From assembly GCF_001458255.1 (NCBI RefSeq), contig NZ_CYSB01000029.1, positions 175,875 to 239,874 on the forward strand: 64,000 nt of DNA, written 5' to 3'. Shown here piece after piece: positions 1 through 64,000 of this stretch. Under the pieces are notes generated by a model. The model saw only the letters and a list, made by a program, of their open reading frames with translations. It was not told where the DNA came from and did no database searches. Both the position numbers and the translations under genes were made by a program. This DNA is from Thalassovita autumnalis. Lineage in GTDB: Bacteria; Pseudomonadota; Alphaproteobacteria; Rhodobacterales; Rhodobacteraceae. Every line of letters starts with the position of its first letter. Positions within the stretch are counted from its first letter, which is position 1.

Positions 1-486
1 CTGGCGATCCGTCGGCCAATCGGCCAGCAAACGATCCAGCCGCTGCAAATCGCAGACCTCAGGCACATAGGTGCCGCCACATTGCTGCGCTGCCTGAACC
101 GCGTGATCCTGCAGCCGGTCCTGCCGGATCCGTTCGGAATTGGTGAACTCCGTCTGGACAGGCAGGATCCGCGCCGCGCCCATTTCAGCCGCCTTTTCGA
201 CGATGAAATCCGTGCGCGCCTTTTTGATCGGAGCAAACAGCAGCCACAGGTCCGGCGGCATCTGCAACGGGCGGGTTTGTTCAACGCAACTCAGCTCACC
301 ACCGCGTTTGCCCGCCTGTTCCACCCGCGCGCGCCATTCACCATCAACGCCGTTAAACAGCGCCAGCTCTGCCCCCACCTTCTGGCGCATCACGCCAAAC
401 AGATAGTGGGCCTGCCCCTGGTCCAAGGGAACCGATTGCCCCGGCCCCAAGGGATGATCTACATAAAGACGGATTTTGATGCTCAT
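1..486 (-). CDS. rsmE: 16S rRNA (uracil-1498-N3)-methyltransferase RsmE, N-terminal part
   Basis: Open reading frame on the minus strand starting at an ATG at 486 and running off the window start, so only about 162 N-terminal residues are present. It reads MSIKIRLYVDHPLG, then a PUA-like N-terminal region (GQAHYLFGVMRQKVG), then the family stretch LLFAPIKKARTDFIVEKA near residues 82-99 and AAQQCGGTYVPEV. RsmE methylates U1498 of 16S rRNA using SAM. The SPOUT knot that binds SAM lies beyond the edge. It diverges from ubiA with only 12 bases between the start codons. Family assignment is confident from the N-terminal pattern; catalytic residues cannot be checked. Confidence 0.88.
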   Translation of the reverse strand, partial: MSIKIRLYVDHPLGPGQSVPLDQGQAHYLFGVMRQKVGAELALFNGVDGEWRARVEQAGKRGGELSCVEQTRPLQMPPDLWLLFAPIKKARTDFIVEKAAEMGAARILPVQTEFTNSERIRQDRLQDHAVQAAQQCGGTYVPEVCDLQRLDRLLADWPTDRQ

Positions 487-498
487 GGAGCCATTCTT

Positions 499-1470
499 AT
501 GCCCGACCACCCCCATATGCCAGAGCCTAAAGGCCAAGTTTCGGATGCTGTCACAGGCAATTGGGTGGATCATCTGGCCCCGGCCTGGAGCCGCCCCTAT
601 CTGCGGCTCAGCCGGGCGGATCGCCCGATCGGGACATGGTTGCTGCTGCTGCCCTGCTGGTGGGGGCTGTTGCTGGCAATGCTACATGACGGTCAGGCGC
701 GCTGGCACGATCTGTGGATCTTTGCCGGCTGTGCCATCGGCGCGTTTTTGATGCGCGGTGCGGGCTGTACCTGGAATGACATCACTGACCGCAAGTTTGA
801 CGCCGCGGTGGAACGTACCCGGTCGCGCCCCATCCCGTCGGGCCAGGTCTCGGTCCGTCAGGCGCTGGTCTGGATGGCGCTGCAATGCCTGATTTCGCTG
901 GCCATCCTGCTGAGCTTCAACATGGCTGCGATCATCGCCGGCTTTGTCTCGGTTGTGCCGGTTGCGATCTATCCTTTTGCCAAACGGTTCACCTGGTGGC
1001 CGCAGGTGTTTCTGGGTGTCGCCTTTAACTGGGGGGCGCTGCTGGCTTGGGTTGCCCATACCGGGTCGCTGCATCCGGCGGCGGTCGTGCTTTACCTCAG
1101 CGGCATCGCCTGGACGCTGTTCTATGACACGATCTATGCCCATCAGGACAAAGAGGATGACGCGCTGATAGGGGTCAAATCCACCGCCCGGCTGTTTGCC
1201 GAAGAAACCCCGAAATGGCTGAAACGGTTTTTGATCCTGTCGGTTCTGTTGATGGCTGCCGCGGTTGTGCTGGCGATGACGGGCGGGCAGGACACGCCGT
1301 TTGCCATTCTGGTGGCACTGCTGGCACCCTGGGGGTTCGGTGCCCATATGGTCTGGCAAATGCTGCGGCTGGATACGGAAAACACCGCCGTTTGCCTACA
1401 GCTTTTCCGTTCAAACCGCGACACAGGGCTGATCACCTTGCTGTTTTTCGCCGGTGCGCTGCTGATTTGA
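499..1470 (+). CDS. ubiA: 4-hydroxybenzoate polyprenyltransferase
   Basis: Membrane enzyme that prenylates 4-hydroxybenzoate in ubiquinone synthesis. From the ATG at 499 it is 323 residues, the usual UbiA length. Both Asp-rich motifs are present: NDITDRKFD at 93-101 and DTIYAHQDKED at 210-220, with ERTRSRPIPSG after the first. Hydrophobic segments fill residues 45-62, 75-90, 125-160, 170-210 and the C terminus. The frame stays open upstream to position 82, but that part lies antisense to rsmE and is not family-like, so the start at 499 (or ATG 517) is preferred. The promoter must overlap the rsmE start region. Confidence 0.93.
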   Translation: MPDHPHMPEPKGQVSDAVTGNWVDHLAPAWSRPYLRLSRADRPIGTWLLLLPCWWGLLLAMLHDGQARWHDLWIFAGCAIGAFLMRGAGCTWNDITDRKFDAAVERTRSRPIPSGQVSVRQALVWMALQCLISLAILLSFNMAAIIAGFVSVVPVAIYPFAKRFTWWPQVFLGVAFNWGALLAWVAHTGSLHPAAVVLYLSGIAWTLFYDTIYAHQDKEDDALIGVKSTARLFAEETPKWLKRFLILSVLLMAAAVVLAMTGGQDTPFAILVALLAPWGFGAHMVWQMLRLDTENTAVCLQLFRSNRDTGLITLLFFAGALLI

Positions 1471-1530
1471 TTGCGATGTGGGGCGACGCGCCCTAAACAT
1501 CTTGCGACCAAGACTAAATGACCGGACGAC

Positions 1531-3498
1531 ATGCGACTGTCTTCGTATCTACTTATTGCGGCCCCTTTCGGCATCGCCGCCGCCCTGAGCGTTGCTGCCG
1601 CCGGCGGGATCGCGAACATCATCGAAGACAGCTCTGAGCTGTCGATCCGCAACGGACTGGACGACGCTGGCCTGACCTGGGCCGAAGTGCATGCCGATGG
1701 GTTGCAGGTGATCCTTACCGGCACCGCCCCCTCGGAGGCGCAGCGGTTCAAAGCGGTTTCAACCGCCGGCGGGCTGGTCGATGCAGCCCGTGTGATCGAC
1801 CAGATGGATGTTGCCGACAGTGAGGCGCTTGCGCCGCCACGTTTCTCAATTGAGATCCTGCGCAACGATATGGGGCTGTCGCTGATCGGGTTGATCCCTG
1901 CGGGCACCGACCGCGCCGCCCTGATCGACGCGGTGCGCAAGATCACCGAAGATGGCAAAGTCTCCGACCTGTTGCAGACCGCCGATTACCCGGTGCCGAA
2001 AGGCTGGGACCGTTCGGTGGGGTACGCCATTGATGCGCTGCGCCTGCTGCCGCGTTCCAAAATCTCAATCGAGGCGGGTAAAGTTTCGATCACCGCGATG
2101 ACCGACAGCGCTGAGGACCAGCGCATGTTGGAACGTGAACTGACCCGTAAGGCGGATATGGAGTTGGTGCTGAACCTCTCAGCCCCGCGTCCGGTTCTGA
2201 CCCCCTTCACCTTGCGGTTCCTGATCGAGGATGGCGCTGCGCGTTTTGATGCCTGTTCCGCAGACAGCGATGCCGCCGCCGCGCGTATCTTGACCGCCGC
2301 CAATGCCGCGGGTCTGACCAGCACCGCGCCCAGCTGTACTGTTGGCCTTGGCGTGCCCTCCCCACGTTGGGCTGAGGCGGCCGAAAAATCCATCGCTGCT
2401 TTGGCCGAAATTGGCGGTGGCACGGTCACCTTCAACGATGCGGATGTGTCCTTGGTGGCCGCGCTAGGCAGCGATCAGGCGCGGTTTGACCGGGTGATCG
2501 GTGAATTGGAAAACAGCCTGCCGCCGGTCTTCTCGCTGCATTCTGACCTGCCCCAGCCAGTGGCTGCGGAAGAGGTCACCGAAGCGCCGGAGTTCACAGC
2601 CACGCTTTCGCCTGAGGGGCAGGTGCAGCTGCGCGGGCGCATGGGCGGTGAACTGGCCCGCAACGCGGTCGAAAGCTTTGCTACCGCCCGTTTCGGCAGT
2701 GCCAGCGTCCATAACGCGGCCCGTCTGGATGAGGCGGTGCCGGCAAACTGGTCGCTGCGCGTTCTGGCCGGTCTTGAGGCATTGTCGCTGCTGTCAAACG
2801 GTGTGGTGATCGTGGCCCCTGACCTGATCACCGTATCCGGCAACACAGGTCGCGAAGATGCTTCGGCCCGGATTGCAGGTTTTCTGGCGCAGAAGCTGGG
2901 GGAGACCCAGCGCTTTGATATCAAGGTCACCTATCTGGAAAAACTGGACCCGATCGCCTCGCTCCCCTCGCCCGAGGAATGTGAGATGCGGATCAACGAT
3001 ATCCTGAAAACCCGCAAAATCACCTTTGAGCCCGGCTCCGACACACCGGCGGCCTCCGCCCAGGCGGTGCTGGATGATATCGCCACGGTGCTGAAGGAAT
3101 GTGGTGACGACATCAAGTTTGAGATCGGCGGCCACACCGACAGCCAGGGCCGTGAAAGCATGAACCAGGCGCTCAGCCAGGCCCGTGCCGCTGCCGTATT
3201 GACCGGCCTGCGTGAACGCCGCCTGCTGACCGCCGCCTACCGCGCCGTCGGCTATGGTGAGGCGCAGCCGATTGCCGATAACGACACCGAGGAAGGCCGC
3301 GAGGCCAACCGGCGCATTGAATTCAAGCTGATCCGGCCCGAAGCCAGCACGCCCGAGGGCAACAGCACATTGGATGCCGTTGCCGCAGATGCAGCCGCCA
3401 ATGGCACCAGCGGTGACACCGCATCGGATGAGAGCCAACAAACAGAAGATACCCCGGCCACGGACGCGGCCGCTGAGACGACAAGCGAAGGGAACTGA
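1531..3498 (+). CDS. OmpA-family envelope protein with BON-like repeats
   Basis: A 655-residue exported protein. Residues 1-25 form a signal peptide or anchor (MRLSSYLLIAAPFGIAAALS). The middle carries repeated stretches resembling BON modules (for example WAEVHADGLQVILTGTAPSEA near 50-70). Residues about 498-600 form an OmpA C-terminal peptidoglycan-binding domain, with FEPGSD, IGGHTDSQGRESMNQALSQARAAAV and EANRRIEFKL. The last 54 residues are an Ala/Thr/Glu-rich, low-complexity tail. It probably tethers envelope to peptidoglycan. The next gene begins 5 bases after its stop and also encodes a membrane protein, so the two are probably co-transcribed. Exact role unknown. Confidence 0.82.
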   Translation: MRLSSYLLIAAPFGIAAALSVAAAGGIANIIEDSSELSIRNGLDDAGLTWAEVHADGLQVILTGTAPSEAQRFKAVSTAGGLVDAARVIDQMDVADSEALAPPRFSIEILRNDMGLSLIGLIPAGTDRAALIDAVRKITEDGKVSDLLQTADYPVPKGWDRSVGYAIDALRLLPRSKISIEAGKVSITAMTDSAEDQRMLERELTRKADMELVLNLSAPRPVLTPFTLRFLIEDGAARFDACSADSDAAAARILTAANAAGLTSTAPSCTVGLGVPSPRWAEAAEKSIAALAEIGGGTVTFNDADVSLVAALGSDQARFDRVIGELENSLPPVFSLHSDLPQPVAAEEVTEAPEFTATLSPEGQVQLRGRMGGELARNAVESFATARFGSASVHNAARLDEAVPANWSLRVLAGLEALSLLSNGVVIVAPDLITVSGNTGREDASARIAGFLAQKLGETQRFDIKVTYLEKLDPIASLPSPEECEMRINDILKTRKITFEPGSDTPAASAQAVLDDIATVLKECGDDIKFEIGGHTDSQGRESMNQALSQARAAAVLTGLRERRLLTAAYRAVGYGEAQPIADNDTEEGREANRRIEFKLIRPEASTPEGNSTLDAVAADAAANGTSGDTASDESQQTEDTPATDAAAETTSEGN

Positions 3499-3503
3499 GC
3501 CTA

Positions 3504-3830
3504 ATGGAGCGCACTCAATTCATCATGGCCACCGCGATCATCCTGTTTGTCGCCTTCTGCATGGGCTGGTTTGCCTATTGGCTGATCCATCGCTTCACCC
3601 AGGTGTCAAAATCCGACATTGGCGAATTGGACCGGATGGCGCAGGAGCTGCATGAGGCGGAAGAGACCCGCGATCAGGCCATCACCTATCTGCAACAGCG
3701 TGAGGCCGAGCTGACCACCCAGCTGAGCCAGACCGAAGCGGAACTTTCCGCCACGATGGAAGGCCTACGCGAGGCCCGCCATGAGGCCGAAGAACTGCGC
3801 GCCTATATCGAGCGGACAAATCAGGGTTAA
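3504..3830 (+). CDS. Small single-pass membrane protein with coiled coil
   Basis: 108 residues. An N-terminal hydrophobic helix (about residues 8-28, MATAIILFVAFCMGWFAYWL) is followed by a charged Glu/Gln/Arg-rich stretch, about 40-105, with a clear heptad look (AQELHEAEETRDQAITYLQ), so a cytoplasmic or periplasmic coiled coil is expected. It sits 5 bases downstream of the OmpA-family gene and ends before a strong terminator, so both probably form one operon and may act together at the envelope. I do not recognise a named family. Confidence 0.75.
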   Translation: MERTQFIMATAIILFVAFCMGWFAYWLIHRFTQVSKSDIGELDRMAQELHEAEETRDQAITYLQQREAELTTQLSQTEAELSATMEGLREARHEAEELRAYIERTNQG

Positions 3831-3858
3831 TCCCGAGTTCAGCAGCGAAAATTAGACA

Positions 3859-3881
3859 GGGCCGCACGACGCGGCCCTTTT
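3859..3881 (+). terminator. Rho-independent terminator after the OmpA operon
   Basis: Seven-base stem GGGCCGC / GCGGCCC with a 5-base loop, followed directly by TTTT, 28 bases after the small membrane-protein stop codon. Confidence 0.8.
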
Positions 3882-3916
3882 GCGTTAATGCTCAGTGGCT
3901 GGAACACAGGCTAGGC

Positions 3917-4372
3917 TCACTCACCCTCGCCGCGCTCCAACCCGTCCAACTCATTCAGCAGGTCCAGCAACAGCTCCAGCTTCTCTTCGCCCATGTTGTT
4001 TTTCAGCCAGGCGTTCAGACGGCGGCTTTCCTGCAGGTTGTCCAGAATCAGCTGGCGCCCGGCATCGGTGATGCGGATCTGTTGTTTGCGCCGGTCGGTT
4101 GGGTGTGGTTTGCGGGTGATCATACCCTTGCCCTGCAGGGTCTGCAGGATCCGCGTCAGCGACGGCAGCAACAGGCAGGAATGCTCTGCAATCTCCGTCG
4201 GGTCCAGCACGCCGCGTTCTTCCAGCACCCGCAAAACCCGCCATTGCTGTTCCGTTACTCCAGCATCGGCCAACATCTGACGGATCGGCCCCATGACCTT
4301 TTCTCGGGCCCGCAACAGCGCAATCGGCAAGGAGCGGTGGGTCAGGGGTGGCAGGGTGGCTTCAGTTTCCAT
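3917..4372 (-). CDS. hpaR: MarR-family regulator, HpaR type
   Basis: 151-residue winged-helix regulator resembling HpaR, the repressor of homoprotocatechuate (4-hydroxyphenylacetate) catabolism. The N terminus (LPIALLRAREKVMGPIRQML) is the dimerisation helix. The HTH is in DPTEIAEHSCLLLPSLTRILQTLQGKGMI, and the wing carries HPTDRRKQQIRIT. It diverges from an FAD-linked oxidase and lies near a flavin monooxygenase, both compatible with aromatic or organic-acid catabolism, but the hpa catabolic genes are not in this window. The 201-base divergent gap holds a weak inverted repeat, GGGTT-N8-AACCC (4414-4431). The subfamily call is from sequence resemblance; the target is not shown. Confidence 0.8.
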   Translation of the reverse strand: METEATLPPLTHRSLPIALLRAREKVMGPIRQMLADAGVTEQQWRVLRVLEERGVLDPTEIAEHSCLLLPSLTRILQTLQGKGMITRKPHPTDRRKQQIRITDAGRQLILDNLQESRRLNAWLKNNMGEEKLELLLDLLNELDGLERGEGE

Positions 4373-4573
4373 ACGGGCGGAGCGCCTCCGATTGTCGCGG
4401 TCTATGATCTTAAGGGTTGTGACTTTAACCCGGATTTTCTTATCACGTTAAGCAAATCTTTGCATCAGGCCAAGTTGATCCTGCGCCCGCAATTCCCCGG
4501 TGCTGACATCGCGCCGCCTGCATGCATATTGAGTGAGCGATAAAGGGCGGTGGCGCCAGTGAAAGGACACGGG

Positions 4574-5974
4574 ATGATCAATGAGCTAGCAGCGCTGGTG
4601 GGCGAAGCAAATGTGATGCAGGGCGAAGACATGGCACGTTGGTCCAGCGACTGGACCGGGGCGTATCGATTCAGCCCGCTGGCCGTTGTGCGCCCCGGCT
4701 CCACCGCCGAGGTTGCTGCCGTCGTGAAATGGGCCAATGAAACCGACACCACAATTGTCCCGGTGTCCGGCAACACGGGTCTGGCCGGGGGCACCCGTGC
4801 AGACGGCGCCGTAATGCTGTCCCTTGACCGGATGAACCAGATCCGGGATCTGCGCCCCGAGGCCCGGGTGGCGATTGTGGAGGCCGGGGTGATCCTGTCC
4901 AACCTGCATGACGCGGCGGATGCGGTCGATATGATCTTCCCGCTGACCTTTGGCGCCAAAGGCTCGGCCATGATCGGCGGTTGCCTGTCGACCAATGCCG
5001 GGGGTTCGAACGTGCTGCGCTATGGCAACACGCGAGATCTGGTGTTGGGGATTGAGGCCGTGATGCCCACCGGTGAGGTGGTTGAGATCATGAGCGAACT
5101 GCACAAGGACAACTCGGGCTATAATCTGAAACACCTGCTGATCGGCGCCGAGGGCACATTGGGCATCATCACCGCCGCAGTGCTGAAACTGCACCCGAAA
5201 CCCGGCGCCTATGCCACTGCGATGGTGGCAACCCCGTCGCTGGATGAGGCGCTGGTGCTTTTGAACCGCCTGCAGGAGGCAACGGGCGGCGCTGTTGAGG
5301 CTTTTGAATACATGCCTCGCCGTCACATTGAGGTGCATCAGCAGATCAACCCAAGCGCCCGCGAACCGTTTGAGACGCCGCAAGACATCAACATTCTGGT
5401 CGAGGTAGGCGCCACCGCCCCGCGTGACTGCACGGTGGGCAAAGACGGGCAAACCCCAATCGCGGCCTATCTGGAGGAAACCCTGATGGCCATGTTCGAA
5501 GAGGGCATGCTGCTGGATGCTGTGGTTGCGCAGAGCGAAGCGCAGCGTCAGGAAATGTGGGAACGGCGCGAGGCCTCGGCAGAGATTGCCATGTCGCGCA
5601 AACCCTTCATCGCCAATGACATCGCTGTGCCGCTGGACAAGGTGGCGCCTTTCCTCAAAACCATGGCGCAGCGCTTGCCGGAACTGGATCCGGCGGCCGA
5701 GGAAATTGTGGTGGCCCATCTGGGCGACGGCAATGTGCACTATACCGTCTGGCAGTCGTCCGAGGATGCCGCATTGCGTGATAGCATCATGGAAGCGGTC
5801 GAAGATGTGGCGCTAAGCTTTGGCGGGTCCTTTTCGGCCGAACACGGCATCGGCACCTCCAAGCTGCCGTCGATGCAACGGCGCAAGAACCCCGCCGCAA
5901 TTGCCGCCATGAAGGCGATCAAGGCGGCGCTTGATCCCAAGGGGATTTTGAACCCCGGCAAGCTGCTGCCGTGA
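4574..5974 (+). CDS. FAD-linked oxidase, GlcD / D-2-hydroxyglutarate dehydrogenase type
   Basis: 466-residue VAO/PCMH-type flavoprotein that should oxidise a 2-hydroxy acid. The FAD-binding loop PVSGNTGLAGGTRADG lies at 63-78, GAKGSAMIGGCLSTNAGG marks the second half of the FAD domain, and the C-terminal FAD-oxidase domain holds the metal/substrate histidine motif GDGNVHYT (about 384-391) and EHGIGTSK (about 422-429). A GTG at 4550 is in frame, but the ATG at 4574 has AAAGGA seven bases upstream and is preferred. It diverges from hpaR. Substrate could be D-2-hydroxyglutarate, D-lactate or glycolate; the sequence does not decide. Confidence 0.85.
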   Translation: MINELAALVGEANVMQGEDMARWSSDWTGAYRFSPLAVVRPGSTAEVAAVVKWANETDTTIVPVSGNTGLAGGTRADGAVMLSLDRMNQIRDLRPEARVAIVEAGVILSNLHDAADAVDMIFPLTFGAKGSAMIGGCLSTNAGGSNVLRYGNTRDLVLGIEAVMPTGEVVEIMSELHKDNSGYNLKHLLIGAEGTLGIITAAVLKLHPKPGAYATAMVATPSLDEALVLLNRLQEATGGAVEAFEYMPRRHIEVHQQINPSAREPFETPQDINILVEVGATAPRDCTVGKDGQTPIAAYLEETLMAMFEEGMLLDAVVAQSEAQRQEMWERREASAEIAMSRKPFIANDIAVPLDKVAPFLKTMAQRLPELDPAAEEIVVAHLGDGNVHYTVWQSSEDAALRDSIMEAVEDVALSFGGSFSAEHGIGTSKLPSMQRRKNPAAIAAMKAIKAALDPKGILNPGKLLP

Positions 5975-5994
5975 CCCCTGCGCGCAAGATTTAG

Positions 5995-6024
5995 TTGACT
6001 GCGTCAATTAACATGTGAATTAAT
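5995..6024. promoter_or_regulatory. Possible operator upstream of the flavin monooxygenase
   Basis: Two adjoining dyads: TTGAC-TGC-GTCAA (5995-6007) and ATTAA-N8-TTAAT (6007-6024), 58 bases before the monooxygenase start. The spacing and AT-rich arms suit a MarR/HpaR-type dimer. No binding evidence; assignment to HpaR is inference. Confidence 0.35.
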
Positions 6025-6081
6025 CAGCGCAGACCAGACGGTTTTGAAGACCGCGAAAAGGCAGACGAAAGGAATGCGCTG

Positions 6082-7368
6082 ATGACCCAACCCTTAGTGA
6101 TGATTGCCGGTGGCGGCATCGGTGGCCTGTCTGTTGCGCTGACCCTCACGCAGATCGGTGTGCCCTGTGTGGTGTTTGAGGCGGTGCCTGAGCTGAAGCC
6201 GCTAGGCGTCGGCATCAACCTGCAGCCCAACGCGGTGCGTGAGCTTTATGATCTGGGCATCGGCGCCGAGGATCTGGATCAGGTCGGCGTGCCCACCAAG
6301 GAATGGGCGCTGGTTGGCCGCAACGGCAATGACATCTACGCCGAACCACGCGGCCTGCTGGCTGGCTACAACTGGCCACAATACGCCGTGCATCGCGGCG
6401 AATTTCACATGCTGCTCTACCGCAAACTGGTGGAACGTGCGGGCGAAGGTGTCGTGCGGCTGGGTCAGCGGGTTGTGGGCTATGAAAACAACGCAGATGG
6501 ATCGTTAACTGCGATCATCGAACAACGCGATGGCACCACCTTGCGCGAAACTGGCACCTTGCTGATCGGCTCTGACGGCATCCACTCCCGCGTGCGGGCA
6601 CAGATGCATCCCGACCAGCCGCCGATCCAGTGGGGTGGCATTGTCATGTGGCGCGGCACCACTTTGGCCAAGCCGCATCGCACCGGTTCGTCCTTCCTTG
6701 GACTTGGCAGTGACAAGCACCGGATGGTGATCTACCCGATCTCCTACCCTGATCCTGACACCGGTCTGGCCTGGATCAACTGGATTGCCGAGATCACGTT
6801 GGAGGACACCGAAGGCTATGACGTCTCCAGCTGGTTCCGCCAGGCGGAACTTGATGAGTTCAAACATCATTTCGATGGCTGGACCTATGACTGGATGGAT
6901 GTGCCAGCGCTGCTGAATGGCTCCACCGTGGCCTATGAAAACCCGATGATTGACCGCGATCCGGTGCCTTTCTGGGTAGATGGCGCGGCTTGTCTGATGG
7001 GGGACGCGGCCCATGCGATGTATCCAACGGGGTCAAACGGCGCCAGTCAGGCGGTGATTGATGCGCGCGAACTGGGCATCGCGATGCTGGAACATGGCGT
7101 GACACGGGCAGCGGTGCAGGCGTTTAATGACAAACTCTGCGGTCCGGTGTCAGAGCTGATCCTGCGCAATCGCGGTGCTGGTCCCTTTGGTCTGCTGAAT
7201 ATGGTGGAGGACCGCTGCGGTGGCGAGTTTGACGATATCGACACGGTGATCCCAGCCGCCGAACGGGCCGAGTTCATGGCCAAATACAAATCCGCAGCAG
7301 GCTTTGCGATTGAGACGCTGAACAACGCGCCCCGCATGATTGCCGAAGGGGCGCAGGTAAAACTGTAA
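6082..7368 (+). CDS. FAD-dependent aromatic-ring monooxygenase (PhzS/salicylate hydroxylase-like)
   Basis: 428-residue class A flavin monooxygenase. The Rossmann motif GGGIGG is at 10-15, the DG motif in GSDGIHSRVR near 163-172, and the second FAD/ribityl motif in LMGDAAHAMYPTGSNGASQA near 305-324. It should hydroxylate an aromatic substrate using NAD(P)H and O2 in the cytoplasm. The pattern GxxLxPTGSNGASQAxxDA resembles the group named flavin-dependent oxidoreductase / methylphenazine-carboxylate monooxygenase (PhzS). Start ATG 6082 follows GACGAAAGGAATGCGCTG, giving AAAGGA about 9 bases upstream. The gene stands alone between a palindromic region and a bidirectional terminator. Substrate unknown. 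Confidence 0.85.
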   Translation: MTQPLVMIAGGGIGGLSVALTLTQIGVPCVVFEAVPELKPLGVGINLQPNAVRELYDLGIGAEDLDQVGVPTKEWALVGRNGNDIYAEPRGLLAGYNWPQYAVHRGEFHMLLYRKLVERAGEGVVRLGQRVVGYENNADGSLTAIIEQRDGTTLRETGTLLIGSDGIHSRVRAQMHPDQPPIQWGGIVMWRGTTLAKPHRTGSSFLGLGSDKHRMVIYPISYPDPDTGLAWINWIAEITLEDTEGYDVSSWFRQAELDEFKHHFDGWTYDWMDVPALLNGSTVAYENPMIDRDPVPFWVDGAACLMGDAAHAMYPTGSNGASQAVIDARELGIAMLEHGVTRAAVQAFNDKLCGPVSELILRNRGAGPFGLLNMVEDRCGGEFDDIDTVIPAAERAEFMAKYKSAAGFAIETLNNAPRMIAEGAQVKL

Positions 7369-7409
7369 ACGGGCCGACACAGACGCCTTGGGCCTCTGCG
7401 ACAAACAAA

Positions 7410-7433
7410 AAAGGGCGGGGTCTCCCCCGCCCT
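7410..7433. terminator. Bidirectional terminator between the monooxygenase and hemC
   Basis: AAAGGGCGGGG / CCCCGCCCTTT, an 11-base perfect stem with a two- to three-base loop. Minus-strand transcripts from hemC meet TTTTTT at its far side, plus-strand transcripts meet TTT. It serves both convergent genes. Confidence 0.85.
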
Positions 7434-7451
7434 TTGTCATTCTTGCCTGGC

Positions 7452-8411
7452 TTAACTACGCCAGCTGAAGAAATCCGGCCCCGCCTGCGCCAGCATATCC
7501 TTGGCCATCGCCTTGCCCAGCGCCTCCCCGTCGGAGATGGCGCAGGTACGCTCATCGCGGATCACCTCGGACCCGTCAGGGCGCAGCACTTCGCCGCGCA
7601 ACCGCAGTTGACCGCCTTCCAACGTCGCCAGACCCGCAATCGGGGTTTCGCAGGAACCGTCCAATGCGGCCAGAAACGCGCGTTCGGCCGCCAGACGCTG
7701 GCCGGTTTCTGCGTGATGCAGTGCCGCCAGCATTTCGCCCGCACGATCGTCATTCTCACGCCGTTCGATCCCGATGGTGCCCTGCGCGATGGCGGGCAGC
7801 ATATCCTCAGGGTCAATGGCGGAGCGCGCCACATCCGCCTTGCCCAATCGGTTCAAGCCAGCCTTGGCAAGGAAGGTTGCCTCCGCCACGCCATCCTCCA
7901 GCTTTTTCAGACGGGTCTGCACGTTGCCACGGAACTCCACCACTTTCAGATGTGGGAACCGGTTCAGCAGCTGGGCACGACGGCGCAGCGAAGAAGAGCC
8001 GACAACCGCGCCCTCGGGCAGATCCTGCAGGCTTTCATATTTCAGCGAGACAAAAGCATCGCGCACGTCTTCACGCGGCAGGAAGGTGTCCAGCACCAGC
8101 CCTTTGGGCTGTTCCACCGGCATGTCCTTGGTCGAATGCACCGCAATGTCGATGCCACCATCCAGCATGGATTGCTCAATCTCTTTGGTGAACAACCCCT
8201 TGCCGCCCAAGGTTTTCAGCGGCGTATCCGTTTTGATCAGCGCCATGTCATCGCCAGTGGTTTTGATCACCACCACCTCAAAGGCCGCCTCAGGCAGATC
8301 ATAAGCCGCCATCAGGCGATCGCGGGTCTCATAGGCCTGCGCCAGTGCCAGTGGCGAGCCTCGGGTGCCAATTTTCAAGGGCGATGCGGGGGTGGGCAAT
8401 GTCAAAGTCAT
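7452..8411 (-). CDS. hemC: Hydroxymethylbilane synthase (porphobilinogen deaminase)
   Basis: Assembles four porphobilinogens into hydroxymethylbilane for haem, sirohaem and (if present) bacteriochlorophyll. From the ATG at 8411 it is 319 residues, normal for HemC. Present are [13 protein letters not shown] at 13-25, VHSTKDMP with the catalytic Asp near residue 90, and GSCETPIAG near 252, whose Cys holds the dipyrromethane cofactor. The frame is open further upstream, but that part is not family-like. It diverges from hemE across a 142-base gap, pairing two consecutive-pathway haem genes. Confidence 0.95.
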
Positions 8412-8553
8412 GGCCGAAGCCTTAGCCCCAGCCGCCGCCTCGCGCAAGCATTGGCCACAGTGCGGGCCTGCGGCCTTTGGTTGCGGCGCCACAGCAAGCC
8501 TTGACAACGGCGCCCCGGCAATGGACCAACCGTTCAAGCGAAAGGAAGCCGAC

Positions 8554-9600
8554 ATGTCCGAGCCACACGTACCGCAAAAGAAAATCCTGCGCGCCCTTGC
8601 GGGCGAAACCCTGCCCACGCCGCCGATCTGGATGATGCGTCAGGCGGGCCGCTATCTGCCCGAATACCGCGCCACCCGCGCTCAGGCCGGTGACTTCCTG
8701 TCGCTGTGCTACAACAGCGAACTGGCCGCTGAGGTGACCCTGCAGCCGATCCGCCGCTATGGCTTTGACGCGGCGATCCTGTTTGCCGACATCCTGCTGT
8801 TGCCGCAGGCCCTAGGCGCGGATCTGTGGTTCGTGACTGGTGAGGGTCCGCGTCTGTCTACCACCACCACCGCCGATCAACTGGCCGCGCTGAAGGGCAA
8901 GGACGACATTCATGAGGTGCTGAATCCGGTGTATGACACCGTATCAATCCTCAGCCGCGAATTGCCGCGTGAGACCACTTTGATCGGTTTCGCCGGCGCA
9001 CCCTGGACTGTGGCCACCTATATGATCGCCGGTCGCGGCACCAAGGATCAGGGCCCTGCCCATGCACTGAAAGATGAAAACCGCGCTGTGTTCGAGGGCC
9101 TTCTGGACCTGCTGACCGAAGGCACCATCGAATATCTGTCCAAACAGATTGAGGCTGGTGCCGAAGTGGTGAAGCTGTTCGACAGCTGGGCCGGTTCACT
9201 GAAAGGCGCGGACTTCCAGAAATACGCGCTGGAGCCTGCAAAACGCATCATTGCCGCCATCAAGGAACGCCACCCCGGTGTGCCCGTGATTGCCTTCCCG
9301 CGCGAAGCGGGCGACGGCTACATCGGCTTTGCCAAGGCCACCGGCGCAGATTGTGTTGCCGTCGACAACTCGGTCTCGGCCGAATGGGTTGCGGAACATG
9401 TGCAGGTGGATGGCTGTGTGCAGGGCAACCTGGCCTCGCGCCATATGGTGACCGGCGGGCAGGACCTGATCGATGACACCCGCCGCATCGTGAAGGCGCT
9501 TGGCAACGGGCCGCATATCTTCAACTTGGGCCATGGCATCACACCGGATGCCGATCCTGAGAATGTGCAACTGATGATCGATACCGTGCGCAACGGGTAA
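8554..9600 (+). CDS. hemE: Uroporphyrinogen decarboxylase
   Basis: Cytosolic enzyme converting uroporphyrinogen III to coproporphyrinogen III. 348 residues from ATG 8554, with AAAGGAAG at 8541-8548 as ribosome-binding site. Signature [11 protein letters not shown] at 29-39 contains the active-site Arg residues; [13 protein letters not shown] and [15 protein letters not shown] near the C terminus are also typical. An in-frame ATG at 8521 lacks as good a site. Divergent partner of hemC; a terminator follows. Confidence 0.96.
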
Positions 9601-9624
9601 CGCCCGCACATTGGCAAAGGTTTA

Positions 9625-9647
9625 GGGGCGCTTTGGGCGCCCCTTTT
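9625..9647 (+). terminator. Rho-independent terminator after hemE
   Basis: GGGGCGC / GCGCCCC stem with 5-base loop, then TTTT; 24 bases after the hemE stop. Confidence 0.8.
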
Positions 9648-9649
9648 AG

Positions 9650-10138
9650 TTAGGCAATCCAGCGCAGCAACAGGCCCGCCAGATAAAGACCCAAACCAAA
9701 GCTGAGGTGACCAACGAGGCTGCGTGCCCGCGCTGCCCAGGGGTGCGGTAGGTTTGCGGCGGCAATTCCAAACCCAAAGGCGGGCTGCATCACACATAGC
9801 GGCATCACCACCGTCACAGCCCCAAAGGCCAAGGCCGCAAGCGGTTCAGGCAGCGCCAACCAGCTAAAGCCGGTGAATGTGAGAAACGCGATCCCAAACA
9901 CCACCCCCACGCCATAATGTGCGACCTGACCCAGTGCCGCCTCACCGCGTATCTGCGCCGCCTGACCAATATTGTCATGCAGGAACGTGCCCCGCGTCAT
10001 GTGGCCCAGCCAACGGCCCAACATCGCATAATTGCGACGCGGCAGCCCCAACAGCCGGGCCTCTGCCCATTCCCAGCCATCCATTGTGATGGTCGCCACG
10101 GTCCCGAGCGCCGCACCATATCCCCAAAGCTCTTCCAT
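9650..10138 (-). CDS. DUF2938 membrane protein
   Basis: 162-residue polytopic membrane protein resembling the DUF2938 family: four to five hydrophobic segments, plus the family-like stretch WEWAEARLLGLPRRNYAMLGRWLGHMTRG. Function unknown. An upstream in-frame ATG at 10189 falls inside a MerR-type promoter whose start point would be near 10168, so that longer form cannot be made from this promoter; ATG 10138 gives MEELWGYG and the usual family length. It faces a broken merR gene, whose product probably once controlled it. Confidence 0.75.
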   Translation of the reverse strand: MEELWGYGAALGTVATITMDGWEWAEARLLGLPRRNYAMLGRWLGHMTRGTFLHDNIGQAAQIRGEAALGQVAHYGVGVVFGIAFLTFTGFSWLALPEPLAALAFGAVTVVMPLCVMQPAFGFGIAAANLPHPWAARARSLVGHLSFGLGLYLAGLLLRWIA

Positions 10139-10174
10139 CTGTTCTGCCTCTTGCAAAATGATCAACTGGCGGCG

Positions 10175-10205
10175 ATCCTGCCAACTCAAGCCGACTTGAG
10201 GTCAA
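10175..10205 (-). promoter_or_regulatory. MerR-family promoter with 19-base spacer
   Basis: On the minus strand: -35 TTGACC (10205-10200), exactly 19 bases, then -10 CAGGAT (10180-10175). The spacer holds the dyad CTCAAG-TCGG-CTTGAG. Overlong spacers containing a dyad are the hallmark of promoters activated by MerR-family proteins (SoxR, CueR, ZntR). It would drive the DUF2938 gene. The dyad and spacing are seen directly; activator dependence is inferred. Confidence 0.72.
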
Positions 10206-10234
10206 GTGACGAAACCCAATTCCCGTGAGGCGCA

Positions 10235-10637
10235 ATGACACAGGCAAAGACCCTCCTTGAGACCTCGGCCCTGGCGCGGCAATCGGGGCTGCCGGCCTCC
10301 ACCCTGCGCTATTATGAGGAACGGGGATTGATCCATTCGGTCGGGCGGCACGGGTTGCAGCGGCTGTTTCCTGCCTCAACAGCTGATCAGCGCAGGCCGT
10401 GCGGCGGGATTCAGTCTGGATGACTTGCAACAAATGTTTGGCCCTGGCGATGCGCCAAAGATTGACCGGCAAGCCTTACGCGATCAGGCGCAGGTGCTGG
10501 ATCAGCAGATTCGCCGATTGACGGCCCTGCGCGATGGGCTGACCCACGCCGCAAGCTGCCGCGAAGAGGACCCGATGCAATGTGGCAAGTTTCGTCGCCT
10601 GCTCAAACTGGCAAGCGACAGGTTCTCAGCGCGTTAA
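10235..10637 (+). pseudogene. MerR-family regulator broken by a frameshifting deletion
   Basis: The N-terminal half starts at ATG 10235 and reads the MerR HTH (ALARQSGLPASTLRYYEERGLIHSVGRHGLQRLF), then runs to a stop at 10423. The continuation is in another frame, from about 10366: LISAGRAAGFSLDDLQQMF, then a dimerisation helix and CREEDPMQCGKFRRLLKLA to a stop at 10637. In intact relatives, as I remember them, the Gly of the GLxR motif to the Leu of LIxxGRAAG spans 15 codons (45 bases); here it is 31 bases (10352 to 10383). The shortfall is 14 bases, which matches the observed frame change. The HTH and effector half are therefore uncoupled. A sequencing error is unlikely to remove 14 bases but should be excluded. 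Confidence 0.8.
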
Positions 10638-11590
10638 CCTTCATCCCCGTCACCGCGCTGGCGCCGCAACAGCGTCGACACCCGGAACGAAATCGCCGAG
10701 GAGGCACGCGACCGGTTGCGCAGAACAGGCGTGTTTTCCGACCGGCCGCCCCGCGATTCGCGGAACAGGATGTAAAGGCCCGAGGCAATGATGATCCCTG
10801 CCCCCAGCACCGTTGCACCATCCAGATGTTCATCAAAGAACATGTAGCCAAAGAAAGTGGCCCAAAGGATCTGCGAATATTGCATCGGCGCCACGATCGC
10901 CGCCTCTGAGGCGCGATAGGCAAAGACCAGCAACAGGCCCGCGGTGAAGCCGAGGAGCGCGATCGCGCCAACGCCGGCCAGATCCGGCAGCGGCATCGGC
11001 TGATAGGTGAAGATCATCAGGCTGCCCATCACCACAAAGTTCGACACCATCGGATAGATCATCATCACAACCGAACGCTCTTCGCGCCCAACCTTGCGCA
11101 CGATGATCGAGGCGACCGAGCCAAGGCAAGCACTGGACAGCGCCGCTGCGTGCCCAAGCCCCAACTCGGTTTGGCCGGGACGCAGCACAACGATCACGCC
11201 GATCAGGCCGACCAGCACCGCAAACCAACGGTGGATCCCAACCTTTTCCCCCAGAATCGGGATCGACAAGACAGTGATCAGCAGCGGCATCGCAAAAAGG
11301 ATCGCATAGACCTGCGCCAGCGGCAGCACCGTGAAGGCATAGAAGACACAGATGGCATTCAATGTGGAACACAGGGTGCGCAGCGCCGTCCACCAGGGAT
11401 GAATCGGGCGCAGGTTGCCCTCCGTCTTGTCCTGCATCAGCATCAAGGTGACCAGCGGGAAGGAAAACAGCGTCGCGAAGAACACCACCTGAAACGGCGA
11501 ATAGGCGCCGCCCAGATATTTGATCACAGCATCATGGGTCGCAAAAATGCCAAAGGCCAGCAGGCCGTAGAATGCGCCGGTCACGTTCAT
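10634..11590 (-). CDS. EamA/DMT-family transporter
   Basis: 318-residue inner-membrane protein with about ten hydrophobic helices in two EamA repeats (first half 1-140, second about 147-275), then a basic, Arg-rich cytoplasmic tail. Typical drug/metabolite-transporter signs: FGIFATHDAVIKYLGG near the start, LRPG after the first repeat, and the second-repeat segment ASEAAIVAPMQYSQILWATFFGYMFFDE. Substrate unknown; an export role is usual. It overlaps the end of the merR remnant by 4 bases, tail to tail. Confidence 0.85.
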   Translation of the reverse strand: MNVTGAFYGLLAFGIFATHDAVIKYLGGAYSPFQVVFFATLFSFPLVTLMLMQDKTEGNLRPIHPWWTALRTLCSTLNAICVFYAFTVLPLAQVYAILFAMPLLITVLSIPILGEKVGIHRWFAVLVGLIGVIVVLRPGQTELGLGHAAALSSACLGSVASIIVRKVGREERSVVMMIYPMVSNFVVMGSLMIFTYQPMPLPDLAGVGAIALLGFTAGLLLVFAYRASEAAIVAPMQYSQILWATFFGYMFFDEHLDGATVLGAGIIIASGLYILFRESRGGRSENTPVLRNRSRASSAISFRVSTLLRRQRGDGDEG

Positions 11591-11735
11591 CGATAGGTCC
11601 CTCAGGTCTGCCGGGATGGATTTGGGGTGTTTGCGCTAGCACAATACAGAAACGCCCGCGCCTGCAAGGATTAACTGAAGCGCGGGGTCGGATTGCCCCC
11701 GTAGCGACCGCGTAAAAGTAGCAGTCAGCAGACAC

Positions 11736-11765
11736 AAAAAAGCCCGCCTGAGAGGCGGGCTTTTT
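11736..11765 (-). terminator. Terminator downstream of tRNA-Arg
   Basis: AAAAAAGCCCGCCT-gag-AGGCGGGCTTTTT: a long perfect stem flanked by A and T runs, active in either direction; on the minus strand it begins 2 bases after the tRNA. Confidence 0.88.
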
Positions 11766-11766
11766 A

Positions 11767-11843
11767 TGGCGGACCGAGGAGGATTCGAACCCCCGACCCC
11801 TTGATTCGTAGTCAAGTACTCTATCCAGCTGAGCTATCGGTCC
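11767..11843 (-). tRNA. tRNA-Arg (anticodon ACG)
   Basis: 77 bases including an encoded CCA. Acceptor stem GGACCGA/TCGGTCC, D-arm AGCTCAGCTGGATAGAGT, anticodon loop CTACGAA giving anticodon ACG, and T-arm GGGGGTTCGAATCCTCC are all present. It reads CGN arginine codons, with A34 normally deaminated to inosine. It is flanked by a tight promoter and a strong terminator, so it is a single-gene unit. Confidence 0.97.
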
Positions 11844-11854
11844 GTGTGTGGCGG

Positions 11855-11883
11855 CTTTTAAGCTGTGGCGCTGGGGGGCGCAA
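11855..11883 (-). promoter_or_regulatory. Promoter of tRNA-Arg
   Basis: Minus strand TTGCGC (11883-11878), 17 bases, TAAAAG (11860-11855), which puts transcription start a few bases before the mature tRNA 5' end. Confidence 0.6.
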
Positions 11884-11940
11884 CCGGAAAACGACAGAAA
11901 AATGAAATTCTTCGAAACTTTCTTTGAAAGCGTTTGAAAA

Positions 11941-13368
11941 TCAGTGCGTTACCGCTTCACCATTGTCGAACTCCGGCTCAATCGCCAGTTCCAGATCCCC
12001 CTTGGGCAGGTCGATTTCAAACACCGTCCCCGACTCACCGGTCTTCTTAAGGCGCAGCTGGCCGCCATGACCGCGGATCAGCTCCTGCGCGATGGCCAGA
12101 CCAAGGCCCGTGCCGCCTTTACTCACGCCGCCCTGGAAGGGACGGAACAGGTTATCCAGCGCTTTTTTCGGCAAACCCGGCCCTGTGTCGCTGACCAGAA
12201 TCACCCAATGATCCTCATGTTCTTGGGCTGCGACACTGATCTCCCCGCCTTCGCCGGACTGCATCACCGCCTGGCGCGCGTTGCGCACCAGATTGGCCAG
12301 CACCCGGTAGATCTGTTCGCTGTCCGCGCGGATCTGCAGGGTCGAGGGGATGTCTTCGGCAAAGCTGAGGTCATGTTCACCAGCGGACAGGCGTTCGCTG
12401 TCAATCACATCGCTGACCAGATCGGCCAGAACCACCCGTTCCAATCGCGGCGCCGGCTCTTCTGCCTTGCCAAAGGCCAGGGTTGCCTCACACAGGTGCA
12501 CCGCGCGGGTGATGGAGTTCACCAGTTTCGGCGCCATGCGTTTCACACCGGGATCCTGTGACATCTCAATCCGGTCGGTAAACAGCTGGGCGGAGGTCAG
12601 CATGTTGCGCAGGTCATGGCTGACCTTGGCCACGGCACCGCCCAACTGCGCCAGACGTTCCTTCTGTTTCAGGGACCCTGTCAGCTGTACCTGCATGGTT
12701 TCCAGCGCCTCTTCGGCTTCGCGCAGCTCACGCAGGCCAGATTCGGGTTTGATGATGCGGCGGGCATCTTCGGGATCGCGGGCATAGGCCTGCATGTGGC
12801 GCACCACACCTTTGATCGGCCGCACAAGGAGGGCCTGCACCGCAAGGAACAGCAAGAACGCCGTCACAGCCGAAATCACCGCCGAAAGGATCAGGATCCG
12901 CAGGCCGTAATCGATCATGGCATCGCGCAATTCACTGGTTTCCATCGTGACCTCAATCAGCAGCCCGGCCTCCCGCACCGGGTTGCCGATCACCCGGATC
13001 ACCTTGGGATCAGGATCAAACAGCCGCGCCATTGCATCACGGATCAACTGAAAAGCGGTTGCGCCGCGCAAATCGAAACTGTCTGAGATCTGCTGCGGCA
13101 TCGGGGCTGACAGAATCAACTGACGCGCCTCATCGCGGCGCAGTACAACGTTGAAGACCTCCGCGTTGCGCAGCAGCTCCTCCTCCAGATCAGGGGAGAT
13201 CATGTCATCCGCCAGCAACGCGAGCGAGGCGATCTGCGCCCGTTCCAGGCGCGACAGCAGATAATCTTCGCGGAAACGCGCGATCGACGGCACGAAAATC
13301 AGGATCTCTGCCAGCATCACAAAAATGATGGTCAGGATCAGAAACCGGCCGGACAGCGAATTCAGCAT
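11941..13368 (-). CDS. HAMP-domain sensor histidine kinase (orphan)
   Basis: 475-residue inner-membrane kinase. Transmembrane helices at about 8-28 and 157-181 bracket a periplasmic sensor of about 125 residues; a HAMP region follows (LLVRPIKGVVRHMQAYARDP, about 180-199). The H-box VSHDLRNMLTS places the phospho-His at 251. N-box NLVRNARQA, G1 DTGPGLP and G2 GGTGLGLAIA complete the ATPase domain. No response regulator gene is adjacent, so its partner lies elsewhere. The signal is unknown. Confidence 0.9.
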   Translation of the reverse strand: MLNSLSGRFLILTIIFVMLAEILIFVPSIARFREDYLLSRLERAQIASLALLADDMISPDLEEELLRNAEVFNVVLRRDEARQLILSAPMPQQISDSFDLRGATAFQLIRDAMARLFDPDPKVIRVIGNPVREAGLLIEVTMETSELRDAMIDYGLRILILSAVISAVTAFLLFLAVQALLVRPIKGVVRHMQAYARDPEDARRIIKPESGLRELREAEEALETMQVQLTGSLKQKERLAQLGGAVAKVSHDLRNMLTSAQLFTDRIEMSQDPGVKRMAPKLVNSITRAVHLCEATLAFGKAEEPAPRLERVVLADLVSDVIDSERLSAGEHDLSFAEDIPSTLQIRADSEQIYRVLANLVRNARQAVMQSGEGGEISVAAQEHEDHWVILVSDTGPGLPKKALDNLFRPFQGGVSKGGTGLGLAIAQELIRGHGGQLRLKKTGESGTVFEIDLPKGDLELAIEPEFDNGEAVTH

Positions 13369-13393
13369 GGGCGCTCCGTTCAGGGGCTTGGGG

Positions 13394-14809
13394 TCATAGC
13401 AGGTAGCGCTGCACCAGCCGCACGACCTTTTTCACACGAAGGTTATCAAACAGTTTCGGTGAGAAATAGGCACCCGCAGCCCGCTTGTTAACCTCTGCAA
13501 TCGTCGGATAGGGCGCAATCATTGCACTTATCCCCGACATTTTCACTTTGTTCACAATGGCAAGAGACCAGGTCGCGATCAACTCCCCTGCCTGATGGCC
13601 CACAATAGAGGCGCCGACCGGCCGGCCTTTGACCACCATCACCTTGATCAACCCGGTGGTCCGCCGCGTCGCTATAGCGCGGTCATTGTGGGCGTATTCA
13701 AAGCGCGCCACCTCCAGCTTGTCGCCATGGATCTGACGCGCCTGTTCTTCGGTCGGACCTACCTGTGCAATCTCGGGATCGGTGTAGGTGGCCCAGGGGA
13801 TGTGGGCGGTCATCTCTTTCGCGGGCAACCCAAAGAGCGCCTGACGGATGATCAGCCCGGCGTGGTAGCCGGCCACATGGGTGAACTGCATGCCCCCCGC
13901 TACATCCCCAATGGCAAAAACCTTGCGATCTGAGGTGCGCAGGCTCTCGTCCACGGTGATGCCCTTGCCGGTGTGGGCAATGCCGCCTTTGTTCAGATCC
14001 AGAGCGTCGATATTGGGTTTGCGCCCCACCGCCATCAACAGGTGTGTGCCCTGCACCCGGCCCTTGGGGGTTTCCACAGCGATATTGCCCGCCTGCCCCA
14101 CAATTTCCTGCGCCGGTGCGTCTTCCAGAATCTCCACCCCTTCGGCGCGCAGGTTTTCCAGCGCAATGGCGGCCAGTTCGGGATCGTCTTTGCCAAGCGC
14201 CTGCATCGCCTCGATGACGGTGACTTTGCAGCCCAGCCGGACATGGGCCTGCGCCATTTCCATACCGATGGGGCCACCGCCAATGATGATCAGATGCGCG
14301 GGCTTTTCGCGCAGTTCAAACAGCGTTTCATTGGTGTAGAACGGCACATCCTGCAGGCCCTTGATCGGTGGCACCAGGGGGGATGATCCTGTGGCAATCA
14401 CAATGCGGCGCGCGGTGATGATATCCTCACCCGCCTGCACCTTGCGCGGCGCGATGAACCGGCCGAACTCACGGATCACCCGCACGCCGAACCCTTCGAA
14501 CCGTTCCTGACTGTCAACCGGGGCGATCTGGTCGATCACCTGCATCACGTGGTCTTTGGCGGCGGCATAGTCGACCTCAGGCGCGACCGGGGTGATTCCC
14601 ATTGCCGCCCCTGCCCCCATCGCATGGGCCGCATGGCCCGCGGCAAGCAACGCCTTGGAGGGGACACAGCCGTAGTTCAGACAGTCACCGCCCATCTTGT
14701 GGCCTTCCAGCAGGGTCACATCGGCCCCCATCTGCGAGGCCCCCGCCGCAACAGACAAGCCACCAGAGCCGGCCCCGATGACCAGCAGATCCGTCTTAAT
14801 CTCAGCCAT
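13394..14809 (-). CDS. FAD-dependent NAD(P)-disulfide oxidoreductase, mercuric-reductase-like
   Basis: 471-residue pyridine-nucleotide disulfide oxidoreductase. FAD motif GAGSGGLS near residues 11-18; redox-active disulfide in GGDCLNYGCVPSK near 39-51; NAD motif IIGGGPIGMEMAQ; second FAD motif VFAIGDVAGG. The dimerisation domain ends APYPTIAEVNKRAAG, where dihydrolipoamide dehydrogenases have HPHPTxSE, so the His/Glu acid-base dyad is altered (Ala-Pro-Tyr-Pro). It lacks the N-terminal metal-binding domain and C-terminal Cys pair of true MerA. It starts 2 bases after the stop of a TVP38-type membrane protein and is probably coupled to it. Substrate unknown. Confidence 0.85.
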   Translation of the reverse strand: MAEIKTDLLVIGAGSGGLSVAAGASQMGADVTLLEGHKMGGDCLNYGCVPSKALLAAGHAAHAMGAGAAMGITPVAPEVDYAAAKDHVMQVIDQIAPVDSQERFEGFGVRVIREFGRFIAPRKVQAGEDIITARRIVIATGSSPLVPPIKGLQDVPFYTNETLFELREKPAHLIIIGGGPIGMEMAQAHVRLGCKVTVIEAMQALGKDDPELAAIALENLRAEGVEILEDAPAQEIVGQAGNIAVETPKGRVQGTHLLMAVGRKPNIDALDLNKGGIAHTGKGITVDESLRTSDRKVFAIGDVAGGMQFTHVAGYHAGLIIRQALFGLPAKEMTAHIPWATYTDPEIAQVGPTEEQARQIHGDKLEVARFEYAHNDRAIATRRTTGLIKVMVVKGRPVGASIVGHQAGELIATWSLAIVNKVKMSGISAMIAPYPTIAEVNKRAAGAYFSPKLFDNLRVKKVVRLVQRYLL

Positions 14810-14811
14810 GA

Positions 14812-15588
14812 TCAGAGCCCTTTCTGGCCGCGCAGGGCCTTGATGACGATCGGCAGTGCGGCCAACGCACAAAGCCCAAGGATAGGCAGCAGAATGGCCG
14901 GTTCAAAGATCACCGCCAAGTCCGGTGTTTCACCGCGCGCAAACACTTCGCCCAATCCGGCCCCAACCGAGGTAAAGACCAAGCCACCTGGAATGATGCC
15001 CAAAAAGGTTGAGATCATGAAGCGGTTGAGCGGCACGCCAACAAGTGCAGGCACCAGATTGGCCACAAAGAAGGGCACCGCCGGCACCAGCCGGATCAGA
15101 AACAGCATCGACCATTGGTTTTCATCAATGCCCTCTTTGATCTTCTTCACGGCGCCATGGCCCGCATCCATCTTAGCCGCCAGCCGTTCGCCCAGCCCCC
15201 AGCGCGCAGCCAGGAAAATGGCCGAAGCCCCCAGCGTTGCCGCGGTGACGTTGAACAGCGCCCCGGGGAAGACACCAAACAGGAACCCGCCGGTCAAAGT
15301 GGCGATCAGCGCCCCGGGCAGCGAAAAGGCAACGATCCCCACATAAAGCGCGATGAACACCACAGCGCTCAGCAGATAGTTGGCATCGCGGAACTCGATG
15401 AGCATCTGCCGATTCGACGCCAAGGCCTCAAAACTGAAGACATCTCGAAGATAGATCCCGCCCAGCACCGCCGCTGTCGCGATCACTGCCATAGGCAGGT
15501 AACGCATCAGCCCGGATTTGCTGTCTGCCTTAGCCGGCGCTGCCGCCGAGCGAGGTTGAGGAGGGAGGGAATCGTTTGTCATCACCAT
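14812..15588 (-). CDS. TVP38/TMEM64-family (VTT domain) membrane protein
   Basis: 258-residue inner-membrane protein with about six hydrophobic segments and the VTT/DedA core: FSLPGALIATLTGGFLFG, then RLVPAVPFFVANLVPALVGVPLNRFM and GIIPGGLVFTSVGAGLGE. Such proteins are lipid scramblase- or transport-like; the bacterial role is open. ATG codons at 15588 and 15582 are both possible starts and neither has a clear Shine-Dalgarno. It is immediately upstream of, and probably co-transcribed with, the mercuric-reductase-like flavoenzyme. Confidence 0.83.
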   Translation of the reverse strand: MVMTNDSLPPQPRSAAAPAKADSKSGLMRYLPMAVIATAAVLGGIYLRDVFSFEALASNRQMLIEFRDANYLLSAVVFIALYVGIVAFSLPGALIATLTGGFLFGVFPGALFNVTAATLGASAIFLAARWGLGERLAAKMDAGHGAVKKIKEGIDENQWSMLFLIRLVPAVPFFVANLVPALVGVPLNRFMISTFLGIIPGGLVFTSVGAGLGEVFARGETPDLAVIFEPAILLPILGLCALAALPIVIKALRGQKGL

Positions 15589-15788
15589 AGGCACCACATG
15601 TCTTGTTCCCCCGTAAGATGAAGATCTGGGGGCTTTTTTGACAGATCTCTCACAGCCGCCTCACGCTGGCTTGATCTCAGGTGACGCTCTAAGGCAGAAA
15701 ACAGGGCGATTTTCCGGGCTTTGTAACACAAACCCCGATCCCACGCCCAAAGTTGCAGCATTTTTGTTGCAAAACCCTATTTGGGCAT

Positions 15789-15817
15789 TTGACTATTGCC
15801 GAAATCCGCCCTAAGGA
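15789..15817 (+). promoter_or_regulatory. Putative promoter of rpmH-rnpA-yidD
   Basis: TTGACT, 17 bases, TAAGGA, located 73 bases before rpmH. The 301-base gap 15589-15889 otherwise holds only an unassigned hairpin (15608-15639). Confidence 0.5.
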
Positions 15818-15889
15818 CGGGCCTCGGATTATATATCGGGCCGTAGCGATTCCGCTTGTCTGGCCCTTAGACAAGATGGAGACGGAGCG

Positions 15890-16024
15890 ATGAAACGCAC
15901 CTACCAGCCCTCGAACCTGGTTCGCAAACGCCGCCACGGCTTCCGTGCGCGCATGGCCACCAAAGCAGGCCGTAAGATTCTGAATGCACGTCGCGCACGT
16001 GGCCGCAAGTCGCTGAGCGCATAA
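15890..16024 (+). CDS. rpmH: 50S ribosomal protein L34
   Basis: 44 residues, starting [20 protein letters not shown] and ending ARGRKSLSA, the full L34 signature. It is a small, very basic protein of the large ribosomal subunit, located near the base of the ribosome. GGAG lies 4-5 bases before ATG 15890. First gene of the conserved rpmH-rnpA-yidD group; rnpA follows after 42 bases. Confidence 0.97.
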
Positions 16025-16066
16025 GCTCAGCCACTTATCGGACAGATGACACCGCCGGAGGCCCCC

Positions 16067-16528
16067 ATGACAGGCGCAATAGCCGACATGGGGAATAGCC
16101 CCCCGGCGGTTTCTGTTTGTGTGACGGTTCTGAAGAACCGGTCAGATTTCCTGCGCGCGGCCAAGGCGCGGCGGCAAGGCACGGGCGGCATGATGGTGCA
16201 GGCCCGCAAACGACAGACCGATGAACCCGCAACAGGGATTCGCGTCGGCTTCACCTGTTCCAAAAAGGTTGGCAATGCCGTTGCCCGCAACCGCGCCAAA
16301 CGGCGGATGCGTGAGGCCGCGCGCCTGGTGCTGCCTCACCACGGCCTGCCCGGATATGACTATGTGCTGATCGGTCGCGCCGATGCTACCGCCGCGCGCC
16401 CCTTTGAACAGCTGCAGGGTGACCTTATCTATGCGTTGAAACGGCTGCATCAGCCGCCCCGCCCCCGCAAGGAGGGTGACAAGGGCCGCAAAGCGCCACA
16501 CCGCAAGGATCCCAAGGACAAGACCTAA
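16067..16528 (+). CDS. rnpA: Ribonuclease P protein component
   Basis: Protein subunit of RNase P, which matures tRNA 5' ends. From ATG 16067 (GGAG six bases upstream) it is 153 residues. The RNR signature is in [29 protein letters not shown], about residues 63-91. The C-terminal tail after about residue 130 is extended and rich in Lys, Arg and Pro. An upstream in-frame ATG at 16046 is possible but leaves the Shine-Dalgarno inside the gene. yidD starts 4 bases after its stop. Confidence 0.93.
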
Positions 16529-16532
16529 GCAG

Positions 16533-16829
16533 ATGAGCCCGCTTGCCCATATCGCTGCCCTGCCCGTTCGGTTTTACCGGCTAGTGTTCAGCCCCTGGGT
16601 CGGCTTCAACTGCCGCTATCAGCCAACCTGTTCCGCCTATGCGCTGGAAGCTCTGGAAAAACACGGGGCGATCAAAGGCTCCTGGCTAACCCTGCGCCGT
16701 ATTGGCCGCTGCCACCCCTGGGGCGGTGACGGCTATGATCCCGTGCCCGGTGCTGAAGGCCGCAGCGGATCCTGCGGATGCCACAGCGCACCGCAGAACG
16801 ACAAAACCTCCAAAGACACGGGCGAGTGA
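16533..16829 (+). CDS. yidD: Membrane protein insertion efficiency factor YidD
   Basis: 98 residues. Contains the full YidD core: [55 protein letters not shown], with its conserved Cys residues. It is a small inner-membrane-associated protein that assists YidC insertion. The overlapping frame begins further upstream inside rnpA, but ATG 16533 matches the family start. Normally yidC follows directly; here it is 4.6 kb downstream. Confidence 0.95.
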
Positions 16830-16943
16830 CCGTAAAACCACACAACCCCGCCCTTGGCTGGGGGTAAGGTTTTCCGGGCTTTGGAAATGGCACCGACTAC
16901 GGTATCCCCACCGCAGGTCCAACAATCAGCAAGGAGGGCGACC

Positions 16944-17033
16944 ATGAATATCTCTGTTTCAAACGCACTCTTCGGCTGGACCTGCTATGGCAATGTGGCG
17001 CTGTTTCGCCGCCAAAAGCTGGCTCTGATCTAA
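16944..17033 (+). CDS. Small ORF of 29 residues with strong Shine-Dalgarno
   Basis: ATG 16944 is preceded by AAGGAGGG (16931-16938), the best ribosome-binding site in this part of the window. The product, MNISVSNALFGWTCYGNVAL followed by FRRQKLALI, is short, with a hydrophobic aromatic centre and a basic end. I recognise no family. It lies between yidD and two arginine-rich small-protein genes. It could be a real microprotein or a leader ORF for the downstream gene; translation is inferred only from the SD and clean start-stop. Confidence 0.45.
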   Translation: MNISVSNALFGWTCYGNVALFRRQKLALI

Positions 17034-17167
17034 GACCCCGCTTCGCCATTCCTGATCCTTTGCCGGATCTCTCACCTTCGAAATCTATCGCCTGAGCTTC
17101 GCCCCAGCCCCTGTGCTGGTCCGCTGCTTTACTTCGATTTTGACCCACACATCCACTTAACTAAGGG

Positions 17168-17187
17168 ACCGGTCACCACCGACCGGT
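17168..17187 (+). promoter_or_regulatory. Hairpin just before the 71-residue small-protein gene
   Basis: ACCGGTC-ACCACC-GACCGGT, a perfect 7-base stem ending 7 bases before ATG 17195. No Shine-Dalgarno is visible outside it, so it may limit ribosome access. Regulatory role inferred from position. Confidence 0.45.
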
Positions 17188-17194
17188 AAGACAT

Positions 17195-17410
17195 ATGACC
17201 CGTTTGGAAACCACAGCGGCCGGACTGCGGCCGAATCTTATCCTAGAAGAACTGATCGCCCGCCACGGGCTGATCGCGGTGCTGCGCGCGCTGTTCAGCG
17301 CCAACCTGCGCCACCGGCGTCGCCGCCATGACGAAGCAGCGCTGTCGGATCACCTGCGTCGTGACATGGGCTTGCCGACACTTGCCCCCCCACCGAGACG
17401 TATGCGGTAA
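17195..17410 (+). CDS. Small arginine-rich protein, DUF1127-like
   Basis: 71 residues. Core EELIARHGLIAVLRALFSANLRHRRRR then ALSDHLRRDMGL, near the C terminus. It shares the pattern LI-x-RHG-x3-VLRA and SDHLRRDMGL with the 78-residue protein at 17581, so the two are paralogues. The ending (LSDxLxRDxGL) resembles DUF1127/YjiS small proteins, some of which bind RNA or act in phosphate/carbon turnover in alphaproteobacteria. Flanked by a 5' hairpin and a long 3' stem-loop, so probably its own short transcript. Function not shown. Confidence 0.65.
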   Translation: MTRLETTAAGLRPNLILEELIARHGLIAVLRALFSANLRHRRRRHDEAALSDHLRRDMGLPTLAPPPRRMR

Positions 17411-17414
17411 CGCA

Positions 17415-17458
17415 GCGGGCGCTGAGACACCTCCCGCTGGGAGTGCCTCAGCGCCCGC
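17415..17458 (+). terminator. Long stem-loop after the 71-residue small-protein gene
   Basis: GCGGGCGCTGAG / CTCAGCGCCCGC, a 12-base perfect stem extended inward by CAC/GTG and TCCC/GGGA with one mismatch and one bulge. No T run follows, so it may protect the mRNA 3' end or give weak termination. It starts 5 bases after the stop. Confidence 0.6.
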
Positions 17459-17515
17459 CCCCACCGCGCAATTTCTGTGTTGGCAAATTATTTCGCAAAT
17501 AGAGGCATAAAGGTC

Positions 17516-17544
17516 TTGAGCTAAAGTGCACTTCAGCTTTTATC
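17516..17544 (+). promoter_or_regulatory. Possible promoter of the 78-residue small-protein gene
   Basis: TTGAGC, 17 bases, TTTATC, 37 bases before ATG 17581. Fair match to a housekeeping promoter only. Confidence 0.35.
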
Positions 17545-17580
17545 ACCCGTGGCAGATGACACTGACCAAGGAGAAAGCTC

Positions 17581-17817
17581 ATGTCACTTGCCCTGCCTCA
17601 CCGCCCCATTGCACGCGAACGTTCGCGTGCCCGGCTGACCGCCGCCATCACCCAGCTGATTGAACGTCATGGCCGCTGGCGTGTTCTTCGCGCAATCCTG
17701 CTGGTACCCGATCTGCGGCGGGTGGACCGCCTGCGTCCGGGGGACCTTTCGGATCATCTGCGCCGTGACATGGGGCTTGCCCCCGATGCGCGCGACCATC
17801 CTACGCTGTTGCGCTGA
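17581..17817 (+). CDS. Small arginine-rich protein, DUF1127-like, paralogue
   Basis: 78 residues, paralogous to the 17195 gene: TQLIERHGRWRVLRAILLVPDLRRVDRL and LSDHLRRDMGLAP. AAGGAG at 17568-17573 gives a good ribosome-binding site 7 bases before ATG 17581. A VOC-fold gene begins 7 bases after its stop and may be co-transcribed. Likely a small regulatory or RNA-associated protein by resemblance to DUF1127, but this is inference. Confidence 0.68.
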   Translation: MSLALPHRPIARERSRARLTAAITQLIERHGRWRVLRAILLVPDLRRVDRLRPGDLSDHLRRDMGLAPDARDHPTLLR

Positions 17818-17824
17818 GCCTGCC

Positions 17825-18202
17825 ATGAACCTCAACCAAGTGACCCTGCCGGTGATCGATTTCGACACCTCCGTCACCTTTTATCAACGCCTCGGGCTGA
17901 CGCTGATCGTTTCTGCCCGTGGCGAATACGCTCGGTTCGAACTCCCCGAAGGCCACGCAACCCTATCGCTGCATCTGTCTGAAACCGCGCCGCAGAATGG
18001 CCCCGCGCTTTATTTCGAGGTGGCCGATCTGGACGCGCGCTATCAGGAGCTACTGGCAAGAGGCATTGCGTTTGAGCATCCGCCAATGGATCAGCCCTGG
18101 CTCTGGCGGGAAGCATGGCTTGTGGATCCTTCGGGCCATCGCCTCTGCCTTTATCACGCAGGCAAAAACCGACGCTTCCCACCATGGCGCCTCACCGGAT
18201 AG
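17825..18202 (+). CDS. VOC-family (glyoxalase/bleomycin-resistance fold) protein
   Basis: 125 residues forming one VOC domain of two beta-alpha-beta3 modules: NLNQVTLPVIDFDTSVTFYQRLGL at the start and WREAWLVDPSGHRLCLYHAG at the end, the latter with the usual DPxGHRLCLY metal-site region. Family members are metal-dependent isomerases, dioxygenases or sequestration proteins; this sequence alone does not decide. Start ATG 17825 gives the standard N terminus, 7 bases after the preceding small-protein gene. Confidence 0.83.
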   Translation: MNLNQVTLPVIDFDTSVTFYQRLGLTLIVSARGEYARFELPEGHATLSLHLSETAPQNGPALYFEVADLDARYQELLARGIAFEHPPMDQPWLWREAWLVDPSGHRLCLYHAGKNRRFPPWRLTG

Positions 18203-18220
18203 ACCGGTCACTTAAGCCGA

Positions 18221-18757
18221 TCAGCGTTTTTCAAAGAAGATGATCACCTCACCCAATGTAACGCCAAACCGGCTCATGTAGGCGCGGTTCAGCAGACGCC
18301 CATCCTCGAGGAGCCACATCCAATCATCAAAATCGACCCGCAGCGTGTCCCCCTCAGGCAGCGGCAGATCGATCTGGTAACGCCAGTTGAACGTATCGCC
18401 CCGCTCCTCCCCGGTTGCGACGCCCTGTACGCCCGCTGCCATGCCCTGCCAGCTGTATGGCCCGGTTTTGACAAGTGACCAGATCCGCTCTTCCTTGCTG
18501 CCATCGGCATAGGTGAAATCCTCAACCAGGGTCAGGACCTCACCATCCCAAGTGCCATCAATCACCACCTCAAAGCGCCGCCGCACCGTGCCAAAACGAT
18601 CATTGAACTGACCGTAGGCAACCGTCCGACCATCAAAATACTCTTCAAGATTCAGCACCTTATCGCTGAGCTTTGGATCCTCAAGGCTGGGTTTTCCGCA
18701 GGCACTTAAGCCAAGACCCAGCACCAGACCCAAGGCAAGTAGGGCAAATGCACGCAT
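18221..18757 (-). CDS. DUF3833 lipoprotein
   Basis: 178 residues from ATG 18757, with AGAGGAG 5-6 bases upstream. Signal peptide with lipobox LSAC (Cys 20-21) marks a membrane-anchored lipoprotein. The rest matches the DUF3833 pattern: LEEYFDGRTVAYGQFNDRFGTVRRRFEV, EDFTYADGSKEERIW, VDFDDWMWLLEDGRLLNRAYMSRFGVTLGEVIIFF. Function unknown. It lies tail-to-tail with the VOC gene with an 18-base gap. Confidence 0.85.
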   Translation of the reverse strand: MRAFALLALGLVLGLGLSACGKPSLEDPKLSDKVLNLEEYFDGRTVAYGQFNDRFGTVRRRFEVVIDGTWDGEVLTLVEDFTYADGSKEERIWSLVKTGPYSWQGMAAGVQGVATGEERGDTFNWRYQIDLPLPEGDTLRVDFDDWMWLLEDGRLLNRAYMSRFGVTLGEVIIFFEKR

Positions 18758-18879
18758 GAACTTCTCCTCTTTCCCTTGATACGCACCGGCGCCGCATTCG
18801 GATGACCGCGTGGGGTCCATTCGGTCAGAAACCGCGTTTTTTCCTTGGCAAAACGCCCGCCACCGGCTAGGGGCGCGGC

Positions 18880-19752
18880 ATGCTTGATACTGATCTGGAC
18901 GATATCCACCCGCTCTTTGCCGGCGCCCCTTCGACGACCGAGTTCAAAAAGCTGCGCAAACGCATCGTGCGTCAAACGCGTGAGGCGATTGAGCAATACG
19001 GCATGATAGAACGCGGCAGCCGCTGGCTGGTCTGCCTGTCGGGCGGCAAGGACAGTTACACGCTGCTGGCGGTGCTTTATGAGCTGAAATGGCGCGGCCT
19101 GCTGCCAGTGGAACTGCTGGCCTGCAATCTGGATCAGGGTCAACCTGGATTTCCCTCAACCGTGCTGCCCAAGTTCCTTGAAGACATGGGCGTGCCGCAT
19201 CGGGTGGAATATCAGGACACCTATAGTGTGGTGAAAGAGAAGGTTCCCGCCGGCCGCACCTATTGCGCGCTCTGTTCGCGCCTGCGTCGCGGCAACCTCT
19301 ATCGCATTGCCCGCGAAGAGGGCTGTTCAGCCGTGGTGCTGGGCCATCACCGCGATGACATTCTGGAAACTTTCTTCATGAACCTGTTCCATGGCGGCCG
19401 TCTGGCCACTATGCCGCCCAAACTGGTCAACGAAGAAGGCGATCTGTTTGTCTACCGCCCGCTGGCCCATGTGGCCGAAGCGGATTGTGAGAAGTTCGCC
19501 AAGTCGCTGAACTATCCGATCATCCCCTGTGATCTGTGCGGGTCGCAAGATGGTCTGCAGCGCCAGCAGGTGAAACAAATTCTGGATCAATGGGAAAAGA
19601 ACAGCCCCGGCCGCCGTCAGGTGATGTTCCGTGCCCTAACCAATGTGCGGCCCAGCCATATGCTGGACCCGAAACTGTTCGATTTTGCAGGGCTCGCGCT
19701 GGGAACTGCTAAAATTGATCAGATTTCTGAGGATATTCCCAAGCTGCGTTAA
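18880..19752 (+). CDS. ttcA: tRNA 2-thiocytidine(32) synthetase TtcA
   Basis: 290 residues. PP-loop SGGKDS at 54-59 binds ATP; Cys129-x2-Cys132 and Cys217-x2-Cys220 are the conserved Cys pairs that hold the Fe-S cluster and carry sulfur. [15 protein letters not shown] and [15 protein letters not shown] are typical TtcA signatures. It thiolates C32 of certain tRNAs, including arginine tRNAs, so the nearby tRNA-Arg(ACG) is a likely substrate type (inference). Stands alone on the plus strand. Confidence 0.94.
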
Positions 19753-19807
19753 CCTGCCCTTGATCATTTCGCCTTCAAGCTGTCACCACTGACAACAAGA
19801 GGGCAAG

Positions 19808-21355
19808 ATGATGCGGCTGTTTTCCCCCGCGATGGTCCAGTTGCGGCAAGCGCTGCGTGCGCTGGTGGCTGGTCCGCAGGCTTTGGCCTTCCTCCCAGCC
19901 TTGGTGCTGGCTGCGTTTTGGATCGGTGGTGAGGGCTGGCTGGTGGCCGTTGCACTGGGGCTACCAGCCGTAATGGCTCTCAATGGCGGGCTGCCGCTGA
20001 ACATCGGTACGACGCCAGACAAACGGCAGGCTCTGGGGTTGGAGGAGACGCTCGACCAGAATCTGCTGCAGTGTGACCGCCGCAAGCAGCGCTGCGGCCT
20101 CTACCTGCTGTCGATCGATTCCTTTCATCAGTTGAACACCCATCACGGCCTGTCCGCCGCCGAACGGATTGAGGCCTGGGTTGGCGATCGCCTCAGCCAG
20201 ACCCTGCGCCCCGGTGACCGGCTGCTGCCGCAGGGGGACGGGCGGTTTGCCATTGTGCTGGCCCCCGTTGCAAAGCTGGACCTAGAAAGCGCCATCCAAC
20301 TGGCCCGCCGGCTGCAGACCGCGGTGGAGGAACCCGTCGCGCTGGATGGGGCCACGCTGTACCTCAGCTGCTGCATCGGCTTTGTGCTGGATCGTCAACT
20401 GACGATGCCCTACGGCCCCCCGATGATTGAGGCCGCGCAGGCCGCGTTGGATGAGGCGATGCACAATGCCCCCGCCGCCATCCGGGCCTACGCCCCCGGG
20501 ATGACCAGCCGCACCCACCGTCATGCTGATCAGGTGAATGAGCTGATCGAAGCCTTGGAAAACGGTGCAATCCACCCATGGTTCCAGCCGCAGATCTCCA
20601 CCGACACCGGCGCCCTCAGCGGGATGGAGGCTTTGGCGCGCTGGAAACAGGGCACCCACACGGTGCCGCCGTCGGATTTCCTGCCACTGATGGAAGAAAA
20701 CGGTCTGATGGAGCGGTTGGGCGATGTGATGCTGACCCGCAGCCTGATGGCGCTGGCCTCCTGGGATGAGGCCGGATTGACCGTGCCTTGCGTTGGGGTC
20801 AATTTTTCCACCGCAGAACTGCGCAATCCCAAACTTGTCGACAAGGTCGTGTGGACGCTGGATCGCTTTAACCTGCAGCCGGAACGCCTGGCGGTGGAGA
20901 TATTGGAAAGCGTCGTCGCCTCCTCGCCGGATGATGTGGTGGTGCAGAACGTGGCCCGGCTGTCCAATCTGGGCTGCGCCATTGATCTGGATGATTTTGG
21001 CACCGGCAATGCCTCCATCACCGCCTTGCGCCGGTTTGACGTCAACCGGATCAAGATCGACCGATCCTTCGTCACCAACCTTGACCGCGACCCCAGCCAA
21101 CAACGCATGGTGGCCGCAATCCTGTCGATGGCTGAACAGCTGGATCTGGACAGCCTGGCCGAGGGGGTGGAGACCCCCGGCGAACATTCAATGCTGGCGC
21201 AACTGGGTTGCCGGCATGTGCAGGGCTTTGGTCTGGCCCGTCCGATGCCGGCGGCCAAGGCGCAGGAATGGCTGCGCAACTACGAACGTCAGGACAAGCC
21301 TATGCCCAGCCTGACCCCCAAGATTGACCGCCAGATCGGCCGCAACACCGGCTGA
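19808..21355 (+). CDS. EAL-domain cyclic-di-GMP phosphodiesterase with degenerate GGDEF domain
   Basis: 515 residues. Two N-terminal hydrophobic helices (about 25-60), a GGDEF-fold domain (about 75-225) whose active-site motif is QGDGRF at 142-147 instead of GGDEF, and an EAL domain (245-500). The EAL domain keeps E274-A275-L276, the Asn of VNFSTAEL (332), the Glu of EILES (364), DDFGTG at 395-400, KIDRSF and AEGVET, so it should hydrolyse c-di-GMP. The cyclase half is probably inactive, perhaps a GTP sensor. It would favour motile over sessile growth. Confidence 0.88.
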   Translation: MMRLFSPAMVQLRQALRALVAGPQALAFLPALVLAAFWIGGEGWLVAVALGLPAVMALNGGLPLNIGTTPDKRQALGLEETLDQNLLQCDRRKQRCGLYLLSIDSFHQLNTHHGLSAAERIEAWVGDRLSQTLRPGDRLLPQGDGRFAIVLAPVAKLDLESAIQLARRLQTAVEEPVALDGATLYLSCCIGFVLDRQLTMPYGPPMIEAAQAALDEAMHNAPAAIRAYAPGMTSRTHRHADQVNELIEALENGAIHPWFQPQISTDTGALSGMEALARWKQGTHTVPPSDFLPLMEENGLMERLGDVMLTRSLMALASWDEAGLTVPCVGVNFSTAELRNPKLVDKVVWTLDRFNLQPERLAVEILESVVASSPDDVVVQNVARLSNLGCAIDLDDFGTGNASITALRRFDVNRIKIDRSFVTNLDRDPSQQRMVAAILSMAEQLDLDSLAEGVETPGEHSMLAQLGCRHVQGFGLARPMPAAKAQEWLRNYERQDKPMPSLTPKIDRQIGRNTG

Positions 21356-21400
21356 GCCCAGCAAAACAGCGCGTATCACACGCCGAAAGGGGGAATCCGC

Positions 21401-21429
21401 TTGACCTTTGGGGCCGCACTCTGTTGAAC
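21401..21429 (+). promoter_or_regulatory. Possible promoter of yidC-MOSC-engB
   Basis: TTGACC, 17 bases, TTGAAC, 38 bases before the yidC ATG. The -35 matches other promoters in this window; the -10 is weak. Confidence 0.42.
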
Positions 21430-21467
21430 CAGCGGCTAAGAATTCCAAGGACAGGCACGCACTCCCG

Positions 21468-23258
21468 ATGGACGATCAGAATAAAAACCTTCTTTTGGCA
21501 ACTGGCCTCAGCTTTGCCGTCATCCTGGTTTGGTTCCTTATGTTCCCCCCGCCGGAACAAACCGCAACCGACCCGAACGCGACCGAAGTGACTGCAGAGG
21601 TCACAGCACCCGTTGCCGATCCGGCCGTTGCGGACACTGGCACCGTCGCCAATGCCGCGGTCACCGAAGACGCCGCGCGTCTGATGATCGACACCCCGCG
21701 CGTCAGCGGCTCTATCTCGCTGATGGGTGGCCGTGTGGATGAGCTGTCGCTGAAAGACTACCGCGAAACGCAGGACGAAGATTCCGACATCGTCACCATG
21801 CTGTCGCCGCTGAACTCAGCAAACCCCTATTACACGCTGTTCGGCTGGGCCCCGGGCCAAGGCCTGAGCATCGATCAGGTGCCGGGTGCCAACACCATCT
21901 GGTCGGTCACCGGCAATCAGACGCTGACCCCGGACGCCCCGATCACCCTGACCTGGGACAATGGTTCCGGCCTGACCTTCCGTCGTGAGATGTCGATTGA
22001 TGAGAACTACATGTTCTCCATCAGCCAGAGCGTCGAAAACACCGGTGGCGCCACCGTATCGCTGGCGCCTTACGGCGTGATCGCCCGCCATGGGGAGCCG
22101 GCAGACCTGAAGAACTTCTTCATTCTGCACGAAGGCCTGATCGCCATGACCGACGGTGAACTGTCGGAAGTGGATTACGACGACGTTGCGGATCTGGGCT
22201 ATGACGCCAGCCAGGGCGCCCGCGCCGAGGTGACCCAGGTTTCGGAAACCGGCTGGACCGGCTTCACCGATCACTACTGGATGTCGACCCTGATCCCCGA
22301 AGGCCCGTTCAAATCGGTGCGCAAATATGTGGATCAGCTGGACGTTTACCAGACCGAAGCGGTGCAGCCGACCCAGACGCTGGCCCCCGGAGAAACCATC
22401 ACCGCGGACACCCGTCTGTTTGCGGGCGCTAAGGAATGGGAAGCGATCCGCACCTATGAGAACGACGAAAACGTGCCCGGGTTCCTCGATTCGATTGACT
22501 GGGGCTGGTTCTTCTTCTTCACCAAACCGATCTTCTGGCTGCTGCACACGCTGAACGCCATGATCGGCAACATGGGCTGGGCCATCATCGGTCTGACCGT
22601 AGTGATCAAGATCCTCGTCTTCCCGCTGGCCTATAAATCCTACGCTTCGATGGCGAAGATGAAGGAACTGCAGCCGCAGATGGAAGAGCTGAAAAAGGCG
22701 GCCGGCGACGACCGTCAGAAGATGCAGCAGGGTATGATGGAGCTTTACAAGAAGGAAAAGGTGAACCCCGCCGCGGGCTGTCTGCCGATCCTGATCCAGA
22801 TCCCGATCTTCTTCTCGCTCTACAAGGTGATCTTCGTTACGCTGGAACTGCGCCACGCGCCTTGGGCCGGCTGGATCACTGACCTGTCGGCACCGGATCC
22901 CAGCTCGATCCTGAACCTCTTTGGCCTCTTGGCCTTCACCCCGCCGGAACCCGGTTCGCTGCTGGCGATCATCTCGCTTGGTGTGCTGCCGATCCTTCTG
23001 GGTGTGTCGATGTGGCTGCAGCAGAAGCTGAACCCGGCACCCACCGATCCGACCCAGCAGATGATCTTTGCCTGGATGCCATGGGTCTTCATGTTCATGC
23101 TGGGCGGCTTTGCCTCGGGTCTGGTGCTGTACTGGATCACCAACAACATGATCACCTTTACGCAGCAGTATCTGATCATGCGCTCGCACGGGTATAAGCC
23201 GGACGTCTTCGGCAACATCAAGTCGAGCTTCAAACGCAAGGAGAAGGCAAAAGAATGA
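21468..23258 (+). CDS. yidC: Membrane protein insertase YidC
   Basis: 596 residues from ATG 21468. An N-terminal helix (MDDQNKNLLLATGLSFAVILVW) precedes a large periplasmic domain (about 60-355), then the conserved insertase core from about 370: WGWFFFFTKPIFWLLH, KSYASMAKMKELQPQMEELK, NPAAGCLPILIQIPIFFSLYKV, and a basic C-terminal tail. It inserts and folds inner-membrane proteins alone or with SecYEG. An in-frame start at 21408 is less likely. Its stop overlaps the next gene by 4 bases (ATGA). Confidence 0.96.
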   Translation: MDDQNKNLLLATGLSFAVILVWFLMFPPPEQTATDPNATEVTAEVTAPVADPAVADTGTVANAAVTEDAARLMIDTPRVSGSISLMGGRVDELSLKDYRETQDEDSDIVTMLSPLNSANPYYTLFGWAPGQGLSIDQVPGANTIWSVTGNQTLTPDAPITLTWDNGSGLTFRREMSIDENYMFSISQSVENTGGATVSLAPYGVIARHGEPADLKNFFILHEGLIAMTDGELSEVDYDDVADLGYDASQGARAEVTQVSETGWTGFTDHYWMSTLIPEGPFKSVRKYVDQLDVYQTEAVQPTQTLAPGETITADTRLFAGAKEWEAIRTYENDENVPGFLDSIDWGWFFFFTKPIFWLLHTLNAMIGNMGWAIIGLTVVIKILVFPLAYKSYASMAKMKELQPQMEELKKAAGDDRQKMQQGMMELYKKEKVNPAAGCLPILIQIPIFFSLYKVIFVTLELRHAPWAGWITDLSAPDPSSILNLFGLLAFTPPEPGSLLAIISLGVLPILLGVSMWLQQKLNPAPTDPTQQMIFAWMPWVFMFMLGGFASGLVLYWITNNMITFTQQYLIMRSHGYKPDVFGNIKSSFKRKEKAKE

Positions 23259-23992
23259 GCGCAACAGTCGCGAATCTTTGGCGGCACCCGATCAAAGGCA
23301 TCGGGGCCGAGCCTCTCTCCAAGGTCCGTCTCTCACGAGGCGGGCCTGTTCCGTTGGACCGGGCCTATGCGGTGCTGACCGGCACGGCTGAAGACACCGG
23401 CACATGGCAGAAATGCCGCAACTTTGCCCGGGGCTGTTTCGGGCCCGAGCTGATGGCAGTGACCGCCCGCACCGAAGGCGATCAGATCACCCTGAGCCAT
23501 CCGAAGCTGGACGACCTGACGGTGAACCCCGATCAGGACGGTGCCAAAGTGGTGGACTGGATCACCCCGATCTACCCTGAGGCCCGCCCGGCCCCGCATA
23601 CGCTGATCAAGGCCCCTGCGGGGGGCATGGCGGATGCGGATTTTTCGGCCGTGGCGATCCTGTCAAACAGCTCGCTTGCGGATCTGGGGCAAACCCTGGG
23701 CGCTGAGCTGGATCAGCGCCGTTTCCGCGGCAACCTGTGGCTTGATGGCCTTGCCCCCTGGGCCGAGTTGGATCTGGTCGGCCGTGAGCTGCAGATCGGT
23801 GCGGTGCGCCTGAAGGTCATCGACCGGATTGAGCGCTGCCGCGCAACTGAAACCAACCCTGAAACCGGCGCGCGCGATCAGAATACGCTGAAAGCGATCC
23901 GCGACACCCAGGGTCACACTGATTTCGGCATCCGCGCCGAAGTCCTGAATGACGGTGAGATCGCCCTTGGCGACCACCTAGAGGTACTGTGA
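23255..23992 (+). CDS. MOSC-domain protein, molybdenum-cofactor enzyme type
   Basis: 245 residues. N-terminal MOSC_N barrel (ANLWRHPIKGIGAEPLSKVRL) and C-terminal MOSC domain with RIERCRATETNPETGARD, whose Cys is the expected molybdenum ligand in mARC/YcbX-like proteins, and DFGIRAEVLNDGEIALGD. Likely reduces N-hydroxylated compounds. Overlaps yidC by 4 bases (ATGA) and engB by 1 base (TGATG), so all three are translationally coupled. Confidence 0.87.
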   Translation: MSATVANLWRHPIKGIGAEPLSKVRLSRGGPVPLDRAYAVLTGTAEDTGTWQKCRNFARGCFGPELMAVTARTEGDQITLSHPKLDDLTVNPDQDGAKVVDWITPIYPEARPAPHTLIKAPAGGMADADFSAVAILSNSSLADLGQTLGAELDQRRFRGNLWLDGLAPWAELDLVGRELQIGAVRLKVIDRIERCRATETNPETGARDQNTLKAIRDTQGHTDFGIRAEVLNDGEIALGDHLEVL

Positions 23993-24642
23993 TGCAACTC
24001 CCTTTCCCGCTGGCCGAAGAGCCGGATCAAGCCACACGCGAAAAAGGTCGCCTGCTGTTTGCTGGCGAAACCGACTTCGTCAAAGGTGTGGTCGCCATGG
24101 ATGGCCTGCCCCCTGCGGACCGGATTGAGGTCTGCTTTGCCGGCCGTTCCAACGTGGGCAAATCCAGCCTGATCAACGCGCTGACGGGGCGCAAAGGTCT
24201 GGCGCGTGCCTCCAACACGCCGGGCCGTACGCAGGAGATCAACTTCTTCACCGCAGGTGAAGAGCACTATCTGGTCGACCTGCCCGGCTATGGCTTTGCC
24301 AATGCCCCGCTGGCCGTGGTCGAGAAATGGCAGCGCCTGCTGAAACGCTACCTGTCAGGCCGGCAGAACCTGCGCCGGGCCTTTGTGCTGGTGGATCATC
24401 GTCACGGGGTCAAACCGGTCGACGAAGAGATCATGAGCCTGTTGGACAGCTCAGCCGTGACGTTTCAATGCGTGCTGACCAAAGAGGACAAAGTGAAGGC
24501 CAAGGACCGCGAGCGGATCCTCGATCAGGTGCGTGAAAAACTGTCGAAACACCCCGCCGCCTTTCCTGAGCTGATCGTGACCTCCTCAGAAAAGGGTGAC
24601 GGCATCGAAACCCTGCGCAGCACCATCGCGACGCTGGTTTAA
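23992..24642 (+). CDS. engB: Ribosome biogenesis GTPase EngB (YihA/YsxC)
   Basis: 216 residues. All GTPase motifs are present: G1 GRSNVGKSSL at 51-60, G2 in SNTPGRTQEINFF, G3 DLPGYGFA, G4 TKEDK. Acts in 50S subunit assembly. The GTG at 23989 is in frame, but ATG 23992, sharing its first base with the MOSC stop, is the likely start. Third gene of the yidC operon. Confidence 0.95.
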   Translation: MQLPFPLAEEPDQATREKGRLLFAGETDFVKGVVAMDGLPPADRIEVCFAGRSNVGKSSLINALTGRKGLARASNTPGRTQEINFFTAGEEHYLVDLPGYGFANAPLAVVEKWQRLLKRYLSGRQNLRRAFVLVDHRHGVKPVDEEIMSLLDSSAVTFQCVLTKEDKVKAKDRERILDQVREKLSKHPAAFPELIVTSSEKGDGIETLRSTIATLV

Positions 24643-24660
24643 GCAATAAGGACGGCGGCC

Positions 24661-25407
24661 CTAGACGTGCTGGCCGCCGTTCACCTCAATCTCAGTCCCT
24701 GAGATGTAAGAAGACGCCTCGGTGCAGAGGAAGTAGATGGTGTTTGCCACCTCTTCGGTCTGCCCCAGACGGCGCAGCGGAATATCCTCAATCAGTTTTT
24801 CCGTGCCCGGGCTCAGGATTGCGGTTTCAATCTCACCCGGCGCAATTGCATTGACCCGAACCCCCATTGGCCCGAAATCATGCGCCATTTCGCGGGTCAG
24901 CGCCGTCAGCGCCGCCTTGGACGTGGCATAGGCCGCCCCGGCAAAGGGGTGCACCCGGTAGCCCGCGATGGAGGTCACATTGACCACCGCGCCTTTGGCT
25001 GCGGCCAGTTCTTCCCGCAGGCCCCGCGCCAGCACGACGGAGGAGAAGAAATTCACATGGAACACCTGCCCCCAAGTCATCAGATCGGTGTCGATGGTGT
25101 TCAACCGGCCGCCGTCTGGCCCTTTGGGTGAGATTCCGGCGTTGTTGACCAGCGCGTCCAGCTTGCCGTCCAGCCGATCGCGGATCTCTTCCACTTTGTT
25201 GATGGTATCCGTCGGGTCCGACAGATCGATCTGAACGTGGTTTTCCTCACCGCCGCCCCAGGGGCATTCCGCAGGAAACGGCGCCCGGGAACAGGTGATC
25301 ACCCGCCAGCCTGCCTTGTTGAACCGGCGCACCGTGGCATGGCCAATCCCGCGACTGGCCCCCGTCAGCAGCAGGGTCTTGCGTCTGTCACTGCTTTTTC
25401 CACTCAT
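24661..25407 (-). CDS. Short-chain dehydrogenase/reductase
   Basis: 248-residue classical SDR. Cofactor motif TGASRGIG at 15-22, NNAG at 88-91, catalytic Ser146, Tyr160 and Lys164 (YATSK), and the family C terminus EASSYISGTEIEVNGGQHV. NAD(P)-dependent oxidoreductase; substrate unknown. AGGAG sits 8 bases before ATG 25407; the longer upstream reading is not family-like. Tail-to-tail with engB, diverging from argB. Confidence 0.88.
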   Translation of the reverse strand: MSGKSSDRRKTLLLTGASRGIGHATVRRFNKAGWRVITCSRAPFPAECPWGGGEENHVQIDLSDPTDTINKVEEIRDRLDGKLDALVNNAGISPKGPDGGRLNTIDTDLMTWGQVFHVNFFSSVVLARGLREELAAAKGAVVNVTSIAGYRVHPFAGAAYATSKAALTALTREMAHDFGPMGVRVNAIAPGEIETAILSPGTEKLIEDIPLRRLGQTEEVANTIYFLCTEASSYISGTEIEVNGGQHV

Positions 25408-25550
25408 CCGGGCCACTCCTTGTTCTGTCCCATATGCGCGCGCGCCGACAGTAGCAGCCTTGCCCGGGGGCGCAACCGCTTGAACGGTCTTGGCAGCGCG
25501 CGGCGAAGCCGCTAACACGAGGGGGTTTATAAAAAAGATACCAGATCACA

Positions 25551-26432
25551 ATGAAGAAGCAGAACATGAACCGCGATTGGATTGCCACGGCCCGGACCTT
25601 GTCCGAGGCGCTTCCTTATCTGCAGCGCTTCACCGGCGCTGTGGTTGTCGTGAAATTTGGCGGCAACGCCATGGGCAATGATGAGGCAATGGCCGAGTTT
25701 GCCCGTGACATGGTTCTGATGCGACAAGTCGGCGTGAACCCGGTGGTGGTCCACGGTGGCGGCCCGATGATCAATGAGATGCTGGGCAAGCTGAACATCG
25801 AAAGCGACTGGGTACGCGGCAAGCGGGTCACCGACAAGGCCACGGTTGAAGTGGTGGAGATGGTGCTGGCCGGCATGGTCAACAAGCGGATTGTGCAGGC
25901 GATCAACCACGAAGGGGGTCGCGGCATCGGGATTTCCGGCAAGGATGACGGGCTGATGATCTGTGACGCTGATGATCCGGAACTGGGATTTGTCGGCCGC
26001 CCGAGCGAGATGAACGTGCAGGTGGTGCGCGATCTGTGTGACGCCGGCATGATCCCGGTGATTGCCCCTATCGGTGCAGGCCGGGAAGGCAATGAAACCT
26101 ATAACGTCAACGGTGACACGGCCGCAGGCGCCATCGCCGGAGCGCTAAAGGCCGATCGCCTGCTGCTGCTGACCGATGTGGCCGGTGTCAAAGGCGCCGA
26201 TGGTGAGGTGGTGACACAGCTCAGCACCCAACAGGTGCGCGACATGATCGCCGATGGCACGATTGCGGGCGGCATGATCCCGAAAACTGAAACCGCGCTG
26301 AAGGCGGTGGAGGATGGCGTGCGCGCCGTGGTCATTCAGGATGGCCGTGTCGCCAATGCCTGCCTGCTGGAGCTGTTCACAGAACACGGCGCCGGATCGA
26401 TGATCCGCAATGATGACCCGGAGGACGGGTGA
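25551..26432 (+). CDS. argB: Acetylglutamate kinase
   Basis: 293 residues. Phosphorylates N-acetylglutamate in arginine synthesis. Kinase motifs VVKFGGNAM (about 34-42), [13 protein letters not shown] (about 64-76), the [26 protein letters not shown] nucleotide site and [11 protein letters not shown] are all present. An alternative ATG at 25566 is possible. The stop overlaps the GTG of the next gene by 4 bases (26429-26432). Confidence 0.95.
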
Positions 26433-27064
26433 GCCGTTGGGATGAGATAGAAGATGCCGCCTCCGGGCGGCATTTGTCTGTTATGGGGGCGCTGCACCCC
26501 GAGGATTTGGATGGCCTAAAGACCGTGGTCATGCTGGGCCCGCAGGAGCCCGGTTTCTGGGCCATGTTCACCGAAACACCCGAGCATCGTGACGGCGCAG
26601 CCGACCCGATGGACCGCTGGTCAGAACGGGTGATCGGTGATCTGGCGCGCGAGCTGAGGGCGACTGCGCTATTCCCCTTTGGCGGGCCGCCGTTTCAACC
26701 CTTCATCCGCTGGGCCACGGAAACCGGGCGCGCCTGGTCCTCGCCGGTTGGGCTGTTGGTGCATGATCAGGCCGGGCTACTGGTGTCTTACCGCGGCGCA
26801 TTGGGCTTTGCCGACCGGCTGGATATCCCCGCACGCCCAAACCAACCCTGCGACCTCTGCGCCTTGCAACCCTGCCTGACCGCCTGCCCGATCGGCGCGC
26901 TGGGGCCACAGGGCTATGATGTGGCCGCCTGCAAAACCCACCTCAACAGCCCCGAAGGTGCCGCGTGTATGCAGGGCTGTCTGGTGCGGCGATCTTGTCC
27001 CACCAGCCAGTCCTATGGCAGGCTGCCCCAACACAGCCATTTCCATATGAAAGCCTTTCGATGA
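26429..27064 (+). CDS. Ferredoxin-like 4Fe-4S protein
   Basis: 211 residues, starting at a GTG that overlaps argB. The C-terminal half has a cluster motif, C-x2-C-x4-C-x3-CP ([14 protein letters not shown], about 150-163), and a second Cys set (C-x11-C-x3-C-x5-CP, about 178-200). The N-terminal half is without a clear family but has Trp/Pro-rich stretches like those in QueG-type reductases. Probably an electron-transfer protein or small reductase. Its stop overlaps the following phosphatase start (ATGA). Confidence 0.72.
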
Positions 27065-27555
27065 GCCTGAAATTGATCCTGATGCGCCACGCCAAATCCG
27101 ATTGGAACGACCCGTTGCAATCCGATCATGAGCGGGGGTTGAACCCACGCGGTCAGGCCGCGGCCATGGCCTTGGGCGACTGGCTGCGCGGGAATGGGCA
27201 CCTGCCGGATCTGATGCTGTCCTCTGACGCGACGCGCACGCGGGAAACATGGGCGGGTCTGGCGCTGGAGGCCGAGGAGAGGTTTCTGCGCGGGCTATAT
27301 CTGGCGCCGTCGATAGCAATGCTGGAGGTGCTGAAACAGGCTGGTGATGCGGCAACCGTATTGATGCTAGGCCACAATCCCGGGATCGCAGATTTTGCTG
27401 ACACACTGGCCGCCGCCCACCCGGGGGATGCGGATTTTGACCGCTATCCCACCTGCGCCACAACCGTCTATCAATTTGAGGCTGACAGCTGGTCAGAGGT
27501 TGGCCCGGGGATGGGCCAAATCCTCGATTTCATAATCCCACGCCGATTGACCTGA
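27061..27555 (+). CDS. sixA: Histidine phosphatase, SixA type
   Basis: 164 residues. Opens [15 protein letters not shown] with the catalytic His10 in the RHA form of the RHG motif; second His in MLGHNPGI. GLNPRGQAAAMALGDWL is the usual SixA stretch. Removes phosphate from phosphohistidine proteins. Overlaps the Fe-S gene by 4 bases, making argB-FeS-sixA one coupled unit. The sixA name is from similarity; substrate may differ. Confidence 0.82.
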   Translation: MSLKLILMRHAKSDWNDPLQSDHERGLNPRGQAAAMALGDWLRGNGHLPDLMLSSDATRTRETWAGLALEAEERFLRGLYLAPSIAMLEVLKQAGDAATVLMLGHNPGIADFADTLAAAHPGDADFDRYPTCATTVYQFEADSWSEVGPGMGQILDFIIPRRLT

Positions 27556-27559
27556 TCGC

Positions 27560-28432
27560 TTAGGCGCGCGCGGGGGTCGGCTGCTTGGGGCGCCCCCCCA
27601 AATTGCCAGCCCAGACAGATCCCAGCACAATCAACGCGCCAAGGCTTTGCAACGGGCTCAGCCCCTGCCCCAGCACCAGCCAGCCCAGCATCACGGCGCT
27701 CAGCGGGCTGAGAAAGCCCAGACCGGTAATCGCTTCCGGGCCCAAACGGGCAATGCCGCGGAACCACAGGTAATAGGTCAGCGCCGCGCCGATCAGCCCC
27801 AGCCAGACAAGGCCGGCCAAAGACTTGGCATCCGGCGCCGGGAAGGCAGGTTCAAAGATCAGCGCCAATGGCACCAGCAGCAGCCCCCCTGCGGTCAACT
27901 GCCAGGCGGTGAAGGTCAGCGGCGGCACTGGCGGTTGCCACTTGCGGGTCAGCACCACACCCAGCGCCATCGATCCAGCGCCCCCCAGCGCGGCCAGCAC
28001 GCCCAGGCTGTTCAGCCGGGCATCCGGCCCAAGGATCAGGAGCGCAACCCCAAGGATCCCGGTCAGCGCAGCGGTCAGGGACAACGGCGACAGCGCAGCC
28101 CCCAGCAACCGATGCGCCAGCAGCAACACGATCAACGGCTGGATCGCACCAAGGGTTGCGGCCACCCCGCCCGGCAATTGATAGGCCGCCACAAACAAGG
28201 CTGCCCAGAACAGGGTGAAGTTCAGCGCCCCCAGAATGAACAGGCGGCCCAGCCAGGCCACGGGCGGCAGCTGGCGCACCAGCACCAAGAGCAACAGCCC
28301 CGCAGGCAATGCCCGCAGCGCCGCAACCGTCAGCGGGTAACCATCCGGCAGCAATTCGGTGGTGACAATGTAGCTGCTGCCCCAGATCGCAGGGGCCAGA
28401 GCGGTGAGCATCAAATCAGTTTTACGGGTCAT
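27560..28432 (-). CDS. EamA/DMT-family exporter under MarR control
   Basis: 290 residues, ten hydrophobic helices in two EamA repeats: TALAPAIWGSSYIVTTELLPDGYPL at the start and TYYLWFRGIARLGPEAITGLGFLSPLSAVMLGWLVLGQ in the second repeat. AGGAAT lies 7-12 bases before ATG 28432; ATG 28450 is another candidate. It diverges from a MarR gene, and the shared gap holds two matching palindromes, so the exporter is probably repressed by that MarR and induced by its ligand. Substrate unknown. Confidence 0.86.
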   Translation of the reverse strand: MTRKTDLMLTALAPAIWGSSYIVTTELLPDGYPLTVAALRALPAGLLLLVLVRQLPPVAWLGRLFILGALNFTLFWAALFVAAYQLPGGVAATLGAIQPLIVLLLAHRLLGAALSPLSLTAALTGILGVALLILGPDARLNSLGVLAALGGAGSMALGVVLTRKWQPPVPPLTFTAWQLTAGGLLLVPLALIFEPAFPAPDAKSLAGLVWLGLIGAALTYYLWFRGIARLGPEAITGLGFLSPLSAVMLGWLVLGQGLSPLQSLGALIVLGSVWAGNLGGRPKQPTPARA

Positions 28433-28451
28433 CGGATCATTCCTATCCATT

Positions 28452-28469
28452 TATCTTGACGTCAAGATA
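28452..28469. promoter_or_regulatory. MarR operator 1
   Basis: TATCTTGACGTCAAGATA, an 18-base perfect palindrome in the exporter/marR divergent gap. It contains TTGACG on both strands and so can overlap -35 elements of either promoter. Confidence 0.75.
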
Positions 28470-28480
28470 TTTGTATTTAG

Positions 28481-28492
28481 CTTGACGTCAAG
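28481..28492. promoter_or_regulatory. MarR operator 2
   Basis: CTTGACGTCAAG, the same 12-base palindromic core as operator 1, centred 26 bases away, that is, about 2.5 helical turns. Confidence 0.72.
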
Positions 28493-28517
28493 ATAGTTTG
28501 CTGAAAATCTGCTAAAC

Positions 28518-29018
28518 ATGGATAACGTCGACAGAATTTTGGCGCAATGGGCCGCCGAACGCCCTGACCTGCAGCTGCTGCCCATGGCGCTTATCGGCCG
28601 CAACAAGCGACTCGCCCAGGCTTTGGGGCATGGGATGGAGATCGTGTTCAAGGCACATGGGCTCAACTCAGCCAGCTTTGATGTGCTGGCCACTTTGCGG
28701 CGGTCCGGTGCGCCCTACGCGCTGACCCCGTCGGAACTGATAGACTGGACGATGGTCACCTCAGGCACGATGACCAACCGGCTGGACCGGTTGGAAGCAC
28801 AGGGCCTGATCGAACGGGTGAAATCCGCGACCGACGCGCGCAGCGTGACCGTGCAGCTGACCGATGCCGGGTTTCAGCTGATTGAGGGCTGCGTCAGCGA
28901 ACATGTCGCCAATCAGCACCGTCTGACAGCAGGGCTAAACGCAAACGAGCAGGCGGAGCTGTCGCGACTGCTAGGCAAATTACTGGCAGGTGTGGAACAA
29001 GCTCAGAGCTTGGACTGA
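28518..29018 (+). CDS. MarR-family regulator of the adjacent exporter
   Basis: 166-residue winged-helix regulator. Core: FKAHGLNSASFDVLATLRRSG (helix pair before the HTH), LTPSELIDWTMVTSGTMTNRLDRLEAQGLIER (HTH and recognition helix), ATDARSVTVQLTDAG (wing), then C-terminal dimer helices. Start ATG 28518 is 26 bases past the second operator, so autoregulation is expected. Its last 16 bases overlap the end of a VOC gene on the other strand. Confidence 0.88.
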   Translation: MDNVDRILAQWAAERPDLQLLPMALIGRNKRLAQALGHGMEIVFKAHGLNSASFDVLATLRRSGAPYALTPSELIDWTMVTSGTMTNRLDRLEAQGLIERVKSATDARSVTVQLTDAGFQLIEGCVSEHVANQHRLTAGLNANEQAELSRLLGKLLAGVEQAQSLD

Positions 29019-29359
29019 AAGCTCATCTGCAGACCACCGGGCAGCGTCAGGAAATAAATCCGCTCACCATGGGCCTCCATCGGGCCCTGCGGCTCCAGCC
29101 CGTTCTGACGGGCCTCTGCTGCCATCATATCTGCATCATCAACAACAAGCTGCAGCATGGTGCCCGCCGGCATTTCCTCACTGGCGTGCCAGAACTCGGC
29201 CCAGCTTTTCTCGTCATCTGTTGGGAAAATCGTGCCCGGAAACCCCTCCGCCTCGGGGAAGTGTTTCGGGGAAAGGCCAAGGCCCCGCAGGGCCTTGGCA
29301 ATGCCCTCGGCCTCAGCTTCTGGTGCCACATGGGCGAAGCGGAGGCCGAGCAAAGCCAT
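29003..29359 (-). CDS. VOC-family protein
   Basis: 118 residues. One VOC-type domain: LRFAHVAPEAEAEGIAKALRGLGL at the start, AGTMLQLVVDDADMMAAEARQNGLEPQGPMEAHGERIYFLTLPGGLQMSF at the end. The central glyoxalase metal ligands are not obvious, so it may be non-catalytic. Follows aapP by only 1 base on the same strand and may be read through from it. Confidence 0.72.
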   Translation of the reverse strand: MALLGLRFAHVAPEAEAEGIAKALRGLGLSPKHFPEAEGFPGTIFPTDDEKSWAEFWHASEEMPAGTMLQLVVDDADMMAAEARQNGLEPQGPMEAHGERIYFLTLPGGLQMSFQSKL

Positions 29360-29360
29360 T

Positions 29361-30152
29361 TTAGTGCCCCAGGATCTGGCTGAGGAACAGTTTGGTCCGG
29401 TCGCTCTTCGGGTTGTTGAAGAACTCTTCCGGCTCGTTCTGTTCCACGATCTGGCCCTGGTCCATGAAGATCACGCGGTTGGCCACCTGACGGGCAAAGC
29501 CCATCTCGTGGGTCACGCAGAGCATGGTCATGCCCTCTTCGGCCAGTTCGATCATGGTGTCGAGCACCTCTTTGATCATCTCTGGGTCAAGCGCCGAGGT
29601 GGGTTCGTCAAACAGCATGATGCGCGGCTTCATGCAGAGCGAGCGGGCAATCGCCACACGCTGCTGCTGACCACCGGACAGCTGGCCCGGGTACTTGTTG
29701 GCCTGATCCGGGATCTTCACCTTCTCAAGGAAGTACATCGCCGTCTCAATCGCCTCTTTACGGGGCGTCTTGCGCACCCAGATCGGGGCGAGGGTCAGGT
29801 TTTCCAGAATGGTCAGGTGCGGGAACAGGTTGAAGTGCTGGAAGCACATACCAACTTCGGACCGGATCTTATCGATGTTTTTCAGATCCGAGGTCAGCTC
29901 AGTCCCATCAACGATGATCCGCCCCGCCTGGTGTTCTTCCAGACGGTTGATGCAGCGGATCAGGGTCGATTTACCGGAGCCCGAGGGGCCAGCGATAACG
30001 ATACGCTCGCCCTGGTTTACGGTCAGGTTGATGTCGCGCAGAACGTGGAACGCACCGTACCACTTGTTCATGTTCGAGATTTCAATCGCAACCTCATCCG
30101 AGACTTGCATCTTGGAGCGGTCGATATCGCGGTCTACAGCAAGATCAGACAT
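29361..30152 (-). CDS. aapP: General amino-acid ABC transporter, ATP-binding protein
   Basis: 263 residues. Walker [11 protein letters not shown]-loop [12 protein letters not shown], signature LSGGQQQR, Walker [16 protein letters not shown]-loop [13 protein letters not shown]. Powers uptake with AapQ and AapM. Equivalent to BztD of Rhodobacter capsulatus, a glutamate/glutamine/aspartate/asparagine system. Last gene of aapJ-aapQ-aapM-aapP; 12-base gap to aapM. An N-terminal extension of about 20 residues precedes the first beta strand. Confidence 0.95.
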
Positions 30153-30164
30153 ATCATGATCTCC

Positions 30165-31493
30165 TTAGTGATGGTCAGTTCTGAGCTTGCGCTCAAGATA
30201 CATGGAGTAGCGGGACATGGAGAAACAGAAGATGAAGAACAGCACAGCAATGAAGCCGTAGAGTTCCCAGACAATCCCGTTCCAGTTGGAGTCCGCGCGG
30301 ATGGCGTTGGTCAAGTTCAGCGGGTCAAACAGGCCGATCACCGACACCAGCGTGGTGTCTTTGAAAACGCCGATGAAGGTCGACACGATCCCAGGGATCG
30401 AGATCTTCAGCGCCTGCGGCATGATGATCAGGCGCTGTGCCTGCCAGTAGTTCAGACCAAGCGAGTCGGCCCCTTCGTACTGGCCTTTCGGCAAAGCGGC
30501 CAAACCACCCCGGATCACCTCGGCCATATAGGCCGATGCAAACAGGGTCACCATGATGAACACGCGCATGATGATGTCAAAATCCGTGCCCGGAGGCATG
30601 AAGATGTTCAGCAGCGTCGATGCGACGAACAACAGGGTGATCAGCGGTACACCACGGATGAACTCGATGAAGCCAACGCAGAGCGACTTGACGATCATCA
30701 GATCCGACTGACGGCCAAGCGCCAGAACGATCCCGATCGGCAGCGACAGGCCAATGGCCACAACACCGATGGTGATCGACAGCATGAAGCCACCAAACTT
30801 ACGGCTTTCAACCGGCTCCAGGCCCAGCGGGATGATATCCGCCAGCAGCCCCGCAACAGGGGATGCAAGGAAGAGCCACCAGAGGATTGCAGCGACGACC
30901 GATCCAATCACAGCTGCCAGGCTGCCAGCGACCCCATCGATGACACGATAGGCGGCATAGCCCACACCGAAACCGGCGGCGACGGCGATGGGCGACCAGA
31001 TCGACCCGCCCCACAGCAGGAACGGCAGCAGGAAGGGATAGGCCATGCTGAGGTAGATCAGCTTGCCCGGAACCTTGTCTGCAAACAGAACCGGTGCCAG
31101 TGCCACGATCAACAGAACAAAGGCCAGAACCGGACGCCAGCGCAGATCGGCTGTGCCTTCTTCCGAACCGTTCGGGTAGAAGCCGAACATCAGCTGCTCC
31201 CAGCGTTCCGAGATCACGCCCCAGCAGGCGCCTGCCAGGTGGCCTTCACGGCCCATGTTGTGCAGGATTTCACGGCACTCATTCAGCGAACCTGCTGCCC
31301 AAGTGGGCACCATCGCCCAGGAGAGCAGACCATAGAGGGTGTAGAAGATGAACACCCCGGAGATCACTGTCAGGATCGAGTTCCAGACGCCCGAGAACAG
31401 GTTCTCACGCATCCAGCCGACAACCCCAACCGAGCTTGCTGGCGGATCTTGTTCCGGCAGCATCTCAGTGCGAACAAAAGATACGTCGCTCAT
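30165..31493 (-). CDS. aapM: General amino-acid ABC transporter permease
   Basis: 442 residues with about eight or more hydrophobic segments, longer than common polar amino-acid permeases, as usual for AapM/BztC. The EAA coupling loop is in YEGADSLGLNYWQAQRLIIMPQALKISIPG near residues 335-365, followed by FIGVFKDTTLVSVIGLFD. An insertion rich in Trp and Cys lies between the first helix and the permease core. Pairs with AapQ, which starts upstream with a 1-base gap. Confidence 0.93.
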   Translation of the reverse strand: MSDVSFVRTEMLPEQDPPASSVGVVGWMRENLFSGVWNSILTVISGVFIFYTLYGLLSWAMVPTWAAGSLNECREILHNMGREGHLAGACWGVISERWEQLMFGFYPNGSEEGTADLRWRPVLAFVLLIVALAPVLFADKVPGKLIYLSMAYPFLLPFLLWGGSIWSPIAVAAGFGVGYAAYRVIDGVAGSLAAVIGSVVAAILWWLFLASPVAGLLADIIPLGLEPVESRKFGGFMLSITIGVVAIGLSLPIGIVLALGRQSDLMIVKSLCVGFIEFIRGVPLITLLFVASTLLNIFMPPGTDFDIIMRVFIMVTLFASAYMAEVIRGGLAALPKGQYEGADSLGLNYWQAQRLIIMPQALKISIPGIVSTFIGVFKDTTLVSVIGLFDPLNLTNAIRADSNWNGIVWELYGFIAVLFFIFCFSMSRYSMYLERKLRTDHH

Positions 31494-31494
31494 A

Positions 31495-32763
31495 TTACCG
31501 CTCCACCAGTTTGACGCTGTTGTTGTACCAGTTCATGACCATCGAGATCAGCAGGCTGATTGCCAGGTAGATGCTCATGCCCATCAGAACGGTTTCAAGC
31601 TCACGGCCGGTCTGGTTCAGCGTCACGCCCATCAGCGTGCCGGTGAGGTCCATGTAGCCCACCGCAATTGCCAGCGAAGAGTTCTTGGTCAGGTTCAGGT
31701 AGTTCGAAATCAGCGGCGGGATGATGACCCGCAGCGCCTGCGGCAGGATCACCAGGCTCATCGTCCGGTTGGGACGCAGACCCAGGGCCGACGCGGCTTC
31801 GGTCTGACCCTTGGAGATCGCAAGGATACCTGCACGCACGATTTCAGCGATAAAGGCTGCCGTATAAAGCGACAGAGCCAACCACAGCGCAATCAACGAG
31901 TTACGCATGTGAATGCCACCTTTGAAGTTGAAGCCTTTCAGCTCCGGGTAGCCAAGGTGGAAGCCCAGTGCGATCAGCACAGCGCCGGTCGGGATCACAA
32001 CAGCGCCCAGGCTCAGGTACCAGGTGGTCGGACGATCACCGGTGCTTTCCTGAATGGCATCTGCGCGGGTTTTGATCTTGCGGCGGATGAACAGGCCGAT
32101 GAACAGCGCTGCCAGAACCGCAATCAGATCCAGCGAGATGTCAAACCGCAGGCTGTGTTCGCCAAACAGGTGGATGTTGCCAAGGCTGTTGGAAAACAGC
32201 GGCTCGGGCACATACACACCACGGTTGGTGATGGCCACACTGTCTGCCAGATTCATGGTCGCTTCGGGGGTTTCGCCCCGGAACGCCCGCGGTGCCGGCA
32301 ACGTTTCGATCAGGATCGCCATGATGAACACGATCCACAACAGCAGCGGCACGTTGCGGAACATTTCAACATAGATCGTCATCAAACGCGAGATGAGCCA
32401 GTTTTTGGAAAGGCGCAAAACGCCGATAATCACACCCAGGATGGTGGCCGTGATACAGCCCATTACCGCCACCAGCAGCGTGTTAAGGATGCCAACAAAG
32501 GCAGCACGCAAGTGGGTGGCCTGGGAATCATATTCGATAAGACGTTGGTTGATATCATAGCCTGCCGGTTCGCTGAGGAAACGGAAGCTAGGTTCTTTGC
32601 CAAGCGCCTGAAGGTTTTGAGCGGTGTTGGAAATCAGCCAGCCGATCAGAACCATGAAGCCGATCATCGCGATGACCTGGATGGTCAACGAGCGATACCG
32701 GGTGTCGTAAATCAGCATAGATAGCCGAAACGACTCCTTCGGAGGGTCGGTGAGTGTTGTCAT
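31495..32763 (-). CDS. aapQ: General amino-acid ABC transporter permease
   Basis: 422 residues. N-terminal YDTRYRSLTIQVIAMIGFMVLIGWL, ILNTLLVAVMGCITATILGVIIGVLRLS, and the EAA loop TEAASALGLRPNRTMSLVILPQALRVIIPPLISNYLNLTKNSSLAIAVGY near the C terminus. Inner-membrane subunit pairing with AapM, equivalent to BztB. It is separated from aapJ by a 127-base gap with a strong hairpin, which would lower its expression relative to the binding protein. Confidence 0.94.
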   Translation of the reverse strand: MTTLTDPPKESFRLSMLIYDTRYRSLTIQVIAMIGFMVLIGWLISNTAQNLQALGKEPSFRFLSEPAGYDINQRLIEYDSQATHLRAAFVGILNTLLVAVMGCITATILGVIIGVLRLSKNWLISRLMTIYVEMFRNVPLLLWIVFIMAILIETLPAPRAFRGETPEATMNLADSVAITNRGVYVPEPLFSNSLGNIHLFGEHSLRFDISLDLIAVLAALFIGLFIRRKIKTRADAIQESTGDRPTTWYLSLGAVVIPTGAVLIALGFHLGYPELKGFNFKGGIHMRNSLIALWLALSLYTAAFIAEIVRAGILAISKGQTEAASALGLRPNRTMSLVILPQALRVIIPPLISNYLNLTKNSSLAIAVGYMDLTGTLMGVTLNQTGRELETVLMGMSIYLAISLLISMVMNWYNNSVKLVER

Positions 32764-32849
32764 TTGGGATGTCCCCGTCTGTCGACCTTGTTGTTTTCAC
32801 TGGCCTTTTTTGCGGCCTATTGGTCGAACTTTTACCTGTCAGTTAGTCA

Positions 32850-32875
32850 AAGGGCGCGGCCTTGGCCGCGCCCTT
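32850..32875 (-). terminator. Intercistronic hairpin between aapJ and aapQ
   Basis: AAGGGCGCGGCC-TT-GGCCGCGCCCTT, a 12-base perfect stem starting 16 bases after the aapJ stop. No T run, so it probably stabilises the aapJ mRNA 3' end or gives partial termination, leaving more binding protein than permease. Confidence 0.7.
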
Positions 32876-32890
32876 CATTACCAGATGTCC

Positions 32891-33907
32891 TTAACGGAAC
32901 GGCGGCGAGTACAGCAGACCGCCGTCTTTGTAGGAAGCGTTCAGACCGCGCGACAGGGCGATCGGGGTTGCTTCACCGATGTTCTTCTCGAACAGCTCAC
33001 CGTAGTTACCACCGGCGGCGATTGCTTTCACGGCCCAGTCAGCTTCCAGACCCAGCATTTCGCCCAGAGTACCCTCGGTGCCCAGCAGACGGTTGGTTTC
33101 CGGAACGTCGGTGCCAGCTGCCAGCTCAGCGATGTTGGCCGAGGTCACGCCCAGCTCTTCAGCCGAGATCAGCGCGTTCAGGGTCCAGCGTACAACGTCA
33201 CCCCACTCGTGGTCGCCGTGACGGACCAGCGGGCCCAGCGGCTCTTTCGAGATGATTTCGGGCAGAACAACGTGGTCACCAGGAGCTTCGAAGGTGGCGC
33301 GGGTAGCGGCCAGGCCCGAAGCGTCGGTGGTGTATACGTCACATGCGCCAGCCAGGTACTGCTGCTGTGCTTCTGCGTTGGTTTCGATCGGAACCGGCTC
33401 GTAGCTGATGTTGTTCGCGCGGAAGAAGTCCGCCAGGTTCAGCTCGGTAGTGGTACCAGTCTGGATACAAACGGTGGCGCCGTCCAGTTCCTTGGCCGAG
33501 GATACACCCAGCTCTTTCGGAACCATGAAGCCCTGACCGTCGTAGTAGTTCACGCCAACGAATTCGAACTTCAGGTCGACGTCGCGCGAGAAGGTCCAGG
33601 TGGTGTTACGCGCCAGCATGTCGATCTCGCCGGAGGCCAGAGCGGTGAAGCGGGTTTTACCGGTGGTGGGAACGAATTCAACTGCCTGAGCGTCGCCCAG
33701 TACAGCTGCTGCAACGGCGCGGCATACGCCAACGTCGAAGCCATCCCAGTTGCCGTTTGCGTCAGGCGCTGCGAAACCAACCAGACCAGTGGTCACGCCG
33801 CAGTTCAGCTTGCCGCGTGCTTTCACGTCGTCGAGGGTCCCGGCTGCTGCGGCACCGGCTGCCAGGCCAGCAACGGTCAGCGCGCCAAGAAATACGGATT
33901 TTTTCAT
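32891..33907 (-). CDS. aapJ: General amino-acid ABC transporter, periplasmic binding protein
   Basis: 338 residues. Signal peptide (MKKSVFLGALTVAGLAAGAAAA, about 1-22), then the family 3 solute-binding fold: VKARGKLNCGVTTGLVGFAAPD, WDGFDVGVCRAVAAAVLGD, GEIDMLARNTTWTFSRD, VCIQTGTTTELNLADFF. Captures acidic or other L-amino acids in the periplasm for AapQMP; equivalent to BztA. It has its own promoter and a leader with two hairpins. Codon use is strongly biased, as for a highly expressed protein (my impression). Confidence 0.95.
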   Translation of the reverse strand: MKKSVFLGALTVAGLAAGAAAAGTLDDVKARGKLNCGVTTGLVGFAAPDANGNWDGFDVGVCRAVAAAVLGDAQAVEFVPTTGKTRFTALASGEIDMLARNTTWTFSRDVDLKFEFVGVNYYDGQGFMVPKELGVSSAKELDGATVCIQTGTTTELNLADFFRANNISYEPVPIETNAEAQQQYLAGACDVYTTDASGLAATRATFEAPGDHVVLPEIISKEPLGPLVRHGDHEWGDVVRWTLNALISAEELGVTSANIAELAAGTDVPETNRLLGTEGTLGEMLGLEADWAVKAIAAGGNYGELFEKNIGEATPIALSRGLNASYKDGGLLYSPPFR

Positions 33908-33953
33908 GTTTACCTCTTCCTGATTATCCGCCCTGTTGATGGACGGTTATGCT

Positions 33954-34001
33954 TCGGCCCCGGTTCGGGCCGAGGGCGATAAAGCCGGGGGCAGCCCCGG
34001 C
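33954..34001 (-). promoter_or_regulatory. Two hairpins in the aapJ leader
   Basis: GCCGGGG-GCAG-CCCCGGC (33984-34001) and TCGGCCC-CGGTTC-GGGCCGA (33954-33973), both perfect 7-base stems, between the promoter and the aapJ start. They could stabilise the mRNA or regulate it; no T run follows, so neither is a standard terminator. Confidence 0.5.
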
Positions 34002-34011
34002 AATGTCGAAA

Positions 34012-34040
34012 CATTAGGCGGATTCATCGCAAAAGGTCAA
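34012..34040 (-). promoter_or_regulatory. Promoter of aapJQMP
   Basis: Minus strand TTGACC (34040-34035), 17 bases, CTAATG (34017-34012), about 105 bases before the aapJ start. Confidence 0.6.
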
Positions 34041-34116
34041 CCCGAAGATCACAAAAACCGAAGCATTCGTATAGTTTCCCTGAAGGGACGCGTAAAAAAT
34101 GCTGCAAATACAGGGG

Positions 34117-34821
34117 TCAGCTGAGATCGAAGAAACTTTTTGCGTGAAGAAATTCACTTTTCTTCACAGCAGCTTGTTCCGCCGCTTCTTCGTCAACACC
34201 CCACTGCTCTTCCTGCCAGGTTTCGTCAATCCGCGACAAGGCCCAGATAGCGTCAATCTCCTGTTGGTTGAACGCCGCCGCAAAGGCCAGAACGAGGGAG
34301 CCTGAAATGCCAACGAGATCATGGAAACCAGCCAACTTAAAGTTGTTCATTTCATGAACGCGCGCCGCCAAGATGTCCAATGCAGCTTGATCCTGCGCGA
34401 CATGCATCACGCCCGATCCAATCGCCAGACGGGCGCCCAATTCGGCCTCAGCCCAATCCAACATCGGATCCCAGGCTGCCGCCTGACGGCTGATCAATTC
34501 CTGCGGAGACGTGGCGCGATAGCACAGCAGATCCGTGCCCCCATATTCCGCCAGCATGTCTGCGACCTCTGCCTGCTGTGTGGCGACCTTGTCCAGCGCT
34601 GAATTCGCGGTGCGGGTAAAGGGCATTTTGGCCGGATCTACTTCACCTTCCTGGGCATCCCATTCAGCCGCGATGGCCTCAGCCAACCCTTTGGTGGGGA
34701 GAATCACCTGCGTTTTGGCCGGGGTCCGCACCGGGCGGCCGTCCAACTCGACCCGGAAACCACCTTCAACTTCGGCAACGGCGGCCTCTTTCCAGAAGCG
34801 TTTTGGCTTCATGATGCTCAT
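34117..34821 (-). CDS. Atp12-family F1-ATPase assembly chaperone
   Basis: 234 residues. Matches the Atp12 pattern: KRFWKEAAVAEVEGGFRVELDGRPVRTPAKTQVILPTKGLAEAIAAEWDAQ, PFTRTANSALDKV, GTDLLCYRATSPQELI, and DETWQEEQWGVDEEA near the C terminus. In mitochondria Atp12 binds the alpha subunit during F1 assembly; alphaproteobacteria keep a homologue. Start ATG 34821 overlaps the HAD gene stop by 4 bases. Confidence 0.92.
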   Translation of the reverse strand: MSIMKPKRFWKEAAVAEVEGGFRVELDGRPVRTPAKTQVILPTKGLAEAIAAEWDAQEGEVDPAKMPFTRTANSALDKVATQQAEVADMLAEYGGTDLLCYRATSPQELISRQAAAWDPMLDWAEAELGARLAIGSGVMHVAQDQAALDILAARVHEMNNFKLAGFHDLVGISGSLVLAFAAAFNQQEIDAIWALSRIDETWQEEQWGVDEEAAEQAAVKKSEFLHAKSFFDLS

Positions 34822-35504
34822 TTATCGCTCTCCCAAATCTGCGCGATCGCCTGCGGCAAGGCGCGAAAGTCACTGATGACGTGATCCGCCAAGGGCGCCA
34901 GTCGCGCCGTGTCGTGATAGCCCCATTCAACGGCAATCGCCGAAACACCTGCGGCGCGGGCCATTTCCATGTCAAACACCGTATCCCCGATCATCACGGC
35001 CTGGTCCGGGGCCACCCCCATTTCGGCCAGCGCCGTTTCGATCATGGCCGGATGCGGCTTGGAGGGGTGATGGTCCGCAACCTGCTGGGTCAGGAACATC
35101 TTTTCCAACCCATGCCCCGCCAACAAGGCATCCAATCCACGACGGGACTTCCCCGTAGCGATTCCCAACAGGTAGTGATCCACCGCCGCCAATTCCTGCA
35201 GCACCTTCCGGGCATGGGGGTAAAACGGCGATGACTGCGCCGATCCCTGCTCAGCCCGGATCTGCATATAGGCCTGTTTGTACCCCTCGACGACCGCGGC
35301 CTGATCCGTCGCGGACAGCGCCGGCGCCAACTGCGCAACGGCAACCGGCAGGGACAGCCCCACGATGCTCAGCGTCTCTTCACGGCTGGGAGCCGCCAGA
35401 TCCATCGCCTCAAACGACCGGGTCATGGAGGCGACGATATGGGCCTGACTGTCAACCAGCGTGCCATCCACATCAAAGAGGATCAGCCGCAGATCGGCGC
35501 TCAT
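34818..35504 (-). CDS. HAD-family hydrolase, phosphoglycolate-phosphatase-like
   Basis: 228 residues. Motif I FDVDGTLVDS (nucleophile Asp), a helical cap, motif II in GIATGKSRRG, motif III Lys in HPSKPHPAMI, motif IV VMIGDTVFDMEMA. Cytoplasmic phosphatase with Gph-like fold; substrate unknown. Overlaps rluC by 4 bases and atp12 by 4 bases, so crcB-rluC-HAD-atp12 form one coupled string. Confidence 0.9.
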   Translation of the reverse strand: MSADLRLILFDVDGTLVDSQAHIVASMTRSFEAMDLAAPSREETLSIVGLSLPVAVAQLAPALSATDQAAVVEGYKQAYMQIRAEQGSAQSSPFYPHARKVLQELAAVDHYLLGIATGKSRRGLDALLAGHGLEKMFLTQQVADHHPSKPHPAMIETALAEMGVAPDQAVMIGDTVFDMEMARAAGVSAIAVEWGYHDTARLAPLADHVISDFRALPQAIAQIWESDK

Positions 35505-36547
35505 CTGAGACCCTCAAACGGGTCGTGTTCGATCAGGTCTTCGGACCAGCCCAGCGTTTCCCAGCTGTGCGCCATATGTTCAGGCAACGGCGCTTCGATA
35601 GAGGTCACCTTGCCGGTCACCGGATGCTCAAACTGCATCTGGCGCGCATGCAGGTGCAGCTTCTTCGAAATGGCACCCCCCAGCTGAGCGCCCCAACCGT
35701 CGCCCAGATTTTCCTGACCCGAGCCACCATATTTGCCATCGCCGATGATCGGGTGGCCAATCTCAGCCATATGCGCACGCAGCTGATGGGTGCGGCCGGT
35801 CACCGGCTCCATCGCCACCCAGGCCGCACGCCCCGCCACACGGTAAAGCGTGGCATAAAGCGTATGCGCCCGTTTCGCGCCATCAGTGCGATCAATCTCA
35901 CGCGGGTGCACGCAGATCATCTTCTCACCTTCGCCGTGGCGGCCATGACCCGGCGCTTTCACCAGACCATATTTCACCTCCCCCAGATAGGGGGTCGGCA
36001 CCCCGGCCACCAACGCCCAATAGATCTTGCGCGTTTGTTTGTGACGGATCGCGGCAGTCAGGGCCTGCGCGATCTGACGGGTCCGCGCCAGCAACAGCAC
36101 GCCCGAGGTGTCTTTATCAAGGCGATGCACCAGCCGCGGTTTTTCCTCAAAACCAAACTTCAGCGCCTCCGCCAGACCATCCACATGGCGTTTCTGCTTG
36201 CTGCCGCCCTGGGTCGGCAGGCCGGCGGGTTTGTTGATCGCGATGATATGGTCATCGCGGTAGATCACGGAGGACTGGATCAGCTTTTCATCCGCGGGCG
36301 AAATCTTGGGTTTGGCAGGCTCAGCGGGCTGTTCCCCCGCCTCTGGCAGCGGCGGAATACGCACGGTCTGACCGGTTTCCAACCGGGTAGAGGCCTTGAC
36401 CCGGCCGCCATCGACGCGCAGCTCACCTTTGCGGCACATCTTCTCAATGCGGCCCTGCGCAACATGCGGGAACATCCGTTTCAGCCAGCGGTCCAACCGC
36501 TGATCGCCGTCACCCGGCCCCACTGTGATCATCTGTACCCGGCTCAT
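35501..36547 (-). CDS. rluC: RluA/RluC-family 23S rRNA pseudouridine synthase
   Basis: 348 residues from ATG 36547, which overlaps the crcB stop (ATGA). An S4 RNA-binding domain (about 14-65, QRLDRWLKRMFPHVAQGRIEKMCRKGELRVDGGRVK) precedes the catalytic domain, with HRLDKDTSGVLLL placing the catalytic Asp at 144, plus PVTGRTHQLRAHMAEIGHPIIGD. RluC isomerises U955, U2504 and U2580 of 23S rRNA in E. coli; RluA/RluD-type specificity cannot be excluded. The frame is open further upstream but passes through crcB. Confidence 0.9.
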   Translation of the reverse strand: MSRVQMITVGPGDGDQRLDRWLKRMFPHVAQGRIEKMCRKGELRVDGGRVKASTRLETGQTVRIPPLPEAGEQPAEPAKPKISPADEKLIQSSVIYRDDHIIAINKPAGLPTQGGSKQKRHVDGLAEALKFGFEEKPRLVHRLDKDTSGVLLLARTRQIAQALTAAIRHKQTRKIYWALVAGVPTPYLGEVKYGLVKAPGHGRHGEGEKMICVHPREIDRTDGAKRAHTLYATLYRVAGRAAWVAMEPVTGRTHQLRAHMAEIGHPIIGDGKYGGSGQENLGDGWGAQLGGAISKKLHLHARQMQFEHPVTGKVTSIEAPLPEHMAHSWETLGWSEDLIEHDPFEGLR

Positions 36548-36921
36548 GCCAACACCCATCGCATCAAGTAAACGCCTGCCACCAGTGCTGCCAGCGAACA
36601 GACCACCGACAGCCCAACATAAAGCGCCGCCCACCCCAGCTGCCCGCGTTCGAACAGCGTGTAGGCTTCCAAAGAAAAGGCCGAAAACGTGGTAAAGCCG
36701 CCCAAAATTCCCGTCATCAAAAACGGGTTCAGCTGACTCAGACCTTTCTGGCCCAGATAGACCACACACATCCCCATCAGGCCCGAGCCCAGCACATTCA
36801 CAAACAACACGCCCAGCGGAAAACCAGACCCCAGTAGTTTGAAAATGGCCACCCCCGAGAGATAGCGCATCACGGCGCCCAAGGCCCCGCCAAGGGCCAC
36901 ATGGAATGCGGTGGTCAACAT
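36544..36921 (-). CDS. crcB: Fluoride exporter CrcB/Fluc
   Basis: 125 residues, four hydrophobic helices. Family signatures: GGALGAVMRYLSG near residues 9-21, NVLGSGLMG, and FLMTGILGGFTTFSAFSLE, which lines the fluoride pore. Works as a dual-topology dimer. GGAGGGG lies about 6 bases before ATG 36921. I see no fluoride riboswitch in the short gap before it. First gene of crcB-rluC-HAD-atp12. Confidence 0.94.
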   Translation of the reverse strand: MLTTAFHVALGGALGAVMRYLSGVAIFKLLGSGFPLGVLFVNVLGSGLMGMCVVYLGQKGLSQLNPFLMTGILGGFTTFSAFSLEAYTLFERGQLGWAALYVGLSVVCSLAALVAGVYLMRWVLA

Positions 36922-37078
36922 GGCGCCCCTCCTGCGGGTTGAGGGGTGAATTGTCAAGTTTTGCAGCGCGGGTGCCGCCTATGCCCCGGACGCATAGCAA
37001 CCTGATGTGTTGCAGTTTGAGTATTTTTGAAACAGTGAAAGTGCCTTCATCGTTTCCCAAATACTCATCTGCACGACG

Positions 37079-38392
37079 CTAATCGCCGCGCTTACGCCGG
37101 AGGTTCTCAAAATACTCCAGCCGCTTTTTCAGATCACGCTCAAACCCACGTTCCACCGGTTGATAGAACTGTTCCCTCGGCATGGTTTCGGGGAAGTAGT
37201 TCTGGCCCGAAAAGCCATCTTCGGCGTCGTGGTCATAGGCGTAGCCCGTGCCGTAGCCCTGATCCTTCATCATCTGGGTCGGTGCGTTCAGGATGTGTTT
37301 GGGCGGCGGCTCTGAGCCGTGTTTCTTGGCGGCACGGCGCGCTGCCTTATAAGCCATGTAGCCGGCGTTGGTTTTCGGCGCGAGGGCCAGATAAATCACC
37401 GCCTGCGCCAGCGCCAATTCCCCCTCGGGAGAGCCGAGGCGCTCATAGGCCTCCCAGGCGTGCATACAGACGGTTTGGGCCTGTGGATCCGCCAACGCGA
37501 TATCTTCGACCGACATGCGCAGCAAACGGCGCGCCAGATAGCGGGGATCTTCGCCACCTTCGAGCATACGCGCATACCAGTAGAGCGCCGCATCAGGATC
37601 TGAGCCGCGCACCGATTTATGCAGCGCTGAGATGAGGTTATAATGTTCCTCACCGGATTTATCGTATTTGGCTGCGCGTTTCATCAGCCGGTTTGACAGG
37701 GCTTCGCGATTCAGCGGTGCATCGACCTGCCAGGCGGCAACCTGTTCGATCAGATTAAGCAATGCACGCCCGTCGCCATCGGCCATTTCCAACAGCGCGT
37801 CGCGCGCGTCCTTGTCCAGCGGCAGTTGGCGGTTCAGCTCAGCCTCGGCGCGGGCGGTCAGCGCCTCCAGCTCCTCAGGCGACAGCCGTTCCAGCACCAA
37901 CACCTGCGAACGAGACAGAACCGCTGCGTTCAATTCAAAACTGGGGTTTTCCGTGGTCGCCCCGACCAAGAGGATGGTGCCATCTTCCATATGGGGCAGG
38001 AAGCCATCCTGCTGCGCCTTGTTGAACCGATGGATCTCATCCACGAACAGCAGCGTGCCCTGCCCGTTCTGACGCCGGATCTTGGCGGCCTCAAAGACTT
38101 TGCGCAGCTCCGGAACCCCGGTGAAAATCGCGCTGATCTGGACGAAGTGCAAATCCGTTTCATCCGCCAGCAGTCGCGCGATGGTTGTCTTGCCCACCCC
38201 CGGCGGCCCCCAGAAGATCAGCGAAGACAGGCTGCCTGATCGCAGCATCACGCCCAGCGGTGCCTCCTCACCCAGAACCTGCTGCTGGCCGATCACCTCG
38301 GACAGGGATTTGGGCCGCAATCGGTCCGCCAGCGGGCGCGGCGCCGTATCCGCCACGGGTGCGGGGGTTTCAGATTGAAAAAGATCAGCCAT
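37079..38392 (-). CDS. rarA: Replication-associated recombination protein A (RarA/MgsA)
   Basis: 437-residue AAA+ ATPase. Walker A GPPGVGKTT near 62-70, Walker B FVDEIHRFNKAQQDGFLPHMEDG, sensor region GATTENPSFELNAAVLSRSQVLVL, and the C-terminal tetramerisation part PRYLARRLLRMSVEDIALADPQA. Acts at stalled replication forks with SSB. The N-terminal end carries LADRLRPKSLSEVIGQQ. Begins 3 bases after the DegP/Q stop on the same strand. Confidence 0.95.
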   Translation of the reverse strand: MADLFQSETPAPVADTAPRPLADRLRPKSLSEVIGQQQVLGEEAPLGVMLRSGSLSSLIFWGPPGVGKTTIARLLADETDLHFVQISAIFTGVPELRKVFEAAKIRRQNGQGTLLFVDEIHRFNKAQQDGFLPHMEDGTILLVGATTENPSFELNAAVLSRSQVLVLERLSPEELEALTARAEAELNRQLPLDKDARDALLEMADGDGRALLNLIEQVAAWQVDAPLNREALSNRLMKRAAKYDKSGEEHYNLISALHKSVRGSDPDAALYWYARMLEGGEDPRYLARRLLRMSVEDIALADPQAQTVCMHAWEAYERLGSPEGELALAQAVIYLALAPKTNAGYMAYKAARRAAKKHGSEPPPKHILNAPTQMMKDQGYGTGYAYDHDAEDGFSGQNYFPETMPREQFYQPVERGFERDLKKRLEYFENLRRKRGD

Positions 38393-38395
38393 GGG

Positions 38396-39796
38396 TCAGA
38401 GTCTGAACCGGATCTGCACCCGCTGCAACCCGCGTTGCACCACAATGGCGACGCGGCGGCTGGCCTGATCCAGCGCCTTAGCCACAGCTTGGGGGCTGTC
38501 TGTTTCCACACCGTTGATGCCCAGCACCAGATCGCCCGTGCGCAGACCAACCTGCGCGCCGTAGGGGCCCGGATCCTCAATCACCACGCCCGATGTGTCA
38601 AACCGCAACCCGTATTGCGCCACCACTGCCGGGTTCACCTGCGACAGTTGCAGGCCAGGCAGCGCTGCGCCTTTATTCAAGGTCAGTGTGGCGCGCGGCG
38701 GATCCTCGGGGGCGAGGACCAATGACACCTCAACATCCTGCCGGCTGCCATCGCGGTACAGCGTCACCGGCACCGTGCTGCCCAGCCCTGCAACGGACAT
38801 GCGGAAAATCATCTCCTGTGGGCTGTTCACCTCAGCGCCTGCGACCAGCTGGATCACATCGCCTGCCTCAACGCCAGCGGCGCGAAACGGGCTGGCTTCA
38901 TGCAGGCCGGAAATCAGAACCCCACCGGGCCGGTCCAGCCCCAGACTCTCGGCAATATCATTGTCGATCGTTTGCCCGCTCATCCCGGCCCAGGGACGCT
39001 GGAAGGTCTCAAACCCCTGACGGGCTTGCGCCACGAACTGCGCCACCAGATCAGAAGGAATGGCAAAACCCACCCCGTTGGAGCCACCCGAGCGCGTCAG
39101 GATTGAGGTGTTCACCCCAATCAGCGCGCCATTTACGTCAATCAATGCCCCACCCGAGTTGCCAGGGTTGATCGCCGCGTCGGTCTGCAGGAAATAGCCC
39201 CGCGCCGCGCCTGTGGCGACACCGGATCGCGCCAGACCAGATACGATGCCGCTGCTGACGGTCTGGCCGATCCCAAAGGGGTTGCCGATGGCCAGCACCA
39301 GTTCCCCGACCTCCACCGCGCCGCTGTCGCGCAGCGGCAGGTAGGGCATTTCAGGGGCGTCTTTCAGTTTCAGGATTGCCAGATCGCTGTCTTCATCCGC
39401 CAGCACAACCTCAGCCGCATATTCCCGCCGGTCCTTCAGCACCACGCGGATATCCGTCGCGCCGCCCACCACATGGAAGTTCGACACCACATAGCCATCC
39501 GCCGACAGGATCACGCCCGATCCGAGTGAGTTCTGCACCTGGGGGCGGCTTTCGCCAAAATCCCGGAAGAAGTTGCGGAAGAACGGATCGTTTTGAAATG
39601 GGCTCTGACGGGCCTGCACAATGCGTTTCGCGTAGATGTTCACAACGGCGGGCGCGGCCTGTTTGACCAAAGGCGCAAAGCCCAATGCGATCTCAGCCTG
39701 CGATGTGGGGATCTTGGTCTCAGCCACCGCAGGGGTGATCACCGAGGTGATGCCAAGTGAAAGGGCAAAAACGAATGCAGGCAGCGTGCGCAACAT
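38396..39796 (-). CDS. degQ: Do-family periplasmic serine protease (DegP/DegQ-like)
   Basis: 466 residues. Signal peptide (MLRTLPAFVFALSLGITSVITPAVA, about 1-25); trypsin-like domain with His108, Asp138 and Ser214 (NPGNSGGAL); two PDZ domains, about 260-350 and 380-460. It degrades or holds misfolded periplasmic proteins. An insertion with RQSPFQNDPFFRNFF marks the LA loop. DegP versus DegQ cannot be decided from sequence. Upstream of rarA, probably co-transcribed. Confidence 0.92.
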   Translation of the reverse strand: MLRTLPAFVFALSLGITSVITPAVAETKIPTSQAEIALGFAPLVKQAAPAVVNIYAKRIVQARQSPFQNDPFFRNFFRDFGESRPQVQNSLGSGVILSADGYVVSNFHVVGGATDIRVVLKDRREYAAEVVLADEDSDLAILKLKDAPEMPYLPLRDSGAVEVGELVLAIGNPFGIGQTVSSGIVSGLARSGVATGAARGYFLQTDAAINPGNSGGALIDVNGALIGVNTSILTRSGGSNGVGFAIPSDLVAQFVAQARQGFETFQRPWAGMSGQTIDNDIAESLGLDRPGGVLISGLHEASPFRAAGVEAGDVIQLVAGAEVNSPQEMIFRMSVAGLGSTVPVTLYRDGSRQDVEVSLVLAPEDPPRATLTLNKGAALPGLQLSQVNPAVVAQYGLRFDTSGVVIEDPGPYGAQVGLRTGDLVLGINGVETDSPQAVAKALDQASRRVAIVVQRGLQRVQIRFRL

Positions 39797-39899
39797 GGGG
39801 ATCCTCTAAATCAATCTTGCAGATGATATGCGGCCGGCCCGTTGCGAATGCAAGGCGGACCGGCCGACCGGGGAGAACCCTGTAATGACTTGGCTGAAA

Positions 39900-40973
39900 T
39901 CAGCCGGCTTTGCGCATCGGCATGGCCCGGCGGGTGTCCACCGCCTGTGCCAGACGGCGCAGCATGAATTCGGTATCCTCCCAACCAAGGCAGCCATCAG
40001 TGATCGACTGGCCGTAGACCAGCTTCTGGCCTTTCACCAGATCCTGACGGCCCTCAACCAGATTGCTTTCGATCATCACACCGGTGATGCGGCGGTCGCC
40101 TGCTTCCATCTGGCCGGCGATGTCTTCCAGCACGGCGGGTTGTTTCAACGGATCCTTGCCGCTGTTGGCATGGCTGGCGTCGATCATCACATGAGGGCGA
40201 ATACCGTCTTGTTCCGCCATCCGGCAGGCCGCATCGACTGAGGTCGCGTCAAAGTTGGTGCCGCCACCGCCGCGCAGAATGATGTGGCAATCCGGATTGC
40301 CATTGGTCGCCGCAATCGCCGCGCGGCCGTTTTTCGCCAGCGCCATGAAATGATGGGGATGTGCCGCCGAACGTACCGCATCAATGGCGATCTGGACGTT
40401 GCCCCGGGTGCCGTTTTTGAAGCCAACCGGGCAGCTGAGGCCCGAAGCCATTTCCCGGTGGATCTGACTTTCAGTGGTGCGCGCACCAATAGCGGCCCAG
40501 CTGACCAGATCGCTGATGTATTGTGGCACGGCGCTGTCCAGGAACTCCGTTCCAACCGGCAGGCCCATCTGGTTCACATCGATCAGCAGCTGGCGCGCCA
40601 CCTCAAGGCCCGCATCGATGCAGAAAGATCCATCCAGACCGGGATCATTGATCAACCCTTTCCAGCCCGAAATGGTGCGCGGTTTCTCAAAGTAGACCCG
40701 CATGACAATCTCCAGATTGTCGCCCAGCTCCTCACGCAGTGGCTGCAGCTTCTTGGCGTAGTCGACCGCCGCTTCGGGATCGTGGATCGAACAGGGGCCG
40801 ACCACAACGATCAGACGATCATCGTGACCATGCAGGATCTTTTGCACCGCCGCCCGGCCGTCCAGCACAGTGCGGATTGATTTGGCGGTGATCGGCAGCT
40901 TGGCCGCCAGTTCATCGGGGGCGCGCATTTCCATCATATCGGCGATGCGCAGGTTTTCGGTTTGGGTGGTCAT
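39900..40973 (-). CDS. aroG: 3-deoxy-7-phosphoheptulonate (DAHP) synthase, class I
   Basis: 357 residues. First step of aromatic amino-acid synthesis: phosphoenolpyruvate plus erythrose 4-phosphate. Class I (AroFGH-type) motifs: VVGPCSIHDPEAA, MRVYFEKPRTISGWKGLINDP, FLDSAVPQYISDLVSWAAIGARTTESQ, FKNGTRGN, MIDASHANSGKDP. Preceded by a 25-codon leader peptide with six consecutive aromatic codons and a terminator hairpin, so expression should respond to charged tRNA-Phe, -Tyr or -Trp. Confidence 0.95.
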   Translation of the reverse strand: MTTQTENLRIADMMEMRAPDELAAKLPITAKSIRTVLDGRAAVQKILHGHDDRLIVVVGPCSIHDPEAAVDYAKKLQPLREELGDNLEIVMRVYFEKPRTISGWKGLINDPGLDGSFCIDAGLEVARQLLIDVNQMGLPVGTEFLDSAVPQYISDLVSWAAIGARTTESQIHREMASGLSCPVGFKNGTRGNVQIAIDAVRSAAHPHHFMALAKNGRAAIAATNGNPDCHIILRGGGGTNFDATSVDAACRMAEQDGIRPHVMIDASHANSGKDPLKQPAVLEDIAGQMEAGDRRITGVMIESNLVEGRQDLVKGQKLVYGQSITDGCLGWEDTEFMLRRLAQAVDTRRAMPMRKAG

Positions 40974-41036
40974 TTTGTGGCGTCCTAGATTTTGTCTGTC
41001 TGGATGCCCCCTTGGTCCTGAACCTTGGGCGGATAC

Positions 41037-41061
41037 AAAAAGACCGCCCGGAGGGGGCGGT
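41037..41061 (-). terminator. Attenuator terminator upstream of aroG
   Basis: On the minus strand: ACCGCC (41061-41056), 7-base loop, GGCGGT (41048-41043), C, then TTTTT (41041-41037). It lies 36 bases past the leader stop and 63 bases before aroG. The leader contains a second GGCGGT (41124-41119) and CGGAGGGG (41118-41111), both able to pair with the terminator 5' arm or loop and so to prevent it forming. Confidence 0.82.
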
Positions 41062-41096
41062 TCGTTTGGTATCTCTGGTGCGTATGTTCTGGTAAT

Positions 41097-41174
41097 TCAG
41101 TACGCGCAGACCCCTCCGACCGCCGGATGGCTCGGATAAAAGTAATACCAAAAAGATGCGGTCTGGTAGGTCAT
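41097..41174 (-). CDS. aroL-leader: Aromatic leader peptide of the aroG attenuator
   Basis: 25 codons from ATG 41174 to TGA 41099-41097. Residues 8-13 are Phe-Trp-Tyr-Tyr-Phe-Tyr (codons 41153-41136), with further Tyr at positions 3 and 25. Six adjacent codons for all three aromatic amino acids, directly before a DAHP synthase and followed by a terminator, is the layout of trp/phe-type leader peptides. If any aromatic aminoacyl-tRNA is scarce, the ribosome stalls there and leaves the antiterminator segment free. The symbol is descriptive only. No strong Shine-Dalgarno is visible. Confidence 0.82.
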   Translation of the reverse strand: MTYQTASFWYYFYPSHPAVGGVCAY

Positions 41175-41199
41175 GTCCAGACGCTAACGGCGATTCGGG

Positions 41200-41228
41200 A
41201 TTCTGTAAAGGCGGAAAAAACGGCGCAA
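41200..41228 (-). promoter_or_regulatory. Putative promoter of the aroG leader transcript
   Basis: Minus strand TTGCGC (41228-41223), 17 bases, CAGAAT (41205-41200). Start near 41193 would leave about 20 bases before the leader ATG. Confidence 0.48.
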
Positions 41229-41298
41229 TTTTAGGGGTTTGGGGATGACACCCAGAAACTGCGCGCTACCTCTGTCTGGAAATGACAGGACCTGCCTG

Positions 41299-41682
41299 AT
41301 GCCAAAGTCACCAGAAACACGCACGCTCTACAATGCGGATTGTCCGATCTGCAACGCTGAGATTGGCCACTACGCGGTATATGCTGAGGCCCGCGCCCTG
41401 CCCCTGGGATTCGAGGATCTGAACAGCGTGGACCTGTCAGGCTGGGGCGTCAGCGCTGAGGACGCGGCCAAGCGTCTGCACGTGTTGCATCAGGGGCAGC
41501 TCTACGTCGGTTTTGACGCTTTCCTGATCCTCTGGGAGCAGCTACCGCGGTACCGGTTTGCAGCGCGCCTGGGCCGCCTGCCCGGGGTCTATCAGCTGGC
41601 CTGCTGGGGCTATGAAAAAATCGCCGCGCCCTGGCTCTACAACGCGCATAAGCGCAGGCAAGCCCGTCAAAGCACGACATAG
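41299..41682 (+). CDS. DUF393 (DCC family) thiol-disulfide-like protein
   Basis: 127 residues from ATG 41299, with AGGA 8 bases upstream. N-terminal YNADCPICNAEIGHY carries the D-C-x2-C (DCC) motif, then a region with LHVLHQGQLYVGFDAFLILWEQLPRYRF typical of the family. Predicted thioredoxin-like fold; function unknown. A shared terminator lies directly after it, tail-to-tail with rplQ. Confidence 0.84.
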   Translation: MPKSPETRTLYNADCPICNAEIGHYAVYAEARALPLGFEDLNSVDLSGWGVSAEDAAKRLHVLHQGQLYVGFDAFLILWEQLPRYRFAARLGRLPGVYQLACWGYEKIAAPWLYNAHKRRQARQSTT

Positions 41683-41713
41683 AAAAACCCCCGCACCATT
41701 TCTGGTACGGGGG
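41683..41713 (-). terminator. Terminator of the alpha ribosomal operon (after rplQ)
   Basis: CCCCCGTACC / GGTGCGGGGG with one internal mismatch and a 6-base loop; minus-strand transcripts then meet TTTTT (41687-41683). 28 bases after the rplQ stop. Confidence 0.85.
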
Positions 41714-41741
41714 CAAAGGTCCGGTCTAATGACCGAGGATC

Positions 41742-42164
41742 TTATTCGTCAGCCGCTGCTTCTTCAGCTGCAACGCGGGCTTTGTCAGCCGCGCCTTTGG
41801 CGTCGACGTCACGATCAACGAATTCGATGATCGCCATCGGTGCCATGTCGCCATAGCGGAAGCCGGCCTTCAGGATACGGACGTAGCCGCCCTGACGGTC
41901 CTTGTAGCGCGGGCCCAGAACGTCAAACAGTTTGGTGACATACTGGTCCTGCTTCAGCTTGGAAGCTGCCTGACGACGGGCGTGCAGATCGCCACGTTTC
42001 GCCAGAGTGATCATCTTTTCGATGATCGGGCGCAGTTCTTTTGCTTTCGGCAGGGTGGTTTTGATCTGTTCATGTTCGATCAGCGAACCGGCCATGTTCG
42101 AGAACAGCGCTTTGCGGTGTTCATGAGTACGGTTCAGGCGGCGGTAACCACGAGCGTGACGCAT
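41742..42164 (-). CDS. rplQ: 50S ribosomal protein L17
   Basis: 140 residues. [52 protein letters not shown] is the L17 signature; the C-terminal 20 residues are an Ala/Glu-rich extension ([13 protein letters not shown]). Last gene of rpsM-rpsK-rpoA-rplQ, 154 bases after rpoA, followed by a terminator. Confidence 0.97.
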
Positions 42165-42318
42165 TGTTTATCTCCTAAGTCTTGCGTTTTTGCTTTGTCA
42201 GGCCAGCGATGCGTGTCGCGGGCTCTCCTTGGGGTCTTGTGACCCAGATGGTCCCCGGCAGGTCCGGGCATTTGCAACGCAGGGCGGCCCACTGGACCGC
42301 CCCGGTATTCTGTATGGC

Positions 42319-43335
42319 TTAGAAAGCGTCTTCGAACTTCTTCGCCAGATCTTCGATGTTATCCGGCGGCCAGTCCTCGACATCCATGCCCAGGTGCAGG
42401 CCCATGCCCGACAGAACTTCTTTGATCTCGTTCAGCGACTTGCGGCCGAAGTTCGGGGTGCGGAGCATCTCGGCTTCGGTTTTCTGGATCAGGTCGCCAA
42501 TGTAAACGATGTTGTCGTTCTTCAGGCAGTTGGCCGAACGTACCGACAGTTCCAGCTCGTCCACTTTCTTCAACAGAAGCGGGTTGAACTCGAGACCATC
42601 GTCTTCGTCCTGACGGCCAGCGGCTTCGGGCTCTTCGAAGTTTACGAAGATCGACAGCTGATCCTGCAGAATGCGCGCCGCAAATGCGATCGCATCTTCC
42701 GGGGTGATCGAACCGTCGGTTTCCACCTTCATGGTCAGTTTGTCATAGTCCAGAACCTGACCTTCACGGGTCGGCTGAACGTCATACGAAACCTTTTTGA
42801 CCGGCGAGTAGATGGCGTCAATCGGCATCAGGCCGATGGGCGCATCTTCCGGCTTGTTACGGTCCGCAGGGACGTAGCCTTTGCCGGTGTTGACGGTCAG
42901 TTCCATGTAGAGATCGGCACCATCGTCCAGGTGGCAGATCACGTGTTCCTTGTTCAGGATCTCGATGCCAGCGCTGTCCGAAATGTCACCAGCAGTCACA
43001 ACTGCCGGACCTTTGGCGTTGATCGACAGGCGCTTAGGGCCTTCGACTTCCATGCGCAGCGACACACCTTTGAGGTTCAGAACCACATCGGTCACGTCTT
43101 CACGCACGCCAGCAACGCTGGAGAATTCATGCAGAACGTTGTCAATCTGAACGCTGGTGATGGCTGCGCCCTGCAGCGAGCTCATCAGAACGCGGCGCAG
43201 CGCGTTGCCCAAGGTCAGACCAAAACCGCGTTCCAGCGGCTCGGCAACCAGGGTTGCCTGACGAGTCGGGTCGTTGCCCGGCTTCACGTCAAGCTGGGTC
43301 GGCTTGATCAATTCTGCCCAGTTCTTGTGGATCAT
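42319..43335 (-). CDS. rpoA: RNA polymerase alpha subunit
   Basis: 338 residues from ATG 43335. N-terminal domain (assembly, about 1-235) includes [28 protein letters not shown]-terminal domain (about 255-338) includes [48 protein letters not shown], the part that contacts UP elements and activators. An upstream in-frame start at 43371 is less likely. In the alpha operon between rpsK and rplQ. Confidence 0.97.
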
Positions 43336-43446
43336 GCGTCCCTCCATTCCTGTTCTGTCCCCATGTCCCAAAGACAGAACGCCCGAGGTTTCAAAATGAC
43401 ATACTGGGGCCGCGTCTCAGACACAGCCCCAGTCTTAAAAGCTGGA

Positions 43447-43839
43447 TTAAACCCGGCGGCGTTTCGGCGGGCGGCAGCCGTTGTGTGCGATCGGGGTTAC
43501 ATCACGGATCGAGGTGATGTTGAAACCAATCGCGGCCAGTGCGCGCAGAGCCGATTCACGGCCCGAACCGGGGCCCTGAACTTCAACTTCCAGGGTTTTA
43601 ACACCGTGTTCCTGCGCTTTTTTGCCTGCGTCTTCAGCAGCCATCTGAGCGGCATAAGGGGTCGACTTACGCGAGCCCTTGAAACCCATGGTGCCGGCAG
43701 ACGACCACGAAATGGCGTTGCCCTGCACGTCAGAGATCAGGATTTTGGTGTTGTTGAAGCTGGAGTTTACGTGTGCAACGCCAGCTGCGATGTTTTTGGA
43801 GACCTTTTTCTTGCCCCCACGACGGGTATCACGTGCCAT
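43447..43839 (-). CDS. rpsK: 30S ribosomal protein S11
   Basis: 130 residues. [46 protein letters not shown] and [19 protein letters not shown], the complete S11 pattern. Platform protein near the E site. 15 bases after rpsM. Confidence 0.98.
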
Positions 43840-43854
43840 TGGTAGCTACCTCCC

Positions 43855-44223
43855 TTACTTCTTCTTACCGGCAATGGCCTTTGCGGGGCCTTTGCGAGTA
43901 CGAGCGTTGGTGTGAGTACGCTGACCGCGAACCGGCAGGTTACGACGGTGGCGCAGGCCACGGTAGCAGCCCAGGTCCATCAGGCGCTTGATGTTCATGG
44001 TCACTTCACGACGTAGGTCACCTTCAACGGTGTAGTTGGCGTCGATGTGCTCACGAATGGCCAGCACTTCGGCGTCCGACAGTTCGTTGACGCGACGGGT
44101 AAAGTCGATTTTCACGGCTTCGCAGATTGCTTCGGCCGAGGTCTGGCCGATGCCAGTGATGTAGGTGAGGGCGATCGGGACCCGTTTAGAGGTCGGGATG
44201 TTAACGCCGGCGATACGTGCCAC
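43855..44223 (-). CDS. rpsM: 30S ribosomal protein S13
   Basis: 122 residues. [29 protein letters not shown] at the start and [25 protein letters not shown] at the end, standard S13. Head protein contacting tRNA and the L5 bridge. First gene of the alpha operon here, with its own promoter; rpmJ is absent from the usual place. Confidence 0.98.
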
Positions 44224-44379
44224 GTGTCACTTTCCTTTTCAGTTGCGGTTCCGTAGTTCCAGAACCTTTTTTCACAACATCAAGCCCGGCGGGATATCAC
44301 CGGGCCTTTGCTGATCTAGGTGGTCTGTATCCCGGCCAAAGCGCCGCGACACAAAATGATTCTCTCAAAGAGATGTTGG

Positions 44380-44408
44380 TACTTATGAAGTTTCCCAGAG
44401 GAGGTCAA
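44380..44408 (-). promoter_or_regulatory. Promoter of the alpha ribosomal operon
   Basis: Minus strand TTGACC (44408-44403), 17 bases, TAAGTA (44385-44380), about 157 bases before rpsM. The 400-base gap 44224-44623 holds only this, the adk terminator, and a hairpin near 44286-44308. Confidence 0.68.
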
Positions 44409-44573
44409 GCAGCGAAAGGGTTTCGGCCTTATGAAACACGTCAAACTGCGTCTCTGCGACCTAGACGAAACACCTTGTCGGCATTCGGGCGTCCAGCCGC
44501 AGAAGTGGCGGCTCATTCGGCAGGCCGCTGAGCTTCGCCGGAAATGCGCCTGAACGGCTGCAAGCTGAATAGC

Positions 44574-44603
44574 AAAAACCCCCGGCAATCTGCCAAGGGT
44601 TTT
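44574..44603 (-). terminator. Terminator after adk
   Basis: Minus strand AACCC-TT-GGCA / TGCC-GG-GGGTT type stem with an internal bulge, followed by TTTTT (about 44578-44574), 20 bases after the adk stop. Confidence 0.72.
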
Positions 44604-44623
44604 CAAAAGCTTTACCGACCTGA

Positions 44624-45198
44624 TTAGGCGTCCAGCACCTTGGCGATGTCGGCGGACACGGTTTCGATGTCGTTCAGACCATCCACCGCGGTCGACAGGC
44701 CTTTGGCCCAGTAATAGCCGATCAGCGGAGCGGTCTTTTTGTAGTATTCCGTCAGACGGAAGCGCACGCTTTCCTCATTATCGTCAGCACGCGCCTCTTT
44801 ACCGGCAGCAACCGCTTCGGCAGCGCGGTTCACGATACGCTTCACCAGCGTCTCATCGTCCACCTGCATTTCGATAACCGCTGCCAGGGTTTCGCCCTGC
44901 TCTTCCAGCAGTTCGGCCAGCGCATCGGCCTGCGGCAGGGTGCGCGGGAAGCCATCAAAGATGAAACCACCCTTTTTGTCGCCCTGCAGCTTTTCGCGGA
45001 TCAGACCAATGACGATCTCATCTGTCACCAGACCACCACGGTCCATCACCTCAGCAACAACTTTGCCCATCTCGGTGCCACTGGATCTGGCTTCGCGCAG
45101 CATATCGCCGGTAGAGAGCTGAATCATGTTGCGATCCTCAACGAGTTTCGCAGCCTGAGTTCCTTTACCCGCGCCGGGCGGTCCAAGCAGAATAATGT

Positions 45199-45202
<4 letters not shown>
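44624..45202 (-). CDS. adk: Adenylate kinase (short form)
   Basis: 192 residues. P-loop GPPGAGKGT at 7-15; NMP-binding part [33 protein letters not shown]. It lacks the full LID domain and zinc Cys set, so it is the short type; [21 protein letters not shown] follows directly. Balances AMP, ADP and ATP. Start overlaps the secY stop by 4 bases (ATGA). Confidence 0.96.
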
Positions 45203-46566
<1,364 letters not shown>

Positions 46567-46689
46567 GCGGCGGTCTCTCTTATATGACAACGCCGCCAAG
46601 AGCGTTTTCCAGCTCCGGCGGCGTTCTTAGGAAAACTGGGATCTTATGTAAGCGGCTAAGGCGCCGCTCACAACCCGTTAACGCGTGAC

Positions 46690-47151
46690 TTACGCGCCTT
46701 TGACCTTCAGCGAGCCGCCAGCTTTTTCGACAGCTTCAACGGCCGACTTGGACGCACCGGTCACATCCAGCTCAACTTTGGTGTTGAATTCACCTTTGGC
46801 CAAGATGCGGATACCGTCCAGTTTGCGACGGATCAGGCCGCTTTCGACCAGAACGTCTTCGGTGATCGGTGCCGAAGCGTCGATCTTGCCGGCTTCGATG
46901 AACTTGGCCAGCAGGCCCAGGTTCAGAACGGCATATTTCTTGGGGTTCGGTACGTTGAAACCGCGCTTAGGCAGGCGCTGGTACAATGGCATCTGGCCAC
47001 CTTCGTAGCCGTTGATCGATACACCCGAACGCGACTTCTGACCTTTGATACCACGGCCACCCATTTTACCCTTACCAGAGCCGGGGCCACGGCCTACGCG
47101 CATACGTTTTTTGGTTGCGCCAGGATTGTCGCGGAGTTCATTCAGTTTCAT
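46690..47151 (-). CDS. rplO: 50S ribosomal protein L15
   Basis: 153 residues from ATG 47151, with AAGGAGAAG just upstream. [44 protein letters not shown] and [15 protein letters not shown] are the L15 pattern. The reading frame is open upstream but not family-like. First gene of rplO-secY-adk, with its own promoter. Confidence 0.96.
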
Positions 47152-47250
47152 TTCGCTTCTCCTTGCCGGAACTGACCCCTGAAGCGTAAGCGGGCCAAAC
47201 ACGGCGTTTTTTGCTTGTTGATTCTGTGGCCCACAAGGGACCACCGGGCG

Positions 47251-47279
47251 CGTATACGCGACAGAGGCCAGCGGATCAA
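47251..47279 (-). promoter_or_regulatory. Promoter of rplO-secY-adk
   Basis: Minus strand TTGATC (47279-47274), 17 bases, TATACG (47256-47251), 100 bases before rplO. Confidence 0.68.
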
Positions 47280-47352
47280 GACCCCCTGCCCCATGTGCCG
47301 GGTGTTTGCGACCCGGACGCTTCTGAACCGAGGGGACAGCCCCCCGATACAC

Positions 47353-47379
47353 AAAACGCCCCCGCTATTGCGGAGGCGT
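47353..47379 (-). terminator. Terminator after the DUF1127 gene
   Basis: Stem ACGCC-T-CCGC / GCGG-G-GGCGT with one mismatch, then TTTT on the minus strand, 26 bases after the DUF1127 stop. Confidence 0.75.
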
Positions 47380-47405
47380 AAATCCTGCAGATCTGTGTTC
47401 AGATC

Positions 47406-47618
47406 TTAGACGTTGTAGACGTGCTCGCGGGCGATGCGCGGGATGTCGTGGCGATCAACGCCCAGGTCCCACAGCTCGCGGTTGGTCAGCGCGCTCAGTT
47501 CGCGTACGGTTTCGTCATATGCGGCGCGACGTTTGCGTGCGGCGCGGAATTCGGTCAGGGCGGCGTTCAGGCGTGCAATCGGGTGAAAGCCGGTGGTGTG
47601 GGTAGCTGCAAAAGCCAT
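47406..47618 (-). CDS. DUF1127 small protein
   Basis: 70 residues. AARKRRAAYDETVRELSALTNRELWDLGVDRHDIPRIAREHVY is the DUF1127 core with the LxxLGVDRxDIPRIARE ending common in Rhodobacteraceae. A DUF1127 protein in Rhodobacter sphaeroides (CcaF1) has been reported to bind RNA; whether this one does is inference. CAAGGAGTAACAG precedes the ATG at 47618. A possible promoter is TTCTCC-N17-TATATA (47719-47691). It has its own terminator. Confidence 0.88.
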   Translation of the reverse strand: MAFAATHTTGFHPIARLNAALTEFRAARKRRAAYDETVRELSALTNRELWDLGVDRHDIPRIAREHVYNV

Positions 47619-47822
47619 ATCTGTTACTCCTTGAGTGCGAACGGGGCCTATTCCCCGGGGTCATGTTCTGTCTCTCTTGGTGACAGCGCCTATATAGGCC
47701 TGACCCAACGGCAGGAGAATCGCAGACTCCGCCCTATTGCTCTGCAGAAAATGCATGGCTAAATCGCTAAACTGTCGTCTGACCGTCATTTCAGCGTCGC
47801 AGAGGCGGCAGATCCACGGCCC

Positions 47823-48272
47823 TCAGGCGCTTTCGCCCTTCGGCAACGGCTCCAGATCGCTCAACGCCAGGGGTTCGCCGCAACAGGCACAGACCACCAT
47901 CGCCGTTGCTTCATGGCCGCAGCGTTTGTGCCGCACCCGAAACGGCGGGGATACATCCTGCAGCCACTTCTGCCCCCAACTTGCCATGGCCATCAGCACC
48001 GGCACCAAATCCACGCCCTGTTCGGTCAGGGCATAGCGATAGCGCTTGGGTCTTTCGCTATAGAGCGTTTTGGCCAGCACCCCGTGATCCACCAAACTGT
48101 TCAGGCGTTGGGTCAACGTGTTGCGGCTGATGCCAAGGGACAGGTGAAAGTCATCAAAGGTCGTCACCCCCCGCGCCGCATCGCGCAGGATGAGGGGCGT
48201 CCACCAATCGCCAATCACGTCCACCGTGCGCGCCAAGGCGCAATCCCACTGCGAGAAGTCATTCCGTTTCAT
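47823..48272 (-). CDS. HxlR-family transcriptional regulator
   Basis: 149 residues. WDCALARTVDVIGDWWTPLILRDAARGVTTFDDFHLSLGISRNTLTQRLNSLVDHGVL is the HxlR winged helix; the C-terminal 40 residues carry four Cys (RCGHEATAMVVCACCG), which may bind a metal. Divergent from a membrane protein gene, with a 22-base inverted repeat between them, so it probably controls that gene and itself. Confidence 0.9.
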   Translation of the reverse strand: MKRNDFSQWDCALARTVDVIGDWWTPLILRDAARGVTTFDDFHLSLGISRNTLTQRLNSLVDHGVLAKTLYSERPKRYRYALTEQGVDLVPVLMAMASWGQKWLQDVSPPFRVRHKRCGHEATAMVVCACCGEPLALSDLEPLPKGESA

Positions 48273-48323
48273 CTGAGGGCCCCTTCTAACGAGAGAGTTG
48301 CAAAACTGAACTGACCATGCAAT

Positions 48324-48345
48324 CCAATAGTGAGTTCACTATTGG
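48324..48345. promoter_or_regulatory. HxlR operator candidate
   Basis: CCAATAGTGA-GT-TCACTATTGG: 10-base perfect arms, in the 120-base gap between the HxlR gene and the divergent membrane-protein gene. Confidence 0.7.
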
Positions 48346-48392
48346 AACTGAGTCGCGGGTAAGCGGCGACACACTTATTGAGAGGACAAGAG

Positions 48393-49058
48393 ATGACCGA
48401 ACAAGACTTGCGCCGCCTGGTGGCCGTCAGCGCAGCGATTGGGGCCACATTGGTTGCAACCATGGTGGCGATTTCTATGCAGAACGGCACCGGGTTTCAG
48501 GATTTCGAATCTATCCTACGCCACAACACGCCCGAAGCCTTTAGCGCCGCCATCATCGATGCCGCTCCCGTGCTGCGGCTGATCTACCCGCTGGATACGA
48601 TGTATATCTTTTCTTACGTCACGATGGTCTTTGCCATGGTGCAGCTGCTGCCGGACCGGCGCATGGCGAGCATCCTGGCACTGATCGCCGTGATGATGAC
48701 GGCTGGGCTGGATTTCATCGAAAACAACCACATCCTGGCCATGGCAGCCGCCGCCGAACGTGGTGTGATGCCCGATATGGCGCGGATCACCTTTGAAACG
48801 GTGGTAACGCAGAGCAAGTTCAACTTCGGCCTCTTGCTGACGCTTACCCTGTCATTCCTGATCCTGCAGGAGTCGCGTGTGGCGGCGGTAACTCGCTGGC
48901 TGGCCCGTGCCGTGGTCCTCTTTGCCCCGGTGGCGCTGCTGTCACCTGTGACGACGCTGCTCTATCTGACGATGAACATTGCGCTGGGGTATCTGATTGC
49001 GGCCACCTACTGGCCGCGCCGCAGCTGGATCCCGGCGGTCACACCGGCCGAGGCCTAA
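48393..49058 (+). CDS. Multi-pass membrane protein under HxlR control
   Basis: 221 residues from ATG 48393 (GAGAGGA just upstream). Five to six hydrophobic segments, about 10-28, 62-84, 86-104, 142-160, 168-205; a loop motif FIENNHILAMA between segments three and four. I recognise no named family. It is divergent from an HxlR regulator and ends at a bidirectional terminator. Probably induced by the regulator's signal; role unknown. Confidence 0.72.
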   Translation: MTEQDLRRLVAVSAAIGATLVATMVAISMQNGTGFQDFESILRHNTPEAFSAAIIDAAPVLRLIYPLDTMYIFSYVTMVFAMVQLLPDRRMASILALIAVMMTAGLDFIENNHILAMAAAAERGVMPDMARITFETVVTQSKFNFGLLLTLTLSFLILQESRVAAVTRWLARAVVLFAPVALLSPVTTLLYLTMNIALGYLIAATYWPRRSWIPAVTPAEA

Positions 49059-49061
49059 ACG

Positions 49062-49092
49062 AAAACGCCCCGACCAATCAGCCGGGGCGTTT
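49062..49092. terminator. Bidirectional terminator: spc unit (after rpmD) and the membrane-protein gene
   Basis: AAACGCCCCG / CGGGGCGTTT perfect 10-base stem with a 10-base loop, 24 bases past the rpmD stop. It ends the rpmC-rpmD unit on the minus strand. Confidence 0.82.
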
Positions 49093-49115
49093 CCAATTCT
49101 CAAGAAGCAATCGGC

Positions 49116-49304
49116 TTAGCCGCGCTCTTCGATGATTTCCACCAGATGCGGGATCTTGTTGACCATGCCGCGGACCGAAGGAGTGTCCTCCAGCTCACGG
49201 GTTTTGTGCATCTTGTTCAGACCCAGACCCACCAGGGTGGCGCGCTGGTCTGCGGGACGACGGATCGGCGAGCCGATCTGTTTTACAACGATGGTTTTAG
49301 CCAT
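49116..49304 (-). CDS. rpmD: 50S ribosomal protein L30
   Basis: 62 residues. [55 protein letters not shown], the whole L30 domain. 12 bases after rpsE. Last gene of the spc unit, followed by a terminator rather than by rplO as in E. coli. Confidence 0.97.
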
Positions 49305-49316
49305 GGGACGCTCTCC

Positions 49317-49874
49317 TTACGAGTCTGCGGCGGCAGGTGCTTCATCCTTGCGCAGGATGTCAGCAACTTTTTTGCCACGACGTGCGGCAACCGAACGCGG
49401 GCTCGACTCTTTGGTCAGGCCGTTGAGGGTTGCGCGGATCATGTTGTAGGGGTTCTGCGAACCGATCGACTTCGACACAACGTCTTTGATGCCCAGCATC
49501 TCGAAGACGGCACGCATCGGACCACCGGCGATGATACCGGTACCTTCAGGTGCGGTGCGCATGACGACTTTACCGGCACCGTGACGACCTTCCATGTCGT
49601 GGTGCAGGGTGCGGCCCTCTTTCAGAGGTACGCGGATCATCTGACGCTTGGCCTGCTCGGTGGCTTTACGAATGGCCTCAGGGACCTCTTTCGCTTTACC
49701 TTTACCGAAGCCAACACGGCCTTTCTGATCGCCGACAACCACCAGAGCGGCGAAGCCGAAGCGCTTACCACCTTTTACGGTTTTCGACACACGGTTGATC
49801 GCGACGAGACGATCTGCGAATTCCGGAGCTTCGTCACGATCGCGACGGTCCCGGCGGTTTTCACGTTCTGCCAT
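49317..49874 (-). CDS. rpsE: 30S ribosomal protein S5
   Basis: 185 residues from ATG 49874, with AAAGGAATG upstream. [50 protein letters not shown] and the C-terminal domain [23 protein letters not shown]5 shapes decoding fidelity and is a classic ram-mutation site. An ATG at 49901 is in frame but has no Shine-Dalgarno. Confidence 0.96.
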
Positions 49875-49990
49875 TTCGGCATTCCTTTCTGAATGGCGCA
49901 TTGCGGCGCCTGTTTGTTCAATCCTGGTGACCGCCCCATAAGGGACAGCCCCGGATCATCGGGGGGGCGACGGACGCCCCCCGCAGGTCA

Positions 49991-50350
49991 TTAGACCTTC
50001 AGGCCACCTTCACGCGCAGCGTCGGCCAGGGCCTTCACTTTGCCGTGGAACAGGAAACCGCCACGATCGAAGTATGCTTCGGTGTGGCCAGCCTTCACGG
50101 CGCGCTCCGCAACAGCTGCGCCAACCTTGGCCGCTGCTTCGGTGTTGTTTTTGCCAACAACGCCCAGGTCTTTTTCCAGCGACGAAGCCGAAACCAGGGT
50201 TACACCGTTCACGTCGTCGATCAGCTGAGCGCTGATGTTCTTGTTCGAACGGTGAACCGACAGGCGCAGCTTGCCGACGTTCACTTTGCGAAGTTTGTTC
50301 CGGACGCGCAGGCGGCGCTTCAGAAACAGGGTTCTTTTGCTGTTTGCCAT
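49991..50350 (-). CDS. rplR: 50S ribosomal protein L18
   Basis: 119 residues. [51 protein letters not shown] and [28 protein letters not shown]. Binds 5S rRNA in the central protuberance with L5. 11 bases after rplF; a 116-base gap to rpsE. Confidence 0.97.
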
Positions 50351-50361
50351 TACTCTGGTCC

Positions 50362-50895
50362 TTACTTCTTCTTGCCTTCCTTACGGAAGATGAACTCGTC
50401 TTTGTACTTGATGCCTTTGCCTTTGTAGGGCTCGGGCTTACGCCATTCGCGGATGTTTGCCGCGACCTGACCAACGAGTTGTGCGTCGTCGCCTTCGATG
50501 ATGATCTCGGTGGGCTTCGGTGCGGTCACGGTCACGCCGGCCGGCACTTCGAAGTTCACGTCGTGCGAGTAACCGAGGTTCAGCTTCAGGGTGTTGCCCT
50601 GCATCTGAGCACGGTAACCAACACCGTTGATCTCAAGCTCTTTCTTGAAACCAACAGTCACACCTTTGACCATGTTGGCCACCATGGTGCGCGACATGCC
50701 CCACTGCTGACGAGCACGCTTGGACTTACCACGGGGGGTAATGGTCACAGCGTTGTCTTCAACAGAGATGGTCACATCATCGGTTGCGGTGAAGGTCTGC
50801 GACGCTTTCGCGCCTTTCACTTCAATGGTCTGACCCGACACAGTGGCGGTTACGCCGCTGGGCAGTTCGACCGGCTTTTTACCAATACGAGACAT
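50362..50895 (-). CDS. rplF: 50S ribosomal protein L6
   Basis: 177 residues. [29 protein letters not shown] at the start and the L6 signature [18 protein letters not shown] near the end. Two similar domains; located by the factor-binding site. 10 bases after rpsH. Confidence 0.97.
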
Positions 50896-50905
50896 TCAGA
50901 CCTCC

Positions 50906-51298
50906 TTAGAAGACGGTGCAGAGCACTTCGCCGCCAACGTTGTTGGAGCGAGCGTTTGCATCCGACATCACACCTTTCGGAGTGCTGACAATCGACACGC
51001 CCAGGCCCTGACGGACAACGGGGATGTCATTGACGCCCATGTATACGCGACGACCAGGTTTCGAAACCCGCTTCAGTTCGCGAATGACAGGGGTGCCTTC
51101 GTAGTATTTCAGCTCGATTTCGAGGGTCGGATGACCATCGACACCGGTGCCTTTTTCGTAGCCGCGGATGTAGCCTTCGTCAGCCAGTACATCCAGAACC
51201 CAGCCGCGCAGCTTGGATGCGGGGGTAGACACGGAGGCCTTACCACGCATTTGAGCGTTACGGATACGGGTGAGCATATCGCCGATAGGATCGTTCAT
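50906..51298 (-). CDS. rpsH: 30S ribosomal protein S8
   Basis: 130 residues. [28 protein letters not shown] and the S8 signature [39 protein letters not shown]. Primary 16S rRNA binder; in E. coli it represses the spc operon, but no S8-site mimic was looked for in depth here. Confidence 0.97.
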
Positions 51299-51311
51299 AA
51301 CTATCTCTCCC

Positions 51312-51617
51312 TTACCAGCTGGATTTCACCAGACCGGGGATCTGGCCAAACGAGCCCAGTTCCCGCAGCATGATACGGCTGACCTTGAGCTTACGGTAGT
51401 AAGCGTGAGGACGACCGGTCAGCTGACAGCGGTTGTGCAGACGGGTAGCCGAGCTGTTGCGCGGCAGTTTCGCAAGCGCGAGAGAAGCGCGGAAACGCTC
51501 TTCCATCGGCTTTTCTTTGTCGTTGATGACCTCTTTGAGGGCAGCGCGCTTAGCAGCATATTTTGCTACCAGCTTCTCACGCTTTACCTCACGAGCGACC
51601 ATGGATTTCTTAGCCAT
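51312..51617 (-). CDS. rpsN: 30S ribosomal protein S14
   Basis: 101 residues, the longer zinc-free type (no CxxC pairs). [28 protein letters not shown] and [43 protein letters not shown]. Between rplE and rpsH. Confidence 0.97.
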
Positions 51618-51636
51618 TACTCTAATCTCCCCGCGC

Positions 51637-52197
51637 TTAGCTGTTGAAGGGCATGTTGAAGGCTTTCAACAGGCTCTTAGCTTCCGCATCGGTGTTCGCG
51701 GTGGTGGCGATCACGATGTCCATACCCCAGACTTCGTCAACTTTGTCGAAGTCAATCTCGGGGAACACGATGTGTTCTTTCAGACCGGTGGCGTAGTTGC
51801 CACGGCCGTCGAACGACGTGCCCGAAACACCGCGGAAGTCGCGGATACGAGGCATTGCGATGGTGATCAGACGATCCAGGAATTCATACATGCGGTCGCC
51901 GCGCAGGGTCACTTTCGCGCCCATCGGCATACCTTCACGTACGCGGAAGCCCGCGATCGAGTTCTTGGCAACGGTGGTCAAGGCCTTCTGACCTGCGATC
52001 TTGGTCAGATCTTCCTGAGCAGCTTTGGCTTTCTTGCTGTCTTTGACAGCTTCGGCGCCGCAGCCGATGTTCAGAACGATTTTGTCCAGACGCGGGATCT
52101 GCATGTCGTTTTTATACGCGAACTCTTCTTTCATAGCTGCGCGGATAGTTTCGACATACTGGGTCTTCAGACGCGGGGTGTAGGTTGCATCAGCCAT
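51637..52197 (-). CDS. rplE: 50S ribosomal protein L5
   Basis: 186 residues. [65 protein letters not shown] and [27 protein letters not shown]. Binds 5S rRNA and P-site tRNA. Its ATG shares one base with the rplX stop (TAATG). Confidence 0.97.
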
Positions 52198-52502
52198 TAG
52201 ATCACGTCCCCAGTGGTTTTGGCGAAGCGCACTTTCTTGTCACCTTCCATGCGGAAGCCAACACGCGTTGCTTTGCCGTTTGCGTCCAGGATCGCCAGGT
52301 TCGACAGCTGGATGGGCATTGCCTTGGGCAGGCGGCCACCTTGGCTGGTCTGGGTCTGACGGGTGTGGCGGATGGCCATGTTGATGCCATCTACAACTGC
52401 TTTACCGGCAGCCGGGTCAACGGAGGCGATTACGCCTTCTTTGCCCTTGTCTTTGCCGGCCAGCACGACGACCTTGTCGCCTTTTTTCAACTTAGCAGCC
52501 AT
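52197..52502 (-). CDS. rplX: 50S ribosomal protein L24
   Basis: 101 residues. [73 protein letters not shown] motif and L24 body. Assembly initiator of the 50S subunit. 1 base after rplN. Confidence 0.97.
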
Positions 52503-52503
52503 C

Positions 52504-52872
52504 TTACAGCACCTCCGGAGCCAGGGACACGATCTTCATCATGCCTTTGCCGCGCAGCTCACGAACAACCGGGCCAAAGATACGGGTACCGACCGGCTCG
52601 TTGTTGTTGTTCAGGATAACAGCTGCGTTGCGATCAAAACGGATCGCGGTGCCGTCTTCACGACGTACTTCTTTGGCGGTGCGAACGACGACGGCTTTAC
52701 GCACGTCACCTTTTTTCACACGACCACGCGGAATGGCTTCCTTGACGGAAACGACGATGATGTCGCCCACCGACGCATAACGACGGTGCGAGCCACCCAG
52801 AACCTTGATGCACTGAACACGGCGCGCGCCGCTGTTGTCAGCAACATCCAGGTTTGTCTGCATCTGGATCAT
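52504..52872 (-). CDS. rplN: 50S ribosomal protein L14
   Basis: 122 residues. [78 protein letters not shown]. Sits at the subunit interface. 88 bases after rpsQ. Confidence 0.98.
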
Positions 52873-52960
52873 TTGGTTTCTCCCGACCTGTGGGGGGGCT
52901 TGCAGTTGCCCAAATCCCCAGGGTTTCGCTAATTAAAGCGTTGGGATCGTCTAAGCTAAC

Positions 52961-53191
52961 TTAGGCGATCACTTCCCAACGCTTCGTTTTCGACTTCGGT
53001 GCACATTCCTGGATACGGACGGCGTCACCGACGTTGAATTGGTTGTTCTCATCGTGAGCCCGGTACTTTTTGGACTTACGGATGGTCTTTTTCAGAACAG
53101 GGTGCGTAAAGCGGCGCTCGACCAGAACAGTAACGGTTTGCTCGTTGGCGTTCGAGGTCACGGTGCCTTGCAGAATACGTTTGGGCATCAA
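52961..53191 (-). CDS. rpsQ: 30S ribosomal protein S17
   Basis: 76 residues. [69 protein letters not shown]-fold primary 16S rRNA binder. 8 bases after rpmC. Confidence 0.97.
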
Positions 53192-53199
53192 TCAGGTCC

Positions 53200-53400
53200 T
53201 TATTCAGCAGCCGCTTGGGCTTTTTCGTTCAGCACAGTGGCAACGCGTGCGACGTCACGACGGACCTGACGCATACGAGCAGTGTTTTCGAGCTGACCGG
53301 TGGCCTGTTGAAAGCGCAGGTTAAACGCTTCTTTCTTAAGAGCCGCCAGCTCATCACGGAGCTGATCCGGCGTCTTATCACGCAGTTCATTGGCGTTCAT
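53200..53400 (-). CDS. rpmC: 50S ribosomal protein L29
   Basis: 66 residues. [56 protein letters not shown]. Near the exit tunnel, by L23. First gene of its unit: normally it follows rplP, but here about 1.9 kb of other genes intervene and it has its own promoter. Confidence 0.97.
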
Positions 53401-53519
53401 GTCGCCTTTTCCTTTCTACTACACCAGAAGGCCCCGCTATGTGTTTGGGTCACCTTTAATCTGGTGGGTTATCTCTGCACGGACGAATCCCTACAGCCTG
53501 CGAATCCGCAGGATGACGC

Positions 53520-53548
53520 TCTATAGGGGCATATGGGGGTGGGGGCAA
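53520..53548 (-). promoter_or_regulatory. Promoter of the rpmC-rpmD unit
   Basis: Minus strand TTGCCC (53548-53543), 17 bases, TATAGA (53525-53520), 120 bases before rpmC. The remaining gap 53401-53774 has no gene that I can support. Confidence 0.65.
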
Positions 53549-53774
53549 GGGAAAGGTTTGCGCGCAATCGTTTATTCTATTGCTAACGCCAAAGCTAGCG
53601 CGGCGAAGCACAAATGCCAAATCACAGATTTGGCAGCGCCCGAACCGCCCCCAACGGGGCGGGCGCTTCGCTTCGCCCCTTCGGTTCTTGCGCGGCGTGC
53701 ACAACTGACGGCACATTAACGCCCAATCGTCACACCCCCTACCCCAATCCGCAGCGCGGGTGTATCACCAAGAC

Positions 53775-54395
53775 ATGTCACAGATTGAATCGCTCTTTGT
53801 CACGCGGGTCTACCGCGCGGAACTTAACGAATTCGGCCCCGAGGTCGATGCCGATGAACTCGAAGCCTCCTGCTACGGCATTGCCGAAGATGATGAGGCC
53901 GGTCAGGACTGGTGTGAGGAAAACGGCTATCCCGGCTACACCTCCTATGCCTCGCTGACGGACCTTGGCTGGCGCTCACCGATCTTTGCCGATGTCATCA
54001 AGGCCTTGGATGAACACGTCATGTCCTTCGCCAAGGATCTGGAGTTTGATCTGGCCGACCGCAAGCTGGTGCTGGAGGACCTCTGGATCAACATCCTGCC
54101 CGAGGGCGGCATGCATTCATCGCATCTGCATCCCCATTCGGTGATCTCCGGCACCACCTATGTGTCGATGCCCGATGGCACCTCTTCGCTGAAGCTGGAA
54201 GATCCCCGGTCCGGCCGACTGATGGCTGCCCCGCCACGCCAGAAAGACGCCCGCCGCGACCTGCAAACCTTTGTCTACATGAAGCCCAAAGTGGGCGACG
54301 TACTGCTCTGGGAAAGCTGGCTGCGCCATGAGGTGCCGATGAACATGGCCGAAGATGACCGCGTCTCAGTCAGCTTTAACTACAAGTGGGAATAA
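53775..54395 (+). CDS. 2OG-Fe(II) oxygenase family protein (TIGR02466-like)
   Basis: 206 residues from ATG 53775. Putative iron ligands: His-rich segment GGMHSSHLHPHSVISGTTYV (114, 117, 119, 121) and distal His185 in SWLRHEVPMN; Arg196 in DDRVSVSFN would bind 2-oxoglutarate. Pattern resembles the conserved TIGR02466 / 2OG-FeII_Oxy_5 group, probably a prolyl-hydroxylase-like enzyme. It lies on the opposite strand between rplP and rpmC, so a ribosomal target is tempting, but that is speculation. Confidence 0.8.
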   Translation: MSQIESLFVTRVYRAELNEFGPEVDADELEASCYGIAEDDEAGQDWCEENGYPGYTSYASLTDLGWRSPIFADVIKALDEHVMSFAKDLEFDLADRKLVLEDLWINILPEGGMHSSHLHPHSVISGTTYVSMPDGTSSLKLEDPRSGRLMAAPPRQKDARRDLQTFVYMKPKVGDVLLWESWLRHEVPMNMAEDDRVSVSFNYKWE

Positions 54396-54406
54396 CCCCG
54401 AAGCCA

Positions 54407-54436
54407 AAACGGCCCCATCCGGGGCCGTTTCTTTTT
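54407..54436. terminator. Bidirectional terminator between the oxygenase and the sodium channel
   Basis: AAACGGCCCC-ATCC-GGGGCCGTTT then CTTTTT on the plus strand; the minus strand reads into TTTTGG. Serves both convergent genes. Confidence 0.85.
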
Positions 54437-54441
54437 GAAAC

Positions 54442-55209
54442 CTAGCTGCGTTCGCTGAGCGCCTTTTCAATCCGTTCCAGACGCGCCACCACGTCATCGC
54501 GGTATTCATCGGTCGCGGCCGCCGTTTCCTCAGCATGCGCATCCTGCATGGTGCTGACGATCAAACCGACCACCAGGTTCATCACCGCAAAGGCCGTGAT
54601 CAGGATAAAGGGCACAAAGAACAGCCAGGCCTGGGGATGCACCTCCATCACCGGACGCACGATGCCCATCGACCAGCTTTCCAGCGTCATCACCTGGAAC
54701 AGCGAGTAAAGCGAGCCGCCCAGCGTGCCGAACCATTCGGGGAAAGACGGCCCATAAAGCTTGGTCGCGATCACCGCGCCGATGTAGAAAATGATGCCCG
54801 TCAGCAAGAAGACCGAGGCCATGCCGGGCAGCGCCAGAATAAAGGCCTCCACCACGCGGCGCAGCGACGGCACAACGGAAACCACGCGCAGCAGACGCAG
54901 GATCCGAAGCGCCCGCAGAACCGACAGCCCCGCGCCCGCCGGTGACAGGGAGATGCCAATGATCACCGCATCAAACAGGTTCCAGCCCGAGCGGAAGAAC
55001 GCCCCGCCGCGGGCAAACAGCTTGGCCAGCAGCTCCACCACAAAAATCGCCAGACAGATCTGATCCAGCGCTTTAATCAGCCCCCCAGCCGTAGCCATCA
55101 CCGCGGGCGAGGTTTCCAGACCCAAGATCACCGCGTTGAACAGGATCACCGCAAGGATCGCATTGCCGACCCACGGCCGATCCAGAAACTCAGATACAGT
55201 CTTGCGCAT
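54442..55209 (-). CDS. NaChBac-type voltage-gated sodium channel (ion transporter)
   Basis: 255 residues from ATG 55209. Six transmembrane segments: S4 in LSVLRALRILRLLRVVSVVPSLRRVV, with Arg at 99, 102, 105 and 108 spaced every third residue; pore loop with selectivity filter TLESWSM at 175-181, the bacterial NaV signature; S6 about 195-220; and a C-terminal coiled coil (about 235-253) for tetramer assembly. Very close in filter sequence to structurally known NaV channels of roseobacters and related marine bacteria. Placed between rplP and rpmC. Physiological role, perhaps motility or pH, is not shown. Confidence 0.92.
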   Translation of the reverse strand: MRKTVSEFLDRPWVGNAILAVILFNAVILGLETSPAVMATAGGLIKALDQICLAIFVVELLAKLFARGGAFFRSGWNLFDAVIIGISLSPAGAGLSVLRALRILRLLRVVSVVPSLRRVVEAFILALPGMASVFLLTGIIFYIGAVIATKLYGPSFPEWFGTLGGSLYSLFQVMTLESWSMGIVRPVMEVHPQAWLFFVPFILITAFAVMNLVVGLIVSTMQDAHAEETAAATDEYRDDVVARLERIEKALSERS

Positions 55210-55275
55210 TACTCGCCCCTTTGTTCGCTGAGGCGCTATATGTGGCGTTTTTCGACGCCACGCAAGAACCACGCA

Positions 55276-55310
55276 AAACAAAACCCCCGCTGCATCAGCA
55301 ACGGGGGTTT
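55276..55310 (-). terminator. Terminator after rplP
   Basis: AAACCCCC / GGGGGTTT outer stem with GCTG/CAGC inner stem, then TTTTGTTTTG on the minus strand; 25 bases after the rplP stop. Ends the rplB-rplP unit. Confidence 0.8.
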
Positions 55311-55334
55311 CGCAATTTTCAGAAGCGGTAAGGC

Positions 55335-55748
55335 TTACCAGTCTTCGCGAACAACCACGCGGGTTTTCACCGGCAGTTTCATCGCGGCCAGACGCAGGGC
55401 TTCACGTGCGATGTCTTCGTCGACGCCGTCGATTTCGAACATCACGCGACCCGGCTTAACCTTGGCAACCCAACGGTCAACCGAACCTTTACCTTTACCC
55501 ATACGAACTTCGATCGGCTTTGCAGTGACCGGTACGTCAGGGAAGATACGGATCCAAACACGGCCTTGACGCTTCATGTGACGGGTCATGGCACGACGGG
55601 CTGCTTCGATCTGACGGGCAGTTACACGCTCGGGCGTGGTTGCCTTCAGACCGTAGGTGCCGAAGTTCAGGTCAGAGCCGCCTTTGGCCAGACCTTTGAT
55701 CCGGCCCTTCTGCATCTTGCGGAATTTAGTACGCTTTGGCTGAAGCAT
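55335..55748 (-). CDS. rplP: 50S ribosomal protein L16
   Basis: 137 residues. [87 protein letters not shown], standard L16. Near the A site. 12 bases after rpsC; the next gene in the cluster is not rpmC, as is usual, but a terminator. Confidence 0.98.
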
Positions 55749-55760
55749 TGTCAGATCTCC

Positions 55761-56474
55761 TTAACGACGGCCACGACCGCCGCCAGTGCGGGGCGCGGGA
55801 CCATCCTGGGCTTCTGCAGCGCGACGGTCACGAGCAGCGGGATCGTGCTCCATGATTTCGCCTTTGAAGATCCAGGTTTTGATGCCGATGATACCGTAGG
55901 CAGTCATCGCTTCGGCGTGAGCGTAATCGATGTCCGCACGCAGGGTGTGCAGCGGCACGCGGCCCTCACGGTACCATTCGGTACGCGCGATCTCTGCACC
56001 GCCCAGACGGCCAGCAACGTTTACACGGATGCCCAGGGCGCCCATGCGCATGGCGTTCTGAACCGAGCGCTTCATGGCGCGGCGGAACGACACACGACGC
56101 TCCAGCTGCTGAGCGATCGACTCGGCAACCAGCTGTGCGTCCAGCTCAGGCTTGCGCACTTCAACGATGTTCAGGTGCAGTTCGCTGTCGGTCATGTTCG
56201 ACAGTTTCTTGCGCAGAACTTCAATGTCAGCACCTTTTTTGCCGATGATCACGCCCGGACGCGCAGTGTGAATGGTCACACGGCACTTCTTGTGGGGGCG
56301 CTCGATGATCACACGGGCAACGCCAGCTTGCTTGCACTCGGTGTTGATGAACTCACGGATTTTCAGATCTTCCAGCAGAAGATCACCGTAGTCCTTGGTA
56401 TCGGCGTACCAGCGGCTGTCCCAGGTACGGTTGACCTGAAGGCGCATGCCGATCGGATTGACTTTCTGACCCAT
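55761..56474 (-). CDS. rpsC: 30S ribosomal protein S3
   Basis: 237 residues. [26 protein letters not shown] domain with [16 protein letters not shown], and C-terminal domain [31 protein letters not shown]. mRNA-entry protein with helicase action. ATG shares one base with the rplV stop. Confidence 0.98.
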
Positions 56475-56854
56475 TAGGCTTGCTCCTCAACTTGACGCAC
56501 CGTGATGGTGAGTTCCGAGAACGGCTTGACGATCTTGCCGAAACGGCCACGTGCACGAGGACGACCGCGCTTCATGGTCAGGTTCTTACCAACGTAAGCC
56601 TCTGCCACGATCAGCTCATCCACATCCAGGTTGTGGTTGTTTTCGGCGTTCGCAATTGCGGACTGAAGGCATTTCTTCACGTCCTGCGCGATCCGCTTTT
56701 TCGAGAAGGTCAGGTCGGTCAGAGCCTTTTCAACCTTCTTGCCGCGGATCATTGCGGCGACCAGATTCAGTTTCTGCGGCGAGGTACGGAGCATACGGGC
56801 CTTGGCCATTGCTTCGTTATCTGCCACGCGGCGGGGATTTTTTGCCTTGCCCAT
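56474..56854 (-). CDS. rplV: 50S ribosomal protein L22
   Basis: 126 residues. [89 protein letters not shown]. Lines the exit tunnel; site of macrolide-resistance changes. Confidence 0.98.
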
Positions 56855-56857
56855 GAC

Positions 56858-57136
56858 TTACTTCCGCTTCGCTTTTTTGTCAGCCGCGTGACCGTAATAG
56901 GTACGAGTCGGCGAATATTCACCAAACTTCTGACCAATCATGTCTTCGGTGACGTTGACGGTGATGTGCTTCTGGCCGTTGTAAACGCCAAACGTCAGAC
57001 CCACGAACTGGGGCAGAATCGTCGAGCGACGCGACCAGATTTTGATAACTTCGTTACGACCCGACTCACGCGATGCTTCGGCTTTCTTAAGCACATAAGC
57101 ATCCACGAAGGGGCCTTTCCATACAGAACGTGCCAT
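56858..57136 (-). CDS. rpsS: 30S ribosomal protein S19
   Basis: 92 residues. [91 protein letters not shown]. Head protein; 3-base gaps on both sides. Confidence 0.98.
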
Positions 57137-57139
57137 GTC

Positions 57140-57982
57140 TTAACGGCCCTTCTTCTTGGCGTGACGCGAGCGAATGATAAGCTTCTGCGACGCCTTGTTG
57201 GTGTTGCGGGTACGCTTGCCTTTGGTCGGCTTACCCCAAGGGGTAACCGGGTGACGACCACCCGAGGTACGGCCTTCACCACCACCGTGGGGGTGGTCGA
57301 TCGGGTTCATAACCACACCACGAACCGACGGACGGATGCCTTTGTGGCGCATACGGCCGGCTTTACCGAAGTTCTGGTTCGAGTTGTCGGGGTTGGAGAC
57401 GGCGCCAACGGTGGCCAGGCATTCCTGACGAACCAGACGCAGTTCACCCGAGCTCAGACGGATCTGAGCGTAACCGCCGTCACGGCCAACAAACTGAGCG
57501 TAAGTACCGGCTGCACGGGCGATCTGGCCGCCTTTGCCCGGTTTCAGTTCGATGTTGTGAACGATGGTACCGATGGGCATACCCGAGAAGGGCATGGTGT
57601 TACCGGGTTTGATGTCGGCTTTTGCCGAAGCGATAACCTGGTCACCAACCGCCAGACGCTGCGGGGCCAGGATGTAGGCCTGCTCGCCGTCTTCGTACTT
57701 AATCAGCGCGATGAACGCGGTACGGTTGGGGTCATATTCGATGCGCTCTACGGTAGCAGCGACGTCGAATTTGTTACGCTTGAAGTCCACGATACGGTAG
57801 AGGCGTTTTGCCCCGCCGCCTTTGCGACGCATCGTGATCCGCCCGGTGTTGTTCCGGCCGCCGTTCTTCGTCAGACCCTGGGTGAGGGCTTTGACGGGGC
57901 GTCCTTTCCACAGCTCCGAACGGTCGATCAGTACCAGCCCACGCTGGCCTGGCGTAGTCGGCTTATACGACTTAAGTGCCAT
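57140..57982 (-). CDS. rplB: 50S ribosomal protein L2
   Basis: 280 residues from ATG 57982. [32 protein letters not shown] and the conserved [29 protein letters not shown] with the peptidyl-transferase-proximal His. The upstream open frame is not L2. First gene of its own unit, since about 2.2 kb of other genes and a terminator separate it from rplW. Confidence 0.97.
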
Positions 57983-58004
57983 GCTTCTGTCTTCCGTTTT
58001 GTGA

Positions 58005-58022
58005 GGTAGGCGATTGCCTACC
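58005..58022 (-). promoter_or_regulatory. Hairpin in the rplB leader
   Basis: GGTAGGC-GATT-GCCTACC, perfect 7-base stem, tetraloop, ending 22 bases before the rplB ATG. No T run. A possible site for feedback by a ribosomal protein. Confidence 0.45.
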
Positions 58023-58183
58023 CTTAGGTTATAGCCCCCCGTCCGTTTGTTCCCCGCTGGAAACGCCCTACTAGGGTGGCCGATCATAGGGCCCCGAAGG
58101 TCCCAAAGTTCCAAATATCATGGGCCCCGGAACGAATCCGAGGCCTCAAGATGCGCGGGAGGTATCAGAGATGTCGGGGGGAG

Positions 58184-58212
58184 TCTATAGGGGCACCAAA
58201 GAAATAAGGCCA
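58184..58212 (-). promoter_or_regulatory. Possible promoter of the rplB-rplP unit
   Basis: Minus strand TGGCCT (58212-58207), 17 bases, TATAGA (58189-58184). The -10 with its context GCCCCTATAGA is shared with the rpmC promoter; the -35 is weak. The rest of the 57983-58360 gap has no supported gene. Confidence 0.45.
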
Positions 58213-58360
58213 TTCAGGCGTTTTCTCGGAATCGGCTCGAAATTGCAATTGACCTGGCGCGGCGACGGCATTGCAAAAACCCTACCCAAACGCACAGCAT
58301 CGCCAGTAGTAGAGCGATGCCAACATCTAAACATCGCCCCAAAGCCCCGTCTCCGGGACG

Positions 58361-58807
58361 TCAGCCTTCAAGACCCCGAGGCAGGGTAAGTTCGACCTCG
58401 TGATTGAAAACATCGTAGTCAAGGGCGCAAACGAATGTAAAATTCTCGCGGTAGCACAACACAGCATCGCCATCTATTCGAAGCAGTTCCAGCAAGCACC
58501 AATAATCGATTTGGCCACCCAGCTTCACCATACCAATTTCGTCAGCGAAGTTGTGCAGGAACAGGTAGCGTGCCATTTGAGCTGCGGTTCGCAGTTGAGC
58601 CGTATCAATCCCGTCAGCGGCCAGCAGTTCGCCAATGGGCACGCCCACCGAAAGAGTAACGAAATCGCTCTCCTCTCTTTTTGGCTGCATCGAGACTGGG
58701 AAGCTCGGACGTAGCGCGTCGAGCGAAACGAAGGTGTAGCTAGCGCTAGACTTGCCTAACACACGGTGAATTTCCTCAACTTGTTTACTAATTTCCATAC
58801 CGGCCAT
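58361..58807 (-). CDS. Unrecognised 148-residue protein
   Basis: Soluble, acidic, no signal peptide. Segments LLAADGIDTAQLRTAAQMARYLFLHNFADEIGMVKLGGQIDYWCLLELLRIDGDAVLCYRENFTFVCALDYDVFNHEVELTLP. The final part (residues about 95-143) looks like a mixed alpha/beta domain. No family recognised. Its DNA is visibly richer in A and T than the flanking ribosomal genes. Starts at ATG 58807 or 58798; neither has a clear Shine-Dalgarno. Codons look plausible and the frame is uninterrupted, but existence is only moderately supported. Confidence 0.55.
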   Translation of the reverse strand: MAGMEISKQVEEIHRVLGKSSASYTFVSLDALRPSFPVSMQPKREESDFVTLSVGVPIGELLAADGIDTAQLRTAAQMARYLFLHNFADEIGMVKLGGQIDYWCLLELLRIDGDAVLCYRENFTFVCALDYDVFNHEVELTLPRGLEG

Positions 58808-59084
58808 TCATCACATTATTCAAAAATTTTTCGTATTACGGGTATCAAACTGGAGAGATCCAGCCAATTAGGTTGAATGAGCACTACAGAGGCCTGAGCG
58901 ACCGTTAGCGCAATAAGCGGCGCCCTCTTTAGCAGCTATAGAAACCGGAATTTATAAATTTCCCTCAAGCATGTTGATCGCAACCTAGTGCCCACCACCG
59001 GGCGCAATCAAGTGCGGCACGGGCCAAACACCAACGCCGCCCCAATGGGACGGCGCTTGCATGTTACACTGATCGTTTACGGGA

Positions 59085-59213
59085 TCAGACGTCGTAGACC
59101 GGGTGTTTCATCTGCGGGCCGTCACGTACTGGCAGTTCGCCCCCGGCGCTACAGGCGGACAGGGCCATGGACCCGGCGATCAATGCGGCGGCGGCTACAA
59201 TCTTCATCATCAT
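59085..59213 (-). CDS. Small lipoprotein of 42 residues
   Basis: MMMKIVAAAALIAGSMALSA, then Cys21 and 21 more residues ending MKHPVYDV. Lipobox LSAC (18-21) after a hydrophobic signal core. AGGAG lies 5 bases before the first of three consecutive ATG codons (59213, 59210, 59207). After processing it would leave a 22-residue lipopeptide. Similar tiny entericidin-like or linker lipoproteins occur in alphaproteobacteria; function unknown. Sits 73 bases downstream of the proC-like gene on the same strand. Confidence 0.72.
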   Translation of the reverse strand: MMMKIVAAAALIAGSMALSACSAGGELPVRDGPQMKHPVYDV

Positions 59214-59286
59214 CACTACTCCTGTTACTCGTTACCCAGTTTAAAACGGCAGGAATGAACAAAAGGTATAGCGCCTTGGCCACGCC

Positions 59287-60063
59287 TCACAGGCTACGCG
59301 CCTTATCCGCTGCGGCTGTCAGGCCGGCGGAAATCAGATCAGCCAGTGGCGAGGCGCGCATTGCATCCAGCCCCGCCGCTGTGGTGCCTGCATAATCGAC
59401 CATGCCCTGCACATGCTCTGCCGCTGTTGGCCCCTCTGCCAGCATCTGGCCGCTGGCCAGAAACAGCTGGCGGATCGCCTTATCTGCCACCTCAGCCGGG
59501 ATGCCCTGCGCGGTGGCGTGGTTGATCATTGCCTCGGCAAAGTAAGCGACAAATCCCGGCACCGGGCCAGTCATCGCGGTGAAATGATCCAGTAGCGGCT
59601 CCTCCGCGATCTCATCCGTTGCGCCGCAGGCCTCAAACAGCCGGGTCACATACTGCCGGTCCAGCGCATCGACAGCCGCGGAGGCCACCCAGGGCGAATA
59701 GGCCAGCCCCTGCCCCGCCGCCGGGCTGGACATGGCCCGGACAACGCGCGCAGCCCCGGTCTGCGCCTGCAGCGCCGCTAGATCCACGCCTGCCATAACC
59801 GAGATCACCAGCTTGCCCGACAGATCCAAACTCATATCGGCAAACACGGCGGGCGGCAGGCACAGCAGCACCAGATCGCTGGCAGCAACCAGTTCGGCGT
59901 TCGATTGCGTTACACGCACCCCGTCGGCCCAGTCCGGCGCCACACCGCTGCGATTTGAGATCGTGACCTGCCAGCCGCCCTGCGCCAGCACTGCCCGCAG
60001 CATCGCCGCGCCCAACATGCCGGATCCGCCGATAATACCAAGATGGGGGAGAGGGCTGGGCAT
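59287..60063 (-). CDS. proC: Pyrroline-5-carboxylate reductase family protein (ProC-like)
   Basis: 258 residues from ATG 60063, with AAGGAG 6-8 bases upstream. NAD(P) motif GIIGGSGMLGAAMLRAVL at the N terminus, LCLPPAVFADM, VISVMAGVDLAAL, RVVRAMSSPAAGQGLAYSPWV, and the C-terminal helical dimer domain with AMTGPVPGFVAYFAEAMINHA. ProC makes proline from pyrroline-5-carboxylate. The glycine motif has Ser where many ProC have Asn/Gly-Asn, and the N-terminal half is divergent, so it could be a ProC paralogue. Located between rplW and rplB. Confidence 0.78.
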   Translation of the reverse strand: MPSPLPHLGIIGGSGMLGAAMLRAVLAQGGWQVTISNRSGVAPDWADGVRVTQSNAELVAASDLVLLCLPPAVFADMSLDLSGKLVISVMAGVDLAALQAQTGAARVVRAMSSPAAGQGLAYSPWVASAAVDALDRQYVTRLFEACGATDEIAEEPLLDHFTAMTGPVPGFVAYFAEAMINHATAQGIPAEVADKAIRQLFLASGQMLAEGPTAAEHVQGMVDYAGTTAAGLDAMRASPLADLISAGLTAAADKARSL

Positions 60064-60150
60064 CTGAGGCTCCTTCGAAAATTGCCGCGCCATCTGAGGC
60101 GCCTTCGCCGCTGAAGTCAACGCAAGGCAAGAGCCAACACCCGGACAACG

Positions 60151-60183
60151 AAAAAGGCCCCCGCTTGCGCGGGGGCCTTCTTT
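60151..60183 (-). terminator. Terminator after rplW
   Basis: GGCCCCCGC-TTGC-GCGGGGGCC, a 9-base stem with AAAAA before and TTCTTT after; minus-strand transcripts meet TTTTT (60155-60151). Ends the rpsJ-rplC-rplD-rplW unit. Confidence 0.85.
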
Positions 60184-60203
60184 AGCTTTCAAAACCGTTC
60201 GAC

Positions 60204-60497
60204 TTACAGACCGGAGGTCACGTCGATGGTGTTGCCCTCTTCCAGGGTAACGTAAGCCTTTTTAACGTCTTTCCGCTTGCCCAGCTGGCCGCGGAAGCGC
60301 TTGGCTTTACCTTTGGTGATGGTGGTGTTGACGGCTTTGACCTTCACACCAAAGACAGCTTCAACAGCTTCTTTGATCTGGGGTTTGTTGCTGTCGATTG
60401 CCACTTCAAACACAACCGCACCGTTTTCCGACGCCATGGTCGCTTTTTCGGTGATGATCGGCTTGCGGATCACATCATAGAGTGCAGCTTTGGTCAT
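60204..60497 (-). CDS. rplW: 50S ribosomal protein L23
   Basis: 97 residues. [64 protein letters not shown]. Docking site of trigger factor and SRP at the tunnel exit. Start overlaps rplD by 4 bases. Followed by a terminator instead of rplB. Confidence 0.97.
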
Positions 60498-61111
60498 TTC
60501 AGGCGAGCCTCCAGAGCTTCGACACCTGCTTTGGTGATCACCAGGGTGTCACGCTTCAGGATGTCATAAACGTTGGCGCCCATCGTCGGCAGGATGTCCA
60601 GACCGTCGATGTTGCGTGCCGCTACTGCGAAGGCTTCGTTGACAGCTGCGCCATCAATGATCAGTGCGCGCTTCCAGCCCAGGTCTTTGACCTGTTTTGC
60701 CAGAGCAGCAGTTTTGCCTTCGGACTCGGCGGATTCGATCACAACCAGCTCACCTGCTTTGGCTTTCGCCGACAGAGCGTGCTTCAGACCAAGCTTACGG
60801 AACTTCTTGGTCAGGTCGTGGCCGTGGCTACGCGGGGTCGGGCCCTTGTAGATACCACCTTTGCGGAAGATCGGCGCGTTGCGATCGCCGTGACGTGCAC
60901 CACCGGTGCCCTTCTGGCGATAGATCTTCTTGGTCGAGTAGCTGGTTTCCGAGCGGGTCTTTACCTTGTGGGTACCGGCCTGCGCGTTGTTGCGCTGCCA
61001 GCGAACCACACGGTGCAGGATGTCCGCACGCGGCTCCAGACCGAACAGGTCTTCGGACAGTTCTACGGAACCGGCCTTGCCACCGTCGAGTTTGATCACA
61101 TCAAGTTTCAT
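60494..61111 (-). CDS. rplD: 50S ribosomal protein L4
   Basis: 205 residues. [85 protein letters not shown]. In E. coli L4 also represses the S10 operon. Overlaps rplC by 4 bases and rplW by 4 bases. Confidence 0.97.
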
Positions 61112-61833
61112 GCTTCACCCCCTTCGGCAGGTGCTTCTTCCGCCGGAGCTTCAGCAGCTGCGGTTTTCAGAGCCGCCGGGAACGGTACGTTTTCAGGCAG
61201 AGCCTTTTTCACGGCGTCCTTAACGGTGACCCAGCCACCTTTGGAACCGGGAACGGCACCTTTAACCATGATCAGGCCACGGTCGGCGTCAGTTTTGACG
61301 ACTTCCAGGTTCTGAGTGGTCACACGAACGGCACCCATGTGGCCGGCCATTTTCTTGCCTTTGAAAACCTTACCGGGATCCTGACACTGACCAGTCGAAC
61401 CGTGCGAACGGTGCGAGATCGATACACCGTGCGATGCACGCAGACCGCCGAAGTTGTGACGCTTCATTGCACCGGCAAAACCTTTACCGATCGAAGTGCC
61501 TGCAACATCCACTTTCTGACCTTCAACGTAGTGCTCAGCCGAAATCTCGGCGCCCACTTCGATCAGGTTTTCTGCGGAAACGCGGAATTCAGCCAGTTTA
61601 CGCTTGGGCGCAACATTGGCCTTGGCGAAGTGACCGCGCATGGCCTGGCTGGTGCGTTTGGCTTTTGCCGAACCGGCGCCCAGCTGAACGGCGGTGTAAC
61701 CGTCACGTTCGTCGGTACGCTGGTCAACGACCTGCAGGTTTTCCAGTTGAAGAACAGTCACAGGGATCTGCTTGCCGTCTTCCATGAACAGGCGGGTCAT
61801 GCCCACCTTCTTAGCGATAACACCAGAGCGCAT
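61108..61833 (-). CDS. rplC: 50S ribosomal protein L3
   Basis: 241 residues. [84 protein letters not shown], with Gln in the methylation region GQCQDPG. The C-terminal 25 residues form an Ala/Glu/Pro-rich tail ([17 protein letters not shown]). 15 bases after rpsJ. Confidence 0.97.
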
Positions 61834-61848
61834 TACAATACCCTCCGA

Positions 61849-62163
61849 TTACGCTTGCAGCTTGATCTCGACGTCCACACCAGCGGCGAGGTCGAGCTTC
61901 ATCAGCGCGTCAACGGTCTGGGGGGTCGGATCAACGATGTCGAGCATACGCTTGTGCGTACGGATCTCGAACTGGTCGCGGGATTTCTTGTCGATGTGAG
62001 GGCCACGCAGAACGGTGAACTTCTCAATCTTGTTCGGAAGCGGGATCGGGCCACGAACCTGAGCGCCGGTGCGCTTGGCAGTGTTTACGATTTCCTGGGT
62101 GCTGGCATCCAGCACGCGGTAATCAAATGCCTTCAGCCGAATGCGAATGTTTTGACTTTGCAT
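61849..62163 (-). CDS. rpsJ: 30S ribosomal protein S10
   Basis: 104 residues. [74 protein letters not shown]. Also partner of NusB in antitermination. First gene of the S10 unit; tuf, normally just upstream, is separated by the divergent methyltransferase/GT29-like gene. Confidence 0.98.
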
Positions 62164-62234
62164 TTCGTCAGCCTTTTTTTAGGCGTTGGAGTTGAGAGGA
62201 GGGTCAGCGACCATCGCAGATCCTCATCGAACCC

Positions 62235-62256
62235 AAAAGGCGGGAATCACCCCGCC
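62235..62256 (-). terminator. Terminator-like hairpin in the rpsJ leader
   Basis: Minus strand GGCGGG-GTGATT-CCCGCC-TTTT, 72 bases before the rpsJ ATG. In the leader of the S10 unit it could act as an attenuator, for example for L4 feedback, or end an upstream transcript. No confident promoter was found in 62257-62559. Confidence 0.55.
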
Positions 62257-62559
62257 TCCATCTGCATACACAGACCCGCGCGTCCTACAGCGGGAATACC
62301 TGTCTGGCAAGGGGTTTTGATCCCTAAGTCGCCGAATATCTCGTCGACCTCAAAACGCGCACTGCGCTGTCCCCACAAGAGTGAAGCCCCCCTGACTGCA
62401 CCAAGGAGATCGCACTACCCCCCGTTAACGCAAGAATGGCCAACCCAATTGCACCCCGTGTTTACAAAACTCCCACCCCTCCTCTATTTACTATTTCGCT
62501 GAATTCTAGCTAAGACCCACAACTCACCCTTGAGCCACAAATCCAAGACGGAGTCTGAT

Positions 62560-63726
62560 TTGGCCACTGAATACCTAAAACTGCATGCTCAAAATCCCGA
62601 ATATGGCAAAACAAGCCTGAGGCTGCTGGGATATGTGCTTCCGTTACTTGAAGATCTTAATGCAAAACGTGTTTTGGACTTCGGATGTGGAAAGGGTGCT
62701 CTTGGTAAAAAGCTTCAAAGCCTCGGCTATGATGTGTCTTTCTACGACCCTTACGTGCCGGAGTTCGCTAAAGATCCCGAAGGGCAGTTTGATGCGGTGC
62801 TCTGCACAGATGTCATGGAGCACATCCCTGAATCTGAGCTAAACGGCGTTCTGGAAGCGATCGCCTCAAAGTCAGCCAATGTGCTTTTTGTCATATCTCT
62901 TACATTCGCTGACGCTCTGCTCTCAGATGGCAGCAATGCACACTATACAATCAAACCGCCTGCATGGTGGCAACAACGGCTAGCCCCCTATTTTTCGAAT
63001 GTAACTGAAGTGCCTACGCGGCAGGACACGGCAGTCGGTTATACGAGCTGGGCACCGAAAAACGATACGGTTGCGCAGATCTCCCAGCACAGGAAACTTG
63101 AGAGAAGAGCGGCAAAGCGCTCTGAACTCTACAATCGACCGCTTAGGGAGATCGGGTCATATTTGCTTGAGCGTAAAAAGCTGTCAGCGCTTGCTGATCT
63201 CACGAAAGGCAAAAGCGTCGCGCTTGTGGGAAATGCCAAGTCACTGAGGGAAAAATCGCTTGGAGGTGAGATTGACGCGCATGATGTCGTTATCCGTCTG
63301 AATCGCGGTCCAATAATGTCGACAGAAATCAGCGGCCAAAAAACAACCGTGCTGGCCACCAGCATCCCCATCTCGATGGGGCTATTTAAGCAACGGGGCT
63401 GCGAGCTTGCCCTTTGGCTGACCCCCAAGCGGAAGAAGTTCCCACTTTGGTTCCTGAAAAAGAAATACAACTGTGCCGTTTTTCCAAAATCACATCACAA
63501 AGCGCTCAGCCGAACTATCGGCTCCCGCCCAACGAGCGGCGTTATGGCGCTCCACTCGGTTTTGGACGGGGAACCATCGCAAGTGACACTTTTTGGTTTT
63601 GACGGTTTTGCAAGTGGGTCTCTTTCCAGCGACATGACCGCCGAACAAGCGCCCCATGACTTTGTGAGCGAACAGACTTATATTGACCAACTGGTCGAAC
63701 GGCTACCTTTCCTCACGCGCGCCTAG
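62560..63726 (+). CDS. SAM methyltransferase fused to a GT29 (sialyltransferase-like) domain
   Basis: 388 residues from TTG 62560 (GGAG six bases upstream); TTG 62530 is in frame without a Shine-Dalgarno, and no ATG fits. N-terminal class I methyltransferase: motif I VLDFGCGKGALG at about 38-49 and CTDVMEHIPESEL at about 82-94. C-terminal domain: SVALVGNAKSLREK...IDAHDVVIRLNRGP (about 219-251), like the sialyltransferase L-motif; RPTSGVMALHSVL with VTLFGFDGF (about 323-350), like the S-motif; and HDFVSE (H-x4-E, about 366-371), like the VS-motif. It probably modifies a surface glycan. Local DNA is richer in A/T than its neighbours, suggesting transfer. Confidence 0.72.
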   Translation: MATEYLKLHAQNPEYGKTSLRLLGYVLPLLEDLNAKRVLDFGCGKGALGKKLQSLGYDVSFYDPYVPEFAKDPEGQFDAVLCTDVMEHIPESELNGVLEAIASKSANVLFVISLTFADALLSDGSNAHYTIKPPAWWQQRLAPYFSNVTEVPTRQDTAVGYTSWAPKNDTVAQISQHRKLERRAAKRSELYNRPLREIGSYLLERKKLSALADLTKGKSVALVGNAKSLREKSLGGEIDAHDVVIRLNRGPIMSTEISGQKTTVLATSIPISMGLFKQRGCELALWLTPKRKKFPLWFLKKKYNCAVFPKSHHKALSRTIGSRPTSGVMALHSVLDGEPSQVTLFGFDGFASGSLSSDMTAEQAPHDFVSEQTYIDQLVERLPFLTRA

Positions 63727-63830
63727 AAATCGGCAACGCACATTGTCACCAAATGTTGAAATAGGGTGTGAGCGGCACTTACTGCCGCAATTGACCTAAA
63801 GTTCGTCAACATATGCTTAGCAAACGATAG

Positions 63831-63854
63831 GGTGCTCTACGGGCACCCTTTTTT
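63831..63854 (+). terminator. Terminator after the methyltransferase/GT29-like gene
   Basis: GGGTGC / GCACCC stem with a short loop, then TTTTTT; about 105 bases past the stop codon. Plus-strand direction. Confidence 0.7.
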
Positions 63855-63895
63855 GTGAGTGTCCAACAAGGCAAAAATTTTGCTCAGTTCAAATG

Positions 63896-63925
63896 CAAAA
63901 AGGGCGCCCCGAGGGACGCCCTTTT
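63896..63925 (-). terminator. Terminator of tuf
   Basis: AAAAGGGCG / CGCCCTTTT stem with an inner GTCCC/GGGGC part; minus-strand transcripts meet TTTTT. 23 bases after the tuf stop. Confidence 0.82.
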
Positions 63926-63947
63926 CGTAGATCAAATCGTCGAGTGA

Positions 63948-64000
63948 TTACTCGATGATTTTGGAAACAACACCGGAACCAACGGTGCGGCCGCCTTCAC
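63948..64000 (-). CDS. tuf: Elongation factor Tu, C-terminal tip
   Basis: Only the last 16 full codons before the stop at 63948 are in the window: EGGRTVGSGVVSKIIE, the EF-Tu C terminus. The rest continues beyond 64000 on the minus strand. EF-Tu delivers aminoacyl-tRNA to the ribosome. In the usual order tuf is followed by rpsJ; here a divergently oriented gene lies between. Confidence 0.93.
   Translation of the reverse strand, partial: EGGRTVGSGVVSKIIE

Follow-up and report, generated by a model that had tools for sequence, protein, structure and literature searches.

A predicted Phe, Trp and Tyr attenuator in front of the class I DAHP synthase gene of Thalassovita autumnalis

Introduction

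Here we describe a leader region upstream of the class I DAHP synthase gene of Thalassovita autumnalis, which very probably acts as a ribosome-mediated transcription attenuator, in which a single leader ORF reads the supply of Phe, Trp and Tyr and sets the level of the DAHP synthase message. The proposal is built on sequence parts, their conservation and computed folds, from which we infer the promoter and transcription start, translation of the leader, ribosome stalling, termination and the response to amino acids. Ribosome-mediated transcription attenuation is a classical mechanism known from trp, phe and ilv leaders, and leaders of the ilv type read several amino acids. Regulatory codons, alternative hairpins and an intrinsic terminator are common to the E. 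coli trpL, pheL and ilv leaders. Textbook control of the entry step of the shikimate pathway involves three E. coli isozymes together with TyrR and TrpR. Compared with the E. coli leaders, the T. autumnalis leader is distinguished by its set of Phe, Trp and Tyr codons and by its location at the common entry step of the pathway.

Results

The locus and its DAHP synthase gene

On the minus strand, the elements follow each other in the order TTTACA, 17 nt, TAGCGT, 6 nt, leader ORF, hairpin with C-TTTTT, 63 bases and the aroG start codon, so that the ATG at 40973 lies 63 bases downstream of the end of the T-run at 41037 (Table 1). The preliminary description had named the gene aroG, and its assignment as a class I DAHP synthase holds, as the product matches TIGR00034 (aroFGH) with 518 bits (cut-off 173) and PF00793 with 313 bits. 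The label itself fits only loosely, since the product stays below the cut-off of the NCBI AroG equivalog model (507.7, cut-off 568) and exceeds that of the AroH subfamily model (499.3, cut-off 463). No TrpR homologue was found in a homologue search of the T. autumnalis genome.

Table 1. Features of the aroG leader region (positions in the window, the whole 64,000-nt stretch of DNA that was analysed)
Feature	Position	Strand	Basis
Leader promoter, predicted -35 element (TTTACA)	41204..41209	-	Position matches GACA of relatives
Predicted -10 element TAGCGT	41181..41186	-	17 nt after the -35 element, 6 nt before the leader ATG
Leader ORF, 25 codons and TGA, MTYQTASFWYYFYPSHPAVGGVCAY	41097..41174	-	Sequence; aromatic-rich counterpart in 22/22 Rhodobacteraceae loci examined
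Codons 8-13, Phe-Trp-Tyr-Tyr-Phe-Tyr, predicted stalling codons	41136..41153	-	Aromatic fraction in 19 Rhodobacteraceae leaders
Region 1, UCCGAGCC	41129..41136	-	Predicted pairing with region 2 (GGC..UCGGA) when ribosome-free; computed folds
Region 2, GGCGGTCGGAGGGG, antiterminator 5' strand	41111..41124	-	Sequence; core pairs in alignment A2
Predicted antiterminator hairpin, GGCGGTCG : CG-A-ACCGCC	41056..41124	-	MFE and shuffles
Alternative register, CGGAGGGG (41118-41111) with CCCCTCCG (41056-41049)	41049..41118	-	Forced and footprint folds
Intrinsic-terminator-like hairpin ACCGCCC-CCTCC-GGGCGGT and C-TTTTT	41037..41061	-	Sequence; terminator scan; two-sided changes
Gene named aroG, class I DAHP synthase (AroFGH type), 357 aa	39900..40973	-	Family models

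The 25-codon ORF with Phe-Trp-Tyr-Tyr-Phe-Tyr at codons 8-13, as originally described, proved exact to the base. Codons for the end products of the pathway are thus concentrated in a small ORF directly before aroG. It has six aromatic residues in seven; no other short ATG ORF in the window exceeds four (845 ORFs with 6-45 codons, both strands), and the runners-up are four ORFs with four aromatic residues in seven each. The leader peptide has no match among the NCBIfam and Pfam models. An intrinsic terminator is located between the leader ORF and the gene: the hairpin reported before aroG was found again at 41061-41043, followed by the T-run to 41037, and was also picked up by a terminator scan, which returned three terminator-like sites in 40900-41700 against 0.8 expected. 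The second GGCGGT at 41124-41119, a repeat of the terminator 3' arm, and the 8-base complementarity between CGGAGGGG and CCCCTCCG were likewise verified, the latter base by base.

The 24 genomes queried, 20 of them Rhodobacteraceae carrying class I aroG and four genus-mates lacking it, all possess a class II DAHP synthase gene, and the 500 nt scanned upstream of it contain no such ORF (0/24). A similar leader in front of these class II DAHP synthase genes was thus rejected, and the count of one ORF in 845 together with the 0/24 class II upstream regions led us to reject a chance ORF in front of aroG. Conservation in relatives is a stronger argument than chance counts within the window.

Conservation of the leader

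Class I aroG is rare within the Rhodobacteraceae, with matches in 18 of 394 genomes, among them one short weak match (G093) that was taken as spurious; within the genus, five of nine genomes carry the gene. A search at class level matched 18 of 289 genomes, from which the T. autumnalis sequence and nine full-length sequences were used and eight short matches of about 30% identity were left out. The search at phylum level matched 220 of 396 genomes, and 88 loci (28 new in the results and 60 fetched) were read, which were chosen by rank and spread and are hence non-random. The survey comprised 197 loci, 117 of which have a leader according to a script that asks for an ATG start and at least four aromatic residues in seven, including L041, L050 and L177, which show no T-run terminator and may be chance hits; 111 leaders are non-redundant and 106 have a recognised terminator. 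The labels Bradyrhizobium-, Mesorhizobium- and Xanthomonadaceae-type are inferred from family numbers and the AroG tree.

An aromatic-rich ORF upstream of aroG in relatives, which had been suggested as a test within the Rhodobacterales, is conserved well beyond that order. It is found at 22/22 class I aroG loci examined in the Rhodobacteraceae (two of them from named Leisingera strains), 21 of which have a terminator recognised by the script, at 64/69 alphaproteobacterial class I loci read, at 16/16 Xanthomonadaceae-type loci and at many Burkholderiales loci. The same script found no such leader at the Enterobacterales, Vibrionaceae, Chromatiaceae and Methylophilaceae loci read. The alphaproteobacterial loci below the threshold are L154, L158 and L167, which encode RFYSY with three aromatic residues in seven, L110, which has two aromatic residues and retains the promoter, a leader copy and the terminator, and L103, whose contig begins inside the terminator.

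Among 19 Rhodobacteraceae leaders of the main type, the aromatic fraction is 0.84-1.00 at each of codons 8-13; Trp9 is present in 19/19, and Phe and Tyr interchange at codons 10-13. Phe, Trp and Tyr all occur in the core in every leader of six clades (18/18, 3/3, 4/4, 14/14, 13/13 and 14/14), in 6/10 leaders of other Alphaproteobacteria and in 12/30 and 3/5 beta-type leaders, many of which are devoid of Trp. Outside the aromatic run, the peptide varies from clade to clade, with pairing region 2 encoding its conserved Gly-rich part.

A covariance model (R1) built from 18 leaders was run against 198 Rhodobacteraceae genomes and gave matches in 13 genomes at E <= 0.01. The nine strong matches (E < 1e-27) all lie just upstream of aroG and confirm nothing new, because all nine are among the source sequences of the model. 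A weak match in G153 also lies before aroG, and inspection of the weak matches in G140, G062 and G138 revealed no such leader and terminator. No further close copy of the element was seen with R1 in the 198 genomes, in a search whose filters lose weak matches. In Rfam, the region 40900-41400 gave four matches at E values up to 10, none of them an amino-acid leader, the best being RNAI with 23.8 bits against a gathering threshold of 47, and membership of the T. autumnalis copy in an Rfam family (Trp_leader and others) was rejected.

Promoter and transcription start

In 64 non-redundant alphaproteobacterial leaders, a GACA box starts at -34 (31 leaders) or -33 (20 leaders) relative to the leader ATG. 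It falls within -36 to -29 in 53/64, compared with 0.026 per 8-nt window elsewhere; in L092, L120 and L121 the script took a later ATG as the start of the leader, which puts their promoter distance out of range. TTTACA replaces the GACA-type box in T. autumnalis and in L082-L084, and letters resembling CTAGCGT or CTATAT are found at the -10 place in many relatives. A conserved TGTGTTATCA box is located at a similar distance in Xanthomonadaceae-type leaders, and beta-type leaders do not share the alpha-type promoter geometry. A scan for sigma-70-like sites found none on either strand in 40900-41700, and it also misses the predicted promoter of the leader itself. Judged from the -35 distance and the usual spacings, transcription would start on the leader AUG or within about 2 nt of it, and the leader transcript is therefore predicted to be leaderless, beginning at the A of the leader ATG (41174). 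Leaderless starts have been described elsewhere: the S. meliloti trp leader RNA is reported to be leaderless (PMC10117765), and 192 transcription starts map exactly to start codons in B. japonicum (PMC4842269).

Terminator and antiterminator pairing

Outside its core, the predicted antiterminator extends through GG:CC, UCUG:CAGA and GCGU..ACGC at the top, and the leader stop codon sits in its upper part. Its MFE is -26.5 kcal/mol; among 200 interior dinucleotide shuffles, five were as low (z -2.13). The preliminary description had named a lack of conserved pairing in relatives as a refutation. GGCGG:CCGCC is kept in 19/19 main-type Rhodobacteraceae leaders; the 8-bp pairing is not conserved and has at least 7 bp in just 3/19, namely T. 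autumnalis, a near-identical relative and L094. With the core fixed, the MFE lies below the interior-shuffle mean in 53/64 leaders; in beta-type leaders, interior shuffles showed no effect (mean z -0.18). Leaders pair with their own terminator arm over 6.2 bp, which is only slightly more than the 6.0 bp for leaders of other clades, and do so better in 81/106 and worse in 25/106 cases.

Covariation was scored in two alignments of chosen sequences, A1 with 18 and A2 with 37. In A1, the pairs GCC:GGC and CC:GG between regions 1 and 2 are kept in 16-18 of 18 rows and are without covariation because they are almost unchanged; covariation of the core pairs within the Rhodobacteraceae is also absent, as the pairs hardly vary. 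The five antiterminator core pairs form in 182/185 cells of A2, and the three misses are Devosia leaders, three of four of which have GGCAG in place of GGCGG. Two-sided changes in the terminator were counted in 30/294 cells across 37 sequences (0/500 shuffles as high), in three pairs, a number of pairs that is not unusual (172/500 shuffles). For the antiterminator, two-sided changes were found in 10/295 cells of A2 (1/500 shuffles as high), again in three pairs, which is not unusual either (183/500 shuffles as high), and a register slid by +3 outscores the antiterminator register on covariation (0.073 vs 0.058). The covariation of the antiterminator across clades is hence modest and suggestive only. 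Outside the main Rhodobacteraceae group, two flanking bases co-change in some lines (CT:AG, CC:GG, GA:TC), whereas the Rhodobacteraceae helix extends the other way, with GGAGGGG and the surroundings of the stop codon pairing with bases ahead of the terminator. GGAGGG, which is conserved, might in addition serve as an internal Shine-Dalgarno-like pause, a role that is inseparable from its role in pairing.

Ribosome position and folding

Of the 74 alphaproteobacterial and Xanthomonadaceae-type leaders with a parsed terminator, 67 have an exact GGCGG and seven lack it. The start of GGCGG lies 11 nt past the last aromatic codon in 54 of these 67 leaders and precedes the stop by 25 nt in 60. As the ribosome footprint reaches about 13 nt beyond the first A-site base, GGCGG would be just free with the ribosome on the last aromatic codon, and by the same measure GGAGGGG would be covered with the ribosome at the stop.

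Folding with the footprint was computed for 98 of 106 loci, the other eight being without GG[CT]GG. In the nascent RNA with the ribosome on the last aromatic codon, the terminator 5' arm is paired (>0.7) in 89/98, and with the ribosome at the stop the terminator is formed (>0.7) in 98/98. Pairing of the arm is 0.88 compared with 0.63 for shuffled upstream RNA and lies above the shuffle mean in 103/106, for which the P-value of 1e-18 overstates the effect because the sequences are related. Judged by computed folds, stalling leaves open an antiterminator built with the 5' arm of the terminator. At full-length equilibrium, the terminator retains a mean probability of 0.71 in the stalled state across the 98 loci and falls below 0.5 in 28/98; in T. 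autumnalis it is 0.01 with the ribosome on the last aromatic codon. With the ribosome on codons 8-11 of the T. autumnalis leader, the full-length fold contains the terminator. Since the stalled full-length equilibrium still favours the terminator at most loci, these would need the order of synthesis to decide, as is assumed for attenuators generally.

History of the gene and its leader

In a tree of 137 AroG proteins, which was made by a quick method with a midpoint root, the alphaproteobacterial and Xanthomonadaceae/Rhodanobacteraceae sequences group together on one side (SH-aLRT 98), on which the leader is present in 76/78, the exceptions being L103 and L110. The gammaproteobacterial xanthomonads sit among the Alphaproteobacteria, with weakly resolved inner branches, and the leader-bearing Burkholderiales are found on the opposite side. 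At least six changes of the leader label, as assigned by script, are forced on the tree. The position of the xanthomonads among the Alphaproteobacteria suggests that the attenuator and aroG were transferred jointly.

Discussion

We propose that RNA polymerase initiates on the leader AUG, or some 2 nt from it at most, with a ribosome close behind. When Phe-, Trp- and Tyr-tRNA are all plentiful, the ribosome would reach the leader stop within the antiterminator and cover GGAGGGG and the upper stem, while GGCGG could refold onto region 1. The terminator would then form, releasing a leader RNA roughly 138 nt long. If any of the three charged tRNAs is short, the ribosome would stall on codons 8-13 and leave GGCGG..GGAGGGG free. 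This stretch would sequester the 5' arm of the terminator ahead of synthesis of the 3' arm, and aroG would be transcribed.

It is conceivable, though we consider it the less probable reading, that the attenuator is effective through its last codons (Phe12 and Tyr13) only and is in practice a sensor of Phe and Tyr, with Trp as a passenger or weak input. In T. autumnalis, a ribosome on codons 8-9 frees region 1, so that the full-length fold pairs regions 1 and 2 and the terminator stands (-36.3 kcal/mol). The 11-nt distance between the last aromatic codon and GGCGG, the absence of Trp from many beta-type leaders and the reported response of the C. glutamicum leader to Phe alone (PMC11802643) point in the same direction. 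On the other hand, the invariance of Trp9 in main-type Rhodobacteraceae leaders and the occurrence of Trp in every leader of six clades argue for a use of this codon, and with the ribosome on codons 8-11 the fold made before the 3' arm still blocks the arm (-28.0 to -28.3 kcal/mol). This same nascent fold contains the 8-bp CGGAGGGG:CCCCTCCG pairing, all eight pairs of which exist and which is also largely present in the best full-length fold with the ribosome on codons 12-13 (-30.9 kcal/mol, terminator absent). One might therefore speculate that the working antiterminator of T. autumnalis is mainly this pairing. We regard this as unlikely: with the ribosome on codons 12-13 and the 3' arm unmade, the GGCGG form is best (-26.5 vs -24.0 kcal/mol with the 8 bp forced), and the rarity of the 8-bp pairing among main-type leaders led us to reject it as a general mechanism, although it may still matter in T. 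autumnalis. There it probably helps, and it is best seen as a species-level addition to the more widely kept GGCGG:CCGCC core.

Two further explanations were weighed. The element is built like the leaderless trp leader of S. meliloti, for which a dual function is reported (PMC10117765), and the terminated RNA or the aromatic peptide could accordingly act in trans like rnTrpL or peTrpL, with attenuation being secondary. The divergence of the peptide between clades outside the aromatic run, and the fact that its Gly-rich part is encoded by region 2, speak against such a product and make this improbable. That the ORF is unused, with the hairpin simply ending an upstream transcript and the aromatic run due to chance, is hardly credible, given that one ORF in 845 has such a run, that it is kept in several clades and that it is absent upstream of 24 class II genes. 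We thus favour the attenuator that reads all three amino acids. The aroG attenuator is strong as a prediction and unproven as regulation.

Control of DAHP synthase by leader-peptide attenuation is already known as a kind. In C. glutamicum, the aroR leader (Phe-Tyr-Phe) controls aroF, a DAHP synthase gene, the transcription of which rises when ribosomes stall at Phe limitation (PMC11802643; PMC4046766). Like the T. autumnalis leader, aroR encodes an aromatic-codon leader peptide before a DAHP synthase gene; it differs in being actinobacterial and in its Phe-Tyr-Phe run, which is without Trp. The aroF leader has a Tyr codon, yet Tyr supply is reported to have no effect while Phe is effective (PMC11802643), which indicates that not every leader codon need be sensed. 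The S. meliloti trpL (rnTrpL) is alphaproteobacterial like the aroG leader; it precedes trpE, and its start at the leader AUG is described from data, whereas such a start is predicted for the aroG leader (PMC10117765). The uORFC-13-1 motif is a predicted uORF-terminator element before aroF in Acholeplasma and is thus, like the aroG leader, a predicted uORF with a terminator before a DAHP synthase gene; it differs in comprising 24 sequences from Acholeplasma and environmental DNA, in its U run encoding at least one Phe and in belonging to another phylum (PMC8632094). Attenuators before Vibrio aroA(I-alpha)-tyrA operons have been listed from a database (PMC1173090). The preliminary description knew of no such leader for roseobacter aroG. 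As a kind it is not new, in view of aroR-aroF (PMC11802643), and no report of a proteobacterial class I aroG with a Phe, Trp and Tyr leader was found in the literature searched; comparative papers from 2001-2010 may predict it, and Panina 2001, Vitreschak 2004, Neshat 2014 and Lopatovskaya 2010 may hold a prior prediction of the aroG leader.

The element recurs in Bradyrhizobium, Mesorhizobium, Devosia, roseobacters, xanthomonads and many Burkholderiales. In a broader reading, to which we give an even chance, class I DAHP synthase of Alphaproteobacteria and Xanthomonadaceae would be controlled chiefly by a leaderless and mobile attenuator whose 25-codon ORF responds to a shortage of any of Phe, Trp or Tyr. 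This switch would move between classes along with its gene and so provide genomes that have a switchless class II enzyme with a second, inducible DAHP synthase. The leader could readily serve as a reporter, for which the model makes a distinct prediction with each amino acid. If the proposal is true, one RNA element would give T. autumnalis control by three end products at a single isozyme, in a genome without a TrpR homologue.

Leader types and variants among relatives

Three Rhodobacteraceae genomes (aroG loci L098-L100) carry an aroG leader of a second, distant type with an aromatic core such as SFYWFR, and in the AroG protein tree they are separate from the main group, the Rhodobacteraceae with leaders of the window's type. 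The L100 terminator is of the CCGCCGGT..ACCGGCGG kind, and L099 has a similar one. In the same tree, AroG proteins of Xanthomonadaceae/Rhodanobacteraceae (L012, L013, L014, L020, L023, L027, L029, L052, L123, L124, L133, L140 and L144-L146) are placed among alphaproteobacterial AroG, and the aroG loci nested there have the leader. The aroG gene and its attenuator possibly passed together between classes; the inner branches of the tree are weakly resolved.

Leaders with an altered aromatic run were also found. Three rhizobial leaders (L154, L158 and L167) have Ser in place of the usual Trp codon (core RFYSYR) and retain the terminator; these natural variants may have lost Trp sensing. The L110 leader has just two aromatic residues (MNAARTLSARFYPRSIAGGIRGA), with promoter-like letters, the GGCGG copy predicted to pair with the terminator 5' arm, and the terminator all present, and is possibly an attenuator in decay.

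Genomic context and isozymes

The small divergent gene, whose product looks DUF393-like, shares the intergenic region containing the predicted leader promoter.

Genes discussed in this section
Feature	Location	Strand	Remark
Class I DAHP synthase gene aroG	window:39900-40973		
Class II DAHP synthase gene	L102		same genome as the window's aroG
Small gene (MPKSPETRTLYNADCPICNAEIGHYAVYAEARAL...)	window:41299-41682	+	directed away from leader

Class I aroG was found in five of the nine genomes of the genus. A class II DAHP synthase gene lacking an aromatic-rich leader also occurs in all queried Rhodobacteraceae genomes with class I aroG (20/20), and the class I enzyme looks like a regulated second isozyme beside class II.
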